From Acidobacteria bacterium RIFCSPLOWO2_12_FULL_68_19 (GTDB lineage Bacteria; Acidobacteriota; Vicinamibacteria; Vicinamibacterales; UBA2999): a DNA stretch of 64,000 nucleotides. The stretch lies in NCBI GenBank assembly GCA_001767525.1, contig MELF01000048.1, forward strand, positions 17,336 to 81,335, given 5' to 3'. Position numbers and translations under genes: made by a program. Under the pieces are notes generated by a model. It did no database searches. It was not told the DNA's origin and saw only the letters and a program-made list of their open reading frames with translations. Positions 1 to 64,000 of this stretch are shown here, in pieces (positions within the stretch are counted from its first letter, which is position 1; every line of letters starts with the position of its first letter).

Positions 1-271
1 CCGGCGTCGCACGGCCGCCGACGACCGATGCCGGCCCGCGCTGCGCCAGGATGTTCAGCAGCAGCGCGCCGACGACGAAGAGCGCCGCCAGCACGGTCGT
101 CGCGCGTGTCAGCACCGTGGCGCCGCTCCTGGCGCCGAACGCCGCCTGGCTGCCGCCGCCGCCGCCAAACGCGCTCGCGATGTCGCCCCCCTTCCCCTGC
201 TGGAGCAGGATGACGAGCATCAGCACGAAACAGATCAGGACGTAGAGCACCGCGCCGAGGTAATACAGCAT
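1..271 (-). CDS. secG: Protein translocase subunit SecG (3' end outside window)
   Basis: The frame reads from ATG at 271 leftwards and runs off the window with about 90 residues visible. It has the SecG plan: a first membrane helix (residues about 2-24), the short cytoplasmic GKGGD stretch with a Gly-rich loop (about 26-40), then a second helix (about 53-76). SecG assists the SecYE channel in Sec export. In many bacteria secG follows gap-pgk-tpiA, and those genes lie just beyond the MBL gene here, so the old linkage is visible but interrupted. A -10 box lies 28 nt upstream. Identification is secure from the pattern; the C-terminus is not visible. Confidence 0.88.
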   Translation of the reverse strand, partial: MLYYLGAVLYVLICFVLMLVILLQQGKGGDIASAFGGGGGSQAAFGARSGATVLTRATTVLAALFVVGALLLNILAQRGPASVVGGRATP

Positions 272-298
272 CTGGTTCGACCTGTTGGCGAAAACCCT

Positions 299-304
299 AT
301 TATA
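299..304 (-). promoter_or_regulatory. Putative -10 box of secG
   Basis: On the minus strand this is a perfect TATAAT preceded directly by TG. Transcription would start near 292, giving secG a leader of about 20 nt. No convincing -35 box is seen. Confidence 0.5.
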
Positions 305-467
305 CAGGCCGGGCTCCTCCGGCCGAAGCGTTCGGGCCTGCACTCGGCCGCCTCGGCGGCGGGTCGTGATGCAATTGGGGGATTTCGCGCCAACTCCGGC
401 TCGTGACAGACTCTACCGGTCTTCCCGGGCGCGGAAGGGCGCGCGGCAGGGGATCAAGGAGAAACGT

Positions 468-2093
468 ATGGTGAACAGGGTGGTCGTGGCGCTTGTGGCC
501 GTCATCGGACTCGTGGCTGGACGCGCTTCGGCGCAGGAGGTCGATGCCCGGGCGGCCCTGCAGGTTTCGCTCAAGGCCATGGGGGGCGACACGCTCAAGA
601 CCATCGTGTACGCCGCGGCCGGCTCCTCGTCGCTGATTGGCCAGCAGTACTCCGTGGACGGGAACTGGCCGCAATTCGAGGTGGCCGACTACACCCGGGC
701 CATCGATTTCGACGCGAAGTGGTCCCGCGAAGACTACACGCGGCGGCAAGGCAACTTCCCGAGGTTCGGCCGCGTGCCGATGCCCGAGCAGCGCGTCACC
801 GCCATCGTGAGCGGGGCGTACGCCTGGGACATGCGCGACAGCACCCCGGTCCCGCTCACGCGCCCGTATCTCGACGGCGCACCCTGGGGCGAGCTCCGGC
901 AGTTGGAGCTCGCAATCACGCCGCACGGGTTCCTGAAGGCCGCGCTGGCGGCCTCCGACGCGAAGGCGATCCGGATGCAGCTCATCGGGGCCTCCGACTT
1001 CGGGCTCTCCCAGTTCGGGCGGACCGTGACGATCGTCTCCTTCACGTTCCTGGGCAAGTACCGGATCAACGGGACGATCAACGACCAGAATCTCGTGGAG
1101 CTGGTCGGCACCTGGTTTCCCAATCCGGTCTATGGGGACATGGATTACGAGATGCGCTACACGGAGTACAAGGATTTCGGCGGGGTGAAGTTCCCCATGC
1201 TGCTCCACACACACCAGGGGGACCCGAGGCTGAACGTGGCGCACAACTACTACGAGTACCGCGTGACGAGCGTGAAGCCGAACGCGCCGGTGGCGACCAT
1301 GCCGGTGCCCGACGTGGTGCGGACGGCGGTGACGCCGCCGCCGAGGGTGGAGAGCCAGCGGCTGGCCGACGGCGTCTGGCTCCTGGGGGGCGGCACCCAC
1401 AACAGCCTGCTCGTGGCCTTCAAGGACTACGTAGCGGTGGTTGACGCGCCGAACAACGAGGCGCGGTCGCTGGCCGTCATCGCCGAAGCCGCCAGGCTCG
1501 TGCCGGGTAAGCCGGTGCAGTACGTCATCAACACCCACCACCACTTCGACCACGCCGGCGGGCTCCGCACCTACCTCTCGCAGGGCACCACGATCGTCAC
1601 GCACGAGTCGAACAAGCAGTACTACCTCGACATCCTGTTCCATCCCTCGCCGCGGACGCTGCAGGAGGACCGGATGTCGCTGTTCAACCCGATGTACTGG
1701 ATCAGCCGGCGGCCGCCGCCGATCGAGACGCTGGCCGGCGAGCCGCGCAGCACGGCGAAATACGTGGTCACCGACGGCGAGCGGATCCTCGAGATCATCA
1801 AGATCGAGGACATGGCCTACGAGCTGGGCGACCGGTCCTACGCCCAGGGCAACCACAGCCTCGACATGTTGGTGGCCTACCTGTCGAAGGAGAAGATTCT
1901 CTTCAACGCGGACCTCTATTCGCCGCCCGCGCCGGGCGCCGCGCCGGCGCCCCCCTCCGCCAGCATGCGGACGCTGCAGCAGAACATGCGGAAGCTGAAG
2001 CTCGACGTCACGCAGCACGCGCCCGCGCACGGCCGCGTCGGCACCAACGACGAATTCATGGCGATGTTCCAGGCGGCCGGGAGGACGAACTAG
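468..2093 (+). CDS. Exported MBL-fold metallo-hydrolase, two-part protein
   Basis: 541 residues. The start is ATG at 468 with AAGGAG at 456-461; an in-frame upstream extension back to 285 has no such support. Residues 1-22 form a Sec signal peptide ending ASA-Q. The first half (about 25-290) has no recognised domain. The second half is a metallo-beta-lactamase fold with the zinc motif THHHFDHAGG at about 356-365, an N-H-S-L-D segment near 461 and a late HAPAHG near 516. The substrate is unknown. The gene lies head-on to tpiA, 28 bp from its 3' end, and splits the usual tpiA-secG pair. A second, shorter MBL protein is at 44876. Confidence 0.8.
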   Translation: MVNRVVVALVAVIGLVAGRASAQEVDARAALQVSLKAMGGDTLKTIVYAAAGSSSLIGQQYSVDGNWPQFEVADYTRAIDFDAKWSREDYTRRQGNFPRFGRVPMPEQRVTAIVSGAYAWDMRDSTPVPLTRPYLDGAPWGELRQLELAITPHGFLKAALAASDAKAIRMQLIGASDFGLSQFGRTVTIVSFTFLGKYRINGTINDQNLVELVGTWFPNPVYGDMDYEMRYTEYKDFGGVKFPMLLHTHQGDPRLNVAHNYYEYRVTSVKPNAPVATMPVPDVVRTAVTPPPRVESQRLADGVWLLGGGTHNSLLVAFKDYVAVVDAPNNEARSLAVIAEAARLVPGKPVQYVINTHHHFDHAGGLRTYLSQGTTIVTHESNKQYYLDILFHPSPRTLQEDRMSLFNPMYWISRRPPPIETLAGEPRSTAKYVVTDGERILEIIKIEDMAYELGDRSYAQGNHSLDMLVAYLSKEKILFNADLYSPPAPGAAPAPPSASMRTLQQNMRKLKLDVTQHAPAHGRVGTNDEFMAMFQAAGRTN

Positions 2094-2121
2094 ACGGGCC
2101 GGCGCGCCGCGCCACACGCGC

Positions 2122-2896
2122 TCAGCGGCGCCGGGCGGCGTCCCGCCCCTTCGTCACGATCTCGAGGAAGCTCCGCACGTCGAGGCTGGCGCCGCCGACG
2201 AGCGCGCCGTCCACATTGGGCTGCGACAGGAGGCTGGCGCTATTGTCGGGCTTCACGCTGCCGCCGTAGATCACGTGGCACAGCGCGGCGGCGTCGGGCC
2301 CGAACCACTGGCGCAGGCGCTTGCGGATGTGGCCGTGCGCCTCCTCCGCCTGCTCGGGCGTCGCGTTCCGGCCGGTGCCGATCGCCCAGACCGGCTCGTA
2401 GGCGACGACGAGCTGGGCCAGTTGGTCGGAGGTGAGGCCGTCCAGCCCCTGGCGGATCTGCCGGTCGAGCACGTCGAAGGTCTCCTGCCGTTCGCGCTGA
2501 TCCAGCGTCTCGCCGACGCACGCGATGGGGCAGAGCCCGGCGGCGAACGCCGCGGCGACCCGTCGGTTGACGGTCGCGTCGGTGTCCCCGAACAGCGTAC
2601 GCCGCTCCGAGTGCCCGATGATCACGTACTCGGCGCCCGCCTCTCGGATCATCGCGCCGCTCACCTCGCCGGTGAACGGCCCCTCCCGATCCCAGTAGAG
2701 ATCCTGCGCGGCAATCCCCACGTTGCTGTTGCGCGCCGCTTCCGCCGCCGCGTGGAGCGCGGTGAACGGCGGCGCGACGACGATCTCGACGCCGTCGATG
2801 TCCTTGACGAGGGCGCGGAACTCCTTGACGTACTTCACGGTCTCCGCGACCGTCTTGTACATCTTCCAGTTGCCCGCGACGAACGGTGTGCGCGCG

Positions 2897-2904
<8 letters not shown>
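2122..2904 (-). CDS. tpiA: Triosephosphate isomerase
   Basis: 260 residues, cytoplasmic; interconverts dihydroxyacetone phosphate and glyceraldehyde-3-phosphate. Family residues are present: N12 and K14 (GNWKMYK), electrophile H98 in IGHSERR, base E170 in [11 protein letters not shown], and the phosphate loop near GGSVKPDN. The ATG at 2904 overlaps the pgk stop by 8 nt (ATGCGTGA), so translation is probably coupled. It is the last gene of a gap-pgk-tpiA operon. Length is normal. Confidence 0.96.
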
Positions 2905-7570
<4,666 letters not shown>

Positions 7571-7574
<4 letters not shown>

Positions 7575-8506
7575 AGGTCCGCCATCGCCTCGAGACGCTG
7601 CTCGTCCGGATCGTCCGCGCGCTGGTCCGGCTGCTGCCGATGCCGGCGGTGCGCCGGCTCGGGCACGGGATCGGCCGGCTGGCGTACCTCCTCGACGGCG
7701 CGCGGCGGCGCACGGCGCTCGAGAACCTGGCCAACGCCTTTCCTGGACGCCCCGCGCACGAGCGGCGGCAGCTCGCCAGAGCCGTGTTCAGCCATTTCGG
7801 CGGGCTGCTCTTCGAGCTGATCAAGTTCGGCACCTGGTCGCGCGAGCGCATGCTCGCCGCCGTCGAGACCGAAGGCGAGGAGCGCGCCCGTCAGGCGCTC
7901 GCCGAGGGCCGGGGCGTCCTGTTCTTCACTGGACACTTCGGCTACTGGGAGATCCACGCGCTGACGTTCGCGCTCCGGGTCGAGCCGATCTCGATGCTCG
8001 CGCGGCCGCTCGACAACCGGCAGCTCGACGCGATGCTCGAGCAGATCCGGACCTGCACGGGCAATACGGTGATTCCCCGGCGCGGAGCGGTCCGGCGGAT
8101 CCTCCGCGACCTGGCCGCGGGCCGCGGCGTCGCCATCCTCATCGACCAGCACCTGTACGAGGCCGACGCGGTGTACGTCGGCTTCTTCCAGCGCCGTGCC
8201 GCCACCACCTCCGCACTCGCGGCGCTGGCGCTCCGCACCGGCGCGCCGGTCATTCCGGTCTTCGCGCTGCCGCTTGCGGGCGGCCGCTATCGACTGATCT
8301 ACGAGCATCCGGTCGAGCCGCCGCTCTCGGACACGCACGACGCGGTGCGCGAGTTCACGCAGCGCTGTACGGACGTCCTCGAGATGTACGTCCGCCGCGA
8401 TCCGGAGCTCTGGATGTGGATGCATCGCCGGTGGCGCGACCAGGACGCGCAGGCGGTCGGATCCCGGATCCCCGATCCCGGATCGCGGGAAAGTGCGGAT
8501 GTCTGA
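7571..8506 (+). CDS. Lysophospholipid/lipid A acyltransferase (LpxL/HtrB family)
   Basis: 311 residues; inner-membrane acyltransferase expected to add a secondary acyl chain to KDO2-lipid IVA. The HX4E catalytic motif is H122-F-G-Y-W-E127, and an N-terminal hydrophobic stretch spans about 16-42. The start is GTG 7571, a GTGA overlap with lpxK. The last 14 or so residues (GSRIPDPGSRESADV region) come from a GATCCC-type repeat at 8459-8490 and look like a recent in-frame extension. Which acyl chain it transfers cannot be told. Confidence 0.85.
8459..8490. repeat. GATCCC short-unit repeat block
   Basis: About 30 bp of degenerate GGATCCC/CGATCCC units, partly self-complementary, encoding the C-terminal tail of the LpxL-like protein. 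A related block forms the FdhB tail at 21008-21062. Confidence 0.6.
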
Positions 8507-9557
8507 CCCGGCGCGCGTGCTCGTCCTCGCGCCCAACTGGCTCGGCGACCTCGTCATGGCGCTGCCGGCGATTGCCGACCTCCGCCGGCGGTTTCCCGCC
8601 GCTGAGCTCGCCGTCGCCGCGCGGCGGGGCGTCGTGGATCTCTTCCAGCTCGTCCCGGCGATCGACCGGGTCGTCACGCTCGAGTGGAACGGTCGCTGCC
8701 GGTCACGCGGCTTGTTCCGGGACGACGTGGCGCGGCTGCGGGCGCTCGGCGCCGATCTGGCGATCCTGCTGCCGAACTCTCTTGCGTCGGCATGGCTCGT
8801 CACGCAGGCGGGCGTGCCGGAACGGTGGGGGTACCGCTCCGATCTGCGCGGACGGCTGCTGTCGCGCGCCGTGTCTCGGCCCGCCGGCAGCATGCACCAG
8901 GGCGCCTACTACCAGTACCTGACTCGCGAACTTGGGATCGACAGCGGTCCGCTCGAGCCGGTGCTGACGGTACCCGAGACTGTCACCAGCGCTGCGGCCC
9001 GGTTCCTGGTGGAGCGGGGCTGGGACACCGCGCGTCCGCTTGTCGTGTGCGCCCCCGGGGCGGCCTACGGCAGCGCCAAGCGCTGGATTCCCGAGTCCAT
9101 GGCGCAGGTGGTCAGGAACCTCGTCCGCGAGCGCCGCGCGACCTGTGTGCTCGTCGGGAGCGCCGCCGATAGCTCCACCACGACAGAAGTCCGGGCCGCC
9201 GTCGGCGCCGAGGCCGAACCGCACGTCATCGACGCCGCCGGCCAGACGACGCTCGAGATGCTCGCGGGCGTGCTGGCGCTGGCCACTTCGTGCGTGTCGA
9301 ACGACTCCGGAGCGATGCACGTTGCGGCGGCGGTGGGTGCGCCGCTCGTGGCGCTGTTCGGCCCGAGCAACGAGTACGAGACGGCGCCGCTCACGCGCGA
9401 AGGACGCCGCGCCGCCGTGCTGACCCGTGACGTCTGGTGCCGGCCGTGCATGCTGCGCACGTGCCCGATCGACCACCGCTGCATGAAGGGCATCACGCCG
9501 GAGCGCGTCTACGCCGCGGTCACGGGGTCAGACCCCGGGTCAGACCCTGGTGACTGA
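8499..9557 (+). CDS. ADP-heptose:LPS heptosyltransferase II family protein
   Basis: 352 residues, GT9 family; resembles WaaF, which adds the second heptose to the LPS core. It has the N-terminal LAPNWLGDLVMALPAI motif, the KRW donor-site element (SAKRW, about 190), and the C-terminal SNDSGAMHVAAAVG and LFGPS motifs. The ATG at 8499 overlaps the previous gene; GTG 8493 is also possible. The C-terminus ends in GSDPGSDPGD, encoded by a GGGTCAGACCC repeat, so the ancestral stop was probably a little earlier. Confidence 0.88.
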   Translation: MSDPARVLVLAPNWLGDLVMALPAIADLRRRFPAAELAVAARRGVVDLFQLVPAIDRVVTLEWNGRCRSRGLFRDDVARLRALGADLAILLPNSLASAWLVTQAGVPERWGYRSDLRGRLLSRAVSRPAGSMHQGAYYQYLTRELGIDSGPLEPVLTVPETVTSAAARFLVERGWDTARPLVVCAPGAAYGSAKRWIPESMAQVVRNLVRERRATCVLVGSAADSSTTTEVRAAVGAEAEPHVIDAAGQTTLEMLAGVLALATSCVSNDSGAMHVAAAVGAPLVALFGPSNEYETAPLTREGRRAAVLTRDVWCRPCMLRTCPIDHRCMKGITPERVYAAVTGSDPGSDPGD

Positions 9558-9561
9558 CCCC
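9524..9561. repeat. GGGGTCAGACCCC palindromic repeat, three units
   Basis: Three tandem units lie at the waaF-like/gmhB junction: a perfect GGGGTCAGACCCC (9524-9536), GGGTCAGACCC (9537-9547) and a diverged GACTGACCCC end (9552-9561). Each unit is nearly palindromic. The block supplies the last residues of the upstream protein and the ribosome entry region of gmhB. Confidence 0.75.
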
Positions 9562-10134
9562 ATGATGCGCCCGGCGGTTTTTCTCGATCGCGACGGCACG
9601 CTCATCGAGGAGCGCGGTTACCTCGACCGGCTCGACCTCCTGGAGCTCTATCCGTGGACGGTCGACGCCATTCGGCTGCTCAACCGCGCCGGCGTTGCCA
9701 CCGTCATCGTCACCAACCAGTCGGCCATCGGCCGTGGCATCATCGACGAGCCGTTCCTCCGGCGCGTGCACGACGCGATCGACGCGCGCCTGGCCGCCGG
9801 ACGCGCCCGGATGGACGCGTACTACTTCTGCCCCCATCACCCGGACGCGGAGCTCGAGGCGTACCGGGAGGTATGTTCGTGCCGGAAGCCGAAGCCCGGC
9901 CTGATCGAGCGCGCCTGCCGCGACCTGCAGATCGACCCCGCCCGGTCGGTGATGGTCGGCGACCGCTGGCTCGACGTCGCCTGCGGCAGGGCGGCGGGGA
10001 CGCGCGCCGTGCTGGTGCGCACGGGGCACGGCGGCCACGAGGTGGAGCACACGCCGGCCGGCGCGAGCGCCGATGCTATCCTCAACAACCTGATGGAGGC
10101 CGTGGGGTGGATTCTGCGCAGCTCCTGCCGCTGA
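9562..10134 (+). CDS. gmhB: D-glycero-beta-D-manno-heptose-1,7-bisphosphate 7-phosphatase
   Basis: 190 residues, HAD phosphatase for ADP-heptose synthesis. The DxD nucleophile motif FLDRDGTL is at about residues 6-13, with VTNQSAIGRG near 47-56. The zinc-loop CPHH...CSCRKP cysteines and His are near 93-113, and the acidic motif VGDRWLD is near 132. The start is ATG 9562 (ATG 9565 or GTG 9550 possible); the upstream sequence is a repeat, so no Shine-Dalgarno decides it. It feeds the next two genes. Confidence 0.92.
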   Translation: MMRPAVFLDRDGTLIEERGYLDRLDLLELYPWTVDAIRLLNRAGVATVIVTNQSAIGRGIIDEPFLRRVHDAIDARLAAGRARMDAYYFCPHHPDAELEAYREVCSCRKPKPGLIERACRDLQIDPARSVMVGDRWLDVACGRAAGTRAVLVRTGHGGHEVEHTPAGASADAILNNLMEAVGWILRSSCR

Positions 10135-11108
10135 CCGACGCGTTCGGCGGCAGACGGGTGGTGGTCCTCGGCGATCTCGTCGCCGACGAGTTCGTCTACG
10201 GCCGGGTGGCGCGCGTCTCGCGCGAGGCGCCGGTGCTCATCCTCGAATACGACTCGACCGAGATCGTGCCGGGCGGAGCGGGCAACGCGGCCAACAACGT
10301 GGCGGCGCTCGGCGGCGCCGCTACGCTCGTCTCGGTCGTCGGAGGCGACGAGCCCGGCCGGCGCGTGGTGGCGGCGCTCCACCGGCGCGTCGATTCGCGG
10401 CACATGGTGCGCACCGGCGCGCCGACGCCGATCAAGACGCGCATTCTCGCCGGCGGCGTCCACTCGGCCAAGCAGCAGGTCGTCCGGATCGACCGCGCGG
10501 TGGCGCGCGGCATCGATCCGAAGACGCGCAAGGCGGTCGAGCGCGCCGCCCTCGCGGCCGTGCGGCGCGCCGACGCCGTGCTCGTGTCCGACTACGGCTC
10601 GGGACTGGCGACCCCGCGCCTCGTCCGCGCGCTGACGGTCCATCTGCGCCGTGCCGGCCGCCCCGTCCCGATTCTGGTGGACACGCGCCACCGACTGCTC
10701 GACTACACCGGCCTGGCGATCAGCACGCCGAACCAGTCGGAAGTGGAGCAGGCGCTCGGCCTGCGAATCGGCGACAACCTGCGGCTGCTCGAGCGCGCCG
10801 GGCGCGAGATCCTCGAGCGGACCCGCATGCAGGCGGTGCTCGTCACGCGCGGAAGCCACGGGATGTCGCTGTTCCTGCCCACGGCGCCCACCGTGCACAT
10901 CCCGATTTTCGGCACCGAATCCATCGTCGACGTGACCGGCGCCGGCGACACGGTCGTGTCCACCGTCGCCCTGGCGCTCGCCGCCGGCGGCAGCTTCGAA
11001 GCGGCGGCGCGTCTGGCGAACTATGCGGGCGGCCTCGTGGTCATGAAGCGCGGCACCGCGACGGTGAGCGGCGACGAGCTGCGCGCCGCGATTCGGGCCC
11101 ATGGGTGA
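10107..11108 (+). CDS. rfaE1: D-glycero-beta-D-manno-heptose-7-phosphate kinase (HldE kinase half)
   Basis: 333 residues, ribokinase/PfkB fold. [14 protein letters not shown] opens the protein, [16 protein letters not shown] forms the substrate part (about 51-66), and DVTGAGDTV near 275 carries the catalytic Asp. It makes heptose-1,7-bisphosphate, the GmhB substrate. The start is GTG 10107 with GGAGG 8 nt upstream, overlapping gmhB by 28 nt. In enteric bacteria this domain is fused to the nucleotidyltransferase; here the two are separate genes overlapping by 8 nt. Confidence 0.93.
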
Positions 11109-11568
11109 GATCCTCGGCCGCGACGAGCTGCTGCGGCGCGTCGCCGCCGACCGCGCCGCCGGCCGCACGATCGCGTTGGCCAACGGCTGCTTCGACCTGC
11201 TGCACGTCGGCCACGTCCGCTATCTCGAAGGCGCGGCCGCGGAAGGCGACCGCCTGATTGTCGCCGTCAACGACGACGAGTCGGTGCGGAGGCTGAAAGG
11301 GGAAGGGCGGCCGATCCTGGGAGCCCACGATCGCGCCGAGCTGGTGGCGGCGCTGCGCGCGGTCGATTACGTGATGATCTTCGAGGAGCCGACGGTCGGT
11401 CCGCTGCTCGACTCGATCAGGCCCGACGTCCACTGCAAGGGCCCCGACTACACGCCCGAGACCGTCCCCGAGCGCGACGTCGTCGGCGCCTACGGAGGGC
11501 GGATCGCCATTGTCGGCGATCCGAAGGACCACTCGACGCGCGACCTGTTGACCCGCATTCGTGGATAA
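11101..11568 (+). CDS. rfaE2: D-glycero-beta-D-manno-heptose 1-phosphate adenylyltransferase (HldE second half)
   Basis: 155 residues. Forms ADP-heptose from heptose-1-phosphate and ATP. It is a cytidylyltransferase-like fold with [16 protein letters not shown] (HxGH) near residues 26-41, a [10 protein letters not shown] stretch and a late STRDLL equivalent to the ISSTxI site. It overlaps rfaE1 by 8 nt and waaC by 8 nt. Confidence 0.94.
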
Positions 11569-12571
11569 GTTCCTCATCGTCCGCCTCGGCTCGCTCGGCG
11601 ACGTCGTGCACGGCATTCCCGCCGCGGCGGCGCTGCGGCGGCGCTATCGGCGGGCGCAGATCGACTGGCTCGTCGATCCGCGCTACACGGAGCTGCTCGA
11701 CCTGGTCGAGGGCCTCGATCGGCGGATTCCGTTCGATCCCCGCGACCTGAGATGCGCAAGCGCGGCGGCGTGGCGCACGCTCGGGACGCTGCGGCGCGCG
11801 CGGTACGACGTCGTGCTCGACCTCCAGGGGCTGCTCAAGTCCGCCGTTCTCTCGCGCCTGGTCGGCGCAGGCCGGACGATCGGCTTCCCGCGACGGCATC
11901 TTCGCGAGCCGATGGCCCGCTTCCTCTACTCGGAGACGCCCGATCCCGGCGCCGACAGACATGTCATCCATCGCGGCCTGGGGCTGCTGCGGGCGGTCGG
12001 CGTGGACGACCTGTCCGTTCGTTTTCCGGTTGCGGTGCCGCGGTCGGCTGCAGCCGCTGCCGCCGTCGAGCGCCTGGGCTCACGTGAGTACGCCGTCATC
12101 AATCCCGGCGCCGCCTGGCCGAACAAGCGGTGGCCGCCGGACCGCTTCGGCGCCGTCGCGGCGGCCGTCGGCGCGGAGTTCGGATTACGCTCGCTCGTGC
12201 TCTGGGGTCCGGGTGAACAGGCGCTCGCCGAGACGGTCGTGGCCGCGTCCGGCGGCGCGGCGACGCTCGCGCCCGAGACTCGGATCGCCGACCTAGTGGC
12301 CATCGCGCGGGACGCCCGGGTGATGGTGTCGGGGGACACCGGTCCGTTGCACGTCGCGGGCGCCGTCGGCACGCCGGTCGTGGCGCTGTTCGGCCCGACC
12401 TTCGCCGAACGCAACGGCCCCTGGTCGCCCGGCGACCTCGTCATCTCGCGCACCGACCGGTGTTGCTGCTTCTACGAGCGGCGCTGCCGCCAGCGCGCGC
12501 CGTGCATCACCGACATCGCGGTTCCGGAGGTGGTCGACGCCGTTGGCCGCAGTCTCGGCGCCCATGGGTGA
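11561..12571 (+). CDS. waaC: ADP-heptose:LPS heptosyltransferase I family protein
   Basis: 336 residues, GT9 family; expected to add the first heptose to KDO. N-terminal [31 protein letters not shown] near 178-190, and [24 protein letters not shown] near 255-278 are typical. The start is GTG 11561 (GTGGATAA overlap with the stop of rfaE2). Two GT9 genes flank the ADP-heptose genes; WaaC is assigned to this one because of the LGDVVH motif and the two-heptose inner core order. That choice is inference. Confidence 0.85.
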
Positions 12572-13121
12572 GGGGCGTTTCGCCGCGGGGCTTGCCCGGC
12601 TCCGGGCTCGCCCAGCCGAGGCGCTCGCGCGGCGGCGCGTGACGCTCGGATTCCTCGCCGCGGCGCTGTCGCTGGCGCTCGCCCAGCCGACCTGGCGCAC
12701 GTGGGGCGCCGGCTTCCTCCTCGCACTGGCCGGCGAGTGCATTCGGCTCTGGGCGGCGGGGCATCTCGAGAAGGGACGGGAGGTGACGCGGTCGGGACCG
12801 TACCGGTTCGTGCGCCACCCGCTGTACGTCGGGTCAATCGTCATTGCCGGCGGCGTGGCGCTGGCCGCGCAGAGTCTGCCGGTGGCGATCGCGATCGCCG
12901 TCTATATGGGGCTGACGATTGCCGCGGCGGTTCGCACCGAGGAGGCGCGGCTGCGTGCGGCGTTCGGCCAGGCCTACGACGACTATCGCGCCTCGCGCGC
13001 CGCGCCGATGGCGCGCCGCTTCAGCCTGGCGCGGGCGCTGCGGAACCGCGAGCATCGGGCGATCGCCGGGCTGCTCGGCGGCTTCGCGCTGCTGGCGCTC
13101 AAGGCCGCGGCGGGTTCGTGA
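12564..13121 (+). CDS. Isoprenylcysteine/phospholipid methyltransferase-like membrane protein
   Basis: 185 residues with about four membrane helices. It carries the ICMT/PEMT-family signature GPYRFVRHPLYVGS near residues 77-90 and a late EEARLRAAFGQAYDDY region, the SAM-binding end of these enzymes. The substrate is unknown. The start is ATG 12564, overlapping the waaC stop by 8 nt; it is the last gene of the LPS operon, so a role on a membrane lipid is plausible. The tRNA-Val promoter begins 2 nt after the stop. Confidence 0.75.
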   Translation: MGEGRFAAGLARLRARPAEALARRRVTLGFLAAALSLALAQPTWRTWGAGFLLALAGECIRLWAAGHLEKGREVTRSGPYRFVRHPLYVGSIVIAGGVALAAQSLPVAIAIAVYMGLTIAAAVRTEEARLRAAFGQAYDDYRASRAAPMARRFSLARALRNREHRAIAGLLGGFALLALKAAAGS

Positions 13122-13123
13122 GC

Positions 13124-13129
13124 TATAAT
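13124..13129 (+). promoter_or_regulatory. Putative -10 box for tRNA-Val (and tRNA-Asp)
   Basis: A perfect TATAAT just after the stop codon of the methyltransferase gene, 53 nt before tRNA-Val. No good -35 box is seen. Confidence 0.5.
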
Positions 13130-13182
13130 GGGTTGTTTTGGCTCGCCGTCGCGCGCGCCATAATGGAGGCGAGCGCGAAGGC

Positions 13183-13257
13183 GGGCGGTTAGCTCAGTGG
13201 TAGAGCACCGGCTTTACACGCCGGCTGTCGCAGGTTCGAACCCTGCACCGCCCACCA
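13183..13257 (+). tRNA. tRNA-Val (anticodon TAC)
   Basis: Complete cloverleaf. Acceptor GGGCGGT pairs with ACCGCCC (13247-13253), the D arm has GCTCAGTGGTAGAGC, and the anticodon stem CCGGC/GCCGG encloses TTTACAC with anticodon TAC. The T arm is GCAGG-TTCGAAC-CCTGC, and CCA is encoded at 13255-13257. Confidence 0.97.
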
Positions 13258-13261
13258 CCGA

Positions 13262-13482
13262 CGGAAGAGAAGTAGAAGAAGTAGAGGAAGTAGAAAAAGT
13301 GGAAGAAATAGAAAAGTGGAAGTAGGAAAGTGGAGGAATAGGGAAGTGGAACAGTGGAAGAGTCGGCGTCGGAGTTCCTCGCTGCCAACTTCTCCACTGT
13401 TCCACTTCTCTAACTTCTCTAACTTCTCTAACTTCTTCCACTTTTCCACTTTTCCACTTCCTCTACTTCTCTACTTTCTCGG
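13262..13482. repeat. Long AG/CT-rich quasi-palindrome between two tRNA genes
   Basis: A purine-rich arm (13264-13360) made of degenerate AAGTAGA/AAGTGGA units is followed by a short GC-rich centre. A pyrimidine-rich arm (13387-13480) then reads as its imperfect reverse complement. A perfect 16-bp inverted repeat (GAAGTGGAACAGTGGA, 13343-13358, against 13393-13408) sits next to the centre. The right arm also has three 9-nt TAACTTCTC tandem units (13411-13437). Base composition is wholly unlike the 68% GC surroundings. No gene is credible here. Confidence 0.8.
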
Positions 13483-13495
13483 GGCCTGGTTCATC

Positions 13496-13572
<77 letters not shown>

Positions 13573-13706
13573 ACTATTCACTGATCGTTTGGGAGCATCG
13601 CCGGCTGGGACCACGGTCGCAGCCTTCTCTGTCCTGCGACGCCGCCTCAATCGACCTGCACTCCCACGCGGACATTCAGCGCGTTGGGGCCGCTGTCCAC
13701 CTCATG

Positions 13707-14273
13707 CTACGCCCTGGCGCTGCCGCCAGGCAGCCCGCGCCGGGCGGCCATCTCACGGCCGATCTCCTGCAGCTCGTGCGCGGACAGCAGGCGAGCCGCC
13801 GCGGGGAACAGCTCGTTGTCCTCGACGGCGATATGCGGGCGGTAGATGGCGTCGAGCGCCGCGAGACGGGTGGCGAGCTGCGAGACGTCTTCAGGGTCCA
13901 GCCGTTCGTCCCCGAGCCACCGTCGGACCAGGACGTCCACCGCGCGGTGGTGCTCCTCGGCGGCGCCGTGGTCGTTCTCGAGGCGCGCCAGCAGCTCCTG
14001 TACCCGCGCCGCCTCCGGTTCGCGCGACCTCCTGAGCCGCGGAAACACGCTCTCTTCCTCGTCGGCCTTGTGCTTGGGGGCGGCCGTTGCGAAATAGGTG
14101 AGGGCCGCCTCGAGCTGCGATCGCTGCACGTCGCTCGGCGGCCCGCCCGCAGCATCCCGGGCGATCGCGGCCAGCATCTGCAGGAAGCGCTGGATGCGCC
14201 GGTGGCAGTCGCTCAGCAGCCCGAGCGGCTCATCGAAGCCGTGGTCCGCAGGTTGACCGACCTTCAGGAACAT
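13707..14273 (-). CDS. Hemerythrin HHE-domain protein
   Basis: 188 residues, all-helical, with the His/Glu pattern of the HHE cation-binding family: D-H-G near residue 10, HRR near 24, HKADEEESVFPRL near 73, DHGAAEEHHRAVDVL near 105-119, and RPHIAVEDNELFP near 150. It would bind a di-iron centre that senses or carries O2 or NO. It is last in a minus-strand run crp - radical SAM - membrane protein - hemerythrin, 30 bp after the membrane protein. Context points to NO or oxygen handling. Confidence 0.82.
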   Translation of the reverse strand: MFLKVGQPADHGFDEPLGLLSDCHRRIQRFLQMLAAIARDAAGGPPSDVQRSQLEAALTYFATAAPKHKADEEESVFPRLRRSREPEAARVQELLARLENDHGAAEEHHRAVDVLVRRWLGDERLDPEDVSQLATRLAALDAIYRPHIAVEDNELFPAAARLLSAHELQEIGREMAARRGLPGGSARA

Positions 14274-14303
14274 TTCATCTCCGGCATGGCGGTCGGGTGG
14301 CCG

Positions 14304-15617
14304 TCACGCCGCTTCCGTCGACCGGGCGGCGGCGGCGCGGCGCGCATGCGCGAGCACCCATCCGTGGTCGATCGCGGCGATGCCCACGGCGGAGAGGAGC
14401 GTCCAGGCCCCGACGCCCACGAGCGGCGCCGATTCGAGCGCCATTCCGGCCGCCAGCGCCGGCACGCCGACCACCCATCCCGCCAGCACGAGCGCCTGCA
14501 GGCGGCGGTCGCGCATCGCGTGCGGCGGCGGGGGCGGAACCTGGTAGCCGTTGCTCGCGAACGCCCAGCACCACGTCACCATCGGCAGCAGCCGGGCTTC
14601 CATCGCGACCACCATCTGCGCCAGGAACCCGACGAGTCCGAGGACGCCGTACGCCGCAGCCGCGTGCAGCGATTCCTCCGACGTGGGGACGACGACCAGC
14701 GCCAGGCCGAGGACGAGCGCCGCCACGAGCGATGCGCCGGCGCATGCGGCATGCGCCACGGCGAACTCGAAGGGCGGCGCGCCGGACGGTTTCGGCGCAG
14801 GATGCCGCAGCATCCAGACGACATGGGCGCCAAACACCCCGAGTCCGGCGGCGATGAGGATGCCGAAGAGGACCGACCACGCGCTGTGCGCCAGGAGGGT
14901 GACGAACAGTCCGAGCACGCCGGCTTCGAGCAGGATCGCGCTCGCGTACATCGAGCGGCCGGCCGGCATCTTCGACGGCAACACCATCGGCAGCAGCCGG
15001 TAGCCGATGCCGACGACCATCATGACCGCCCATCCGACCGCCGCCAGGTGGGCGTGGGCGAACACGTTCGACAGCACGAACCCGGGCAGCACCGGCGTGG
15101 CCCTGTCGATGGCAATCAGGATGCCCATCCCCGCCGCCAGCCAGACGTTGACGCAGGCGAGCACGACGTGCAGCCGAACGGCGGCGGCGATCGGGGCGCG
15201 CCAGATGGCGGCGGCGATGCGCGTCGTCATGAACAGGACGGCGCAGGCGACGGGCGTCGCCGACCACGCCATTCCCGAGTACTCCTCGATCCAGAAGTGC
15301 CCCACCATTCCGGCCAGGCCGCCGAGCCCCAGCACCCAGGCCACCACATCCATGCGGCGGGCCCGCATGTCGGTTCGGAGCGCCAGCGGGCCGACGATGT
15401 AGAAGGCGCCGAAGATGGAGAAAGTGATCCAGCCGAGCGTGACGAGGTGCACGAGCGCCACCATCCACGCGTGGTAGAAGAAGCCCGCCACCGCGCGCGG
15501 CCACCAGGCGGCCAGGAGGAAGGCGAGCCCGAGCGCGGCGTGCGCCGTGCCCAGGTACAGCAGGGGCACGCCCCGGGGTGGCACCTTGTCCATCGGAGTG
15601 GCCGTGCCTGCCGACAT
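14304..15617 (-). CDS. Heme-copper oxidase subunit I-like / NnrS-like membrane protein
   Basis: 437 residues with about 12 membrane helices and no soluble domain. His-bearing segments such as YHAWMVALVHLVTLGW (near 47-62), GHFWIEEYSG, HVVLACVN, and FAHAHLAAVGWAVMMVVGIGYRLLP (near 185) resemble subunit I of heme-copper oxidases and NnrS, a NO-response protein. The full catalytic His set of a terminal oxidase cannot be confirmed by eye. The start is ATG 15617 (ATG 15593 possible). It lies 8 bp after the radical SAM gene. A role in NO or low-oxygen metabolism is inferred from neighbours. Confidence 0.6.
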   Translation of the reverse strand: MSAGTATPMDKVPPRGVPLLYLGTAHAALGLAFLLAAWWPRAVAGFFYHAWMVALVHLVTLGWITFSIFGAFYIVGPLALRTDMRARRMDVVAWVLGLGGLAGMVGHFWIEEYSGMAWSATPVACAVLFMTTRIAAAIWRAPIAAAVRLHVVLACVNVWLAAGMGILIAIDRATPVLPGFVLSNVFAHAHLAAVGWAVMMVVGIGYRLLPMVLPSKMPAGRSMYASAILLEAGVLGLFVTLLAHSAWSVLFGILIAAGLGVFGAHVVWMLRHPAPKPSGAPPFEFAVAHAACAGASLVAALVLGLALVVVPTSEESLHAAAAYGVLGLVGFLAQMVVAMEARLLPMVTWCWAFASNGYQVPPPPPHAMRDRRLQALVLAGWVVGVPALAAGMALESAPLVGVGAWTLLSAVGIAAIDHGWVLAHARRAAAARSTEAA

Positions 15618-15625
15618 CTGCCTGG

Positions 15626-16771
15626 CTACAGCTCGGCCACCAGCGGTTCGGCGACCTCTCCGGGATCGTAGGCGCACAAGGCGTCGGAGGCGAGGGCGTT
15701 GCCCGTTGCCGCGAAGGCGCGCGACCGTGAGCCGCCGCAGATGGCGCGGAAGCCGCACCGGCCGCACTTTCCCTCGAGCGCGTCGGGGTTGCGCAGCGTC
15801 TGGAAGAACGGGCTGGTGCGGTACACCTCGACCAGGCTGTCGGTCCTGACATTGCCGCAGCGGACGGGAAGAAAGCCGCTCGGGCAGATCGCGCCCAGGT
15901 GATCGACGAACACGAAGCCGTTGCCGTCGGTCACGCTGCGCGGCGCCCGGAGCTGGCGGCGGCGCTCGACATTCACCGACGGCAGACCCTGCGCCAGGCG
16001 TTGCTGGGTGCGCTGCCAGACGACGCGCTGATAGTGCGGCGCCTCGGTCGTCTTGATGCCGAACGGCGAGGTGAGCGACAGGTCGTAGAGGTCGTTCAGC
16101 ACGCGTTCGCATTCCTCCGCCGTGATCTGCTCGAGGCTCGCGCCCCGGCCGGTCTGGATCAGGAAGAACAGCGCCCACAACGTCACGGGCAGTTCCGACA
16201 CGCGCCGGGCCATCTGTTCGAGGGAGGGCAGCGTCATCCGGCCGATCGTCGAATTGATCTGCAGCGGCAGTCCCATCGCAATCGTGGCGTCGATGATCCG
16301 CATCGTCCACGCGTACGAGCCGCGCACGCGACGGAAGGCGTCGTGCGTCTCCGGCGTCGGGCCGTCGAGGCTGACGGCGACGCGCGAGAGGCCCGCCGCT
16401 TTGAGCTCGGCGAGGCGCGCCGGCGTCGCCGCGGCGGTGCCGCTCGGCGTCAGCGCGACCGTCAACCCCGCCTCCGTCCCGTACCGGACCAGCTCGGCCA
16501 GATCCGGCCGGCGCATCGGATCGCCGCCCGTCAGGACGAGGAGCGGCGGCCGGGAGCCGAACACCCGCACCTGGTCGATCAGGCGGAAGCCCTGCTCGGT
16601 CGTCAGCTCATCGGGATGCCGGTGCGGAATGGCGTCGGCCCGGCAGTGCATGCACGCCAGCGCGCACGCCCGCGTCACTTCCCAGATGACGAGGAACGGC
16701 GCCTGGTTGAAGTCGACGGCAATCCCCTGGGCCACGGCCACAGCATGACGCGCCGGAGCAGATCCTCCCAT
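15626..16771 (-). CDS. Radical SAM/SPASM protein (heme d1/NirJ-like, TIGR04053-type)
   Basis: About 381 residues. The radical SAM cluster motif C-A-L-A-C-M-H-C lies near residue 40, with GGDPMRRPDL near 80 and VSLDGPTPETHD near 130. A C-terminal SPASM domain has CPSGFLPVRCG, CGRCGFRAICGG and a final C near 360 (about seven Cys). This architecture is close to NirJ, AhbC/D and the TIGR04053 group. In-frame starts are ATG 16783, 16771 and GTG 16741/16735. A palindromic operator covers 16769-16784, so the first ATG is unlikely and a leaderless start at 16771 or 16735 is preferred. The substrate is unknown. Confidence 0.8.
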   Translation of the reverse strand: MGGSAPARHAVAVAQGIAVDFNQAPFLVIWEVTRACALACMHCRADAIPHRHPDELTTEQGFRLIDQVRVFGSRPPLLVLTGGDPMRRPDLAELVRYGTEAGLTVALTPSGTAAATPARLAELKAAGLSRVAVSLDGPTPETHDAFRRVRGSYAWTMRIIDATIAMGLPLQINSTIGRMTLPSLEQMARRVSELPVTLWALFFLIQTGRGASLEQITAEECERVLNDLYDLSLTSPFGIKTTEAPHYQRVVWQRTQQRLAQGLPSVNVERRRQLRAPRSVTDGNGFVFVDHLGAICPSGFLPVRCGNVRTDSLVEVYRTSPFFQTLRNPDALEGKCGRCGFRAICGGSRSRAFAATGNALASDALCAYDPGEVAEPLVAEL

Positions 16772-16784
16772 GACGGCCATCATA
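16769..16784. promoter_or_regulatory. Crp/Fnr-type operator upstream of the radical SAM gene
   Basis: CATGACGGCCATCATA: an ATGA-N6-TCAT inverted repeat nearly identical to the site at 17497-17512. It lies between the crp stop and the radical SAM start and also contains TATGAT on the minus strand, a fair -10 box 7 nt before ATG 16771. Confidence 0.55.
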
Positions 16785-16789
16785 CGCCC

Positions 16790-17497
16790 TCACGAGAGGG
16801 CAACGGACTCGAGCGTGGGGCGGTCCTGGATCAGAAAGCCTTCCTTGTCGGTCCGGACGAGGCCGTCCTTGCCCCAGCGGCTCATCACCCGGATGGCCGT
16901 CTCGATGGACGTCCCGATCATGTCGGCGAGCTCCTGGCGCGACAGGGCCAGCGGGACGAAGGTGCCGGCCTCGCCGGGTTGCCCCATGGTGTCGGCGAGC
17001 TTGAGGAAGAAGCGCGCGAGCCGCGCCTCCACCCGGCCGGTGGAGAGCTCGGTGAGTCGAGTCGTCAGCTCGACCAGCCGGTGCGTGAGGCCGGTCAGCA
17101 GCCCTCGCACCATCGAGGGGTACGTTTCGAGCAGCGCGAAGAACGTCTGGCGCGGAATCAGCAGGCACGCCGCCGGCTCGATGGCGACGGCGCTGGCCGG
17201 ATACGGGCGCGACTCGTAGACGGCGACCGCCCCGACCGGGTCGCCCGGGCCGAAGATCTCGAGAATGAGGTCGGTGCCGCGCGCGGTCGTCTTGAACACT
17301 TTTACCCGACCGGAAACGACGGTATACAGGGTGTCTGAAGCGTCCCCTTCCCGGAAGAGGTACTCACCCCTGTCGAAGTCGTGCACGGTCGCCACGGCGG
17401 CGAGCCGCTGCCGGTCTTCGGCCGACAGGCGGCGGAAGATTGTCGTCTGCTTCAGGGCGTCGTGCAGCGGATCGGCCACGCTGCCATTGTCGCGCAT
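16790..17497 (-). CDS. Crp/Fnr-family transcriptional regulator
   Basis: 235 residues. The cyclic-nucleotide-binding-type beta-roll spans about 12-130 (FRRLSAEDRQRLA start, FGPGDPVGAVAV); the C-terminal winged helix spans about 150-225. The recognition helix reads TSIETAIRV: Glu and Arg at the CRP E181/R185 positions, but Ile instead of R180. There is no Fnr-type N-terminal Cys cluster, so it is closer to Dnr/NnrR-like regulators than to Fnr. A TATGA-N6-TCATA palindrome abuts its ATG and contains its likely -10 (TATGAT), suggesting autoregulation. It diverges from the ric gene. Confidence 0.88.
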   Translation of the reverse strand: MRDNGSVADPLHDALKQTTIFRRLSAEDRQRLAAVATVHDFDRGEYLFREGDASDTLYTVVSGRVKVFKTTARGTDLILEIFGPGDPVGAVAVYESRPYPASAVAIEPAACLLIPRQTFFALLETYPSMVRGLLTGLTHRLVELTTRLTELSTGRVEARLARFFLKLADTMGQPGEAGTFVPLALSRQELADMIGTSIETAIRVMSRWGKDGLVRTDKEGFLIQDRPTLESVALS

Positions 17498-17512
17498 ATG
17501 ACGGCCATCATA
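17497..17512. promoter_or_regulatory. Crp/Fnr-type operator between crp and ric
   Basis: TATGACGGCCATCATA is a perfect TATGA-N6-TCATA inverted repeat with the half-site spacing of CRP sites. Its centre is 41.5 nt upstream of 17546, the predicted ric start site. That is the class II activator position; it also overlaps the -10 of the divergent crp gene. Confidence 0.65.
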
Positions 17513-17533
17513 GGACGGCCGATGCGGGGCGCG

Positions 17534-17539
17534 TAGGCT
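17534..17539 (+). promoter_or_regulatory. Putative -10 box of ric
   Basis: TAGGCT ends 7 nt before the ATG at 17547, with no Shine-Dalgarno between. Together with the operator position this suggests a leaderless mRNA starting at or next to the ATG. Confidence 0.4.
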
Positions 17540-17546
17540 GGTTTCT

Positions 17547-18269
17547 ATGAGCGATACAGCCACCAACGAATCGTTTGCCGCACGGACGGTGGGTGAGGTC
17601 GTCGCGGAGGACTGGCGCGCCGCGGCGGTCTTCGAACAGTTCGGGATTGACTTCTGCTGCGGCGGCCGCCGGTCGGTGGCCGACGCGTGCCGGGGCGCCG
17701 GCGTCGAGGTGGCGGAGGTGGAGCGCGCCATCGAGACGCTCCCGGCGCCCGAGCCCGGGGACCACGTCTCGGAGCTGCCGATCGATCGCCTGATCGATCA
17801 CATCCTGCTCACGCACCACGCGTACGTGCGGTCGTCGCTGCCGCGCATCGTCGGCTACCTCGGGAAGCTCGTCGAGGTCCACGGCTCGCGGCATCCCGAG
17901 CTGCTGCGCATTGCCGCCGTCTTCGACGAGCTGGGCAACGAGCTCCTGCAGCACATGCGGAAGGAAGAGCACGTGCTGTTCCCGTACATTCAGGAGCTCG
18001 CCGACGAGGGCCGTCCGGTCGCGTGCCCGTTCGGCACCGTGCAGAACCCCATCCGGATGATGGAGCGGGAGCACGAATTCGCCGGCGGGCTGTTGCACCA
18101 GCTCCGGACGCTCACCGGCGGCTACACGCCTCCGCCCGACGGGTGCACGACCTACCGCGTCTCGTTCGAGGAGATGGCCGAGTTCGACCGCGACCTGCAC
18201 CGGCACATTCATCTGGAGAACAACGTGCTGTTCCCCAAGGCGGTGGAGCTCGAAGCGTCGTACAACTGA
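17547..18269 (+). CDS. ric: Iron-sulfur cluster repair di-iron protein (RIC/YtfE/ScdA)
   Basis: 240 residues, cytoplasmic. The N-terminal ScdA domain has the AAVFEQFGIDFCCGGRRS signature (about 27-44). The C-terminal hemerythrin-like domain supplies His/Glu ligands: HILLTHHAYVR near 89, HMRKEEHVLFP near 138, REHEFAGGLLHQL near 173, and HRHIHLENNVLFPKA near 217. The family repairs Fe-S clusters damaged by NO or peroxide. It diverges from a Crp/Fnr regulator and precedes a NirK-like gene by 17 bp, which supports an NO-stress role. Confidence 0.93.
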   Translation: MSDTATNESFAARTVGEVVAEDWRAAAVFEQFGIDFCCGGRRSVADACRGAGVEVAEVERAIETLPAPEPGDHVSELPIDRLIDHILLTHHAYVRSSLPRIVGYLGKLVEVHGSRHPELLRIAAVFDELGNELLQHMRKEEHVLFPYIQELADEGRPVACPFGTVQNPIRMMEREHEFAGGLLHQLRTLTGGYTPPPDGCTTYRVSFEEMAEFDRDLHRHIHLENNVLFPKAVELEASYN

Positions 18270-18286
18270 GAAGGGTGAGGTGGACC

Positions 18287-19267
18287 ATGCGCGTTCCGGT
18301 CGCCGCTGCCGCTCTCGCGGCCGCTGTGTACGCGACCGCGTGCAGTTCGGAGGGACCGACCAGCGTTTCGCCGCCGCCGCCCGCCGCGACGGGTCCAAGC
18401 ACTCGGATCGACGCGCCTGACCTGCCCCGCCTGGCGGGTCAGGCGGCCACCTGCGCCGGCCCCCGCGAGAAGGTCTTTTCTCTCGAAGCCCGGGAGGTGA
18501 CGCTCGATCTCGGGATGGGGATGCGCTTCAATGCGTGGACCTACAGCGGGACGATTCCCGGTCCGACGCTGGAGGTGTGCGAGGGCGACCAGGTTACGAT
18601 CAACGTGGCCAACCACGCGAACACCTCGCACGGCCTCGATTCCCACGCGCTGCGGATCGACATGCGGCGCTTCGCGGCGGTTCCGCCCGGCGGCACGCGG
18701 GTGATCCAGAAGGCGGTCGATACTCCGGGCGTCTACATGTACCACTGCGCGTCGGGGCCGGTCACCGACGTGCACATCAAGAGCGGTCTCTACGGCGCCA
18801 TGATCGTGTACCCCCGGGAGCGGACGCTGAAGCCGGCGCGCGAGCTGGTCGTCGTGCAGAGCGCCATCTACGGAACGCCGGACAAGGCCGGTCTGATTCC
18901 CGGCACCGATCCGGCCCGGGCGCAGAGGAACGACCCGTTCGTGATGATGTTCAACGGGCGGCTCGAGCACGCGCCGCTGCGGGTGCAGCCGGGCGATCTC
19001 GTGCGCGCCTACGTCGTGAACATTGGACCGGGCGTGGCGGCGATCCACGTGATCGGTACGATCCTGGAAACCGTCTACGACGGAGCGTCGGAAGTGCGCA
19101 ACGTGCAGACGTACGGCGTGGCCGCCGGCGGCGGGGCGATGGTCGAGTTCCGCATCCCCGAGCAGGGCGTGTACGCGTTCGTCGATCACGATCGCCTGGC
19201 GTACCTGCCGTGGGGGATGGCGCTGGCGTTCGACACCACGGGCGACCCGAACGTCCAGGCGCACTAG
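18287..19267 (+). CDS. NirK-like copper nitrite reductase / two-domain multicopper oxidase
   Basis: 326 residues, exported; the N-terminus looks like a signal or lipoprotein peptide with Cys at 19. Aligned to NirK, type 2 Cu ligands (H120, H153, H301), catalytic Asp (D118) and His (H254), and three type 1 ligands (H115, C154, H163) are all present. The axial Met of the type 1 site, five residues after H163, is Leu168. This would raise the copper potential. Nitrite to NO is the expected reaction, but another oxidase role is possible. The ATG 18287 has GGTGAGG upstream; the gene is probably co-transcribed with ric. Confidence 0.78.
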   Translation: MRVPVAAAALAAAVYATACSSEGPTSVSPPPPAATGPSTRIDAPDLPRLAGQAATCAGPREKVFSLEAREVTLDLGMGMRFNAWTYSGTIPGPTLEVCEGDQVTINVANHANTSHGLDSHALRIDMRRFAAVPPGGTRVIQKAVDTPGVYMYHCASGPVTDVHIKSGLYGAMIVYPRERTLKPARELVVVQSAIYGTPDKAGLIPGTDPARAQRNDPFVMMFNGRLEHAPLRVQPGDLVRAYVVNIGPGVAAIHVIGTILETVYDGASEVRNVQTYGVAAGGGAMVEFRIPEQGVYAFVDHDRLAYLPWGMALAFDTTGDPNVQAH

Positions 19268-19283
19268 CCCGCACTATTGATGA

Positions 19284-19491
19284 ATCAGTCGTTCACGCTT
19301 CTCGGTGCTCGGTTCGTGTTCACGGTCGGTTCGCGGGTTCGCGGTTCACTGGTCGGAGGGCTCTGGCTCGTCCTCGCCGGAACCCCTCGAACCGGCTCGA
19401 CGGGGAACGAGGAACGGCAGACCCGAACCGGAACACGAACGGAGAAGGGAGAACCCAGCAGTGTGAACGACGCGTTCGTGAATGATCCAGG
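19284..19491. repeat. Dispersed quasi-palindromic element, copy A
   Basis: About 208 bp bounded by GTCGTTCAC (19288-19296) and its reverse complement GTGAACGAC (19463-19471). The left arm is rich in GGTTCG/TTCACGG units and the right arm in CGAAC/GGAAC units, giving a long imperfect hairpin. It lies between the convergent ends of the nirK-like and fdhE genes. Copy B at 46001-46216 is nearly identical in sequence. Confidence 0.85.
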
Positions 19492-20352
19492 CTATGTCAT
19501 CAGGAGATTCGAACGCACCCTGGTGTACCCCTGGTCCCGTGCCCAGAGGTCCAGCGAGACGGTCGCCAGATCGTCCACGCACGGAACCGCGTGGCCGTCT
19601 TGGGTCAGGTCGATCGTCTTGAGGTATCCGCGGCACGTGTCGCACGCCTCGACCCGCGCGCCCGGGACCTGTTCGGAGGTGAAGACGGGCAGCGCCTCGA
19701 ACCGGCGCTCGCCGCAGGCGGGACAGACGAGCCGGAGGTAGGGCCACTCGGTCAGGCACAACCCGCAGACAAGGCTGCGCTTCGCGCCTTCCCCTTCTTC
19801 GCGGAGCACGCCCACGAGCGGCCGGTCGTCGCAGAACGGACAGCGGCTCTCGCCTGTTGCCGGCGGCGGCGTGAGCCGGTCCGCCGGAGGACGGCGTTGG
19901 CCTGCGAGCTGCTCGGCGAGCGGCTGCAGCAGCGCCTCGACGACGAAGACGCGTGGGGCACGAGGGGCCGCGGTCTCGGAACCGCGGCGGCCGAGATAGT
20001 CATCCAGCACGGCCCGCCACGCGGACCGATCGAGACGACGCATCTCTACAACTGCGTCTGCAAGACCCGGCGGCGCGGCCTCGTCCAGCCACGCCAGGAA
20101 GTCTGTCGTGGCCTCGAGCACGCGGTCGGTGAGCCCTGTCGCGTCCGCCTCGAATCGGAAGCCCCGTGAGGCATCGGTCGAAGCGCGCGCGTTCTCCGCC
20201 GGCGCCCAGCGCGCCGCGAGGGATTGCTGATACCCGGCCAACTTCCCGTAGAAGGTGAGAATGTCCGCAGCAGCGGGATAGCGTTCGGCGAGACGGCCGG
20301 CGCGGGCGATTCGCTCGTCCCAGCGGTCCGGGCTACTTGCGCGCGCGGTCAT
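19492..20352 (-). CDS. fdhE: Formate dehydrogenase accessory protein FdhE
   Basis: 286 residues, cytoplasmic chaperone needed for active exported formate dehydrogenase. An N-terminal helical part is followed by four CxxC rubredoxin-like pairs: CPFC, CGLC, CPAC and CDTC, between about residues 165 and 250. The start is ATG 20352, overlapping the 3' end of fdhC by 20 nt. It is last in the fdhABCE operon. Its stop abuts the copy A repeat. Confidence 0.9.
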   Translation of the reverse strand: MTARASSPDRWDERIARAGRLAERYPAAADILTFYGKLAGYQQSLAARWAPAENARASTDASRGFRFEADATGLTDRVLEATTDFLAWLDEAAPPGLADAVVEMRRLDRSAWRAVLDDYLGRRGSETAAPRAPRVFVVEALLQPLAEQLAGQRRPPADRLTPPPATGESRCPFCDDRPLVGVLREEGEGAKRSLVCGLCLTEWPYLRLVCPACGERRFEALPVFTSEQVPGARVEACDTCRGYLKTIDLTQDGHAVPCVDDLATVSLDLWARDQGYTRVRSNLLMT

Positions 20353-20980
20353 CGTGCACGGCGCCAGCATCGCGAATGAGCCAGAGCGGATGATGGTCCC
20401 GGGCCCACGCTTCGGTGACCTCGCCGTGCAGGATGGCCGAGAGTCCCCCTGGCACCACCGCGACGCCCATGTACACGTGGACGATGAAGCCGCCGATGGT
20501 CAGGAGCGCCGCACTCGCATGGGCGAGCACGGCGGCATACCGGAGACTCCGGAGCTCCCAGGGAACCTGATCGACGAACCACAGGACGAGTCCCGAGGCG
20601 AGCAGCGCCGCGCCGCCGCCGGCCATCACCCAGAACAGCATCTTCTGGCCGTAGTTGAAGCGTCCCGCCGGCGGCACTCGGGCATCTTCATTCCGCGCGT
20701 AGTGACCGATGGCCTTCCGCCAGGCCCGATCGTCCGGCGTGGTCCGCATGTCGCGCCGCCAGAACACGCACATCACGGCAACCGTCGCGCTGAACAGCAG
20801 TCCCATCCACGGGTGCAGCAGGCGCGAGAGGTAGCCGCCGCCGAGCACGATCGCCAGCCAGTACAGCCACGGCGTCCAGAAGGCGAGCCCCGTCAGCAGC
20901 AGGTGCACGTAGGACACGGCTGCCGCCGCGTGGACGAGCCGCTCGGAAAACGTGTACCGGAGCAGGCGACGCTCGGTCAT
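20333..20980 (-). CDS. fdhC: Formate dehydrogenase cytochrome b subunit (FdnI/FdoI type)
   Basis: 215 residues with four membrane helices. It carries the quinone-linked electrons of the exported formate dehydrogenase. His residues in helices (FSERLVHAAAA near 12-20, HPWMGLLF near 55, LAHASAALL near 150, GGFIVHVYMG near 162) are the expected heme b ligands. The ATG 20980 overlaps the fdhB stop (ATGA). Confidence 0.9.
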   Translation of the reverse strand: MTERRLLRYTFSERLVHAAAAVSYVHLLLTGLAFWTPWLYWLAIVLGGGYLSRLLHPWMGLLFSATVAVMCVFWRRDMRTTPDDRAWRKAIGHYARNEDARVPPAGRFNYGQKMLFWVMAGGGAALLASGLVLWFVDQVPWELRSLRYAAVLAHASAALLTIGGFIVHVYMGVAVVPGGLSAILHGEVTEAWARDHHPLWLIRDAGAVHDDRARK

Positions 20981-21894
20981 GGCAACTCCCGCGAATTAGC
21001 GGCGCGCTCGGATCCCGAATCCCGAATCCCTGGCCTCGGATCTCCGATCCCCGATCCTGGATTCTTGCGTCCGAATCGCAGGTAGTGGACGAGAGCGGCG
21101 GCGAGGCCGCCCAGCATCGCGAGATTCCCCAGCCACTTGACCGGGCCCTTCCACGCCTGCACCGCCAGCGGAACCGTCGGATCTCGGGGCAGGCCGTACA
21201 GCTCGGGCCGATCGCCGAAGGCCAGCACGGTTACGACCGACGTCCCTCCCACGCCGGCGGGATCGTAGACGGCGGCGTTGGCGAACCCGTGGGCCCTGAG
21301 CTGCTCCACCCGGGTGGTCGCCGCCTCCAGCATGTCCTGCTTCGTCCCGAACTGCAGGCAGCTCGTGGGGCACGCCTTCACGCACGCCGGCTGCAGCCCG
21401 ACCGACACGCGGTCGACGCACAGCGTGCACTTGTAGACGCGGCGCGTCGCCGGGTTGAACTTGGGCACGTCGAACGGGCACCCGGTGATGCAGTAGAGGC
21501 AGCCGATGCACTGATCCTGCTGGAAATCGACAATGCCGTTTCCGTACTGGACGACGGCGCCTGGGGCGGGGCAGGCGATGAGGCATCCTGGTTCGGCGCA
21601 GTGCATGCACTGGTCCTTTCGCATCAGCCAGCGCAGCGTCCCCGAGGCGTCGTCGTGTTCGTTGAACGTGATGAGATTCCAGAAGTTGGCCGTCAGATCC
21701 GACAGCGTCTGGTACGTCCCGGTCTGACCGGTGGACGACTCGGGCGGCAGGTCGTTCCATTCCTGGCAGGCCACCTCGCACGCCTTGCAGCCGATGCACG
21801 TGGAGGTGTCCACCAGTTTGGTGACGGTGGGCACCGCGCGGATCCCCGGCGCCGGCGCCACGCTCGCCGATACACGCCGCAGCTCGAGGCTCAC
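20977..21894 (-). CDS. fdhB: Formate dehydrogenase iron-sulfur subunit (FdnH/FdoH type)
   Basis: 305 residues. Four ferredoxin-type Cys groups (TCIGCKACEVAC near 32-43, QCMHC, QCIGCLYC, KCTLC...CVKAC) hold four 4Fe-4S clusters that pass electrons from FdhA to the cytochrome b. One C-terminal anchor helix lies at about 245-265. The start is GTG 21894, a GTGA overlap with the fdhA stop. The last 30 residues or so after the anchor (NPGSGIGDPRPGIRDSGSE) are encoded by a GATCCC repeat and are not family sequence. Confidence 0.92.
   Translation of the reverse strand: MSLELRRVSASVAPAPGIRAVPTVTKLVDTSTCIGCKACEVACQEWNDLPPESSTGQTGTYQTLSDLTANFWNLITFNEHDDASGTLRWLMRKDQCMHCAEPGCLIACPAPGAVVQYGNGIVDFQQDQCIGCLYCITGCPFDVPKFNPATRRVYKCTLCVDRVSVGLQPACVKACPTSCLQFGTKQDMLEAATTRVEQLRAHGFANAAVYDPAGVGGTSVVTVLAFGDRPELYGLPRDPTVPLAVQAWKGPVKWLGNLAMLGGLAAALVHYLRFGRKNPGSGIGDPRPGIRDSGSERAANSRELP
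21008..21062. repeat. GATCCC/GAATCCC short-unit repeat block inside fdhB
   Basis: About 55 bp of 7-nt degenerate units (GATCCCGAATCCCGAATCCC pattern) and a partly inverted second half. It encodes an in-frame C-terminal tail of FdhB. Confidence 0.7.
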
Positions 21895-24800
21895 ACCTTC
21901 TCCAGCGTCACGAGAAACCCCTTGTACTCGGGGGCGAACGAGTTGGGATCGACGATGGTCGGCGTGACGAGGTTGGCGAGCGACCCTTGCTGCTGGCCGC
22001 GTCCGAGGAAGCCCCAGTGAATCGGGAATCCGATCTGATACACGGTGCGCCCGCCGACCTGCATCGGCTTGATGCGGCGCGTCACCATGGCCTTGCCTTC
22101 GATCGCGCCGCGCGCCGACGTCACCCGGACCCGGTCGCCGCTGGCAATCGCCTTCTCCCGGGCCAGCGCCTCGGGGATCTCGACGAAGAACTCCGGCTGG
22201 AGCTGCACGTTGTACGGGTTGTTCTTGGTCCAGTAATGGAAGTGCTCCGTGAGCCGGTACGTCGTGCAGACGATGGGGAACTTGTCGGGCGTGCCGAGGA
22301 CGTCGAACGCGGTGGCGAAGGGGCGAACCGCCGGGTTCGAGCTCTGCGCGGGGTGCAGCGCGTTCGGCACCGGCGACTCCGCCGGCTCGTAGTGCTCCGA
22401 CCACGGCCCCTCGGCGAACTGCCCCGGGACAAACAGCCGGGCCACGCCTTCCGGCAGCATGATGAAGGCGCCCAGATCGGCATCGGGTGGGCTGTCGACC
22501 GTGTAGTCGGGCGTGTCGCCGACCCAGCGCTGGCCGTTCCACGCGATCCCGACGCGGGTGGGATCCCACGGCCGTCCCTCGGCGTCGGCCGAGCAGCGGT
22601 TGTAGAGGATGCGCCGGTTGGCCGGCCAGCTCACCGTCCACTCCGGGTAGCGCCCCAGGCCGCTCGGATCGGCGTACGAGCGGCGCTGCGTCAGATTGCC
22701 GGCGTCGGTGTACATACCGATGTAGAGCCAGTTGCCCGCGAGCGTCGAGCCGTCCGCGCGCGTGTCGAGGAAGCGCGAGAGCTGCTGTCCGCGCCGCACC
22801 ACCACGGCGCCGCTCGCGTCGCGCACCTCGTCCACCGCCCAGCCGTTGAGTTCCTTGCACACCTCGTCGAGGGACGGGCTGAGCGGGTTCGTGTACCACC
22901 AGTTCAGATGACGGACCGGGTCCGGGAACGTGCCGCCGTCGCGCTCGTACAGCTCGCGCACCTTCAGGAAGATGCGCGCGATGATCTCCTGATCGGGTTT
23001 GGCCTCTCCCGGCGGATCGACCGCCTTCCACTTCCACTGGATCCAGCGCGCCGAGTTGACGAAGGTGCCGTCCTTCTCGGCGAAGTTGGCCGCCGGCAGC
23101 AGGAAGACCTCCGTTTGCACCTCCTCGGGCGCGAGATCGACGAGCGAGAGGATGTCTGGCCGCCAGAACGCCGCCGTCTCGTGCTCGAAGTTCTCGGCGA
23201 CGACCAGCCACTCGAGCTTGGCGAGCGCCGCGATCGCCTTGCGCGAGTGCGGGCCGTTGCTCACCGGGTTCATCCCGAAGCTGAACAACCCCTCCAGCTC
23301 GCCGCGATACATGCGGTCGAAGATGTACGCCCAGCTCCAGTTCTCGTACCCGCCGGCGTCGGCCAGCGGCAGGCGGGGATGGAACCCGTACCCGAAGTCG
23401 TTCCGCGAAGTGGCCGCATCCCCGTAGTAGGCCTTGAGCTGGCTGACGGCGAACCGATCGGTGTTGGCGTTGAAGTTGGTGGAATTGGGGCGGAGCGCCC
23501 GCGGGGTCACCGCCGCGAGAAACGCCCGGAGCGTCTCGTGGTCCGCCTTCGGCACCGGGATGTAGCCGGGCAGGTTGTGGTACGCCATGCCGCAGTCGGT
23601 GCCCCCCTGGATGTTGGCGTGGCCGCGCAGCGCGTTGAGCCCGCCGCCGGGCCGGCCGACGTTGCCGAGGAGCAGTTGCAGCATCGCCGCCGTGTGAATG
23701 AGCTGGACGGAATGGCTGTGGTGCGTCCACCCGAGCGCGTACAGCATCGTGCCGGCGCGATCGGCCGTGTAGGTCGAGGTGATGACGTCGGCCGCCGCGA
23801 GGAACTCCTCGGCGCCGCAGCCGCAGATGGTCGACACCAGCTCCGGCGTGTAGCGCGCGTAGAAGCGCTGCATCACCTGGAACACCGACCGCGGGTGCTG
23901 GAGCGTCGGATCGACGCGGGCGAAGCCGTCCGGCCCGAGGTCGTAGCTCCAGCTCGAGATGTCCGCGTAGACCTTCCGCTCGTCGTCCCAGCCGGAGAAG
24001 ACGCCCTTGGCTTCGTCGAAGGCGTACCGCTCGTGGACGAGGAACGATGCGTTGGTGAAGAGCCGGACGTATTCCTCGTGGTAGCGGTTGCGGGTCAGGG
24101 CGTAATTGATGAGCCCGGCCAGGAACGCGATGTCGCTGCCGGCGCGGATCTGGACGAACCGATCCGCCACCGCCGCCGTGCGGTTGAACCGCGGATCAAC
24201 CGAGACGAGCGTCGCGTTCCGGGTCCGCTTCGCCTCCATGACGAAGCGGAATCCCACCGGGTGGTTCTCGGCGGGGTTGCCCCCCATGGCGAGCACGACG
24301 TCGGCGTTCCTGATGTCGGTCCAGCCATTGGTCATGGCGCCCCGACCGAACGTGGCGGCCAAACTGGCCACCGTGGGGCCGTGTCATATCCGCGACTGCT
24401 GCTCGATCGGGATGACGCCGAGCCCCGCGCGAAACGCCTTGACGAGCAGGTAGTTGATCTCGTTGGTGTCGGTGCAGCCGCCGATCACGCCCATGGAGGT
24501 CAGCGCGTTGATCCCGCGGCCCGCCGCGTCCTTCACGATGAGCCGCCTGTCGCGCGTCTCCTTCGTCAGGCGCGCGATGCGGTCGATCGCCCAGTCCCAG
24601 GTCCGCTCTTCCCAGACGCGGCTGCCCGGCGCCCGGTATCGCACCTTCGTCAGGCGCCGGTCGTTGACGATGTTCTGCTTCAGCGTGATGCCCTTGGGAC
24701 AGAGGGTGCCCTGATTGATCGGATGATCCGCGTCGCCTTCGACGTGGACCACCGTCGGCCGGACGTTGCGAGACCTGTCGCCGAGCGTGTGGATGATCAC

Positions 24801-24968
24801 GCCGCAACTGACCGAGCAGTACGGGCAGGTGGAGCGCGTCTCGGTGGTGCGGGCGATCTTCAGCTCCCGCGCCTGGGCGTAGGCGGGCGTCAGGTCGAAG
24901 CCGAGCACCGACACCGCCACGCCGCCGAGCGTGCCGGCCTTGAGGAATTCTCGACGGGTCGGCTGCAT
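21891..24968 (-). CDS. fdhA: Selenocysteine formate dehydrogenase catalytic subunit (FdnG/FdoG type)
   Basis: 1025 residues if the in-frame TGA at 24386-24384 is read as selenocysteine 195. Residues 1-32 are a Tat signal (TRREFLKAG). A 4Fe-4S site follows (CPYC-x3-C ... CPKG, about 48-92), then the molybdopterin domains and a C-terminal cofactor-binding domain. The sequence around the TGA is SRI-U-HGPTVASLA, matching E. coli FdnG around Sec196, and a SECIS hairpin follows. It oxidises formate to CO2 in the periplasm. The ATG has GGGAGGGG upstream and a TATAAT promoter. No sel genes are in the window. Confidence 0.94.
24354..24372 (-). promoter_or_regulatory. SECIS hairpin of fdhA
   Basis: In the mRNA, GGUGGCC-AGUUU-GGCCGCC forms a 7-bp stem (one G-U pair) with a 5-nt loop, 11 nt after the UGA at 24386-24384. 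Bacterial SECIS elements occupy just this position; the E. coli fdnG loop is AGUCU. Confidence 0.85.
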
Positions 24969-24988
24969 AGGGCCCCTCCCGGGGGTAG

Positions 24989-24994
24989 ATTATA
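24989..24994 (-). promoter_or_regulatory. Putative -10 box of the fdhABCE operon
   Basis: A perfect TATAAT on the minus strand, 20 nt before the fdhA ATG. The leader would be about 14 nt and just include the Shine-Dalgarno. No -35 consensus is seen, so an activator may be needed. Confidence 0.55.
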
Positions 24995-25090
24995 CGGGCG
25001 ATGGGCCTCCAGTTGAGTGCGCGGATCGATCCAGACGACGGCTTCGCGCCGGTTCGACGCGGGCGTGTCCAGTAGAATGGGGAAGCGTTC

Positions 25091-25654
25091 ATGCCTGTCG
25101 AGCTCATCAAGAGACGATTCACCGCTGACGACTATCAGCGCATGGGACAGGCCGGCATCCTGTCCGAAGACGACCGCGTGGAGCTCATCGACGGCGAGGT
25201 GGTGGCGATGACGCCCATCGGTCCCCGGCACAATGCGGCGGTGAATCGCGCCAATCGCGCGATGGTGACGGGGGTTGGCGACGGCGCGATCGTCCAGGTC
25301 CAGGGGTCGGTTCGCCTGGGCCTCTATCATGAGCCCCAGCCCGACCTGGTGCTCCTCCGTCCGCAGGCGGACTACTACGCCTCCCGGCTTCCCGGCCCCT
25401 CGGACATCTTTCTCGTCGTCGAAATCGCCGAATCCTCCATCGACTACGACCGCGAGGTCAAAGCGCGTCTCTACGCGGAATCGGGCGTTCGAGAGTACTG
25501 GCTGGTCGATCTGAACGACAACCTGGTGTTCTCTCACTCGACACCCGAAGGCGGCGCCTATCGGGACCTGCAACGATATCGCCGCGGCCAGTCTCTCGCG
25601 CGCGGCGCGCTCCAGCACTGCACGATCGCTGTTGACGCGCTGCTGGCCGAGTAG
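25091..25654 (+). CDS. Uma2-family (DUF820) putative endonuclease
   Basis: 187 residues. Restriction-endonuclease-like fold typical of Uma2: DRVELIDGEVVAM near 34-46, QPDLVLLRP near 86 with the PD motif, and FLVVEIAESSIDYDREVKARLYAESGVREYWLVD near 110-143 with E and K of the PD-(D/E)XK site. The family is common in Cyanobacteria, Planctomycetes and Acidobacteria; its cell role is unknown. A TAGAAT box (25073-25078) and GGGGAAG precede the ATG. Confidence 0.85.
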   Translation: MPVELIKRRFTADDYQRMGQAGILSEDDRVELIDGEVVAMTPIGPRHNAAVNRANRAMVTGVGDGAIVQVQGSVRLGLYHEPQPDLVLLRPQADYYASRLPGPSDIFLVVEIAESSIDYDREVKARLYAESGVREYWLVDLNDNLVFSHSTPEGGAYRDLQRYRRGQSLARGALQHCTIAVDALLAE

Positions 25655-25837
25655 TCCCTCCGGCGGTCCGGCAGCGCAGCGTGATGCGCGAGGTCCGGAC
25701 GTAGCCCGCCTTCGTGCACGGAATCTCCGACCCTCGCCGCGGGAGAGGCGCTTTGTCCATGCAGCCCGCGGGGTCGGTACGCCAAAGTAGACCCGCGTTT
25801 GGTTGGGGTCGCACGTTCGTCATTACACGAGAGGCCG

Positions 25838-25909
25838 ATGTCCAAGCACATCGTGCTGCTGTCGGACGGGACCGGGAACAGCGCGGCGAAGCTGTTCAAA
25901 ACGAACGTT
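25838..25909 (+). pseudogene. 5' remnant of a DUF2235/Tle1-like hydrolase gene
   Basis: The first 24 codons read MSKHIVLLSDGTGNSAAKLF-KTNV, the highly conserved start of DUF2235 (T6SS Tle1-like phospholipase) proteins including the nucleophile-side SDGTGNS segment. The rest of the roughly 400-residue gene is missing: the frame soon leaves the family and runs into the 3' end of the opposite-strand amidohydrolase gene. A GTCTGACCC 9-mer at 25918-25926, the complement of the GGGTCAGAC repeat, lies at the break. The 25655-25837 stretch before it shows nothing else. Confidence 0.7.
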
Positions 25910-25944
25910 CTCGCCGAGTCTGACCCGGTGAACTTCGGAGCAGG

Positions 25945-27129
25945 TCAGGCGCGCGGAATCCGCCTCCCGCCGAGCACCGTGTCGCTCGGAAAGAGGCGCT
26001 GCCCGCCGGTTCGCGTGTTGTTGTAGTTGTCGAGGAACTCGAATCGCCCCTGCCGCAGCTCGAGCACCGCCACGTCGGCCGGCGCGCCGACGTTCAGCGT
26101 GCCCCGGTCGTGGAAGAGCGGGAAGAGGCGAGACGGGTTCACGGTCGCGCGGGCCACCACCTGATCGATCGTCATCCCAACCATCAGGAATTTCGACATG
26201 ACGTTCGGAAAGTCGATCACGCCGGTCGTGCGGCTCATCGAGTTGCCGTCGGTCGACAGCGTATCCGGCCAGAAGCCCGCCTGCATGATGCGGTCGACGG
26301 TGTCCCACCGGATATGCCCGTTGCGTCCGTTGGCGACGTCGAACCAGACGCCGCGGCGCCGCGCCGCAAGCACCTCCGGGAGGATGCGCCCTCCCTCGTC
26401 GATGATGCTGTTCGGCGGCGGCGCGAACAGGTGCGTGACGATGTCGCCCCGCTTGAGCAGCGGCAGGAGCGTCGAGAGCGGCGAGACCGTCTGGCCCACG
26501 TGGATCATCACCGGCAGATCGAAGGCCGACGCCGCTTCCTGCGCCCGGCGCAGCACCTCGGCGTCGTTGGCGCCGGCCACCTCTCTCGACAGCCGCGCCT
26601 TGACGCCGACGATGAAGTCGCGGTGGCGGGCGATGGCCTCCTGGGCGGCGGCCACATCGGCGCGGGCGAGAGCCATCGTGTCGCCGTCGGGCAGGATGCC
26701 GGCGCGCCCGATGTTGATGAGCACCCGCCCCGGCTGCGGGGCCGACCTCGCCGTGGCGATCATCTCGGCTATGCGATCGGCTCCCTGGGATCCCGCATCG
26801 ATCCAGCCGGTGACGCCGTCGGCGAGGCCGACGAGCGGGCCGTCCTTCTCGCGGGCGTAATGCGTGTGGATGTCGAGCAGGCCCGGGACCACGAGCCGGC
26901 CGCGCGCGTCGATGACCTCCGCCGCCTCGGCGGCGAGGTTGGCCTCGACCGCGGCGATGCGGCCGTCGGCGATCGCGACGTCGCGGATCGCGTCGATCCT
27001 GAGCGAGGGATCGATGACGCGCCCTCCCCGGATGACGAGGTCGTAGCGCGCCGCCCATGCGTTCACCGGCCTGGCGACGGTCGCCACGCCGGCGGCGGCT
27101 CGGTGGAGGAACTGGCGCCGGTTCATCAT
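25945..27129 (-). CDS. Exported amidohydrolase/deacetylase-type metallohydrolase
   Basis: 394 residues. A Tat-like signal (NRRQFLHRAAAG) is followed by an amidohydrolase core: LVVPGLLDIHTHYAREKDG (HxH metal site, near 83-101), a K in IVGVKARLS near 170, MIHVGQ near 206, HLFAPP near 230 and STDGNSMSRT near 303 with the last metal Asp. It resembles the dihydroorotase/deacetylase-like group of unknown substrate. It starts 17 bp after the propeller gene and is probably its operon partner. Start ATG 27129 or 27126. Confidence 0.82.
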   Translation of the reverse strand: MMNRRQFLHRAAAGVATVARPVNAWAARYDLVIRGGRVIDPSLRIDAIRDVAIADGRIAAVEANLAAEAAEVIDARGRLVVPGLLDIHTHYAREKDGPLVGLADGVTGWIDAGSQGADRIAEMIATARSAPQPGRVLINIGRAGILPDGDTMALARADVAAAQEAIARHRDFIVGVKARLSREVAGANDAEVLRRAQEAASAFDLPVMIHVGQTVSPLSTLLPLLKRGDIVTHLFAPPPNSIIDEGGRILPEVLAARRRGVWFDVANGRNGHIRWDTVDRIMQAGFWPDTLSTDGNSMSRTTGVIDFPNVMSKFLMVGMTIDQVVARATVNPSRLFPLFHDRGTLNVGAPADVAVLELRQGRFEFLDNYNNTRTGGQRLFPSDTVLGGRRIPRA

Positions 27130-27146
27130 GGCTGGCCGCGCTGACC

Positions 27147-28379
27147 CTACTCCAGCAGCGCCCCGATCAGCTGCTCCGGATTCCCGTCCTTGCGCGGCGT
27201 GAACTTCTGGATCCGGAACGCCAGATCCTCGCCCACGTAGAGGTTCCCGTCGGCGTCGGTGACGAAGACGTGGATGCCCCAGAACGTGCCGGGCGAGACG
27301 CCCATCGTTCCCCACGTCGACCCGGGAACGAGGCGTCCGCCGAGCGCGTCGTACTTCTGGAACTTCATCGTGTACCCGTCAGCGACCCACAGGAAGCGGC
27401 CGTCCCGGGTCAGGCGGATCGCATAGGGCGCCGTGATGTTCGGCCACAGATCGAGGAACTTCCCGGACAGATCGAAGACTTGAATTCGCGAGTTCACCCG
27501 GTCGGCGACGTACATCCGGTTGCGGGTCGAGTCGACGACCACGCCGTGGATGCCGGCGCCGGCCAGCCCCTGGCCGACCACCCCGAACTCGCCCGGGCCG
27601 CTGCCCGGCTTGCCGATGGCGGCGAGGTGCTTGCCGTCCTTCGAGAACCTGTGAACCTGGTATCCCCCCGAGGTGAACAGATCGCCGTTCGAGGCCCAGG
27701 CGAAATGTTCGACCACGAAGTACGGCTTCTTGGGATCGGCCTGCGGCACATCGGCTGCGTCGATCGTGTTCACGTGGCTCTTTCCGTCACGGGTGAGCTG
27801 CACGACGCCGCGCCCCGTCGCGATCCAGAGGTGACGCTCCGGATCGTACGGGTTGGCCTGCACCTGCTGGACGTCCGGCAGGATCGACTGCCACTGATCC
27901 CACGACTCGATCACCTTCCCGGTGCGGTCGTAGACGACGACCGTCGAGCCGCGCTTCTGGGCGTCGGGCGGGAGGTCGGGACCGAGCGCCCGAAAGACCG
28001 CCGGACCCCAGACGTTCGGCCATGGCGATTTCCGCGTGCCGCGGCCGACCGAGATGATGCGATCCGGCGACTGCAGATAGATGCCTTCGGCGTTCGTCGT
28101 CCAGCCGTCGGTCGCCGCCTGCTGGGGCCAGGTCTTGACGACTTCATAGGGGCCGCTGACCTCCTGGCCTCCCTTGCCGTTGACCGGCGTCCACGTGTTG
28201 TGGCGCAGGTTCGGATTGGCGGCAAACGCACCAGGGATCGGCGGGGCAGGCGGATTCTGCGCCGCGACGGCTTCGGAGGAACGGCCGGGCACGAGAAACA
28301 GGCACGCGGTCACCACCGAGCCCAGGACCGCCAGCAGCAGGCCTTTCGCCATCGACTTCATCGTCGTGTCCGTCCGCAT
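27147..28379 (-). CDS. Exported NHL/6-bladed beta-propeller protein
   Basis: 410 residues. A hydrophobic signal segment (about 11-30) is followed by repeated propeller blades with the NHL-type pattern (GIHGVVVDSTRNRMYVADRVNSRIQVFDLSGKF and four or five variants). It has no catalytic motif; such proteins often bind ligands or act as lyase-like or scaffold proteins. The ATG 28379 has GAGGAGG upstream. It is the first gene of a pair with the amidohydrolase. Confidence 0.75.
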   Translation of the reverse strand: MRTDTTMKSMAKGLLLAVLGSVVTACLFLVPGRSSEAVAAQNPPAPPIPGAFAANPNLRHNTWTPVNGKGGQEVSGPYEVVKTWPQQAATDGWTTNAEGIYLQSPDRIISVGRGTRKSPWPNVWGPAVFRALGPDLPPDAQKRGSTVVVYDRTGKVIESWDQWQSILPDVQQVQANPYDPERHLWIATGRGVVQLTRDGKSHVNTIDAADVPQADPKKPYFVVEHFAWASNGDLFTSGGYQVHRFSKDGKHLAAIGKPGSGPGEFGVVGQGLAGAGIHGVVVDSTRNRMYVADRVNSRIQVFDLSGKFLDLWPNITAPYAIRLTRDGRFLWVADGYTMKFQKYDALGGRLVPGSTWGTMGVSPGTFWGIHVFVTDADGNLYVGEDLAFRIQKFTPRKDGNPEQLIGALLE

Positions 28380-28693
28380 GATTCCTCCTCGGTCGAAAGG
28401 GGTCCAGCACGATGGGCCCCGCCTCGACTGCGTGCAATTGAGTGCCCGGGAAGTATACCGCCCGACAGACTCCTCGCCTCGGAGCCTTGCCGCGCCGGGG
28501 TCGGGTGTCATCGGGCCGAGGAGCCCGGTGCACTCGCCAGGTCCGGCGGGGGAATTCCCGCCTTGACACAGGCGAATCTCAGATCCCACGATACGCCGCG
28601 ATTTCCTCAGGAAGCGCTCGCGAAGGCTGGAGTCGATGGTGGCATCTGGGCGCTGCCCTCGACCTACGGCGCCGGCGGGAAGGGGAGGCGACC
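28380..28693. other. Divergent intergenic region, about 310 bp
   Basis: It separates the propeller gene (minus) from the alpha/beta hydrolase gene (plus). A TTGACA at 28563-28568 could be a plus-strand -35 box, but the -10 (CACGAT, 18-nt spacing) is poor. No RNA gene, repeat or small gene is convincing. Confidence 0.5.
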
Positions 28694-30244
28694 ATGATGC
28701 GGATGGTGGAGCGTGGATGGTGGATGGTCGTGGTGCTGCTCCTGGTCGCGTGCGCGACGCTGCCGGCTGCCGCTCAGGGGCCGGCGACGCCGACGCCAGT
28801 CGCTGCCGTCACCGGTCCCGTTGCCGTCACGGCGGATTCATATCCGCTCATGTCGTCGGACACGCTCCAGACGGTGCTCGACCTGCCGAAACTCGGCTAC
28901 ATCGAGGAGGAATTCTTCGTCAGCGGCCGCGCCAACGTGTACGACTGGGCGGCCGACGGCCGGCTGACCGTACGGACGTCGAACGCGCCGTACACGACGC
29001 GGATTCTGCTGCGGCGGCCAGCCGATCCGCGGCGGTTCAGCGGCAACGCGGTTGTCGAAATCGCCAACAGCGCACGGCGCTTCGACTTCAACTTCACGTG
29101 GGGCGTCTCGCACGGCTCCTTCCTCGAGCAGGGCGACGTCTTCGTCGTGCTCACGCTGGCACAGCCGAACCTCGAAGGGCTGAAGCTGTTCAACCCCGCC
29201 CGGTACGCGCCGCTGTCGATGGCGAACCCCACACCGGAGGAGGCGTGCGTCGTCGGACGAGGCGGCGGCCCGCCGCAGACATCGACGTTCGAGGACGGAC
29301 TGCAGTGGGACATCCTCAGCCAGGTCGGCGCGCTGCTGAAAGCCGCGCGGCCCGGTGGACCCCTCGCGGGCTTCGACGTCCAGCGCCTCTACATGACCGC
29401 CTACGACGGCATCATGGCCACCTACATGGCGGCGATTCACCCGCATGCGAGACTGGCGAACGGCCGTCCGGTCTATGACGGGTACATTCAGCATCGGCAT
29501 CCTCCGCTCGCGCGCATCCGCCGGTGTGCTCCGGCGCCCGCCGCCGCCGACCCCCGCCAGACGCTCCGGAACCTCGACGTGCCGCTCATTCGCATCGTCC
29601 CGGAAACCGATGTGCTCACCTTGTACCGGTTCCGGCGGGACGACAGCGACGCGCCCGGCGACCGCTACCGCTTGTACGAGGTCGCGGGGGGGTCTCATGC
29701 CGACGGGTGGTTCTATCCCTTCCAGCCGTCGGTCGCCGATCTCAAGAAGATCGGCAGCGCGTATCCGTATCTCGCCTCCTGGCCGTTTCACAACCAGTGC
29801 GAGCCCGAGATGTTGCTGATGAAGACGCCCATCAACACCTATGTGCTCGACGCTGCGTACGCCAACCTGACGCGGTGGATTCGCGAGGGCGCGGCGCCTC
29901 CCAGGGCGGAGCGCATCAGGGTGGAGAACGGCGGCACGCCGCAGGCGCGCGTCGTCCGCGACCAGTTCGGCAACGCGCGCGGCGGCGTTCGCACCCCGTA
30001 CGTGGACGTTCCGGTTGCCACGTATCACACGACGTCGAAAGGCGAGACCTTCTGTCCCGAGCTCGGCCGCACCGAGCCGTTCGACTGGGCGCGACTCAAC
30101 GCCCTGTACGGCACGCCCCAGAAGTACGCCGCGCGGGTTGCCGATTCGGTCGACCGGCTCGTCCGGGAACGCTGGCTGACCGAGTCGGACGGGCGGAAGA
30201 TCAAGGCCGAGGCGGCCACGGTGCCGGTGTCATCGAGCCACTGA
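28694..30244 (+). CDS. Exported alpha/beta hydrolase-domain protein (PF20091-like)
   Basis: 516 residues with a Sec signal peptide ending AAA-Q near 30. The body resembles the Acidobacteria/Actinobacteria alpha/beta hydrolase-domain family: YIEEEFFVSGRANVYDW near 58, VVEIANSARRFDFNFTWG near 118, a nucleophile-elbow region reading TAYDGIMATYM in place of the usual GxSxG near 238, and VAGGSHADGWF with a likely catalytic His near 337. Substrate unknown. The ATG 28694 has GGGGAGG upstream. It precedes the CocE-type gene by 136 bp on the same strand. Confidence 0.65.
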   Translation: MMRMVERGWWMVVVLLLVACATLPAAAQGPATPTPVAAVTGPVAVTADSYPLMSSDTLQTVLDLPKLGYIEEEFFVSGRANVYDWAADGRLTVRTSNAPYTTRILLRRPADPRRFSGNAVVEIANSARRFDFNFTWGVSHGSFLEQGDVFVVLTLAQPNLEGLKLFNPARYAPLSMANPTPEEACVVGRGGGPPQTSTFEDGLQWDILSQVGALLKAARPGGPLAGFDVQRLYMTAYDGIMATYMAAIHPHARLANGRPVYDGYIQHRHPPLARIRRCAPAPAAADPRQTLRNLDVPLIRIVPETDVLTLYRFRRDDSDAPGDRYRLYEVAGGSHADGWFYPFQPSVADLKKIGSAYPYLASWPFHNQCEPEMLLMKTPINTYVLDAAYANLTRWIREGAAPPRAERIRVENGGTPQARVVRDQFGNARGGVRTPYVDVPVATYHTTSKGETFCPELGRTEPFDWARLNALYGTPQKYAARVADSVDRLVRERWLTESDGRKIKAEAATVPVSSSH

Positions 30245-30380
30245 CGATGCCACGGCGTGTGACGCCGATTCCGCGCGTTGCCGGAAGATCGCGTCGCGGC
30301 CGGCGTTGGCGGGTGTACTATCCGGCGTGTACGTGACGGCGAAGAATCCTTCTTACCGATTGCGGTTGCGGAGGCGCTCA

Positions 30381-32129
30381 ATGGATCACAAGGCTCGAAG
30401 GGAACGAAACCAGCCCGTCCGGCTGCTTCGGATCGGGGTACTGCTCGCCTCGGTGTGCTGGGTCGGCGGGCAGGCGGAATTCGCCGAGGCCGGGCAGGTC
30501 TCGGCGCCGAAGTACAAGTGGATTGTCGAAAGAGACGTGGACGTTCGCATGCGGGACGGCGCCCGGCTCAAAGCGGACGTCTTTCGCCCGGACTCCTCCG
30601 AGAAGTTCCCCGTCATCATGGACATGACGGCGTACCAGAAGGACGCGCTCTGGATCCCGCCGTCGGATCTGGAGGAGAAGGCGAACCCCTACATGAACTG
30701 GGAGACCGGGAACCCCGAGTGGTGGTGTCCCCGGGGCTACATCCTGGTTCGGGTGGACAGCCGCGGGACGGGGAAGTCACCCGGCTTCGCGGAGCCGTGG
30801 CTGAAGCAGGAAGTGCTCGATTTCTACGACGCCATCGAGTGGGCGGGCGTGCAGCCGTGGAGCAATGGGAACGTCGGGCTGCTGGGGATCTCCTACATGG
30901 CGATGAATCAATGGTGGGTCGCCACCCTCCAACCGCCCCATCTCAAAGCGATCATTCCCTGGGAGGGGGCCGCGGACCTCTACCGCGACGCCGCGTACCA
31001 CGGCGGGATCTTCAACAACTTCATGCAGACCTGGTATCTGAACCTCATGTTCAATCACCTGCACGGTCCGGCGCAAACCTACAACCCGGATGCCCTGTCC
31101 CTGAACTGGATATGGGGGGTCATGCGGAACCGGCTGGACACGACCTTCTATGACGGTGTGCAGGCGGAGTGGGACAAGGTCGTCGTGCCGATGTACAGCG
31201 TGGGTAACTGGAGCCACACGATGTTGCATCTGCGCGGCAACACGGAAGCCTTCGTTCGGGCGGCCTCGAAGAACAAGAAGCTGCGGATTCATTCGGGCAC
31301 GCATTACCACCCCTTCTACTCGGAAGAAGGCAAGTCGGATCAGGTGCGCTTCTTCGATCAGTGGCTGAAGGGCATCGACACAGGGATCATGTCCGAGCCG
31401 GCGGTCAAGGCGTGCGTGCGAACGGATGCGAACGCGTGCGAATGGCGCTACAACCAGCAGTGGCCGTTCGACAACACCCAGTGGACCAGGCTCTATCTGG
31501 GCGCTCCAGGCGCCGGCGCGGCCAATGCCCCAGGGGTGTTGAGCAGCACCACTCCGGCGGCCGCAGGCGTGGCCACCTACGCGAGCCAGGGTCCGTACCG
31601 GGGTGCGCCTCCTCCCTCCGGCGTCTCGTTCCTCACCGACCCGCTGCCCGAGGACATGGAGGTCATCGGTCCGGTCAACCTGGTGATGTGGGTGTCGTCC
31701 ACCACCGACGACATGCACATCTTCGCCACGATGAGGAATATCGGTCCGGATGGCCGGGAAGTCACCTATTCGCCGATCACCCCAGGTTCCGCCCGCGCGC
31801 CGGCGGCCGTCGGGTGGCTCAAGGCGTCTCACCGGAAGCTGGATCCGAAACTGTCGACGCCCTATCGGCCGTACCACACGCACGACGAGGAACAGAAGTT
31901 GAAGCCGGGCGAAGTCGTCAAGGTGGAAGTCGAGGTGTGGCCGACCGGGACGGTCTTCAAGAAAGGACACCGAATCAGGCTGGATGTTCGGCCGACCGAC
32001 CCGGGCTATCGATTCTTCGCCGAGGAAAGCTTGAAGGTGGAAACCAACAGCATTCACACGGGAGGCGACCGCGCGTCGTACGTGCTGCTTCCCGTGATTC
32101 CGAGGACCGCCGTGCGCAGTTCCCGCTGA
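30381..32129 (+). CDS. CocE/NonD-family (X-Pro dipeptidyl-peptidase-like) hydrolase
   Basis: 582 residues. A signal peptide (about 15-38) precedes an S15-type alpha/beta hydrolase with the nucleophile elbow GISYMAMNQW near 173 and the general VDSRGTGKSPG oxyanion-side motif near 127. The base is probably a His in the HSGTHYHPF segment near 305. A C-terminal jelly-roll domain spans about 375-580. Where CocE has GWYD with the catalytic Asp, this protein has GNWSH, as I recall for a subgroup of the family. The ATG 30381 has GGAGG upstream, preferred over upstream starts without one; TACTAT at 30314 may be its -10. Confidence 0.82.
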   Translation: MDHKARRERNQPVRLLRIGVLLASVCWVGGQAEFAEAGQVSAPKYKWIVERDVDVRMRDGARLKADVFRPDSSEKFPVIMDMTAYQKDALWIPPSDLEEKANPYMNWETGNPEWWCPRGYILVRVDSRGTGKSPGFAEPWLKQEVLDFYDAIEWAGVQPWSNGNVGLLGISYMAMNQWWVATLQPPHLKAIIPWEGAADLYRDAAYHGGIFNNFMQTWYLNLMFNHLHGPAQTYNPDALSLNWIWGVMRNRLDTTFYDGVQAEWDKVVVPMYSVGNWSHTMLHLRGNTEAFVRAASKNKKLRIHSGTHYHPFYSEEGKSDQVRFFDQWLKGIDTGIMSEPAVKACVRTDANACEWRYNQQWPFDNTQWTRLYLGAPGAGAANAPGVLSSTTPAAAGVATYASQGPYRGAPPPSGVSFLTDPLPEDMEVIGPVNLVMWVSSTTDDMHIFATMRNIGPDGREVTYSPITPGSARAPAAVGWLKASHRKLDPKLSTPYRPYHTHDEEQKLKPGEVVKVEVEVWPTGTVFKKGHRIRLDVRPTDPGYRFFAEESLKVETNSIHTGGDRASYVLLPVIPRTAVRSSR

Positions 32130-32151
32130 CAACGAACCATCCAACTCCCCC

Positions 32152-32181
32152 TTGACAGGCCGATTGCCGCGGGCGGATCAT
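32152..32181 (+). promoter_or_regulatory. Putative promoter of the PQQ dehydrogenase gene
   Basis: TTGACA (32152-32157) and GATCAT (32176-32181) are 18 nt apart and 46 nt upstream of the ATG at 32228. The -35 is perfect, the -10 is 4 of 6. Confidence 0.45.
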
Positions 32182-32227
32182 CCGCGCGGCTTCCGTCACA
32201 ACTTCGGTTCTCACGAGGGGGAGTGCG

Positions 32228-34012
32228 ATGACAGTCAGGACCTTTCTCGCGATCGCGGCGCTGCCGGCCCTCGCCCTGGCCGGCCGCGCCCAGACGCCCG
32301 CCGCCCGGGAGGCGTCGTCGCCGCTGCGCACGCTGCGGCCCGTGAAGAGCTTCGTCACGGTCACCGACCAGACGATCCGGGCGCCGAAAGCGGAAGACTG
32401 GGTGTTCTACCGCGGCAACTATCAGGCGTGGGGCTGGAGCGCGCTCGACGAGATCAACAGACGCAACGTCAGGAGTCTTCAGCTCGTCTGGTCGCGCGCC
32501 ATGGAGCCGGGCGTCAACCAGGCGACGCCGCTCGTCTACAACGGCGTGATGTATCTGGGCAATCCGGGCGATGTCATCCAGGCCATCGATGCCGCGACCG
32601 GCGATCTGATGTGGGAGTACCGGCACCCGCTGCCGGATACGGCCGGGATGCGCAATCAGCTCGGCCAGCGCAAGCGAGCCGTCGCGCTCTACGGCGACAA
32701 CGTCTACACGGTGACCTGGGACAACCACGTCCTCGCGCTCGATGCCCGGACCGGCGCGAAGGTGTGGGAGACCGATCGCGGCGGCGACCTCTACGTCAGC
32801 AACTCGAGCGGCCCGGTCGTCGCAAACGGCGTGGTCGTCGCCGGCAGCACCTGCCAGTACGCCGGCTTCGGGTGCTACGTCACCGGCCACGACGCCCGGA
32901 CCGGCCGGGAGCTCTGGCGCAACACGATGATTCCGCGCCCGGGCGAACCCGGCGACGAGACGTGGGCCGGCTCGCCGTACGAGAGCCGCTGGATGACCGG
33001 CGTGTGGGGCCACCTCACCTACGATCCCGAGCTCGACCTCGTCTACTACGGCTCGAGCGGCGTCGGTCCCGCGTCGGAAGCTCAACGCAAGATGCCGGGC
33101 GCGACGATGGCCGGCACCAACACGCGCTACGCCGTCCGGCCGAAGACCGGCGACGTCGTCTGGAAACACCAGGTGCTGCCGCGCGACAACTGGGATCAGG
33201 AATGCACGTTCGAAATGATGACCATGACGACCCCGGTCAATCCGGATCCGTCGGTCATGCTGTCGGTCAACCCGAACCTCCGCCGCGGGCCGCGCAAGAC
33301 GCTGACCGGAGTGCCGTGCAAGACCGGCATCGCCTGGAGCTTCGACGCGGCGACAGGCGAGTTCCTCTGGGCGCGAGCGACCAACGAGCAGAATGTGGTC
33401 GCCAGGATCGACGGCAACGGCCTCGTCACCGTCAACGAGGACGCCGTGCTCAAGGAGATCGGCAAGACGTATCGCGTCTGTCCCACCTACAACGGCGGCC
33501 GCGATTGGCCGTACGGCGCCTACAACCCGCGGTCGAACGTGATGTACGTGCAACTGGCGAACCTGTGCATCGACTCGACGGCCCGCGCCGACCGAGGTCC
33601 GCAGCCGCAGTTCGTCTACAACACGACGAACGTCGGCAAGCTCTCCACCGGCAAGGACAACGTGGGACGGATCGACGCCATTTCGGTCGAGACCGGCCGC
33701 ACCGTGTGGAGCTGGGAGACCCGCGTCTCCAACTACGCGCCGATCCTGGTGACGGGCGGCGGACTGGTGTTCAACGGCTCGATGGATCGGTACCTGCGCG
33801 CCCTCGACGCCGACAAGGGCACGCTCCTGTGGCAGACGCGTCTGGCGTCCCAGACGGTCGGCGCGCCGATCGCGTTTGCGGTGAACGGCCGTCAGTTCGT
33901 CGCCATCACCGCCGGGGGCGGGCCGATCGCCGGGACGCAGGTCGGCGTGACGCCGGAGGCCGACACCGCCAGCGGGGCGAATGCGGTGTACGTGTTCGCG
34001 CTGCCGCGGTGA
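32228..34012 (+). CDS. Exported PQQ-dependent dehydrogenase (quinoprotein propeller)
   Basis: 594 residues. A signal peptide ending ALA-GRAQ is followed by an eight-bladed PQQ propeller with tryptophan-docking repeats such as AIDAATGDLMWEY, ALDARTGAKVWET and ALDADKGTLLWQT. DNWDQE near 318 takes the place of the WDYD catalytic Asp motif of methanol/ethanol dehydrogenases. No cytochrome c domain is fused. It probably oxidises an alcohol or aldehyde in the periplasm. The Shine-Dalgarno is GGGGGAG. A paralogue lies at 55228. Confidence 0.82.
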   Translation: MTVRTFLAIAALPALALAGRAQTPAAREASSPLRTLRPVKSFVTVTDQTIRAPKAEDWVFYRGNYQAWGWSALDEINRRNVRSLQLVWSRAMEPGVNQATPLVYNGVMYLGNPGDVIQAIDAATGDLMWEYRHPLPDTAGMRNQLGQRKRAVALYGDNVYTVTWDNHVLALDARTGAKVWETDRGGDLYVSNSSGPVVANGVVVAGSTCQYAGFGCYVTGHDARTGRELWRNTMIPRPGEPGDETWAGSPYESRWMTGVWGHLTYDPELDLVYYGSSGVGPASEAQRKMPGATMAGTNTRYAVRPKTGDVVWKHQVLPRDNWDQECTFEMMTMTTPVNPDPSVMLSVNPNLRRGPRKTLTGVPCKTGIAWSFDAATGEFLWARATNEQNVVARIDGNGLVTVNEDAVLKEIGKTYRVCPTYNGGRDWPYGAYNPRSNVMYVQLANLCIDSTARADRGPQPQFVYNTTNVGKLSTGKDNVGRIDAISVETGRTVWSWETRVSNYAPILVTGGGLVFNGSMDRYLRALDADKGTLLWQTRLASQTVGAPIAFAVNGRQFVAITAGGGPIAGTQVGVTPEADTASGANAVYVFALPR

Positions 34013-34075
34013 AGGCCGCTCCGAGCGGCCGCCGGCGGGACTGCCTCTGGTCCGCCGGGTCGTAGCAGCGCCGGC

Positions 34076-35053
34076 ATGCGGCATGCTTCAGCCAGGTCGA
34101 TGGCCGGCTATCCGTCGCAGTACGAGTCGGACATCGTCGCGCGCGACGGCTCCACGCTCCGCCTCCGGCCGATGCGGCCCGATGACGAGGCAGGGTTGCG
34201 AGCGCTGTACGGCCGGCTGTCGGGAGAGAGCCTCCACTTCCGGTTCCGCGGCAGAAGGACCGACGGCGAGGCGGAGGTGGCCCGCCTGCTCGGCGCCGAC
34301 TCCGAGAACGAGTTCGTGCTCGTCGCCGGCGGGTTCACCGGGCGCCTGTACGCCGTCCATCCCTCGGCGGCCTCCATCGACGGGGTGCCGGCGTACCCGC
34401 GCGTGACGGCGATTCCCGAGTCGATCGACCTGGCCGTCATTGCCGTGCCCCGCGACCGGGTGAGCGGCGTCGTCGACGACTGCATCGCGAAAGGCGTGCG
34501 CGCGCTCGTCGCCCATCAGCCGCTGCCGGCGGGCCGCCGCGTGGCGGTGCTGTCGAATGCCGGCGGACCGGCGATTCTCGCCGCCGATGCGTGCGAGGCG
34601 CACGGGCTGGATCTCGCCCCCTTGAGCGATGCCACCGTCGCCGGGCTGCGGAGCCTCCTGCCGGCGACGGCGACCCTCGGCAACCCCATCGACATGCTCG
34701 CCTCGGCGACGCCCGGCGAGTACGAGGAGGCCACGCGGCTGCTGCTGGCGGACGGGCAGGTCGACAGCCTCGTGGTGATCTTCACTCCGCCGCTCGTGCC
34801 GCAGGTGCCGGCGGTCGCGCGGGCCATTGCCGCGGGCGCGGCTGAGGCCGCCAAGCCGGTGCTCGCCAACTTCATCAGCAGCCGCGGCGCGCCGCCGGAG
34901 CTCGCGCCGATCCCGTCGTATCTCTTCCCCGAGTCGGCGGTTGCGGCGCTGGCGCGGGCGACCAGCTACGGCGCCTGGCGCCGCCGCCCCACGGGGGCGC
35001 GGGAGGTCGGCTACCCGGTCGTGCGCCCGCTGACGCGCCGGATCGCGTACTGA
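34076..35053 (+). pseudogene. Internally deleted Pat-like GNAT/acyl-CoA synthetase (NDP-forming) gene
   Basis: The frame is open for 325 codons but is a patchwork of a protein usually near 850-900 residues. Residues 1-85 are the start of a GNAT domain (LRLRPMRPDDEAGLRALY). They jump into the CoA-binding domain (GGFTGRLYAVHPSAASIDGVPAYP, DLAVIAVP), then after GVRALV straight to AGRRVAVLSNAGGPAILAADACEA of the ligase domain. The ATP-grasp domain is absent. All joins are in frame. The active form would acetylate proteins or make acyl-CoA. Likely a decayed gene; selection for a short form cannot be excluded. Confidence 0.65.
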
Positions 35054-35056
35054 TCC

Positions 35057-35737
35057 CTACCGGCGCCTGAACGTCCCCTCGTAGATCACCGGCGCGCCTC
35101 CGGCGCCCGCCGCGCCCGGGCGCGGACGGTTCAGCTCGCGCAGCGGCACGGCCGGATCCGGCGCGAACCCTGCCGCGTCGAGCTCGACGAGGAGCTGCTC
35201 CTCGGTGAGGAAGCACTGAGGCTCGCCGGAGAACTCGGTGAAGACGAACGGCTCGCCGGCAACCGGTGCCGCGCCGGGCGACAGCGTCGCGCGGGAGAAC
35301 GTGAAGACGAAGAGGCCGGCGCCCGGGCGCGCCGCCCGCGCGGCCTCCCGAACCGCCCGCCGGAACTCGGCCGACGAACGCGCCAGGTTCCAGATGCCGT
35401 GCGCGATGACGAGATCGACCGAGCCGTCGCGAACGGGGAGCGCGCCCATCGGCGCCAGCGCGACCGTCAGCCGTCCCGCGCACGGCGCGGCACGAGCCCG
35501 CTCGCGCGCCGCGTGGAGCATCGGCAGCGAGAGGTCGATCCCGAGCACCCGCCACCCGTCTTCGGAGAGCGGCACGGCGTTGCGGCCGGCGCCGCAGCCG
35601 AGGTCGAGCGCGCGGCCCCGGCCGGCGCGGCCCAGTTCGGCGCGAGCGAACCGGAGGAGGTCGTCGTTCGGAGGCGAGGCGGAGAAGCCGGCCACGGTTT
35701 CCGGCCGGCTCCAGGGCGACCCGGCGAGTGGATCCAT
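35057..35737 (-). CDS. Class I SAM-dependent methyltransferase
   Basis: 226 residues. Motif I ALDLGCGAGRNAVPL near 42-56, GIDLSLPML near 65, and DLVIAHGIWNLA near 110 mark a Rossmann-type methyltransferase. Substrate unknown. The ATG 35737 is only 19 bp from the divergent ywiC-like ATG; a TACGCT box (35751-35746) 8 nt upstream of the ATG suggests a leaderless start. The 3' end meets the Pat-like gene 3 bp away. Confidence 0.8.
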   Translation of the reverse strand: MDPLAGSPWSRPETVAGFSASPPNDDLLRFARAELGRAGRGRALDLGCGAGRNAVPLSEDGWRVLGIDLSLPMLHAARERARAAPCAGRLTVALAPMGALPVRDGSVDLVIAHGIWNLARSSAEFRRAVREAARAARPGAGLFVFTFSRATLSPGAAPVAGEPFVFTEFSGEPQCFLTEEQLLVELDAAGFAPDPAVPLRELNRPRPGAAGAGGAPVIYEGTFRRR

Positions 35738-35756
35738 GATCAAATAGCGTATCAAT

Positions 35757-36542
35757 ATGTCGCTCTGGCCGAAGGAACATGGCGCGTACGGGCAGCTGGC
35801 GTTTCCCCTCGTCACGTCGCTGGCGGTGGCCGGTCTCTCGGCTTCCGCGCTGCTGCTGGCGCTCTCGGCCGTCGCCGCGTTCCTCGCACACGAGCCGCTG
35901 CTCGTGCTGCGCGGCGGGCGCGGCGGGCGCGCGCGGCTCGAGGCAGGCCGGCGGGCGGCGGTGTGGCTGGCCGTGACCGGGGGGCTGGCGCTGCTCGGCG
36001 GCGCGGCGGGGCTCTGGCTGATGCCGGAAGGCACGCGCTGGTCGCTCCTGCTGCCGCTCGTGCCCGCGGCATCGTTTGCCGCGGCGCTCCTTCGCACCGA
36101 CGCCAAGAGCGCTCAGGGCGAGGTGGCGGTCGCGCTGTCGTTCTCGCTGCTCGCCGTGCCGCTCGGTCTGGCCGCCGGCGCGCCGCTCCGGGAGGCGCTT
36201 GCCGTGGCGGTGGCCTATGCGGCGATCTTCGTCACCGCGACGCTCGCCGTCCGCGTCGTCATCCTGAAGGTGCGCGGCGGCGGAAGCCCCGGCGCCGTTC
36301 GGGCGACGCGCGCGGCGGCGCTCGTGCTCGCGGCCGCGGGCGGCGCCGGTATCACGGCCGCCGCCACGAGCCTCGTTCTGCCGTGGACGACTGTCGTTGC
36401 GGCGGCGCCAGGACTCATCGCCGCCACCGTGCTCGCCCTCGGGACTCCTTCGCCCGCCCGGCTGCGCGCGGTGGGCTGGACGCTCATTGGCATTTCGGCG
36501 GCCGCAGCGCTCGTGCTCGTCATCGGCCTTCGGTCCCGTTGA
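35757..36542 (+). CDS. YwiC-like membrane protein
   Basis: 261 residues with about eight membrane helices and the family-defining N-terminal LWPKEHGAYGQLAFPL (residues 3-18). In Bacillus ywiC lies beside fnr and narGHI and is thought to relate to anaerobic nitrogen-oxide respiration; its reaction is unknown. TAGCGT (35745-35750) 6 nt before the ATG and no Shine-Dalgarno suggest a leaderless mRNA. A radical SAM gene remnant follows directly. That is the same enzyme type as in the NO cluster at 15.6 kb. Confidence 0.8.
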   Translation: MSLWPKEHGAYGQLAFPLVTSLAVAGLSASALLLALSAVAAFLAHEPLLVLRGGRGGRARLEAGRRAAVWLAVTGGLALLGGAAGLWLMPEGTRWSLLLPLVPAASFAAALLRTDAKSAQGEVAVALSFSLLAVPLGLAAGAPLREALAVAVAYAAIFVTATLAVRVVILKVRGGGSPGAVRATRAAALVLAAAGGAGITAAATSLVLPWTTVVAAAPGLIAATVLALGTPSPARLRAVGWTLIGISAAAALVLVIGLRSR

Positions 36543-36562
36543 GGCCGGCGACCGGCGGCGTG

Positions 36563-36631
36563 ATGGCCGCCGATCCGCTCTGCGTCTACGAGCCCGGCTC
36601 CAGGATCGAGCCGCTCGTCGACGCCGCGTAG
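36563..36631 (+). pseudogene. 3' remnant of a radical SAM/SPASM (TIGR04053-type) gene
   Basis: The 22 codons MAADPLCVYEPGSRIEPLVDAA plus stop match the C-terminal tail of the radical SAM protein at 15626 (LASDALCAYDPG...EPLVAEL) and of that family in general, including its last Cys. No other part of such a gene is present; upstream is the ywiC-like gene. The remnant implies that a second copy once sat next to ywiC. Confidence 0.6.
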
Positions 36632-36636
36632 CCTCT

Positions 36637-36710
36637 CCGACTACTGACTACCGACGGTCGACGATCGGCTGCCGACTACCAACGGCTACCACCTACCACC
36701 TACCACCCAG
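36637..36710. repeat. GACTACC short-unit repeat block
   Basis: About 74 bp of degenerate 7-8 nt units (CGACTACTGACTACCGACGG, CTACCACCTACCACCTACC). It lies between the radical SAM remnant and the 3' end of the cytochrome gene. No inverted second arm is obvious. Confidence 0.65.
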
Positions 36711-37355
36711 CTACGGCATCCGCTCCGGAAAGCGCGGGATGAAGCCGTCGCGGTTCGGCATTCGCACGTTCGGCAGCGTTTGCGCGTTCATCACGTCGCT
36801 CGGCCCGATGATCTTGTTGAGCGACAGCAGGTACGCGGTGAGCGCGTAGACCTCCTCGTTGGTGAGCGTCCGCGGCGCCTGCCACGGCATCGCCCGCCGC
36901 GTGAAGTCGAAGAGCGTCGTCGCGTACGGCCAGAAGTTGGCGATCGTCTTCGGCGTGTCGATCCCGTCGGTCAGCGGCCGGCCGCCGATGAGCGCGGCCG
37001 CCGTGCCGCCCTTCGCCTCCGGACCGTGGCAGAGCGCGCACTTGGTCGCGAAGATCTTTCCTCCCTGCTCCGGCGTGCCGCTTCCCGGCGGCAGCCCCGT
37101 CCCGTCAGGCAGAATGCTGATGTCCCACGCGGCGATCTCCGCTTCCGAGGCCGGCGTGCCCAGGTTCGGGGCCGCCGGTGTGCCTATCTGGCCCTGGGCC
37201 AAGGCGACGCTCGAGGTGAGCGTAGCCAGAGCCAGCACGATGGCGCTCCCACGGGCCACAGAGACACCGAAACATAGAGATTTCCTCTTGATCGCCTCTG
37301 TGTCTCTGGGGCTCTGTGGTTCGTGGATGGTGAAAGCCGTTTCACGCGTAGACAT
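36711..37355 (-). CDS. Exported c-type cytochrome, SoxD-like partner of SoxC
   Basis: 214 residues by the ATG at 37355. One heme c site CALCH is near residue 105, with an M in RRAMPW as a likely axial ligand near 155. The pairing with a SoxC-like molybdoenzyme just upstream matches sulfite dehydrogenase (SoxCD). The N-terminus is odd: about 30 residues before the signal peptide are encoded by a CACAGAG-type repeat. The ancestral signal peptide (ARGSAIVLALATLTSSVALA) starts near GTG 37259, which may be the true start. ATG 37355 overlaps the soxC stop with GGTGAG ahead of it. Confidence 0.8.
   Translation of the reverse strand: MSTRETAFTIHEPQSPRDTEAIKRKSLCFGVSVARGSAIVLALATLTSSVALAQGQIGTPAAPNLGTPASEAEIAAWDISILPDGTGLPPGSGTPEQGGKIFATKCALCHGPEAKGGTAAALIGGRPLTDGIDTPKTIANFWPYATTLFDFTRRAMPWQAPRTLTNEEVYALTAYLLSLNKIIGPSDVMNAQTLPNVRMPNRDGFIPRFPERMP
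37256..37326. repeat. CACAGAGAC short-unit quasi-palindrome
   Basis: The left arm CCACAGAGACACCGA... (37256-37281) and the right arm GCCTCTGTGTCTCTGG... (37295-37326) are near reverse complements. The block codes for the extra N-terminal segment of the cytochrome. Weaker related sequence (ACGGAGGCACAGAGAC, ACACCGAGACACCGAGG) occurs at 43770 and 63385. Confidence 0.65.
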
Positions 37356-38661
37356 TTCTCACCTCGCCCGCTTTGTCGACGGCCCAGCTGGACGGACCGT
37401 TGTAGTGGGTGCCCGGGAACGCGAGCGGATTGGTGACCGGCTTGGGCGTCTGGCCGCGCCGCGCGACCAGTTCGGCGCGCGTTGGCTGCGCGTTGCCCCC
37501 TTCGTCCCATGCGCGGCTCTGGAGCACGACCGGCCCGCCGTCCCACCGCCAGGGGACGCGGAACCGCGTGAACGCCTTGGGCAGCACCGGCTCCTGGAGC
37601 GCCGCCTGCGCCCAGGTGCGTCCGCCGTCGGCCGAAACCATTACCTTCGCAATCCGTCCGTTGCCCGAATAGGCGATGCCGGAGATCTCGTAGAACCCGG
37701 GGCCGCTCAGCCGCAGCCCGGGCGAGGGATGTGTGATGAACGACTTCACTTCCTGCACGAAGTAGAACTGATAGGCCTTGCCGCCCGGCAGGATCGCCGT
37801 GTAGGTGCGCGCCTCGTAGTAGGTCATCGCCGGCTGATCGACCAGCTTGAGGCGCCGCAGGTACTTGACGTTCATGTTCCCTTCCCATCCTGGAAGGAGC
37901 AGGCGCATCGGATAGCCGTTGCCCGGCATGATCCGCTCGCCGTTCTGATAGAGCGCCACCATCGCGTCGTCGAGCGCCTTGGCGATCGGGACGCTGCGGC
38001 TGAGAGCGAGCGAATCGGCGCCTTCGGCGACCACCCACTTCGCCTTCGGGTCGATGCCGGTCTCCTCGAGCAGCGTCGAGAGCATGACGCCCGTCCATTC
38101 CGAGCACGAGATCAGCCCGTGAATCGCCTGGATGCTGGCCTGGAGCGGCTCGTTCGAGAAGAGCGGGGCGCTGTTGCCGCCGCACTCGACAAATGCCATC
38201 CGCGACACCATCGGATAGCGGGCGAGCGTGTCGAGGGTGAACACCAGCGGCCGCCGCACGAGGCCGTGGATCGCCAGCTTGTGCTGCGCCGGATCGATGT
38301 CGGGGTCGCCGCTGTGGGAGATCACGAAGTGCAGGGCGTTGGGCGTGATCGTCCCGTGGAGCAGGTGGTGCGGCGTGCGTCCGTGCTGCGTGCGCGGCTC
38401 GCCCTTCGGGTTGCTGAGCGTGCGGGCGACGTGCTTCTCGTACGAGGAGGGGGCGCCGTATCCCTGCACGAGCGTGCCCTGTTTGCGGCTCCAGGGCGCG
38501 TCGGTCAGCTCCTGGGCGCCGACCGTGTCGGCGAGCGTGTAGCCCGTGACCGCCGCGGCAAACGCCGCGCCGCTCGTGAGAAAGGCCCGGCGGTGGAGCA
38601 GGCCGTTGGCGGCGGCGACTTCCAGATTCTGCAGTTCCCGCGTCGATCGATGGCCTGGCAT
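37342..38661 (-). CDS. soxC: SoxC-like molybdopterin sulfite dehydrogenase
   Basis: 439 residues. A Tat-like signal HRRAFLTSGAA near 23-33 targets it to the periplasm. The sulfite-oxidase fold includes the Mo-binding Cys C160 in VECGGNSAP, SCSEWTGV near 186, and a C-terminal dimerisation domain with KVMVSADGGRTWAQAAL near 345. It oxidises sulfite or sulfane sulfur on a carrier, passing electrons to the adjacent cytochrome. No soxXYZAB genes are in the window, so a free sulfite role is as likely. Confidence 0.82.
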   Translation of the reverse strand: MPGHRSTRELQNLEVAAANGLLHRRAFLTSGAAFAAAVTGYTLADTVGAQELTDAPWSRKQGTLVQGYGAPSSYEKHVARTLSNPKGEPRTQHGRTPHHLLHGTITPNALHFVISHSGDPDIDPAQHKLAIHGLVRRPLVFTLDTLARYPMVSRMAFVECGGNSAPLFSNEPLQASIQAIHGLISCSEWTGVMLSTLLEETGIDPKAKWVVAEGADSLALSRSVPIAKALDDAMVALYQNGERIMPGNGYPMRLLLPGWEGNMNVKYLRRLKLVDQPAMTYYEARTYTAILPGGKAYQFYFVQEVKSFITHPSPGLRLSGPGFYEISGIAYSGNGRIAKVMVSADGGRTWAQAALQEPVLPKAFTRFRVPWRWDGGPVVLQSRAWDEGGNAQPTRAELVARRGQTPKPVTNPLAFPGTHYNGPSSWAVDKAGEVRNVYA

Positions 38662-38682
38662 GATCGGTCCTCCTGCTGACGT

Positions 38683-40431
38683 CTACTCCAGCGGCTCGAC
38701 CCTGATGAGCGTCGCGCCCAGATTGTTGCCGACCCAGAACGCCGGCGGATTGGTCGTGTTGTCCACGTTGACGCGGCGGATGTTGGTCGCCCTCGGCAGC
38801 AGGTACTCGACCATCTCGTTGGTGCGCGTGTCGAGCCGCACCACCAGATCGGTGTTCATGCCGCCACCCCAGGCGTAGCCGGCCGCGTCGGCGAGCGCGT
38901 CGTAGACGTTGGTCCATGGCGTGGCGATCGGCCATTCACGGAACGTCTCCGCCTTCGTATCGAACATTGCGATCCTGTTGCCGCGGAACTGGGCGAACCA
39001 GAGGCGGTCCTGCGCGTCCATGTGACCTCGCCTGGGCCCGGAGTTCGGCGTTGGCGTGGGGTACGGTGTGACCTTCTTCGTCTTCGCGTCCACCTTGATG
39101 ATGTAGGTGCCGTTCAGGTTCATGCCGTAGAAGTTGTTCTTCGAATCCGACGCCACGCCGTAGGAGCTGAGCGGCGCGCGGAAGGCCGCCGGCAGCCCGG
39201 TCGAGTAGTCGATCGCCTTCCACTCGCCGGTCCTGATGTCCACCTGGTATTCCTCGTCGCCGCCGATCCAGACCTGCCCGTCCACGTCGTGGTGGATCGG
39301 CATCACCATCGCGATGCGCGCCTCGTCGCGATCCATGTAGGTGGGCGAACCCCACGTCTGGAACGTGTTCGTCCTCCGGTCGAACCGCGCCAGGCTTCCC
39401 TGGTACATCGTGCCGAGCCAGATGTCGCCGCGCGTATCGAACACCAGATCGAGGGAGCCTCGCGGCGCGCCCGGCTTGGTGATGGGGATGGGGTACTCGA
39501 TGACCGCGCCGGTCTTCGGGTCGAGCATGCCGAGGACGTGCGTGCCGAAATCGGCGTACCAGACGTGGCCATCGGCATCGGCCACGGCGTCGTGCGGCAG
39601 CGTCTCGGGCCGGGGCAGGTCGTATTCGGTGACGATGACGCGCGTGGCCTTCCCCTTGGGGCGCGGCAGCGTCTGGAGCGGGTAGCGCCACCGGCCCGCG
39701 CTGAGGTTGACCGAGGCGAGGTAGTCGGCCGTCTGCATGACCCGGGACGACTGGACGGGACGCTCGCCTTCGCGTCCGGCGCCGCTCATGTCGTCGCGGA
39801 TCGGGCTCGCGAACCCGCCGCCGTGCGTGTTGGGCCTGAGCTGCGGCCGCGCCATGGTGCTGCCCTGCGCATAGCGCCCCATACGCTCGATGATCGGCGC
39901 GAACTCCACGGCGGTGTAGCGCGAGCGGACGATCGGCTGCAGCCCGTGGCACTGGGTGCAGCTGAGGAAGTTCTGCTTCATCTCGTCGCTACCCGGCCAG
40001 CTCATGAGCCACTCGCCGTTCGAGAGCTGCGAGGCGAGGTCCTGCGTCTTCTTCAGGATCAGGTCGAGCGTCGCCGGCTGCCCGCCGCTCACGTGGACGG
40101 AGGCGGGGCCGTCTAGCTCATAGCCGGCGGCACGAATGCGGATCGCGTAGGCGCCCGGCTCCAGCCGGCCCGCCGGGAAGGCGTAGCGTCCCTGCGCGTC
40201 GCTCACCACGGTGGTGGTGATCGTCGATCCGGCGCGCTTCGCGCTCACGAGCACGCCTTCCATCGGGGTCCCCATCGCACCGGCGCGGCGGGGTGAGGTG
40301 GCCCCGTCTTCCTGCGCCGAAACCATGCCCGTCAGGGCGGAGGGTGGCGACTGCGCCGCGACGCTCATCGCCGCCAGGAGCGCGGCGCACGAGACGACCA
40401 GGGGAACCGCGAAGACCTTCGTGCGAAGCAC
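38683..40431 (-). CDS. Carboxypeptidase-regulatory / heme c / Vgb-like propeller fusion protein
   Basis: 582 residues, exported (signal 1-26). Order: a carboxypeptidase regulatory-like beta sandwich (about 30-125, TVVSDAQGRYAFPAGRLEPGAY), a short heme-binding segment with CTQCH near 152, then a six-bladed propeller like virginiamycin B lyase (about 255-575; repeats such as HDAVADADGHVWYADFG and LDLVFDTRGDIWLGTM). It follows 21 bp upstream of soxC on the same strand and is probably co-transcribed. Function unknown; the heme suggests electron transfer rather than lyase activity. Confidence 0.75.
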   Translation of the reverse strand: MLRTKVFAVPLVVSCAALLAAMSVAAQSPPSALTGMVSAQEDGATSPRRAGAMGTPMEGVLVSAKRAGSTITTTVVSDAQGRYAFPAGRLEPGAYAIRIRAAGYELDGPASVHVSGGQPATLDLILKKTQDLASQLSNGEWLMSWPGSDEMKQNFLSCTQCHGLQPIVRSRYTAVEFAPIIERMGRYAQGSTMARPQLRPNTHGGGFASPIRDDMSGAGREGERPVQSSRVMQTADYLASVNLSAGRWRYPLQTLPRPKGKATRVIVTEYDLPRPETLPHDAVADADGHVWYADFGTHVLGMLDPKTGAVIEYPIPITKPGAPRGSLDLVFDTRGDIWLGTMYQGSLARFDRRTNTFQTWGSPTYMDRDEARIAMVMPIHHDVDGQVWIGGDEEYQVDIRTGEWKAIDYSTGLPAAFRAPLSSYGVASDSKNNFYGMNLNGTYIIKVDAKTKKVTPYPTPTPNSGPRRGHMDAQDRLWFAQFRGNRIAMFDTKAETFREWPIATPWTNVYDALADAAGYAWGGGMNTDLVVRLDTRTNEMVEYLLPRATNIRRVNVDNTTNPPAFWVGNNLGATLIRVEPLE

Positions 40432-40566
40432 ATCGCACCTCCCGGTTGGCGCCCCAGCGCACCGGCGTGCGCGCTGGAGACCTCGCGTCAGGCGCCTATG
40501 ATGGCCCCGCCGCGCGTCGAGCGCAAGCGGTGGATTCGACGAGAACGAGCGGGGCCCCGGTGCATC

Positions 40567-41409
40567 TCAGAGCGACGCTTCCACGTGCGCGCGGAGTTCG
40601 GGCGTGATCTCGGGATCGATGCCGAACCACGCCTGCCAGGCGGGGCGGACCTGGTGGAGCAGCATGCCGAGGCCGTCGACCGTTGGATTCCCGCGCCGGC
40701 GGGCGGCGGCGAGCAGCCCTGTCTCGATCGGCACGTACACGATGTCGCAGACGAGCGCGCCTCCGGGCAGCGTCGCCAGCTCGAGGTCGAGCGGCGGCTG
40801 GCCGACCATCCCCTGGCTCGTCGTATTGACGAGCAGCGCCGCGCCGTCGAGCGCCCGGTGGCGATCCTCCCAGGCGACGGGCCGCACGGCCCCCCCGAAC
40901 TCCCGCGCCAGCGCCTCCGCGCGCGGCAGCGTGCGGTTGACCACGCGAATCTCCCGGGCGCCCCGGTCGGCCAGGCTGTAGACGACGGCCCGCGCGCCGC
41001 CGCCGGCGCCGACGACCACGGCGGGCCCCGCCTCCGCCCGCCACGCCGGCCGGTGCTGCAGGATGTTCTCCACGAAGCCGAACGCGTCGTTGTTGGTGGC
41101 GGCCAGCGAGCCGTCGGGGCGGACCGTCACGCAGCTCACGGCGCCGATGCGCCGGGCCACCTCGTCCACCTCGTCGACGATGGCGAGCGTCCGTTCCTTG
41201 TGCGGGATCGTGATGTTGCAGCCCGAGAACCCGAGCGGCGCGAGTCCTCGCAGCGCCGCGCCGAGCTGTTCGGGCCTGATGGCCAGCGGCACGTAGGCGC
41301 CGGTGAGCCCGTGCTGCCGCATCAGGTAGGTGTGCAGCATCGGAGAGCGCGAATGCATCACCGGCCACCCCATGACGCCGGCGAGGAGGAAACGTTCGGT
41401 GCTCGACAC
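40567..41409 (-). CDS. aroE: Shikimate dehydrogenase
   Basis: 280 residues. NADPH-dependent reduction of 3-dehydroshikimate. The substrate motif GWPVMHSRSPMLH is near 14-26, NITIPHKE with catalytic Lys near 65-72, NNDAFGF with Asp near 107, and the glycine loop VVGAGGGARAV near 131. The start is GTG 41409; CATAAT (41425-41420) lies 10 nt before it, so the mRNA may have almost no leader. Confidence 0.93.
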   Translation of the reverse strand: MSSTERFLLAGVMGWPVMHSRSPMLHTYLMRQHGLTGAYVPLAIRPEQLGAALRGLAPLGFSGCNITIPHKERTLAIVDEVDEVARRIGAVSCVTVRPDGSLAATNNDAFGFVENILQHRPAWRAEAGPAVVVGAGGGARAVVYSLADRGAREIRVVNRTLPRAEALAREFGGAVRPVAWEDRHRALDGAALLVNTTSQGMVGQPPLDLELATLPGGALVCDIVYVPIETGLLAAARRRGNPTVDGLGMLLHQVRPAWQAWFGIDPEITPELRAHVEASL

Positions 41410-41557
41410 GATCGCCAGAATTATGCTGTACGCCGCGTGTCAGGCACACAGGTCGGTTACGGCCCCGGGCCGCGAGCGCCTCTCGATCTCCATGGACGAC
41501 TCCGGAATTGTATTAGGATTTGCTTTCGCCGATGGGTACCGGAGAGGAACGCGCCGG

Positions 41558-42991
41558 ATGAGCGCTGAGGTCGCCACCCTTGCTGCCGCGCCGGAGGGCC
41601 GCGCCGAAGGCCTTCGGCTCTACGTCGGCCGCGCGCTGTGCGTGGTCGTCCCGCTGCTCGTGTGGTTCACCCCGCTCGGGATCGACCAACGCGCGCAGCA
41701 GGGACTCGCCATCGCCTCCTTCATGATCCTCGCGTGGATCACCGAGGTGACCGACTACGCCGTGTCCGGGCTCATCGGCTGCTACCTGTTCTGGGCGCTC
41801 GGGGTGGTGCCGTTCGGCGTCGCCTTCCGCGGCTTTGCCACCGACACGGCCTGGTTCCTGTTCGGGGCCATCCTCTTCGGCGCCATGGTCGCCAAGACGG
41901 GCATGGGGCGCCGGATCGCGTCGGCCGTCATGGGGCGGATCGGCACGACGTACCCGCGCATTCTCCTCGGCCTCATCATCACCGACTTCCTGCTCACCTT
42001 CGTCATCCCCTCGGGCGTCGCACGCGTCGTCGTGATGGCGGCGATCGCCCTCGGGGTCGCCCAGGCGTTCGGCGTCGGTCCGGGCACCAATGTCGGCCGG
42101 GCGATGTTCCTGATCATCACGTATACCGCGAGCATCTTCGACAAGATGATCATCGCCGGCGCGGCGTCGATCACCGCGCGCGGCGCGATCGAACGCTTCG
42201 GTGGCGTGGAAGTGTTGTGGAGCCGCTGGTTCCTGGCGTACCTGCCGTGCGACATCCTCACGATTCTCATCGCGTGGCGGCTGACGCTGTGGCTGTATCC
42301 ACCGGAAGATCGCTCGTTCACGGGCGAGTCCGGCTGCCTCGGCGCGATCGGGGAGACGCGCGCCTGGGACGCAGACAGCACGCGGGCCGCGCTCATCGTG
42401 GTGGTCGGCATCGGCCTGTGGGTGACCGATTTCCTCCACCACATCCCGCCGCCGATCATCGGCGTCGGCGTCGGGCTGGCCGCCGTCACCCCCGGCATCG
42501 GCGTGCTGACCGTGGACGAGATGAAGCGGATGAATTATCTCCCCGTCTTCTTCGTCGCCGCCGCCGTCAGCATGGGAGAGGTGCTGGCCGAGACGAAGGC
42601 GCTCGACCTGGTGACCGATGCCATGCTCTCGTGGATGGAGCCGATGCTGCTCGGCAGCGTCTGGATGTCGACGATGGTCCTCTATTGGACCGCGTTCGTG
42701 TACCACTTCTTCCTGGCCAGCGAGATCTCGATGCTGGCCACGTCCATTCCCGTCCTGATGAACTTCGCCAAGAGCCATGGCCTCGAGCCGCTGCTCATCG
42801 GCATGATCTGGACGTTCGGGGCCAGCGGCAAGCTGTTCGCGTATCAGTCCGGGGTGCTCATCGTCGGGATGTCGTACGGATATTTCGGCAGCCGCGATCT
42901 GCTGCGCCTCGGCCTGCTCCTGACCATCGTTCAGGGGGCGCTGCTGCTGCTCCTGGTCCTGTTCTACTGGCCGCTCATCGGCATTCGTTGA
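41558..42991 (+). CDS. DASS (SLC13)-family sodium/anion symporter
   Basis: 477 residues with about 11-12 membrane helices. Features typical of divalent anion:Na+ symporters are EVTDYAVSGLIGCYLFWALGV near 50, DTAWFLFGAILFGAMVAKTGMG near 95 and the second-repeat YHFFLASEISMLATSIPVL near 388. The substrate may be a dicarboxylate, sulfate or related acid. It lies 6 bp before a class II aldolase gene, so uptake and cleavage of one organic acid is plausible. Start ATG 41558 with GGAGAGG about 11 nt upstream. Confidence 0.82.
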   Translation: MSAEVATLAAAPEGRAEGLRLYVGRALCVVVPLLVWFTPLGIDQRAQQGLAIASFMILAWITEVTDYAVSGLIGCYLFWALGVVPFGVAFRGFATDTAWFLFGAILFGAMVAKTGMGRRIASAVMGRIGTTYPRILLGLIITDFLLTFVIPSGVARVVVMAAIALGVAQAFGVGPGTNVGRAMFLIITYTASIFDKMIIAGAASITARGAIERFGGVEVLWSRWFLAYLPCDILTILIAWRLTLWLYPPEDRSFTGESGCLGAIGETRAWDADSTRAALIVVVGIGLWVTDFLHHIPPPIIGVGVGLAAVTPGIGVLTVDEMKRMNYLPVFFVAAAVSMGEVLAETKALDLVTDAMLSWMEPMLLGSVWMSTMVLYWTAFVYHFFLASEISMLATSIPVLMNFAKSHGLEPLLIGMIWTFGASGKLFAYQSGVLIVGMSYGYFGSRDLLRLGLLLTIVQGALLLLLVLFYWPLIGIR

Positions 42992-42997
42992 TCCGGG

Positions 42998-43753
42998 ATG
43001 AACGACATGGGCATAGGGCGAGAGGCACTCGAGGAACTGGTCACGGCCAATCGGATCCTGGCGCGCGAAGGGGTGGTCGACGGATTCGGCCACGCGAGCA
43101 TTCGTCACCCGGCGAGGCCGGATCGCTTCGTCATGTCGCGCGCCCGGGCGCCCGAGTGCATCGACGTGGACGACCTGCTCGAGTACACGCTCGACGGCAC
43201 GCCCCTCGACCCGGGAGACCGGAAATCCTACTCGGAGCGGTTCATCCACGCCGGCGTCTACGAGGCACGGCCCGAGGTCCGGGCGATCGTCCATCATCAC
43301 AGCCCGAGCGTGATCCCGTTCGGCGTCACCGGCACGCGGCTGCGTCCGCTGATGCACATGTGCGCGTCGATGGGCTACGACATCCCGACGTGGGACTCGC
43401 GGACCAGGTTCGGCGACACCAACCTGCTCGTGGTCAACATGGCGATGGCGCGAGACCTCGCCGCGGCGCTCGGCCAGCGGCCGGTGGCGCTCATGCGGGG
43501 ACACGGCGCGGTCGTCGCCGGTCCGTCGCTGCGCGAGGTCGTGTTCAACGCCGTCTATCTGGAGCTGAACGCCGACCTGCAGATGAAGTCGCACGCTCTC
43601 GGCGAGGTGACGTTCCTGAGCGAGGGCGAGGTGCGGGCATGTCTCGCCACGCGCGCCTCCTACACCTTCGAGCGGGCCTGGGAGCGCTGGTGCCGCAGGG
43701 CCGGGCGCGCCTACGACGACCGGCCGATGGAAGGCCCGCTGACCCGCGTCTGA
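42998..43753 (+). CDS. Class II aldolase/adducin-family protein
   Basis: 251 residues. Metal-dependent aldolase or decarboxylase of the L-fuculose-1-phosphate aldolase fold: GFGHASIRHPARPDRFVMSR near 29-48, the Zn pair in AIVHHHSPSV near 91-100, and LMRGHGAVVAG near 164 with a third His. Substrate unknown. It is co-transcribed with the DASS transporter 6 bp upstream. Confidence 0.85.
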   Translation: MNDMGIGREALEELVTANRILAREGVVDGFGHASIRHPARPDRFVMSRARAPECIDVDDLLEYTLDGTPLDPGDRKSYSERFIHAGVYEARPEVRAIVHHHSPSVIPFGVTGTRLRPLMHMCASMGYDIPTWDSRTRFGDTNLLVVNMAMARDLAAALGQRPVALMRGHGAVVAGPSLREVVFNAVYLELNADLQMKSHALGEVTFLSEGEVRACLATRASYTFERAWERWCRRAGRAYDDRPMEGPLTRV

Positions 43754-43816
43754 TGCACTGACGCAGCCCACGGAGGCACAGAGACTGCGGTGGTTCGGTC
43801 GCCTGGCCGCGGCGCG

Positions 43817-44803
43817 TCAGTACGGCACGGGAATCAGCCGGTCGCCGCTGCGCATGTCCTCCTCGAGGAGGCCCAGGAGCGCGTTGGCGACAGGGCCGGG
43901 CCGGCCGTCGCCGATCGCCTGCGAATCCCACCGGACGATCGGCGCCACCTTCACCGAGCTGCCGACGAGCAGCATTTCCCGCGACGCGCGCGCCTCGGCC
44001 ACGGGAATGTCGCGGACCTCGATGCCCGCGAGCACCCCCCGGTCGACCAGCCCGCGCGCCAGCTCCAGCAGCCTGAGCGACGTGCAGCCGGCCAGGATGT
44101 GGTCGAACTTCGGGTGGACGAGCGCGCCTCCCCCCGTCACGAACGCCACGTTCATGTTGGAGCTCTCGCCGACGTTCCCCTCCGCGTCGATGAAGACGCC
44201 GTTGTCGACGCCGGCCTCCTTCGCCTCCATCTGCATCAGGACGTTGGGCAGGTAGTTGGTGGCCTTGGTGACCGCGTAGAGCGGCGCCTTGATCGGATAC
44301 GTCGTCGTCATCACCTTCAGGCCGTCCGTGTACCACCGCGCGGGGTACGAGAGGCCGTCGAAGATCATCACGAAGAAGCCCGGCTCGGCGCCCGTGGCGG
44401 GGGTGAGGTCCAGGCTGCCGGGACCCGACGACAGCCAGTAGCGGATCGAGCCGTCCCGCCGGCCGCTCACCCCGGTCGTCTTGATGATGACGTCGCGCAT
44501 CTCGGCGCGCGAGGCCGGGAGCCGGAGTTTCGACCGCTCGGCGGAGAGCAGGAAGCGGTCCAGGTGCGCCTCGAGGTCGTAGATCTTCCCGTCCACGAGG
44601 CCGGCGGTATCGAAGATGCCGTGGCCCCGGTGCACCATGTGGTCGTCGAAGGGAAGCACCATGAGCGCGGGATCGGTCACGATGCCGCCAAGCTGGCTGG
44701 AGTAGAACGCCCGGAAGGTCACCGGCTGCCGCGCGCGCAGCGCCCCGAGGCGCGACACGACCTCCTCGGCGGTCAGGATCGGAAGCGTGCCGGAGGCCCT
44801 CAT
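43817..44803 (-). CDS. Fold-type IV PLP enzyme (BCAT / D-amino acid aminotransferase-like)
   Basis: 328 residues. MVLPFDDHMVHRGHGIFDTAGLVDGKIYDLEAHLDRF (about 45-80) and catalytic Lys in YAVTKATNYLPNVLMQMEAKEAG near 168 are typical, as is DAEGNVGESSNMNVAF near 195. It could be a branched-chain or D-amino acid aminotransferase or aminodeoxychorismate lyase; close plant-like DAAT relatives look similar. TACAGT (44817-44812) 8 nt before the ATG and no Shine-Dalgarno suggest a leaderless mRNA. It diverges from the MBL gene. Confidence 0.82.
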   Translation of the reverse strand: MRASGTLPILTAEEVVSRLGALRARQPVTFRAFYSSQLGGIVTDPALMVLPFDDHMVHRGHGIFDTAGLVDGKIYDLEAHLDRFLLSAERSKLRLPASRAEMRDVIIKTTGVSGRRDGSIRYWLSSGPGSLDLTPATGAEPGFFVMIFDGLSYPARWYTDGLKVMTTTYPIKAPLYAVTKATNYLPNVLMQMEAKEAGVDNGVFIDAEGNVGESSNMNVAFVTGGGALVHPKFDHILAGCTSLRLLELARGLVDRGVLAGIEVRDIPVAEARASREMLLVGSSVKVAPIVRWDSQAIGDGRPGPVANALLGLLEEDMRSGDRLIPVPY

Positions 44804-44847
44804 AGCCGCGAACTGTACCACGGCCCGCGCGTGCGGCGTCGCCGGGT

Positions 44848-44853
44848 TATGAT
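44848..44853 (+). promoter_or_regulatory. Putative -10 box of the MBL-fold gene at 44876
   Basis: TATGAT, giving a start near 44860 and a 16-nt leader containing GGAGGA. Confidence 0.4.
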
Positions 44854-44875
44854 TCGCCGCTGGAGGACTCATCCG

Positions 44876-45763
44876 ATGACTCGTCGTCTCGCACTCGTCG
44901 TCGTCCTTGCGCTCCTGGCGTGCGCCGCGTCGGCGCAGCAGGGGCAGAAGCCGCCCGTGCGGTCGATCGCGCAGGTCACCGGCGGCCTGTATCGCGTCCA
45001 GAACAACGAGCACTACACGGTGTTCTACGTGACGCCGGCGGGAATCATCCTGGCCGATCCGATCAGCGCCGACGCCGCCGCCTGGCTGAAGGCCGAACTG
45101 GCGCGGCGCTTCCCGAACGTGCCGGTCCGCTACGTGATCTACAGCCACCACCATCAGGACCACGCCTCCGGCGCCGCGGTCTTCGACGACACGGCGGAGC
45201 TCGTGGCGCACGAGAACTTCGCCGCCGCCGTCAAGGCCGCCGCGCCGAAGGACCCGCGCTACGCGGCCGTCGTCCTGCCCGAGTCGACCTACCGGGATCG
45301 CCGCACCATCACGCTCGGCGGCAGGCGCGTCGATCTCGTCCACCCCGGGCGCATGGGACACGCGCCCGACTTCACCGTTCTCCACTTTCCGGGGGAGCGG
45401 GCTGCGTTCGTCGTCGATTACATCGCCGTGCGGACCGTGCCCGGCTCGAACACGCTGCAGAACGGCGCGCCGATCGGCGAATACGTCAGCGCGATCAGGG
45501 CGGTGGAGGCGCTCGACTTCGACATCGCCGTCGCCGGTCATGGCCCGGTCGGCAAGAAGAGCGACCTTGGCGACCACCGGCAGTACTTCGAGCGCCTGGC
45601 CGAGCGCGTCTCGGCGGCGATCAAGGCCGGCCGGACGCTGGAGCAAGTCCAGGCCGCCAACATCATGGGCGAGTACAAGGACTGGATCGAATACGACGAG
45701 GACAACGACATCAACGTCGCCAACGCGTACAAGACGCTCAGCGCCGCCGCGCCTCCTCGATGA
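44876..45763 (+). CDS. Exported MBL-fold metallo-hydrolase
   Basis: 295 residues; signal peptide 1-20 ending ASA-Q. The zinc motif is YSHHHQDHASGAAVF (HxHxDH near 83-88), with a later HPGRMGHAPDF near 150 and AGHGPVG near 220. The substrate is unknown. The start is ATG 44876 with GGAGGA upstream; an in-frame ATG at 44850 lies inside the promoter. The 3' end overlaps the end of the HTH gene on the other strand by 26 nt. Confidence 0.82.
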   Translation: MTRRLALVVVLALLACAASAQQGQKPPVRSIAQVTGGLYRVQNNEHYTVFYVTPAGIILADPISADAAAWLKAELARRFPNVPVRYVIYSHHHQDHASGAAVFDDTAELVAHENFAAAVKAAAPKDPRYAAVVLPESTYRDRRTITLGGRRVDLVHPGRMGHAPDFTVLHFPGERAAFVVDYIAVRTVPGSNTLQNGAPIGEYVSAIRAVEALDFDIAVAGHGPVGKKSDLGDHRQYFERLAERVSAAIKAGRTLEQVQAANIMGEYKDWIEYDEDNDINVANAYKTLSAAAPPR

Positions 45764-45985
45764 TCTCGACCCACAGGTCGAGCGTCAGATCCTCGCGCGC
45801 CGGGTTGCCGAGGAGCGGTCTCAGTTCCTCGTCGTAGCGCCGGCGACCCGGTCGCGCAACGCCTGAGGCACGACGCGCCGCCCGTTCTCGAGCATCGACA
45901 CGTAGGCCTGTGTGACGCCGAGACGGTCGGCCATGTCGGCCTGGGTGAGGCCGAGCGCCGCCCGCGCCTCCCTGAGACGTCCCAT
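45738..45985 (-). pseudogene. XRE-family HTH gene with a frameshift
   Basis: From ATG 45985 the frame reads a classic HTH_XRE domain (LGLTQADMADRLGVTQAYVSMLENGRRVVPQALRDRVA) but stops at 45823 after 54 residues. In the +1 frame the sequence continues as RRYDEELRPLLGNPAREDLTLDLWVEIIEEARRR to a stop at 45740-45738, the usual C-terminal tail of this antitoxin-like group. A single missing base near 45840 in the run of GTCGCCGGCGC would restore an 82-residue protein. It may be a true mutation, programmed frameshift or sequencing error. No toxin partner is adjacent. Confidence 0.72.
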
Positions 45986-46000
45986 GCCTTCAGCACAACA

Positions 46001-46216
46001 ATCAGTCGTTCACGCTTCTCGGTGCGTGGTGCTCGGTTCGTGTTCACGATCGGTTCGCGGGTTCGCGGTTCACTGGTCGGAGGTCTCTGGCTCGTCCTCG
46101 CCGGAATACCTCGAACCGGCTCGAAGGGGAACGAGGAGCGGCAGAACCGAACCGGAACACGAACGGAGAAGGGAGAACCCAGCAGCGTGAACGACGCGTT
46201 CGTGAATAATCCAGGG
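46001..46216. repeat. Dispersed quasi-palindromic element, copy B
   Basis: About 216 bp, nearly the same as copy A (19284-19491) in the same orientation; it has a 7-bp insertion (GTGCGTG-like) and scattered substitutions. It is bounded by GTCGTTCAC (46005-46013) and GTGAACGAC (46187-46195), then the same tail reading CGCGTTCGTGAAT. It fills most of the gap between the HTH gene and ada. Confidence 0.88.
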
Positions 46217-46282
46217 CAGGGGCGCGCGTGGGCCGACGCCGCGCCGAGCGTGCGCTGGGTGAATTGCGCGACCAGGTGTGGT

Positions 46283-47368
46283 TCAGCGAGCCGCGGACCC
46301 GCCGGACTCCAATCCGAGCAGCCAGTGCTTCCGCCACAGTCCGCCGCCGTACCCGCCGAGCTTCCCGTCGCTGTTCACCACCCGGTGGCACGGGATGACG
46401 ATGGCGATGCGGTTCATGCCATTGGCGCGTCCGACGGCGCGCTGCGCGCCCGGCGAGCCGACGCGCGAGGCCAGCTCGGCGTAGGAGATCGTCCGGCCGT
46501 AGGGGATGCGGCACAGCTCCCGCCAGACCCGTTCCTCGAACGGCGTGCCGCGGAAGACGAGCGGCAGGGTGAACGCCGTGAGCGTCCGGTCGAAGTAGCG
46601 GGCGAGCTCCTCGCGCGCCTGGGCGAGGTAGGGGTGATTGCCGGGGACGAGCGGTTGCTTCAACAGTGACTGCAGGCGGCGCATCTGCGCTTCGAGCATC
46701 CTGCGGTCGGTGAACTCGAGCAGGCAGAGGCCCGCGTCGGTGGCGCCCGCCACCAGTGGTCCGAGCGGCGTCTCGACGGTGGCCATCACGATGGCGGCGT
46801 CCGGCAGCGCCCGCGCGGCGCCCGGCGCCGTGCCGAAGGTGCGGGTGAACGCCTCGCGGAAGCCGCTGTGCGACTCCCACCCCGTGCCGAGCGCGACCTC
46901 GTCGAGCGATTCGCCCGAGCGGAGCTGGCCGAGCGCCCCCGACAGCCGTCGTCCGCGGCAGTAGGCGTGAAACGTCATCCCGTAGTGTTCGAGGAAATAC
47001 CGCCGCGCCCGGGCCGGATCGACGCCCAGCGCTCGGAGATCCTCGTCGCGCAGGCGGCGGCTCGGGTCGGCCTCGACCGTGTCGAGGAGCGTCTTCACCC
47101 AGCCGGGGACCGTCCCCGGCGGTGCGGCCGGGTCGCACCGCCGGCAGGGGCGGTACCCGGCGAAGATCGCCTCGCGCACCGTGGCGAAGTACTCGACGTT
47201 GGCCGCGAGCGGCTTTCGCGCCCGGCACGACGGCCGGCAGAAGATGCCCGTCGTCCGGACGCCGGTGAGGAAGATGCCGTCGTAGGTCGGGTCGCTCTCG
47301 AGGAACGCGCGCTCCATTTCCGCGCGGGGAGGGAGCGCCGGGGTGAACAGGGCAGGCTGAGCGGTCAT
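46283..47368 (-). CDS. ada: Ada-type DNA alkylation repair regulator/methyltransferase
   Basis: 361 residues. The N-terminal zinc domain accepts methyl groups from phosphotriesters with C44, C48, C75 and C78 (GIFCRPSCRARKP ... PCRRCDP). An AraC-type HTH pair spans about 95-185. The C-terminal O6-methylguanine methyltransferase has the active IPCHRVVNSDGKLGGY near 325. Full-length bifunctional Ada. TACCGT (47381-47376) 7 nt before the ATG suggests a leaderless start. No alkA or alkB adjoins. Confidence 0.95.
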   Translation of the reverse strand: MTAQPALFTPALPPRAEMERAFLESDPTYDGIFLTGVRTTGIFCRPSCRARKPLAANVEYFATVREAIFAGYRPCRRCDPAAPPGTVPGWVKTLLDTVEADPSRRLRDEDLRALGVDPARARRYFLEHYGMTFHAYCRGRRLSGALGQLRSGESLDEVALGTGWESHSGFREAFTRTFGTAPGAARALPDAAIVMATVETPLGPLVAGATDAGLCLLEFTDRRMLEAQMRRLQSLLKQPLVPGNHPYLAQAREELARYFDRTLTAFTLPLVFRGTPFEERVWRELCRIPYGRTISYAELASRVGSPGAQRAVGRANGMNRIAIVIPCHRVVNSDGKLGGYGGGLWRKHWLLGLESGGSAAR

Positions 47369-47456
47369 GGGCTACACGGTACGGCCTGAGAGTGGTTTCT
47401 GCCACCGCAGAATGAACATCGAATTCGCCGGCGGCGGAGTTGGAGTTATAGTGTCC

Positions 47457-47462
47457 CGCACG
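47457..47462 (+). promoter_or_regulatory. Putative -10 box of the diheme cytochrome gene
   Basis: TATAGT, 50 nt before the ATG at 47513. No clear -35 box. Confidence 0.35.
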
Positions 47463-47512
47463 GAATTGTACCCGTTCCGCAGCGTCCGGCTCCGGCCGGA
47501 CCAGGAGGGCCT

Positions 47513-48604
47513 ATGAAGCGCATCGTCCTCTGTGTCGTTGGTGCCGCGCTGGGCGCGGCGAGCGCGGCATCGCTCTCTGCCCAGGTCGAGCCGCTGCCGC
47601 TGTGGGCGTGGGCGCGGAGCACGCAGCCGCAGCCCGGCGACAAGGCGGCGCCGCAGGCGGCTCCCAACCGCAATCTGCGTCCCAACGAGAATCCGCAGGA
47701 GCAGACGAGGCCGCGGACCGTCCAGGGGAGCGCCGCCAGCTACTCGCTCGTCGACGTCCGCGACGGCCACAACGTGATCGACTGGTTCCCCGGCGATCAC
47801 CCGGCGATGCCGCCGATCATCAAGAACGGCCCGGCGAGCCTGGGCGAGACGGCGCGCGGGTGCGGCTCGTGCCACTTGCCGAACGGGAAGGGTCGTCCGG
47901 AGAACGCGCCGGTCGCGGGCCAGCCGGCGGCCTACTTCGTCCAGCAACTGCGCGACTTTGCGGCCGGCCGGCGCCTCAGTTCCGATCCCCGCAAGCCGAA
48001 CACGCCGACGATGGCCATGCTGGCCAAGGCGATGAGCGAAGAGGAGATGCGCCAGGCGGCGGAGTACTTCGCCGCAGTCAAGTGGACGCCCTGGATCACC
48101 GTGAAGGAAGCCGAGCTCATCCCCGAGATGGAGCTCGAAGACGGCAACATGTACATCACCCACGGCAAGGAGCCCACCGAGAAGCTCGCCGGGCGCATCG
48201 TCGAGACGCCGGAGGACGCGTTTCAGGCGAACGGGGTGCGCAATCCGCGCTCCGGCTGGATTGCGTACGTGCCGGTCGGGAGCGTCGCCAGGGGCAAGCG
48301 GCTCGTCGAGGCCGGCGAGGTGATGGCGGACGGCCGGCCGGTGCGCAAGACCATCGCGTGCGTCACCTGCCATGGGGCCGACATGAACGGGGCGGGCGAG
48401 TTCCCGGCTATTGGCAGCCGCTCGCCGAGCTACATGATGCGGCAGCTGTACGACTTCAAGACCGGGCGGCGCAACGGGACGTTCGCGGCGATCATGCAGC
48501 CGGTCGTGGCGAACCTGACCAACGACGAGATGCGCGACATCGTGGCGTACCTCGCGTCGATCAAGCCGGCGGCGCCAGCGCCGCAGACCGCCAGCGCGCG
48601 GTAG
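47513..48604 (+). CDS. Exported diheme c-type cytochrome (c4-like)
   Basis: 363 residues; signal peptide 1-23 ending LSA-Q. Two heme c sites: CGSCH near 119 and CVTCH near 283, each with following RQLYDFKTGRR-like or QQLRDFAAGRR segments typical of cytochrome c4 halves. The long middle part (about 180-260) is not recognised. The Shine-Dalgarno is AGGAGG. The alpha/beta hydrolase gene starts 5 bp after it. Confidence 0.85.
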   Translation: MKRIVLCVVGAALGAASAASLSAQVEPLPLWAWARSTQPQPGDKAAPQAAPNRNLRPNENPQEQTRPRTVQGSAASYSLVDVRDGHNVIDWFPGDHPAMPPIIKNGPASLGETARGCGSCHLPNGKGRPENAPVAGQPAAYFVQQLRDFAAGRRLSSDPRKPNTPTMAMLAKAMSEEEMRQAAEYFAAVKWTPWITVKEAELIPEMELEDGNMYITHGKEPTEKLAGRIVETPEDAFQANGVRNPRSGWIAYVPVGSVARGKRLVEAGEVMADGRPVRKTIACVTCHGADMNGAGEFPAIGSRSPSYMMRQLYDFKTGRRNGTFAAIMQPVVANLTNDEMRDIVAYLASIKPAAPAPQTASAR

Positions 48605-48609
48605 GCGAC

Positions 48610-49563
48610 ATGGCGGCTTCGACGTGGACGCGGCGGGGGGTTCTCGGGACGCTCGGCGCGGGCGTCGCCCTGGGGAATCTGACGTCGCGTGCGGCGTGGG
48701 CGCAAGGGCAGGCCCCGGCGCCCAATCCCGCGCGTGAGGCCGCCAACGTGGAGCGCGACGTCGTCTTCGGCAAGGGAGGCGGCGTCGATCTGCACTGCGA
48801 CATCTACCGCCCGCCGGCAGCGGCGTCGAAGCGCACGGCGATCCTCCACTTCCACGGCGGCGGCTTTGCCGCCGGCAACAAGAACAATCTGGCGGCGCGG
48901 CTGCAGGCGCAGTCGGCGCTCGGCTACGTGAACATTGCCGCCCAGTACCGGCTGTCGGGCGTCGCGCGCTGGCCCGGGCAGATCGAGGACGTGAAGGCGG
49001 CAATCCGGTGGACCCGGGCCAACGCGTTGGCCCTCGGGATCGATCCCGCGCGCATCGCCGTGGCGGGCTACTCGGCCGGCGGGCACCTGGCGCTCTTTGC
49101 CGCCGGCACGCAGAACAGCCCGCAGTACGAAGGGAGCGGCGGCAGCGCCGGCGCCGGCACGCAGGTGGCGGCGTGCATCGCCTACTACGCGGTGACCGGG
49201 CCGGCCTGGGACGGATTCCGCAAGCAGTTTCCGATGCCCGAGGGGAGCAGCGAGGAGGCGTGGAAGCAGGCCGAGCCCGGGACCTACGTCAAGGGCTTTC
49301 CGCCCACCGTGCTCCATCACGGACTCACCGACGTCACCGTGCGGCCCGAGAGCAGCGAGCAGTTCCTGGCGCTGCTGCGCGGGGCGGGCGTTCCCTCGGA
49401 GCTGCACGAGTTCGCCGGCGTGCCGCACGAGTTCGTGGCGCACCAGGAGTTCGCCGAAGCCGTCGCGCGGCTGAACGACTTCTTCCTCGAGCGGCACGTG
49501 ATCACCCCGAAGACCTATCCGCCCTTCGGCGCCGGGCGCGGCGGCGGCCGCGGCAGTCTGTAG
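48610..49563 (+). CDS. Exported HSL-type alpha/beta hydrolase (esterase/lipase)
   Basis: 317 residues. A Tat-like signal (WTRRGVLGTLGAG) precedes a hormone-sensitive-lipase fold: oxyanion motif HFHGGGFAAG near 79-88, nucleophile GYSAGGH near 152-158, Asp in HHGLTDVTV near 240, and His in GVPHEF near 275. It ends in a Gly/Arg-rich tail. It is probably co-transcribed with the diheme cytochrome. The ester substrate is unknown. Confidence 0.83.
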   Translation: MAASTWTRRGVLGTLGAGVALGNLTSRAAWAQGQAPAPNPAREAANVERDVVFGKGGGVDLHCDIYRPPAAASKRTAILHFHGGGFAAGNKNNLAARLQAQSALGYVNIAAQYRLSGVARWPGQIEDVKAAIRWTRANALALGIDPARIAVAGYSAGGHLALFAAGTQNSPQYEGSGGSAGAGTQVAACIAYYAVTGPAWDGFRKQFPMPEGSSEEAWKQAEPGTYVKGFPPTVLHHGLTDVTVRPESSEQFLALLRGAGVPSELHEFAGVPHEFVAHQEFAEAVARLNDFFLERHVITPKTYPPFGAGRGGGRGSL

Positions 49564-49619
49564 GCGCCTCCCCCGATCGAAGCCGCAAGAGGTTGCGTTG
49601 TTGTGTGGAGCATCTACCG

Positions 49620-49781
49620 ATGAACACTGGTTGGATTATCGTCCTGGTCGGCCTGGCGGCGGCGGTTGTTGCGGCGGCCTCGTCGTGGCTCAGCCGGCGT
49701 GACGAGTTCGATCTCGGCACGGTCAGCCATCAGTGGATTGCCGAACAGCGATTCGGCGCCGGCGGCGATCCGCGGCGCTGA
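49620..49781 (+). CDS. Small single-helix membrane protein, hypothetical
   Basis: 53 residues. One membrane helix (about 4-22, WIIVLVGLAAAVVAAASSWL) is followed by SRRDEFDLGTVSHQWIAEQRFG in the cytoplasm. It has GGAG 10 nt before the ATG, and codon choice looks coding. The SHQWIAEQR tail recalls short proteins of Acidobacteria genomes but no family is certain. Confidence 0.6.
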   Translation: MNTGWIIVLVGLAAAVVAAASSWLSRRDEFDLGTVSHQWIAEQRFGAGGDPRR

Positions 49782-49847
49782 CCGGCGGTGACCGCCCACC
49801 TGCCATACTCAGGGATCACGCTCATTCACTTTTCAAAGGAAGCGACG

Positions 49848-50051
49848 ATGGCCACGATGACTGGAACGATCAAGCGGTTGACGGACAAGGGATTCGGCTT
49901 CATTGCCACGGCCGACGGCACGGAGTATTTCTTCCACCAGTCCGCCTGCGCGAGCACGCGGTTCGACGATCTGCGCGAGGGGCAGACGGTATCGTTCACC
50001 GTGGGCCAGGGGCCCAAGGGGCCGCGCGCCGAAAACGTCAACCCGCAGTAG
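49848..50051 (+). CDS. Cold-shock protein (CspA family)
   Basis: 67 residues, a single cold-shock domain with RNP1 KGFGFI (residues 15-20) and RNP2 YFFHQS (about 27-32). It binds single-stranded nucleic acids. The ATG 49848 has AAAGGAAG upstream. It lies alone. The 160 bp that follow show nothing recognisable. Confidence 0.93.
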   Translation: MATMTGTIKRLTDKGFGFIATADGTEYFFHQSACASTRFDDLREGQTVSFTVGQGPKGPRAENVNPQ

Positions 50052-50213
50052 AGGCGAAGGTCCGGCGTAGGACCTGCGCTGTCACCGCCGCCAAAGATCG
50101 TCGCCGTCACGGCAGGCGACGTGTCCCGGCGTGAGCCTCGCCATGATTCCCCGTGTCCTGAAGCAGCAGCGCGACGGCCCGGGGGAATGTCTCGGCCGAG
50201 GTCCGGGCGCCTG

Positions 50214-52607
50214 CTACACCCGCACGGCCTCGAGCGCCGCAACCACCCGCTGCGGTCGGAACGGCACGCGACGGATGCGTGCGCCGGTGGCGTCGTAGAT
50301 CGCGTTCGCGATCGCCGCAATGAGCGGCTTGCACGCCGCCTCGCCCGCGCCGTAATGCGGCAGGTCGGGGCGGTTCGGATTCGGATCGCCATTGACCAGC
50401 ACCACGTCGATGCGCTCGGGCGTATCGAGGTGGGTGAGGGTCGGCGAGGTGCGCCAGTCGACGGTCGTCACCTTCTCGGTGTCGAACGTCACCTCCTCGT
50501 GGAGCGCGCGGCTGATGGAGTGGAGCATCGCGTTCTCCACGGTGTGCCGCAGCGCCTGCGGGTTCACGACCAGCCCGCAGTCGTGCGCGCAGACGAGCCG
50601 CTTCACCCAGACGCGCCCGGTGCGGCGGTTCACCTCCACCTCCGCAATCTGCGCCACCACGGTCTGGTTGCGATACGCATAGGCGAAGCCACGGCCGGCG
50701 AGCAGATCGCCGCCGCCGCGCGGCCCGGGCGAGGGGCGCGGCCGCCACCCGTACGCCTCGGCAGCCGCCTTGACACACGCAATCGACCGCGCGCGGCGGA
50801 AGCCGGCATCGTCCGGCAGGTCCGAAAGGACCCGCCCCACGCCGTTCATCTGGCCGGTGAGCAGGCGCAGACGGAACTCCACGGGATCCACCTTCGCCTC
50901 CGCCGCCAGCTCGTCGATGAACGACTCGCCGGCAAAGGTTGCCTGCGGTCCGTTCGGGTCGCGCAGGTTGCCGGTGCGGAGCGGCGTCTCCCACACGAGC
51001 GGCAGCGAGACGACGTGCATGAGGGATCGGCGGTTCGGGACGACGTACGTGTCCGACGGGGCGGAGGCGCCGCCCTCGGCCGCCTCCTGCCGCTGGCGGC
51101 CGGTGAGCTGCGCAATCAGCACCGTGTCGTGCTCGTTGTAGCCCAGGTGGCAGTAATCGGCGGCGCGCGCCTCGTAGTCGAGCGCCACGAGATTCCCCCG
51201 CGCGTCGAGTCCGCCGCGCAGCTTCACGAGATACGCAGGGCCCTTGGTGTCCCACGCATGCTCCTCGTCGCGCATCCACTGCACGCGCACGGGCCTCCCG
51301 AGCTTCTGCGCCAGATACGCCGCCTCGAACCCGGCATCGTCGGCGGCGGTGCGCCCGTACGCCTGCGGCCCGTGCAGCCAGAGGACGCGGACCTTCTCGC
51401 GCGGGATGCCGAGGAACTCGGCGATGCCGCTCCTCAGCCCGTACGACTTCATGTCGTTCGAGTAGATCGTGAGCTGCCCGTTGGACGGATCGGCCATCGC
51501 ATGCGCCGGCCCGATCGAGGTGTGCCCCTGAAACGGCACCTCGTACTCCGCCTCGAGGCGCACGGCCGCCCCGGCGAGCGCGGCCTCGATGTCGCCGTTC
51601 GCCTGCGGGTCGAGCGTGCGCGTCGGCTTGGTGCCGCGCATGTAGGCGAAGAGGTCCTCGGAGGCAGGGAAGGGCGCGGTGGCCGGCGTGCGCCAGTTCA
51701 CCTGCAGGCGGCGCGCCGCCGCAATCGCCTGCTCCTCGCGCTCGCAGACCACGGCCACGTAGTTCCCCTCGCGGACGACGGCGACGAAGCCGGGCATGCC
51801 GCGCACAGACGACTCGTCTATGCGCACCACGCTCGCGCCCGCTACGGGCGGCTTGACGTTGCGCGCGTGGAGCATGCCGGGAACCTTTGCGTCGACCGCC
51901 CACTTCGCGGTGCCGTTCACCTTGGCGGGAATGTCATCGCGCTGCGGCGACGTCCCGACGTATTTCATCTCCTGCACCGGCTTGAGCGTGGCGATGCCGG
52001 TCGTCTCGTTGATGTTCCTGCCGGTGAGCGTCACGCCGAAGCGGCGGCCGCCAATCAGCTCGCCGTACGTGACTTGCTTCGACGGGTCGGCCTTGACCGT
52101 GATGACGCCGTCGCTCACCGCCAGCCGATCGACCGGCACCCCGAAGTGCGTCGACCCCATGTCGAGCAGGACGCGCCGCGCCTCGGCGGCGACGCGCCGC
52201 ATCGGCCAGCCGTCCACCTGCAGCGCGTCGGAGCCGCCCGAGCCGCCCTGATCGACGGTGAGGTCGGTGTGTCCCATGATGCACGTGGTCCGCTCGAACG
52301 CCATGTCGAGCTCGTCGGACATGATCTGGCGGAACGCCGTGCCGGTGCCCTGGCCGAGGTCGGTCTTGCCGACGTAGAAGGTGGCGGTGTTGTCCTGGTG
52401 GATCACGATCCACGAGTCGAGCTGATGGAAGTCGGGATCGGGATAGGGGCCGGCGCCCTGGACCGCACCGGTCTGCGCGCCCGCGAGCGGCACGAGCGGC
52501 GCCGCGTGCGCCGCCGCCGTGAAGCCGACGACGAGGCGGCCGGAGGTCTTCAGGAACTCGCGCCGCGAGGGCGTGGAGACTGTTTCGAGGATGTCGTCAA
52601 TCCGCAT
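50214..52607 (-). CDS. Isoquinoline 1-oxidoreductase-like molybdenum subunit (IorB type)
   Basis: 797 residues. A Tat signal (SRREFLKTSGR near 14-24) shows export. The xanthine-oxidase-like Mo domains include GKTDLGQGTGTAFRQI near 85, a central aldehyde oxidase hammerhead, AYGRTAADDAGFEAAYLAQ near 420, and the late VRRVPFRPQRVV. The GxGEA segment with the catalytic Glu is GAGEAACKPL near 760. It hydroxylates an N-heterocycle or oxidises an aldehyde. The 2Fe-2S partner gene is 8 bp upstream. Confidence 0.88.
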   Translation of the reverse strand: MRIDDILETVSTPSRREFLKTSGRLVVGFTAAAHAAPLVPLAGAQTGAVQGAGPYPDPDFHQLDSWIVIHQDNTATFYVGKTDLGQGTGTAFRQIMSDELDMAFERTTCIMGHTDLTVDQGGSGGSDALQVDGWPMRRVAAEARRVLLDMGSTHFGVPVDRLAVSDGVITVKADPSKQVTYGELIGGRRFGVTLTGRNINETTGIATLKPVQEMKYVGTSPQRDDIPAKVNGTAKWAVDAKVPGMLHARNVKPPVAGASVVRIDESSVRGMPGFVAVVREGNYVAVVCEREEQAIAAARRLQVNWRTPATAPFPASEDLFAYMRGTKPTRTLDPQANGDIEAALAGAAVRLEAEYEVPFQGHTSIGPAHAMADPSNGQLTIYSNDMKSYGLRSGIAEFLGIPREKVRVLWLHGPQAYGRTAADDAGFEAAYLAQKLGRPVRVQWMRDEEHAWDTKGPAYLVKLRGGLDARGNLVALDYEARAADYCHLGYNEHDTVLIAQLTGRQRQEAAEGGASAPSDTYVVPNRRSLMHVVSLPLVWETPLRTGNLRDPNGPQATFAGESFIDELAAEAKVDPVEFRLRLLTGQMNGVGRVLSDLPDDAGFRRARSIACVKAAAEAYGWRPRPSPGPRGGGDLLAGRGFAYAYRNQTVVAQIAEVEVNRRTGRVWVKRLVCAHDCGLVVNPQALRHTVENAMLHSISRALHEEVTFDTEKVTTVDWRTSPTLTHLDTPERIDVVLVNGDPNPNRPDLPHYGAGEAACKPLIAAIANAIYDATGARIRRVPFRPQRVVAALEAVRV

Positions 52608-52615
52608 GGCGACCC

Positions 52616-53083
52616 TCACACAGTCTGCGCCGCGCCGGCGGCGCGCTTGATCGCGGCCTGAATCCGGTAGTAGGTGAAGCAGCGGCAGAGCACCGGCGCC
52701 ATCGCCTCGCGGATCTGCGCGTCGGTCGGCCGCGGGTTGCGCTGGAGGAGCGACACCGCGGTGAGCATCTGGCCGTTCTGGCAGTAGCCGCACGCCGGCA
52801 CCTGCTCGTCGATCCATGCCTGCTGCACGGGATGGAGCTTCCCGTCCTTCGCCAGGCCGTCGAGCGTGGTGACCTCGCCCTTGACGGCCGAGACGGGCGT
52901 GACGCACGACCGGGTGGCGGTGCCGCCAATGAGCACGGTGCACGCGCCGCACTGGCCGAGGCCGCAGCCGAAGCGGGGGCCGTGCAGGTCGAGATCGTTG
53001 CGCAGGACGTAGAGGAGCGGCGTCGCCGGGTCGACGTCGACCGTGCGCCTTTGTCCGTTGACGCTCAAGGTCAGATTGGCCAT
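52616..53083 (-). CDS. 2Fe-2S subunit of the Ior-type oxidoreductase (IorA type)
   Basis: 155 residues. The plant-type ferredoxin cluster is GCGLGQCGACTVLIGG...C near 39-60, and the second cluster is CGYCQNGQ and CRC near 98-135. It passes electrons from the Mo centre. It has no signal and is presumably carried out by the Tat signal of the large subunit. It is first in the two-gene operon. Confidence 0.92.
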   Translation of the reverse strand: MANLTLSVNGQRRTVDVDPATPLLYVLRNDLDLHGPRFGCGLGQCGACTVLIGGTATRSCVTPVSAVKGEVTTLDGLAKDGKLHPVQQAWIDEQVPACGYCQNGQMLTAVSLLQRNPRPTDAQIREAMAPVLCRCFTYYRIQAAIKRAAGAAQTV

Positions 53084-53133
53084 GCCCGGCGATTATGCCG
53101 CTGCTGACGGAAGAGTCAAGGGGAGGGAGAAGT

Positions 53134-53249
53134 TGGTGCGAGGGTGCGAGGGTGCGACGGTGCGACGGTGCGTCCGATGGTGCGAGGGTGCGACGGTGCG
53201 ACCGACGGTGCGACCGATGGTGCGAGGGTGCGACGGTGCGAGGGTGCAG
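53134..53249. repeat. GTGCGAGG short-unit (8 nt) tandem repeat block
   Basis: About 115 bp of GTGCGA(G/C)G units with occasional ACC/ATGG variants, between iorA and vapC. Period 8, no spacers. No inverted second arm is present. Confidence 0.75.
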
Positions 53250-53275
53250 GAAGAGCGGTCCCGTGGCGTCGCTGT

Positions 53276-53671
53276 CTACTCCGCGAACAGCGTGAATCCG
53301 GCCGCCGCGAAGTCGGGGTCGAACGCGAACGCCGTTGCCACACTGCGGCGGCGCATCACGAGAAAGCTGATCTGATCGACGAGGCTCACCTGGCGCTGCC
53401 GGGAGCGCTCCAGCGCCTCGACGCCGGCGGCGTGCAGGTCGTCGTCCACCCAGTCGACGACGAACGCGCCCACGTCACGGGCCAGCTTGACGGCCGCCGG
53501 GAGCCCCAGCCGCGCCTGGAGCAGCGCCATCGCCTCGACGAGCACATAGTTGTGCGTGAGCAGCGGCTCGCTCGTCTCGAGGAGTGCCTGCAGGCGCCGG
53601 AGGGCGGCCCGGTGGTTCGGATCGGCGGCATCGGCCCACGCGTAGATGGCGGAGGTGTCGACGAAGATCAC
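53276..53671 (-). CDS. vapC: VapC-type PIN-domain toxin
   Basis: 131 residues. The PIN RNase acidic set is visible: D5 in IFVDTSAIYAW, E46 in LVEAMAL, D99 in SLVDQISF and D118/D120 near the end. It is the toxin of the pair with the RHH antitoxin upstream (ATGA overlap). The RNA target is unknown. The short-unit repeat block ends 27 bp downstream. Confidence 0.88.
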   Translation of the reverse strand: MIFVDTSAIYAWADAADPNHRAALRRLQALLETSEPLLTHNYVLVEAMALLQARLGLPAAVKLARDVGAFVVDWVDDDLHAAGVEALERSRQRQVSLVDQISFLVMRRRSVATAFAFDPDFAAAGFTLFAE

Positions 53672-53922
53672 GGCTTCAGCGCCGCGGCGAGCGCCTGGTC
53701 GTGCCGTTCGGAGACGGGCGAGAGCCGATCCTGTCGCGACCGCCCGGCCCGGACCGACTGCATCTGGCCGATGGCGGTCGGCCGCGGGCGGACCGCCGCC
53801 TCGTCCAGTCCCTGCGCCACCAGTTCGCGCACGAGCGCCGACATCGAGCGCTGCTGCCGGAAGGCGCGCTCCCGCAGCCGGCGGTACGTGTCATCGTCGA
53901 ACTGCACGAGCGTCCGTTTCAT
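53668..53922 (-). CDS. vapB: VapB-type ribbon-helix-helix antitoxin
   Basis: 84 residues. The N-terminal RHH fold reads RTLVQFDDDTYRRLRERAFRQQRSMSALVRELVAQGL (about 3-40); the rest should bind VapC. The ATG at 53922 has no Shine-Dalgarno. A perfect 20-bp palindrome starts 1 nt upstream and contains a TATCAT -10 box, so the mRNA is probably leaderless and autorepressed. Confidence 0.85.
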   Translation of the reverse strand: MKRTLVQFDDDTYRRLRERAFRQQRSMSALVRELVAQGLDEAAVRPRPTAIGQMQSVRAGRSRQDRLSPVSERHDQALAAALKP

Positions 53923-53923
53923 G

Positions 53924-53943
53924 GCAACATGATATCATGTTGC
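53924..53943. promoter_or_regulatory. vapBC operator, perfect 20-bp palindrome
   Basis: GCAACATGATATCATGTTGC is its own reverse complement. It overlaps the predicted -10 (TATCAT) of vapB, the expected place for antitoxin autorepression. Confidence 0.75.
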
Positions 53944-54056
53944 TTCACTCGCGATCCCGGTGCGGGCAAAGGCGCCCCAGGCCGGCCGGATCGTCCCGCG
54001 GGCCGGGCTGGCCGGCAATGATCACGGGCGGAGCGGACGGGTATACCATGTGCGCC

Positions 54057-55223
54057 ATGACGACACAGAGCACCCGCCGCGAGCTTCTCAAGGGCGGCCT
54101 GGCGGTCGCCGGCCTCGGTCTGCTCGGCATCCCGGAGTGGGCGCTGCCCGCCCTCGCCCAGGGCGAGGCGCTCGTGCCCTTCACGGACCTTCCCGACAAC
54201 ATCAACTGGGTGCCGGCGCCGGATCGGCGCCTCTTCGACGTCCGCACCATCGACGGCGTCTTCACGCCGCGCGACAAGTGGTTCACCACGCAGCACTACG
54301 GTCACCCGGACATCGACCCCGCGACCTACCGCCTGAAGGTGTCCGGGATGGTGGAGCGGCCGCTGTCGCTCTCGCTCGACGAGTTGAAGAAGATGCGGGC
54401 GACCGAGCTCGTCTTCGGCTTCGAGTGCTCGGGCAACCGCCGCCCGATTCAGGGGCTCTCGAGCAACGGACGCTGGACCGGCGTGCCGCTGCGGGAGGTG
54501 CTGAACCGCGCCGGTGTGAAGGAGGATGCCCGGGAGGTCGTCTTCTTCGGCGCCGACCACGGCGAGGAGGAGCTGGAGTTCCGCGGCAACACCTTCAAAG
54601 TGGACCAGCAGTTCGGCCGGAGCCTCCCGCGCGACAAGGCGATCTCCCCGGAGCCGATGCTCGCCTACGCCCTTGGCGGCGAGCCGCTCACCAGGCACCA
54701 GGGCTTCCCGGTGCGGCTGCTCGTGCCGGGCTACTACGGCGTCTGCAACGTGAAGTTCCTCTCCGAGATCCACGCGCAGCACGACCCGTATCTCGGCAAG
54801 TACCAGGCGCGCTGGTACAAGACGCTGCGCGGCGAGACGATCAACGGCCAGGTGCACTGGAAGGAAGACGCCGTCACGCACATGCAGCTCAAGTCGTGGA
54901 TCGCCCGGGTGACCAAGGCGGGGAGCCGCCACAACGTGTTCGGGATCGTCCTGAACGACGGCACGCCGATCAAGACGGTCGAAGTCAGCATCGACGGCGG
55001 CCCGTGGCAGGCGGCGACGCTCGATCCGGCGACGATGAAGGACAAGTACGGGTGGAAGCTCTTCACCTACGCCTGGATGGGCGCCACGCCCGGCGAGCAC
55101 ACGCTCGTCTCGCGCGTCATCGACACGACCGGGCAGGTGCAGCCGACCTCGGAAGAGATCGCCAACAAGAAGACGTTCCTCGAGGACAACTCGCAGCACC
55201 CGCGCAAGGTGATGATCGCGTAA
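54057..55223 (+). CDS. SoxC/sulfite-oxidase-family molybdoenzyme
   Basis: 388 residues. A Tat signal (STRRELLKGGLAVAG) leads to a sulfite-oxidase-type Mo domain with C124 in GFECSGNRRP and the dimerisation domain (KTVEVSIDGGPWQAATL near 304). It is a distant paralogue of the soxC-like gene at 37342. TATACC at 54042-54047 favours ATG 54057 as a leaderless start over ATG 54048. The PQQ gene follows 4 bp downstream instead of a cytochrome. The substrate is unknown. Confidence 0.85.
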   Translation: MTTQSTRRELLKGGLAVAGLGLLGIPEWALPALAQGEALVPFTDLPDNINWVPAPDRRLFDVRTIDGVFTPRDKWFTTQHYGHPDIDPATYRLKVSGMVERPLSLSLDELKKMRATELVFGFECSGNRRPIQGLSSNGRWTGVPLREVLNRAGVKEDAREVVFFGADHGEEELEFRGNTFKVDQQFGRSLPRDKAISPEPMLAYALGGEPLTRHQGFPVRLLVPGYYGVCNVKFLSEIHAQHDPYLGKYQARWYKTLRGETINGQVHWKEDAVTHMQLKSWIARVTKAGSRHNVFGIVLNDGTPIKTVEVSIDGGPWQAATLDPATMKDKYGWKLFTYAWMGATPGEHTLVSRVIDTTGQVQPTSEEIANKKTFLEDNSQHPRKVMIA

Positions 55224-55227
55224 GGAC

Positions 55228-57027
55228 GTGTCGTTCACGCTTCTCGGTTCTCGACGTTCCTGGTTCGGGTTCGGGGTTCTGGGCGCCTGCACTGCCGCGG
55301 GCGTACTGCTCGCCGGCGCGCAGGCGCCCTCGATCGCGCCGGCGCCGGCGTTCACCGCGCGTGAGCTGACCGAGTACCCGACGACGGGCTGGCTCACGAG
55401 CGGTGGGGATCTGTTCAATCGCCGCTACTCGCCGCTCGCGCAGATCACCCGCGACAACGTGGCGCAGCTCAAGGCGGTCTGGCGCCGGTCGCTCGGCGGC
55501 TCGGGCGTCGGCGTCAAGTACTCCGGCGAGGCGCAGCCGATCGTCCACGACGGCGTCATCTACCTCGTCACCGGCGCCGACGACGTGTTCGCGATCGGCG
55601 TCGACTCGGGCGAGATCCGCTGGACGTACGACGCGAAGCTGGACGACACGATCGACGTCGTCTGCTGCGGCTGGACGAGCCGCGGCGTCGGCCTGGGCGA
55701 CGGGCGCGTCTACGTCGGCCAGCTCGACGGGAAGCTCGTCGCCCTCGACCAGCGCACCGGCGCGGTCCTCTGGTCCACGCAGGCCGAGCGCTGGCAGGAG
55801 GGGTTCAGCATCACGAGCGCGCCGCTCTACTACGACGGCCTCGTCATCACCGGCTTCGCCGGCGCCGAGTACGGCATCCGCGGCCGCGTCAAGGCGTACG
55901 ACGCGAAGACCGGTGCGCTCGTCTGGACCTTCTACACGATCCCCGGCCCGGGCGAAGTCGGCCACGACAGCTGGCCGAGGGACAACCCCGTCTGGCAGCA
56001 CGGCGGCGCCTCGGTGTGGCAGACGCCGGCGGTCGATCCCGAGCTCGGCCTCCTCTATTTCTCGACGGGCAATCCCGGCCCCGACTTCAACGGCGCCGTG
56101 CGCGCCGGCGACAACCTCTTCTCGGTCTCGATGGTCGCCGTCGAGGCGAAGACCGGGAAGTACCGCTGGCACTTCCAGCAGGTGCGCCACGACATCTGGG
56201 ACTACGACGCCACGAGTCCCGTGGTGCTGTTCGACCTCGAGGTCGGCGGCCGCGTGCGGAAAGGGATCGCCGAGGCGAGCAAGACGGGCTGGGTCTACAT
56301 CCTCGACCGCACGACCGGACGTCCGCTCGTCGGCATCGAGGACCGCCCGGTGCCGCAGGAGCCGCGGCAGGCGACCGCGCGCACGCAGCCGTACCCGGTG
56401 GGCGACGCGTTCGTGCCGCAGTCGATGACGATCGCGCCCGAAGGGTTCCGCCTCGTCAACCAGGGGCGCATCTTCACTCCGTTCTGGACCGATCCGGTCG
56501 TCGCCAAGCCGGGGCAGAGCGGCGGCGCCAACTGGCCGCCCAGCTCCTACGATCCGCGCACGGGCCATCTCTACGTCTGCGCGACGGACCGGACCGGTGT
56601 GTTCCGGGGCGGCGCGGACAACGAGATCCCGCCCGACGGCGAGCGTTACATCGGCGGCGCGTTCGGGAACATTCCGTTCGGCGTGACCGGCATCTTCACG
56701 GCGCTCGACATGCGGACCAACACGATCGTCTGGCAGCAGCAGTGGTCCGAGCGCTGCTACAGCGGATCGGTCGTCACCGCGGGCGGCCTGCTCTTCACGG
56801 GCCGCAGCGACGGCCGGCTCACGGCGCTCGACTCGCGCGACGGCCGGCTGCTCTGGGCGTTCCAGACGGGCGCCGGCGTCAACGCGCCCGCAAGCGTCTT
56901 CGAGTACCGGGGGCAGCAATACGTCGTCGTCCTGTCGGCGGGGAGCGCCTTCGCCGCGTCGCGCCGCGGCGACAGCGTCTGGCTGTTCGGCCTCGACGGG
57001 AAGATCGGGCCGGCGGAAACGCAGTAG
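55228..57027 (+). CDS. Exported PQQ-binding quinoprotein dehydrogenase
   Basis: 599 residues. Propeller blades carry docking motifs such as ALDQRTGAVLWST. A vicinal disulfide candidate V-C-C-G-W lies near 144, typical of PQQ alcohol dehydrogenases, and the catalytic Asp motif DIWDYDATSP is near 321. It has no fused heme domain. Its GTG start and signal peptide (SFTLLGSRRSWFGFGVLG) are encoded by half of the GTCGTTCAC repeat element. It is coupled to the molybdoenzyme gene 4 bp upstream and probably oxidises an alcohol in the periplasm. Confidence 0.87.
   Translation: MSFTLLGSRRSWFGFGVLGACTAAGVLLAGAQAPSIAPAPAFTARELTEYPTTGWLTSGGDLFNRRYSPLAQITRDNVAQLKAVWRRSLGGSGVGVKYSGEAQPIVHDGVIYLVTGADDVFAIGVDSGEIRWTYDAKLDDTIDVVCCGWTSRGVGLGDGRVYVGQLDGKLVALDQRTGAVLWSTQAERWQEGFSITSAPLYYDGLVITGFAGAEYGIRGRVKAYDAKTGALVWTFYTIPGPGEVGHDSWPRDNPVWQHGGASVWQTPAVDPELGLLYFSTGNPGPDFNGAVRAGDNLFSVSMVAVEAKTGKYRWHFQQVRHDIWDYDATSPVVLFDLEVGGRVRKGIAEASKTGWVYILDRTTGRPLVGIEDRPVPQEPRQATARTQPYPVGDAFVPQSMTIAPEGFRLVNQGRIFTPFWTDPVVAKPGQSGGANWPPSSYDPRTGHLYVCATDRTGVFRGGADNEIPPDGERYIGGAFGNIPFGVTGIFTALDMRTNTIVWQQQWSERCYSGSVVTAGGLLFTGRSDGRLTALDSRDGRLLWAFQTGAGVNAPASVFEYRGQQYVVVLSAGSAFAASRRGDSVWLFGLDGKIGPAETQ
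55230..55285. repeat. Half copy of the GTCGTTCAC element, used as a gene start
   Basis: GTCGTTCACGCTTCTCGG (55230-55247) is the left end of copies A and B, followed by TTCTCG/GGTTCGGG-type units. The right arm is missing. The preceding GTG start codon overlaps the element's first G. Confidence 0.65.
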
Positions 57028-57058
57028 CCCAACACCCAACGCCCAACACCCAACGCCG
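57028..57058. repeat. CCCAACA/CCCAACG 7-nt tandem repeat
   Basis: Four 7-nt units directly after the PQQ gene stop codon. The CCAAC theme returns in the hairpin at 58856-58916. Confidence 0.7.
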
Positions 57059-57115
57059 GTAGCCCGTCTGTGTCCTCTTGGCATCGGGGACGCCCGGTGG
57101 CATAGTGGCGGCACC

Positions 57116-57988
57116 ATGCGCCGGCTTCGTGTCGCGCTTCCCGTCATCGTCCTCGCGGGAGTGGTCGGGACCTCCGCCCGCTGGGCGGCGACCGCGCCCG
57201 AGCCGAAGCCGACCTTCCGCGTCGCCACCTGGAATATCCACAAGGGGGCGGACCGCCGCGGCACCTACGATCTCGAGCAGACGATTGACGCGATCGCCCG
57301 CTTCGACGCCGATCTCGTCGGCCTGCAGGAGGTCATGCGCAACCAACTGGAATCGAACTGCGACGACCAGCCGGCGCTCATCGCCGATGGCCTGCGGCGG
57401 CGCACCGGCCGGCCGTGGACCGAGGTGCACGTGAAGGCGTGGACGAGCGACAAGCGGTACTGCCTGGAGCAGGGCCGCGGCGACGGGGTCGAGACCGAAG
57501 GGGTGGCGTTCCTTGCGGCCGAGCCGATCGCGGTGTCAACTTCCACGCGGCTGCCCGAGAGTCGCGTTGCGGTGGAGGTGCGCCTCGCTTCGCTGCCCAG
57601 CCTGCCGGTCGTCGTCACGCATCTGGCGCCGAATCGGACCGATCGAGAGCTTCGCGTCCGGCAGTTCGCGACGCTGCTGCCGTGGACGGCCGCGCGCGGC
57701 CGGGGCATCCTCCTCGGCGACCTGAACGCCGAGCCCGACGCGGGCGAGCTCGCGCCGGTGCTGGCGCGCTACCGCGATTCGTGGGCGGAGGCGGCCGCCA
57801 AGGGGGCGACGCGCGGCGTCGCCACGGGCCAGACGCGGCCGCGCCGCGTCTCGCGCATCGACTACATCCTCCATGCGCCGGAGATCGCCCTGACGCTCGA
57901 GTCGGTGGAGGTCGTCGATACCGCGACGCTCGGTCTCGGCGAGGTCTCGGACCACCATCCCGTCGTCGCGACGTTCCGGCGGAAGTAG
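57116..57988 (+). CDS. Endonuclease/exonuclease/phosphatase (EEP) family protein
   Basis: 290 residues; a signal peptide or anchor (5-25) is followed by the EEP core: ATWNIHKG near 37-44, GLQEVM with catalytic Glu near 68, GDLNAEPDAGEL near 200, and SDHHPVVATF near 278 with the last His. It may cleave phosphodiesters of nucleic acids or lipids outside the cytoplasm. CATAGT (57101-57106) 9 nt before the ATG may be its -10. It ends 3 bp from the convergent methyltransferase gene. Confidence 0.83.
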   Translation: MRRLRVALPVIVLAGVVGTSARWAATAPEPKPTFRVATWNIHKGADRRGTYDLEQTIDAIARFDADLVGLQEVMRNQLESNCDDQPALIADGLRRRTGRPWTEVHVKAWTSDKRYCLEQGRGDGVETEGVAFLAAEPIAVSTSTRLPESRVAVEVRLASLPSLPVVVTHLAPNRTDRELRVRQFATLLPWTAARGRGILLGDLNAEPDAGELAPVLARYRDSWAEAAAKGATRGVATGQTRPRRVSRIDYILHAPEIALTLESVEVVDTATLGLGEVSDHHPVVATFRRK

Positions 57989-57991
57989 CGC

Positions 57992-58849
57992 CTACGTGCG
58001 GGCGCGACGGAACACGGCGAAGTCGTAGCCGATCCACCCGCGGGCGAGGCACTGCTGCAGCGCGCTCCCGCCGATGAGGTGGTCGAATCGCCCGCTGCCG
58101 ACCGGTAGCCATTGCAGCACCGTTGCCAGCACGTCGATGGCGCGATCGCGGCGCCGGCCGGTCTCCAGCATCGAGGTCAAGTCGGTCGTCGACTCGTGCT
58201 CGAAGCCGGCGCGCTCGGCCACCGCGCCAAGTTCGGTCCCTTCGAGCAGCGTGTTGACATGCCAGCCGCGGCGGAAGCGATCGACCGCGCGGGCCGCCTC
58301 GGCGCCGGCGACCGGCCGTCTGAAGTCGTCTGCGACGATGAGCAGGCCGCCAGGACGGACGAGGACGCGGCATTCGGCGAAGAAGCGCTCGGCGGACGGC
58401 CCATGGACGAACGACTCGATGGCGTACGCGAGGTCGGCGGCCGGGATGCCGGCGGGCAGACTCGTGTAGTCGGCCTCGATGCAGGCGACGCGGTCCGCGA
58501 GGCCCGCGGCCCGGATGCGTTCGGCCGCGAGCCGCGCCTGCAGCGGGCTCAGCGTCACGCCGGTGCCGAGAGAGGCGGGGAGCCGCTCGGCGAGGTAGCA
58601 GAGCGTGGCGCCGACGCCGCAGCCGAGATCGACGAGGTGCAACGGAGCCAAGGAAGCAGAGAGAAGCGAACGCGCGAGGCCGGCAATCAGCTCATCGACG
58701 TAGTGAAATGCCTGCGCGCGTGTGGTGACTCCGGGCCCCCACACGGCGCGATGGATCACACCGGCGCCGCCGCCCTGGCCGTAGCGGAGGAACGCGCGCG
58801 TGTGGCGGTCGTAGTAGCGGCGGATGTCTTCGGTATCGACGCGTGGCAT
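57992..58849 (-). CDS. Class I SAM methyltransferase (sterol/tocopherol MT-like)
   Basis: 285 residues. N-terminal YYDRHTRAFLRYGQGGG, motif I HLVDLGCGVGATLCYLAE near 72-89, GVTLSPLQARLAAERI near 98 and post-motif ADDFRRP near 172 are like small-molecule methyltransferases (UbiE/sterol type). The start is ATG 58849. It is last in a minus-strand cluster (MDR dehydrogenase, PTPS-like, GT4, methyltransferase, this gene), but a hairpin repeat separates it from the second methyltransferase. Substrate unknown. Confidence 0.8.
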   Translation of the reverse strand: MPRVDTEDIRRYYDRHTRAFLRYGQGGGAGVIHRAVWGPGVTTRAQAFHYVDELIAGLARSLLSASLAPLHLVDLGCGVGATLCYLAERLPASLGTGVTLSPLQARLAAERIRAAGLADRVACIEADYTSLPAGIPAADLAYAIESFVHGPSAERFFAECRVLVRPGGLLIVADDFRRPVAGAEAARAVDRFRRGWHVNTLLEGTELGAVAERAGFEHESTTDLTSMLETGRRRDRAIDVLATVLQWLPVGSGRFDHLIGGSALQQCLARGWIGYDFAVFRRART

Positions 58850-58855
58850 AGTCAA

Positions 58856-58916
58856 TTCCCAACTCCCACGATGCCAACTCCCAGGTTGGGAGTTGTGGCG
58901 TTGGGTGTTGGGAGTT
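58856..58916. repeat. CAACTCCCA short-unit hairpin between two methyltransferase genes
   Basis: The centre is a near-perfect inverted repeat (CCAACTCCCA against TGGGAGTTG, with GGT between), with outer AACTCCCA and TGTTGGGAGTT units extending both arms. No T-run follows on either strand, so it is not a normal intrinsic terminator. Confidence 0.75.
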
Positions 58917-59717
58917 TCATTGAAGCCACGCCGCGAGATCGTCGTGGCCGACCATGATGTGCGAGCGGCCCGCGTCGACGTGCGCGAAGCGGCGCGCGCG
59001 CCAGCCCGAAATCGCGGCGGCGCTCTCCGGCATCATCTCGGCGGCCGCCTCCGCCCAGCCGTCCACCAGCACCCGCTGCATCTGGGCGTCGGCCGGGCCA
59101 AGGCGCCAGTCGCTCGGTGCGCGCTCGACCTGATACCCGGCTTCCGCGAAGACGCGTTCGGCGGATGCGACGGCGTCGGGGCCGGCCGCCGGACCGCCCA
59201 GCCCTTTGTCACGCTTCTGGTGTCGGTTGAGCAGCTCCCGCACCCAGTCGTCTTCCGGCTCGACCGGATCGCAGGCCGAACGCCCGTTGTACGTGATGGT
59301 AAAGAGCGTCGAGGCGCCGGCCGACCGGCAGTGCCCGGCGAGCGACCGCAGCCAGGAATCGGAGACGAGATCGATCAGCGCCGACGCGGTGACGAGGTGA
59401 CGCCCGGTGAAGATCGACGGATCGAGCGTTCCGAGATCCGTCTGCCGCGCCTCGATGTCGACATGAAGATGTATGGTCCTCTCGCGCAGCTCCGTGAGCA
59501 GCGCCGCGCTCCGGTCGACGGCAAGCCACTGCTGCGGGCGCGGAAGGCGGGGCGCCAGGTAGCGGATGTTCGATCCCGTGCCGGCGCCGAGGTCGAGCAG
59601 GCGCAGCGGCGTGCGGCCGGCGAGCGTGTCCGCGACGCGGTGCATCAGCGTCTCGGACCTGGCGTGGGCGTCGGCCGCCTCGCGCAGCCGGAGCCACCGG
59701 GCGAGCGACTCATCCAT
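58917..59717 (-). CDS. Class I SAM-dependent methyltransferase
   Basis: 266 residues. Motif I LRLLDLGAGTGSNIRYLAPRL near 37-57, WLAVDRSAALL near 63 and DLVSDSWL near 117 are visible, then a long helical C-terminal part. The ATG 59717 lies inside the end of the GT4 gene (8-nt overlap), so the two are coupled. The substrate is unknown. The wording of motifs matches the methyltransferase usually found beside PTPS-like and GT4 genes in this cluster type (from memory). Confidence 0.8.
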   Translation of the reverse strand: MDESLARWLRLREAADAHARSETLMHRVADTLAGRTPLRLLDLGAGTGSNIRYLAPRLPRPQQWLAVDRSAALLTELRERTIHLHVDIEARQTDLGTLDPSIFTGRHLVTASALIDLVSDSWLRSLAGHCRSAGASTLFTITYNGRSACDPVEPEDDWVRELLNRHQKRDKGLGGPAAGPDAVASAERVFAEAGYQVERAPSDWRLGPADAQMQRVLVDGWAEAAAEMMPESAAAISGWRARRFAHVDAGRSHIMVGHDDLAAWLQ

Positions 59718-60765
59718 GGAGGTCGAGTGCGGCGAGCGCGATCGCCATCCGGTCGGCTGCGTGATTCCATGTCGGCAGGCGATCGCGCACGCGGCGCGCA
59801 CCTTCCGCCAGCCGCGCGCGCAGCGAGGCGTCGTTCAGCGCTCGAGTGAGTGCCTCGGTCAACATCGCCGTATCCCCGACGGGAACCAGCAGCCCTGCCT
59901 CGCTGCCGACCAGCTCAGCAATGGCGCCCGTCGTGGTGGCCACCACAGGCAGCCCGTGTGCCAGCGCCTCGGCCACCGCCATGCCGTATGTCTCCTGCCG
60001 CGTCGCGAGGACGAACAGATCCGCGCGGTCGTAGCAGGCGGCGAGCGCGTCACGATCCAGGTCGCCGGCGAGCGTCACGCGCTCGGCGAGGCCGAGTGTC
60101 GTGACGGCAGTCCGCACGCGTGCCGCCGTGGCAGCGTCGCGCGTGAGGCTCCCGGCGCACGTCAGGTGCCAGCTTCGCTCGGGCACGGCGGCAAGCGCGT
60201 GGAGCAGCATCTCGTGTCCCTTGGCGGCGTTCAGTGTACCGACGCAAAGGAGTTCCACTGGCATGCGCGTCCCCCGGGCGAGAGGCGCGGGATCGGTGCC
60301 CGGCTCGACGAGGGCGATGCGGCCGGGCGGCACGTCGTAGCGCGCCAGGAGCGGGAGCGCCGCTCTGCCGGTGACGACGACGAGCGCGGCCGCAGCGAGC
60401 GCGCGGCGCTCATTGTCCTCGACGAGCGCGGCGGTGTCGCCGTCGAGTCCGACCGTTGCCGCAACCGGCAGGTGCATCAGCGCCACGATGCGCAAACGGG
60501 AGGCTTCGCGAGCGATGAGGTTGGCCATGGCGCCGAGCGCCAGGCTGTCGACGATGGCGATCGCGCCCGTGCACACATCCGCCAACTGACGGCGTGCCCG
60601 GTCGAGCGCCGCCTGCGTCGGAGAGGGGAAGCTGGCATCGAGCTCCACGACTTCTGTGCGCCAGAGGCGACGGCGGAGCGTTTCCACCATGCGGCGGTCG
60701 TAGATGGAGCCGCCGGTAGGCGCATCGAGCGGGCCGGGAACGAGCAGAACGATATTACGAGCCAC
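59710..60765 (-). CDS. Family 4 glycosyltransferase
   Basis: 351 residues, GT-B fold. An N-terminal acceptor half (VPGPLDAPTGGSIYDRRMVETLR near 9-31) precedes a donor half with LCVGTLNAAKGHEMLL near 173 and the EX7E motif ETYGMAVAE near 258-266. It transfers a sugar from a nucleotide donor to an unknown acceptor, probably at the membrane. It overlaps the PTPS-like gene by 11 nt and the methyltransferase by 8 nt. Confidence 0.88.
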   Translation of the reverse strand: MARNIVLLVPGPLDAPTGGSIYDRRMVETLRRRLWRTEVVELDASFPSPTQAALDRARRQLADVCTGAIAIVDSLALGAMANLIAREASRLRIVALMHLPVAATVGLDGDTAALVEDNERRALAAAALVVVTGRAALPLLARYDVPPGRIALVEPGTDPAPLARGTRMPVELLCVGTLNAAKGHEMLLHALAAVPERSWHLTCAGSLTRDAATAARVRTAVTTLGLAERVTLAGDLDRDALAACYDRADLFVLATRQETYGMAVAEALAHGLPVVATTTGAIAELVGSEAGLLVPVGDTAMLTEALTRALNDASLRARLAEGARRVRDRLPTWNHAADRMAIALAALDLHG

Positions 60766-61162
60766 TCACCGGGCCTTCGAACGAGGCGGACGCGACGTGC
60801 GATTCGTGCAGCACGACGCGGATCCCTTCGATCCGGGCGGCGCCGGGCCCGAGATCGCCCCTCCGGATCGCCACGACCAGCCGGTCGAAGACGACCCGGG
60901 CGAGCACCTCGGTCGTGGTGTTGCTCCCGGCGAGCTCCGGCATCTCGTCCAGGTTGCGGTACGTGAGGTCGGCGAGCGCGCGGTGGAGCGCGTCGGCCGC
61001 GCGGCCGATGTCGACGACGATGCCCGTGGGCTCGAGGTGGGAGCGCTTGAACTCGACGTCGACCACGTAGGTGGCGCCGTGCAGGCGCTGCGCCGGACCG
61101 AACACCTCGCCCTTCAGGCTGTGCGCAATCATCATGTGGTCGCGCACCGTCACGCTGTACAT
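60755..61162 (-). CDS. PTPS/QueD-fold protein with altered active site
   Basis: 135 residues, the size and fold pattern of 6-pyruvoyl/6-carboxy-tetrahydropterin synthase. Against E. coli QueD, Zn ligands H16 and H31 are kept (IAHSL, RLHG), but the third is Ala (HGATY for HGHxY). The catalytic Cys27 position is Ala, the D70-H71 pair is Thr-Tyr (in LTYRNLDE), and only the pterin-anchoring Glu (LHESH) remains. It should therefore not catalyse the usual reaction. It may bind a pterin-like or other ligand or do new chemistry. Tightly coupled to GT4. Confidence 0.82.
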   Translation of the reverse strand: MYSVTVRDHMMIAHSLKGEVFGPAQRLHGATYVVDVEFKRSHLEPTGIVVDIGRAADALHRALADLTYRNLDEMPELAGSNTTTEVLARVVFDRLVVAIRRGDLGPGAARIEGIRVVLHESHVASASFEGPVSGS

Positions 61163-61174
61163 CGGCGATTCCTC

Positions 61175-62152
61175 CTACGTGTATCGGATTCTGTGGCAGA
61201 GCGTGTCGCCGGGTTCGCGAGCGAGCCTCGCCATCACCTCGGGCAGCCGCTCGAAATCGCTCTCGCCGGTGATGAGCGCATCGAGCGCCGGCTCCGCCAG
61301 CAGCCGCAGGGCGAGCTGCATGCGCCGCCGCGCGTCCCACCGCGCCCGCTGCGACGGGGCGACGCGGCCCACCTGCGACGAAGCAATCGTCAGGCGCTTC
61401 GCGTGAAACGGGCCGCCCAGCGGCAGGGAGGCCTCCCGGTCGCCAAACCAGCTCAACTCGACAATGGTCGCCTCCACCGCCGCCAGCTCCAGCGCCAGCG
61501 CGAGGCCGGAGGGGTTGCCGCTCGCATGCATCACGAGGTCGGCATCGCGGCCGGCGGCCGCCGGCTCGGCGAACGGCACGCCGAGCGCCGCGGCAACCGC
61601 CGCTCTCCGAGGATTGGTGTCGATGAGCTCGACCTCGCAGCCGGCGATGCGCGATGCCAGCCACGCGACGAGGCACCCGACGGTGCCGGCGCCAATCACC
61701 GCGATACGATCGCCCACGTGCGGCCGGCCGTCCCACAGCCCGTTGATCGCCGTCTCCAGGTTCGCCGCCAGCACCGCGCGCGCCGGCGGCACCTCGTCCG
61801 GGACCGGGTACGCAGAGTCTGCCGGCACAATGAAAGCCGTTTGATGCGGATGCAGCACGAAGACGGCGCGGCCGGCGAGCGCGTCCGGTCCCCGCTCCAC
61901 GCGGCCGACGGCTGCGTAGCCGTACTTCACGGGACCCGGAAAATCGCCCGCCTGAAAGGGCGCCCGCATCCGGTGCCACTGGCTTGGCGGCACACGACCG
62001 TCGAAGACGAGCGCCTCGGTGCCGCGGCTGATCCCGCTGTACAGGGTTCGCACGAGCACCTCGCCACCCGACGGCGTTCCGAGCGACTCGGTCCGGACCT
62101 CTCCGCGGCCCGGAGCGGCCACCCAGAAGGCGCGGGCCTCCTCGCGCTGCAT
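61175..62152 (-). CDS. MDR-superfamily dehydrogenase lacking catalytic zinc ligands (BchC-like)
   Basis: 325 residues. The alcohol-dehydrogenase order is kept: GroES-like part (1-130), then a Rossmann part with AVIGAGTVGCLVAWLA near 140 and ELIDTNPRR near 163, where the Asp suggests NAD(H). The zinc Cys site reads YSGISRGTE (Ser for Cys), and the usual GHE motif is KYGYA, so no catalytic zinc is expected; the pattern recalls BchC. ATG 62152 is 14 bp from the divergent CDP-alcohol phosphotransferase start. First gene of the minus-strand cluster. Confidence 0.82.
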   Translation of the reverse strand: MQREEARAFWVAAPGRGEVRTESLGTPSGGEVLVRTLYSGISRGTEALVFDGRVPPSQWHRMRAPFQAGDFPGPVKYGYAAVGRVERGPDALAGRAVFVLHPHQTAFIVPADSAYPVPDEVPPARAVLAANLETAINGLWDGRPHVGDRIAVIGAGTVGCLVAWLASRIAGCEVELIDTNPRRAAVAAALGVPFAEPAAAGRDADLVMHASGNPSGLALALELAAVEATIVELSWFGDREASLPLGGPFHAKRLTIASSQVGRVAPSQRARWDARRRMQLALRLLAEPALDALITGESDFERLPEVMARLAREPGDTLCHRIRYT

Positions 62153-62166
62153 GTCTGGACATTTTG

Positions 62167-62874
62167 ATGCGGTACCCACACCGTTACAATGTGGGCGTCG
62201 CCGTTGCGCTTGGCGTCGCGGGCACCGCCGTCGCCGGTTCACTGGCCGGTGTGTGGCTCGGGGCGGGCGCGGCGTATCCGGTGACCGCCGCCCTTGTCTG
62301 CGCGGCGGCGCTCGGAGCGATCGTCAGGTTCGCCGGCCGCGAGCATCCGTTCACGGCGTTCGGCGCCGCGAACGCCGTGACCACGATCCGGGTGGCGCTC
62401 GTGGCGCTGGCGGCGGGGCTCGTCGGGCGAGACGCGGATGCTGCGGCGCTGTGGTTCGCGCTCGCCCTGGCCGGGACGGAGGTGGCGCTCGACGGTGTTG
62501 ACGGCTGGCTCGCCCGGCGGAGCGGCCTGGCGAGCGCGTTCGGGGCGCGCTTCGACATGGAGACCGACGCGCTCTTGATCCTGGTGCTCTCGGTGCTCGT
62601 CTGGCAGCACGAGAAGGCCGGCGCGTGGGTGCTGCTGTGCGGGCTGATGCGGTACCTGTTCGTGGCCGCCGGCTGGCTGCGGGCGTGGCTCCGGCGACCG
62701 CTCCGCTCGACGTTTCGCGGCAAGGCGGTGGCGGTGATGCAGGTGGCCGGTCTGGGCGCCGCGCTCGCGCCAAGCGTGCAGCCCCCCCAGAGTACGGTCA
62801 TCGCCCTGGCGACGCTCGCCGCGCTCGCGTGGTCGTTCGCAGTCGATATTCTGTGGCTGAAGAGGCAGCACTGA
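62167..62874 (+). CDS. CDP-alcohol phosphatidyltransferase family protein
   Basis: 235 residues, about six membrane helices. The complete signature DG-x2-AR-x8-G-x3-D-x3-D is present at 112-134 (D112, G113, A116, R117, G126, D130, D134). It joins an alcohol to a CDP-activated lipid or polyol. The ATG 62167 (TTG 62164 alternative) diverges by 14 bp from the MDR dehydrogenase, so the two promoters overlap and the gene likely belongs to the same system. Confidence 0.9.
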   Translation: MRYPHRYNVGVAVALGVAGTAVAGSLAGVWLGAGAAYPVTAALVCAAALGAIVRFAGREHPFTAFGAANAVTTIRVALVALAAGLVGRDADAAALWFALALAGTEVALDGVDGWLARRSGLASAFGARFDMETDALLILVLSVLVWQHEKAGAWVLLCGLMRYLFVAAGWLRAWLRRPLRSTFRGKAVAVMQVAGLGAALAPSVQPPQSTVIALATLAALAWSFAVDILWLKRQH

Positions 62875-62885
62875 ACGCGAACTGC

Positions 62886-62924
62886 GTCGTTCACACTTCT
62901 CACTTCTCTAGAAGCGTGAACGAC
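62886..62924. repeat. Short GTCGTTCAC hairpin element, copy C
   Basis: A 39-bp hairpin with 9-bp perfect ends GTCGTTCAC (62886-62894) and GTGAACGAC (62916-62924); the inner CTTCTC unit is shared with copies A, B and the half copy at 55230. It lies between the phosphotransferase and doxX-like genes. Confidence 0.8.
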
Positions 62925-62954
62925 AGTCTCTAGACGTGGTTCCTGGGAGTCGCC

Positions 62955-63371
62955 ATGCCGCTTCGTGTGCTCTCGATCGCTCTCGGCGTCTTTCTGCTCT
63001 TCATGGGCTTCGACAAGATCGACTGGTTCCTGGACGGCGGCGTCCTCGCGCGCCGGCTGCAGGAGTGGCGCGGTACGGCGCGTCCGATGGCGCGGTGGTA
63101 TCTCGACACGATTGCGATTCCAGGTGCGCCGGTGTTCGCGCGCGTGGTGCCGCTGGCCGAGCTGTCGGCGGCGGCGGCGCTCATCCTCGGGTACTGGGTG
63201 CGGTGGGCAGCCGCGCTGGCGCTGCTGATGGTCGTGAACATCCACTTCGCGGCCGACATCATCTTCCGCTACGACTACCTGATCAACGCCTACGGCCTGC
63301 CGATCCTCGGCGGGCTGCTCGCGCTGGCGCTCGGAGGGAAGAAGTTGCCCATGAGTGTGTCGAGGAGGTAG
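62955..63371 (+). CDS. DoxX-family membrane protein
   Basis: 138 residues, four membrane helices in DoxX order (LSIALGVFLLFMGFDKIDWF near 6; AELSAAAALILGYWVRWAAALALLMVV near 68-94; AYGLPILGGLLALALGG near 115-131). Members are linked to respiration or redox stress, but the function is mostly unknown. GGGAG precedes the ATG. Confidence 0.8.
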   Translation: MPLRVLSIALGVFLLFMGFDKIDWFLDGGVLARRLQEWRGTARPMARWYLDTIAIPGAPVFARVVPLAELSAAAALILGYWVRWAAALALLMVVNIHFAADIIFRYDYLINAYGLPILGGLLALALGGKKLPMSVSRR

Positions 63372-63437
63372 TGCTCACCCCGACGGAACACCGAGACACC
63401 GAGGGTGTAAACACTGCGGCGTCTATCGCAATGCGCT

Positions 63438-63818
63438 TCAGCCACGAAGGCGCATCCGAGCGCTGCGTTTCGCCACCGACGATCGATGCGCCTTCGCCGG
63501 CTGCACGCGCCGGTTAGCCGGGCGGCTTCGCGTTGCCAGCCACCGCTCGAACGACTCGGCGCTCTCGCCCGAAGACAGCCCCCGGAGTAACCCGTCGATG
63601 GAGATGTCCTCATCGAGCAGCGGCCAATGAATGCCGATGCCGGGTCCTATCAGTTGCCACTGCTGCCGCTCCTTCATGGAGCCATGGGCCAGTCGGGGGT
63701 ACCATGCAACCGGCACCGACACCGTACGGCCGTCGTGGAGTTCCACGATCAAGGACTCGCGAGTGACGCGCACGTTCCTAGCGGTTGCCGCCTCGGTCGC
63801 TGGGCTTGAAGTACTCAT
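63438..63818 (-). CDS. DUF2442-domain protein
   Basis: 126 residues. The domain is plain: VRVTRESLIVELHDGRTVSVPVAWYPRL near 17-44, then WQLIGPGIGIHWPLLDEDISIDGLLRG near 54-80. DUF2442 genes usually pair with a DUF4160 gene, and the remnant of one overlaps its 5' end here. The pair is often listed as toxin-antitoxin-like, but function is not proven. The last 25 residues are basic and not part of the domain. Confidence 0.85.
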   Translation of the reverse strand: MSTSSPATEAATARNVRVTRESLIVELHDGRTVSVPVAWYPRLAHGSMKERQQWQLIGPGIGIHWPLLDEDISIDGLLRGLSSGESAESFERWLATRSRPANRRVQPAKAHRSSVAKRSARMRLRG

Positions 63819-63906
63819 GCCATGCCTTCAGGAGTTCCGCCTCGTGTTGCTGCACGAGACCTTGGATTCGAGTCAATTCGTTCGGTGCAAACCCGTAGTT
63901 GTATGC
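63778..63906 (-). pseudogene. DUF4160 gene, N-terminus cut off by an IS element
   Basis: The C-terminal tail of DUF4160 is clear (ELTRIQGLVQQHEAELLKAWHEYF), ending at the stop 63780-63778 inside the DUF2442 start. Upstream of about 63906 the sequence changes to the end of an IS element, so the first 50 or so residues of the protein are missing. Confidence 0.75.
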
Positions 63907-64000
63907 CTGACGGTGCGGTCCGGGGACAAGGGTAACAGAACAGTCCAGGGACATGGGTAACACATTCAGCCACACTCGAGTCGAGGTGCTCGATGCCGTG
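63905..64000 (+). mobile_element. Left end of an IS481-like insertion sequence
   Basis: From about 63905 the sequence has two copies of a GGGACA(A/T)GGGTAACA motif (63923-63936, 63949-63962), as seen at ends of many IS481-type elements, then the start of a transposase. The right end is outside the window. The exact boundary cannot be fixed without an empty site. Confidence 0.65.
63953..64000 (+). CDS. IS481-like transposase, N-terminal fragment at window edge
   Basis: 16 codons from ATG 63953 read MGNTFSHTRVEVLDAV and run off the window. This resembles the start of the helix-turn-helix region of IS481-type transposases as recalled. The ATG lies within the IS end motif. Confidence 0.55.
   Translation, partial: MGNTFSHTRVEVLDAV

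Follow-up and report, generated by a model that had tools for sequence, protein, structure and literature searches.

A conserved gene set around a PTPS-IV protein and a possible route from GTP to a glycosylated, methylated pterin-like compound

The archaeal riboflavin route employs GTP cyclohydrolase IIa, a creatininase-family deformylase and the ArfC reductase, and then continues with a deaminase and lumazine synthase. A second known reference point is the fold of QueD and 6-pyruvoyl-tetrahydropterin synthase (PTPS), and a third is UDP-glucose:tetrahydrobiopterin glucosyltransferase (5zer, 5ze7), a GT4 enzyme that acts on a pterin. PTPS-IV is a published subfamily of COG0720 with the signature FGPAQ (PMC5445326), and the structure of one orthologue, SCO6650 (PDB 3d7j), has been public since 2008. 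Published accounts assign it F420 as a role, or none; PMC5041015 gives a role in archaeal F420 as an unpublished result. The gene set described below, its haloarchaeal version and its shared reading frames are absent from the accessible parts of the accounts found. A literature search for the gene set or for SCO6650/SCO6655 yielded no description; most subscription papers were out of reach, so absence is unproven.

We analysed a window of 64,000 nucleotides from Acidobacteria bacterium RIFCSPLOWO2_12_FULL_68_19. An initial annotation had placed six genes here, and both their coordinates (ORF list) and their families (Pfam profile search) held up. The counts below refer to 80 named loci that span four bacterial phyla; they are the best 80 of at least 590 PTPS-IV relatives found in one species-level genome collection.

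57116..57988, + strand: endonuclease/exonuclease/phosphatase-family protein (Pfam), a peripheral, convergent neighbour; 5/17 loci of relatives, 1 of the best 80 loci
57992..58855, − strand: second SAM methyltransferase, MT2 (Pfam); peripheral, lineage-specific
58917..59717, − strand: class I SAM methyltransferase, MT1; core, near PTPS-IV in 77 of the best 80 loci
59710..60765, − strand: GT4 glycosyltransferase; core, near PTPS-IV in 79 of the best 80 loci
60755..61162, − strand: PTPS-IV protein; core, with the FGPAQ signature, catalytic residues gone and the pterin-anchoring Glu120 retained
61175..62152, − strand: MDR-type dehydrogenase lacking zinc ligands; core, near PTPS-IV in all of the best 80 loci
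62167..62874, + strand: CDP-alcohol phosphotransferase with complete motif; core, divergent, near PTPS-IV in 68 of the best 80 loci
62955..63371, + strand: DoxX-family membrane protein (Pfam); peripheral, 7/17 loci of relatives, 2 of the best 80 loci

The minus-strand genes are as tightly coupled as had been claimed, with a 12-bp gap between MDR and PTPS-IV and overlaps of 11 bp (PTPS-IV/GT4) and 8 bp (GT4/MT1); MT2 follows MT1 after 61 bp. The divergent phosphotransferase indeed lies 14 bp from MDR, its start being ATG at 62167, where the ORF list has TTG at 62164. A scan for promoters and terminators found none (shuffles give 0.3 and 1.1). Searches of six loci and of window positions 50000-64000 gave zero Rfam matches, the FMN riboswitch included, and riboswitch control was rejected on this ground.

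Recurrence of the set, which the initial annotation had suspected in Proteobacteria, extends far beyond close relatives, to Pseudomonadota, Actinomycetota, Acidobacteriota and Gemmatimonadota (by record titles) as well as Halobacteria. Co-occurring genes in the best 80 loci are nearly all within 6.5 kb, with almost none at 6.5-10 kb, and the commonest layout has the phosphotransferase divergent from, and adjoining, MDR. An LPG_synthase_TM protein is encoded nearby in 49 of these 80 loci. The cluster MDR occurs in 16 of 39 related genomes, all of them carrying PTPS-IV, and in 0/21 genomes that lack it. A wide protein search (8000 candidates scored) has close relatives among the matches listed and so extended the range no further. 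GT4 and MT1 are fused in one reading frame in 12 of the best 80 loci, and creatininase and RibD_C in one. In G001, a genome of the same genus, the set is split, and GT4, MT1, MT2 and RibD_C lie together at another place. MDR, PTPS-IV, GT4, MT1 and the phosphotransferase form the core; the second methyltransferase proved peripheral (10/17 loci of close relatives, 3 of the best 80 loci).

The PTPS-like protein is not new but belongs to PTPS-IV, with FGPAQ at residues 21-25; across 103 sequences the five positions are conserved in 103 (F), 103 (G), 101 (P), 103 (A) and 99 (Q). It has the PTPS fold (PF01242, 78.7 bits), and an AF2 model matches 3d7j, QueD and PTPS structures, and other T-fold pterin enzymes more weakly. 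The likeness to QueD and PTPS extends to two of the three zinc histidines and to Glu120, invariant in 103/103 sequences, which we take to be the residue that anchors the pterin in those enzymes. However, the third zinc histidine and the catalytic cysteine are both Ala in 103/103 bacterial PTPS-IV sequences, and the Asp-His pair is all but gone (Asp lost in 97 of 103 and kept in 6; His in 0/103), so the site is as dead as it had been called. These counts exclude L133, a PTPS paralogue of the window's own genome. The losses rule out identity as a QueD or BH4 enzyme, and the window protein scores below the QueD cut-off (39.8 vs 89.25 bits). Replacement of FolE in folate synthesis is likewise ruled out: FolE is over cut-off in 27/28 cluster genomes, the window's own included, G048 alone being without it. 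The initial annotation had left the choice between ligand binding and new chemistry; given the GTP-side partner genes described below, the likely ligand of PTPS-IV is an intermediate resembling a pterin or pyrimidine.

The description of MDR as zinc-less was borne out: in 12/12 aligned proteins (the window and 11 named loci), compared with L139, a zinc-type MDR of the window's genome, the Cys of the catalytic-zinc motif is Ser and the structural four-Cys loop is deleted. Four other MDR paralogues of this genome (L140-L143) were left out of the comparison. Identity as BchC is ruled out (53.9 bits vs a cut-off of 291.25; NCBIfam TIGR01202). The GT4 protein carries a Glycos_transf_1 domain (PF13692, 104.8 bits; PF00534, 99.4 bits). 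The pterin glucosyltransferase 5zer/5ze7 matches the cluster GT4 profile (E 4.6e-10), but Tll1590, MshA and PimA/PimB score better and are closer. In the phosphotransferase (PF01066, 62.2 bits), all residues of DxxDGxxARx8GxxxDxxxD, presumably the family motif, are invariant in 10/10 aligned proteins, in agreement with the full motif first noticed. The folds of GT4, MT1 and MDR leave the substrate unfixed.

Key partners lie beyond the window: GTP cyclohydrolase II (RibA, PF00925; IIa in haloarchaea), a RibD_C reductase (PF01872) and a creatininase are encoded near PTPS-IV, the bacterial forms in 38, 58 and 37 of the best 80 loci, respectively. At least one of the three is nearby in 68 of these 80 loci and none in 12, some of which are cut by contig ends. 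RibA and RibD_C neighbours are also a mark of the PTPS-IV subfamily. The best solved match of RibD_C is the archaeal-type 2,5-diamino-6-ribosylaminopyrimidinone-phosphate reductase (6p8c), and RibD_C is the sole domain, with no deaminase domain, in both cluster proteins scanned; we regard it as a putative ArfC-type diaminopyrimidinone-phosphate reductase. A rule by which Met- or His-type RibA needs creatininase holds one way only: creatininase is near 14/14 RibA genes of non-Tyr type, but also near 18/24 of Tyr type. The genome from which the window comes carries RibA on a different contig, at a locus shared with AlkP at the end of contig C47; the window itself ends at the end of contig C48. 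The only creatininase of this genome lies elsewhere (127 bits vs 295-328 for cluster creatininases), and no dedicated RibD_C was found. Because a RibD-length protein is the only RibD_C match in three of 28 genomes (the window's own, G004 and G011), the RibD_C reduction step, as written below, cannot be obligatory. RibD_C distances also track those of PTPS-IV, MDR, GT4, MT1 and the phosphotransferase less well (r 0.45-0.61) than core pairs track one another (0.78-0.88), so that repeated recruitment of RibD_C is conceivable.

A diverged version of the set is present in five of six haloarchaeal plasmid regions examined. In three of the six, GTP cyclohydrolase IIa stands beside the same MDR in place of the unrelated RibA, and a homologue of the phosphotransferase is near MDR in four.

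Since GTP cyclohydrolase II/IIa, RibD_C and creatininase belong to the set, the pathway probably acts on a GTP-derived substrate, with GTP itself as the likely starting point. We propose that the cluster encodes a conserved pathway by which GTP becomes a pterin-like compound, glycosylated and methylated, with predicted attachment to a membrane lipid, a reading in which we place middling confidence. First, GTP would be opened by GTP cyclohydrolase II (IIa in haloarchaea) to 2,5-diamino-6-(5-phosphoribosylamino)pyrimidinone, with creatininase acting as a formamide hydrolase where the cyclohydrolase does not complete the reaction. The stand-alone archaeal-type reductase would then convert the ribosyl to a ribityl chain, leaving the ring undeaminated, and the zinc-less MDR would form a ketone on that chain by oxidising one of its secondary hydroxyls. 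PTPS-IV would subsequently aid the second ring closure, its glutamate holding the 2-amino-4-oxo edge of the pyrimidine, without a zinc site or the Cys/Asp-His residues. GT4 would add a sugar and MT1 a methyl group, probably in successive steps, as the two form one polypeptide in some species. Finally, the phosphotransferase would join a lipid or phospho-alcohol to the product, whose transport or modification may fall to the LPG_synthase_TM protein and an AlkP/sulfatase-fold membrane protein. The first three enzyme families are thus those of the archaeal riboflavin route, whereas the later ones are MDR, PTPS-IV, GT4, MT1 and the phosphotransferase. The initial annotation's glycosylated, methylated, membrane-linked product stays plausible as the end point; the annotation missed the GTP-side genes because they are outside the window.

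A bolder version, which we consider improbable, is a second route to a neopterin-type pterin that is independent of FolE and common to bacteria and haloarchaea. Here GTP cyclohydrolase II/IIa would be followed by the ArfC-type reductase and MDR, which would reduce and re-oxidise the ribose chain and so achieve between them the Amadori shift for which GTP cyclohydrolase I needs no partner; zinc-free ring closure by PTPS-IV, glycosylation, methylation and a phospholipid tie would then give a membrane pterin.

The set might instead make an ordinary glycolipid or envelope glycan, with an unrelated PTPS-IV ligand and RibA, RibD_C and creatininase as accessories. GT4 does resemble MshA and PimA/PimB types, and the phosphotransferase and neighbouring LPG_synthase_TM, AlkP/sulfatase and MdoH proteins work on lipids or glycans; the frequency of GTP-side genes, the haloarchaeal exchange of cyclohydrolase II for IIa beside MDR and the invariant glutamate make this unlikely. 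Quite unlikely, too, is an end product that starts from GTP as proposed but is soluble, a diaminopyrimidine or pterin natural product, with the phosphotransferase in another step and no lipid link. The phosphotransferase is the least constant core member, with no gene nearby in 12 of the best 80 loci (some cut by contig ends), and it is absent near the cluster in L042, where GT4 is not adjoining either; set against this are its commonest position, divergent and adjoining MDR, and its recurrence near haloarchaeal MDR. A flavin- or deazaflavin-type product, with RibA and RibD_C supplying a side branch to riboflavin or F420, would suit the riboflavin-pathway membership of these two families and the unpublished archaeal F420 role asserted in PMC5041015. 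We think it very doubtful: the two RibD_C proteins scanned lack the deaminase domain, Rfam models, that of the FMN riboswitch included, had no match in the six loci and the window stretch searched, and CofG (FbiC) is over cut-off in nine of 30 PTPS-IV genomes, namely nine of ten actinobacterial and none of 20 others (17 with weak sub-cut-off matches only), which rules out F420 as the general role of PTPS-IV. A chance neighbourhood, for which one could cite that each family is common by itself, is ruled out by conservation in four bacterial phyla and haloarchaea, by shared reading frames and by genes that stay together elsewhere in the genome when the set splits; the spread of the set beyond close relatives likewise disposes of the initial annotation's own doubt on this point.

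The proposed pathway, made up of known enzyme classes throughout, would yield a natural product or cofactor of pterin or pyrimidine type that is new. The pathway would assign a role to PTPS-IV, correct the '6-carboxytetrahydropterin synthase' annotation of its genes and supplant the F420 suggestion for most of its carriers. It would also allow the function of RibA paralogues beyond riboflavin synthesis to be tested.

The window's six cluster genes (57992..62874) have the positions, spacing and families that the initial annotation gave them, according to the ORF listing and Pfam. The core comprises an MDR dehydrogenase, a PTPS-fold protein of the published subfamily PTPS-IV, GT4, a methyltransferase (MT1) and a CDP-alcohol phosphotransferase (CDP-OH), with a second methyltransferase (MT2) at the periphery. 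The reading of the dehydrogenase as zinc-less is borne out by alignment with a zinc-type MDR of the window's own genome (L139), the reference for the zinc ligands: the motif Cys is replaced by Ser and the four-Cys loop is missing in 12 of 12 cluster MDRs. The full motif ascribed to CDP-OH is likewise complete in all 10 aligned sequences. By eye, the MT1/MT2 spacer (58856-58916) contains a self-complementary stretch (ccaactccca/tgggagttgg type), of which the terminator scan gave no report. An endonuclease/exonuclease/phosphatase-family gene (EEP, 57116-57992) converges with MT2, with 3 bp between their ends, and keeps its place in 5 of 17 relatives' loci. Farther away, two small minus-strand genes (53276-53922) resemble, by eye in translation, a PIN-domain toxin and antitoxin; a short repeated DNA motif (53144-53260) was noticed only as recurring residues in translations.

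PTPS-IV was found in 18 of 39 related genomes, the window's own included. These are probably Acidobacteriota (Vicinamibacterales), judging from a so-named protein that shares 79% identity with the one in the window. The cluster MDR (E ≤ 1e-40) occurs in 16, every one with PTPS-IV, and in none of the 21 genomes without PTPS-IV; in the two PTPS-IV genomes that lack it (G005 and G017), PTPS-IV lies at a contig end. The relatives' 17 larger loci contain PTPS (17), MDR (16) and CDP-OH, GT4 and MT1 (15 each), accompanied by GTP cyclohydrolase II (RibA; 13), an AlkP/sulfatase-fold membrane protein (12), MT2 and the reductase domain RibD_C (10 each), DoxX (7) and EEP (5). LPG_synthase_TM and creatininase appear once each, and the remaining flanking families are mostly confined to a single locus.

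A scan of named genomes with a Thiodictyon query returned at least 590 relatives, of which the best 80 were analysed; these are top matches to one query, hence non-random, and many are truncated by contig ends. By record title they comprise 51 Pseudomonadota, 25 Actinomycetota, 3 Acidobacteriota and 1 Gemmatimonadota. The initial annotation had left recurrence of the five-family set to a search across genomes: MDR, PTPS, GT4 and MT1 occur jointly in 76 of these best 80 loci and, with CDP-OH added, in 65, counts that kinship among the loci inflates. Scored at E < 1e-10 on stop-to-stop frames rather than gene calls, the neighbours of PTPS-IV in the same best 80 are MDR (80), GT4 (79), MT1 (77) and CDP-OH (68); the GTP-side partners RibD_C (58), RibA (38) and creatininase (37); and LPG_synthase_TM (49), AlkP/sulfatase (20), MdoH (10), MT2 (3), DoxX (2), EEP (1) and cytochrome b (1). 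An alternative count gives MT1 64 and creatininase 36 because it allows one label per frame. A further family, represented by an FkbM methyltransferase, occurs in 20. In 79 of the best 80, MDR lies upstream of PTPS-IV on the same strand (within 150 bp in 67), and in 78, GT4 lies downstream (within 150 bp in 76); only two CDP-OH matches and one creatininase match lie more than 6.5 kb away. RibD_C tracks the core least in distance correlations (r 0.45-0.61, values inflated by kinship). A single open frame spans both GT4 and MT1 in 12 of the best 80 loci, one of them cut by a contig end. Creatininase and RibD_C are joined in this way in one locus (L081:7709-9550, on a Gemmatimonadales contig), which suggests that these two enzymes act successively. 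PTPS-IV also has 20 plasmid records; 8 regions and then 4 more haloarchaeal ones were opened; a Microbacterium plasmid carries two CrcB fluoride-exporter genes a few kb from the cluster (L043:5191-6062).

The set can be divided between contigs. In the same-genus genome G001, one contig holds RibA, AlkP, DoxX, CDP-OH, MDR and PTPS, and another GT4, MT1, MT2, EEP and RibD_C; cluster-type GT4 is on a separate contig in G011 as well. The window's own genome has a stand-alone RibA and AlkP/sulfatase-type membrane protein, 5 bp apart, which contig C47 carries 2.6 kb from its end (L047:7265-9617), and the window's cluster sits at the end of contig C48. Past the pair, a transposase-like frame was seen by eye. 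Order and orientation of the two parts agree with relatives such as L026, so the C47 end may adjoin the C48 cluster, and the pair is probably a displaced remainder of that cluster. The sole RibD_C match of this genome is a 402-aa RibD (115.8 bits), a content resembled by G004 and G011 (3 of 28 genomes). Its single creatininase lies away from the cluster and scores 127 bits, versus 295-328 for cluster creatininases.

A role of PTPS-IV in archaeal F420 synthesis is stated, as unpublished, in a passage of PMC5041015. CofG exceeds the cut-off in 9 of 30 PTPS-IV genomes, all within the 10 actinobacteria, and gives only sub-cut-off matches in 18 more; FolE exceeds its own cut-off in 27 of 28 cluster genomes. 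The PTPS section of PMC5445326 terms the neighbouring PF00925 GTP cyclohydrolase I/FolE2; the Pfam name is GTP_cyclohydro2, and the cyclohydrolase II link is therefore misnamed there. Among 38 RibA proteins from the best 80 of at least 590 loci, the position of E. coli Tyr105 holds Tyr (24), Met (7), His (6) or Ile (1), with creatininase nearby in 18/24, 7/7, 6/6 and 1/1, respectively. Creatininase thus accompanies all non-Tyr RibA in these loci, yet often Tyr types as well.

Six of the opened regions are haloarchaeal and were located via MDR. Profile searches matched MDR in all six, diverged PTPS and MT1 in five each, CDP-OH in four and creatininase in one; Natrarchaeobaculum is the one region of the six without a diverged PTPS. 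GT4 matches strongly in three (166-190 bits), and two others have only a 38-39 bit match that lies farther away. The haloarchaeal cluster PTPS proteins (L039 and L129-L131) retain all three zinc His, with Glu replacing Cys, in 4 of 4; zinc loss in PTPS may therefore be limited to the bacterial branch. GTP cyclohydrolase IIa immediately precedes MDR in three of the six regions (Pfam GCH_III checked for one). Of all the observations, this change of first-step enzyme beside a shared MDR points most strongly to GTP as the substrate.

The RibD_C profile has as its best solved match 2,5-diamino-6-ribosylaminopyrimidinone-phosphate reductase (6p8c), of the archaeal type, with reduction preceding deamination. 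We propose the following pathway. First, RibA or IIa, creatininase and RibD_C would yield an undeaminated diaminopyrimidine, although the lack of a dedicated RibD_C in the window's own genome speaks against an obligatory reduction. The 2-amino-4-oxo edge of this compound would fit the conserved Glu of PTPS-IV. MDR would oxidise the chain to the ketone that GTP cyclohydrolase I obtains via an Amadori shift, and ring closure, a step proposed from family chemistry, would follow. Finally, GT4 and MT1 would add a sugar and a methyl group, and CDP-OH and LPG_synthase_TM would attach the product to the membrane.
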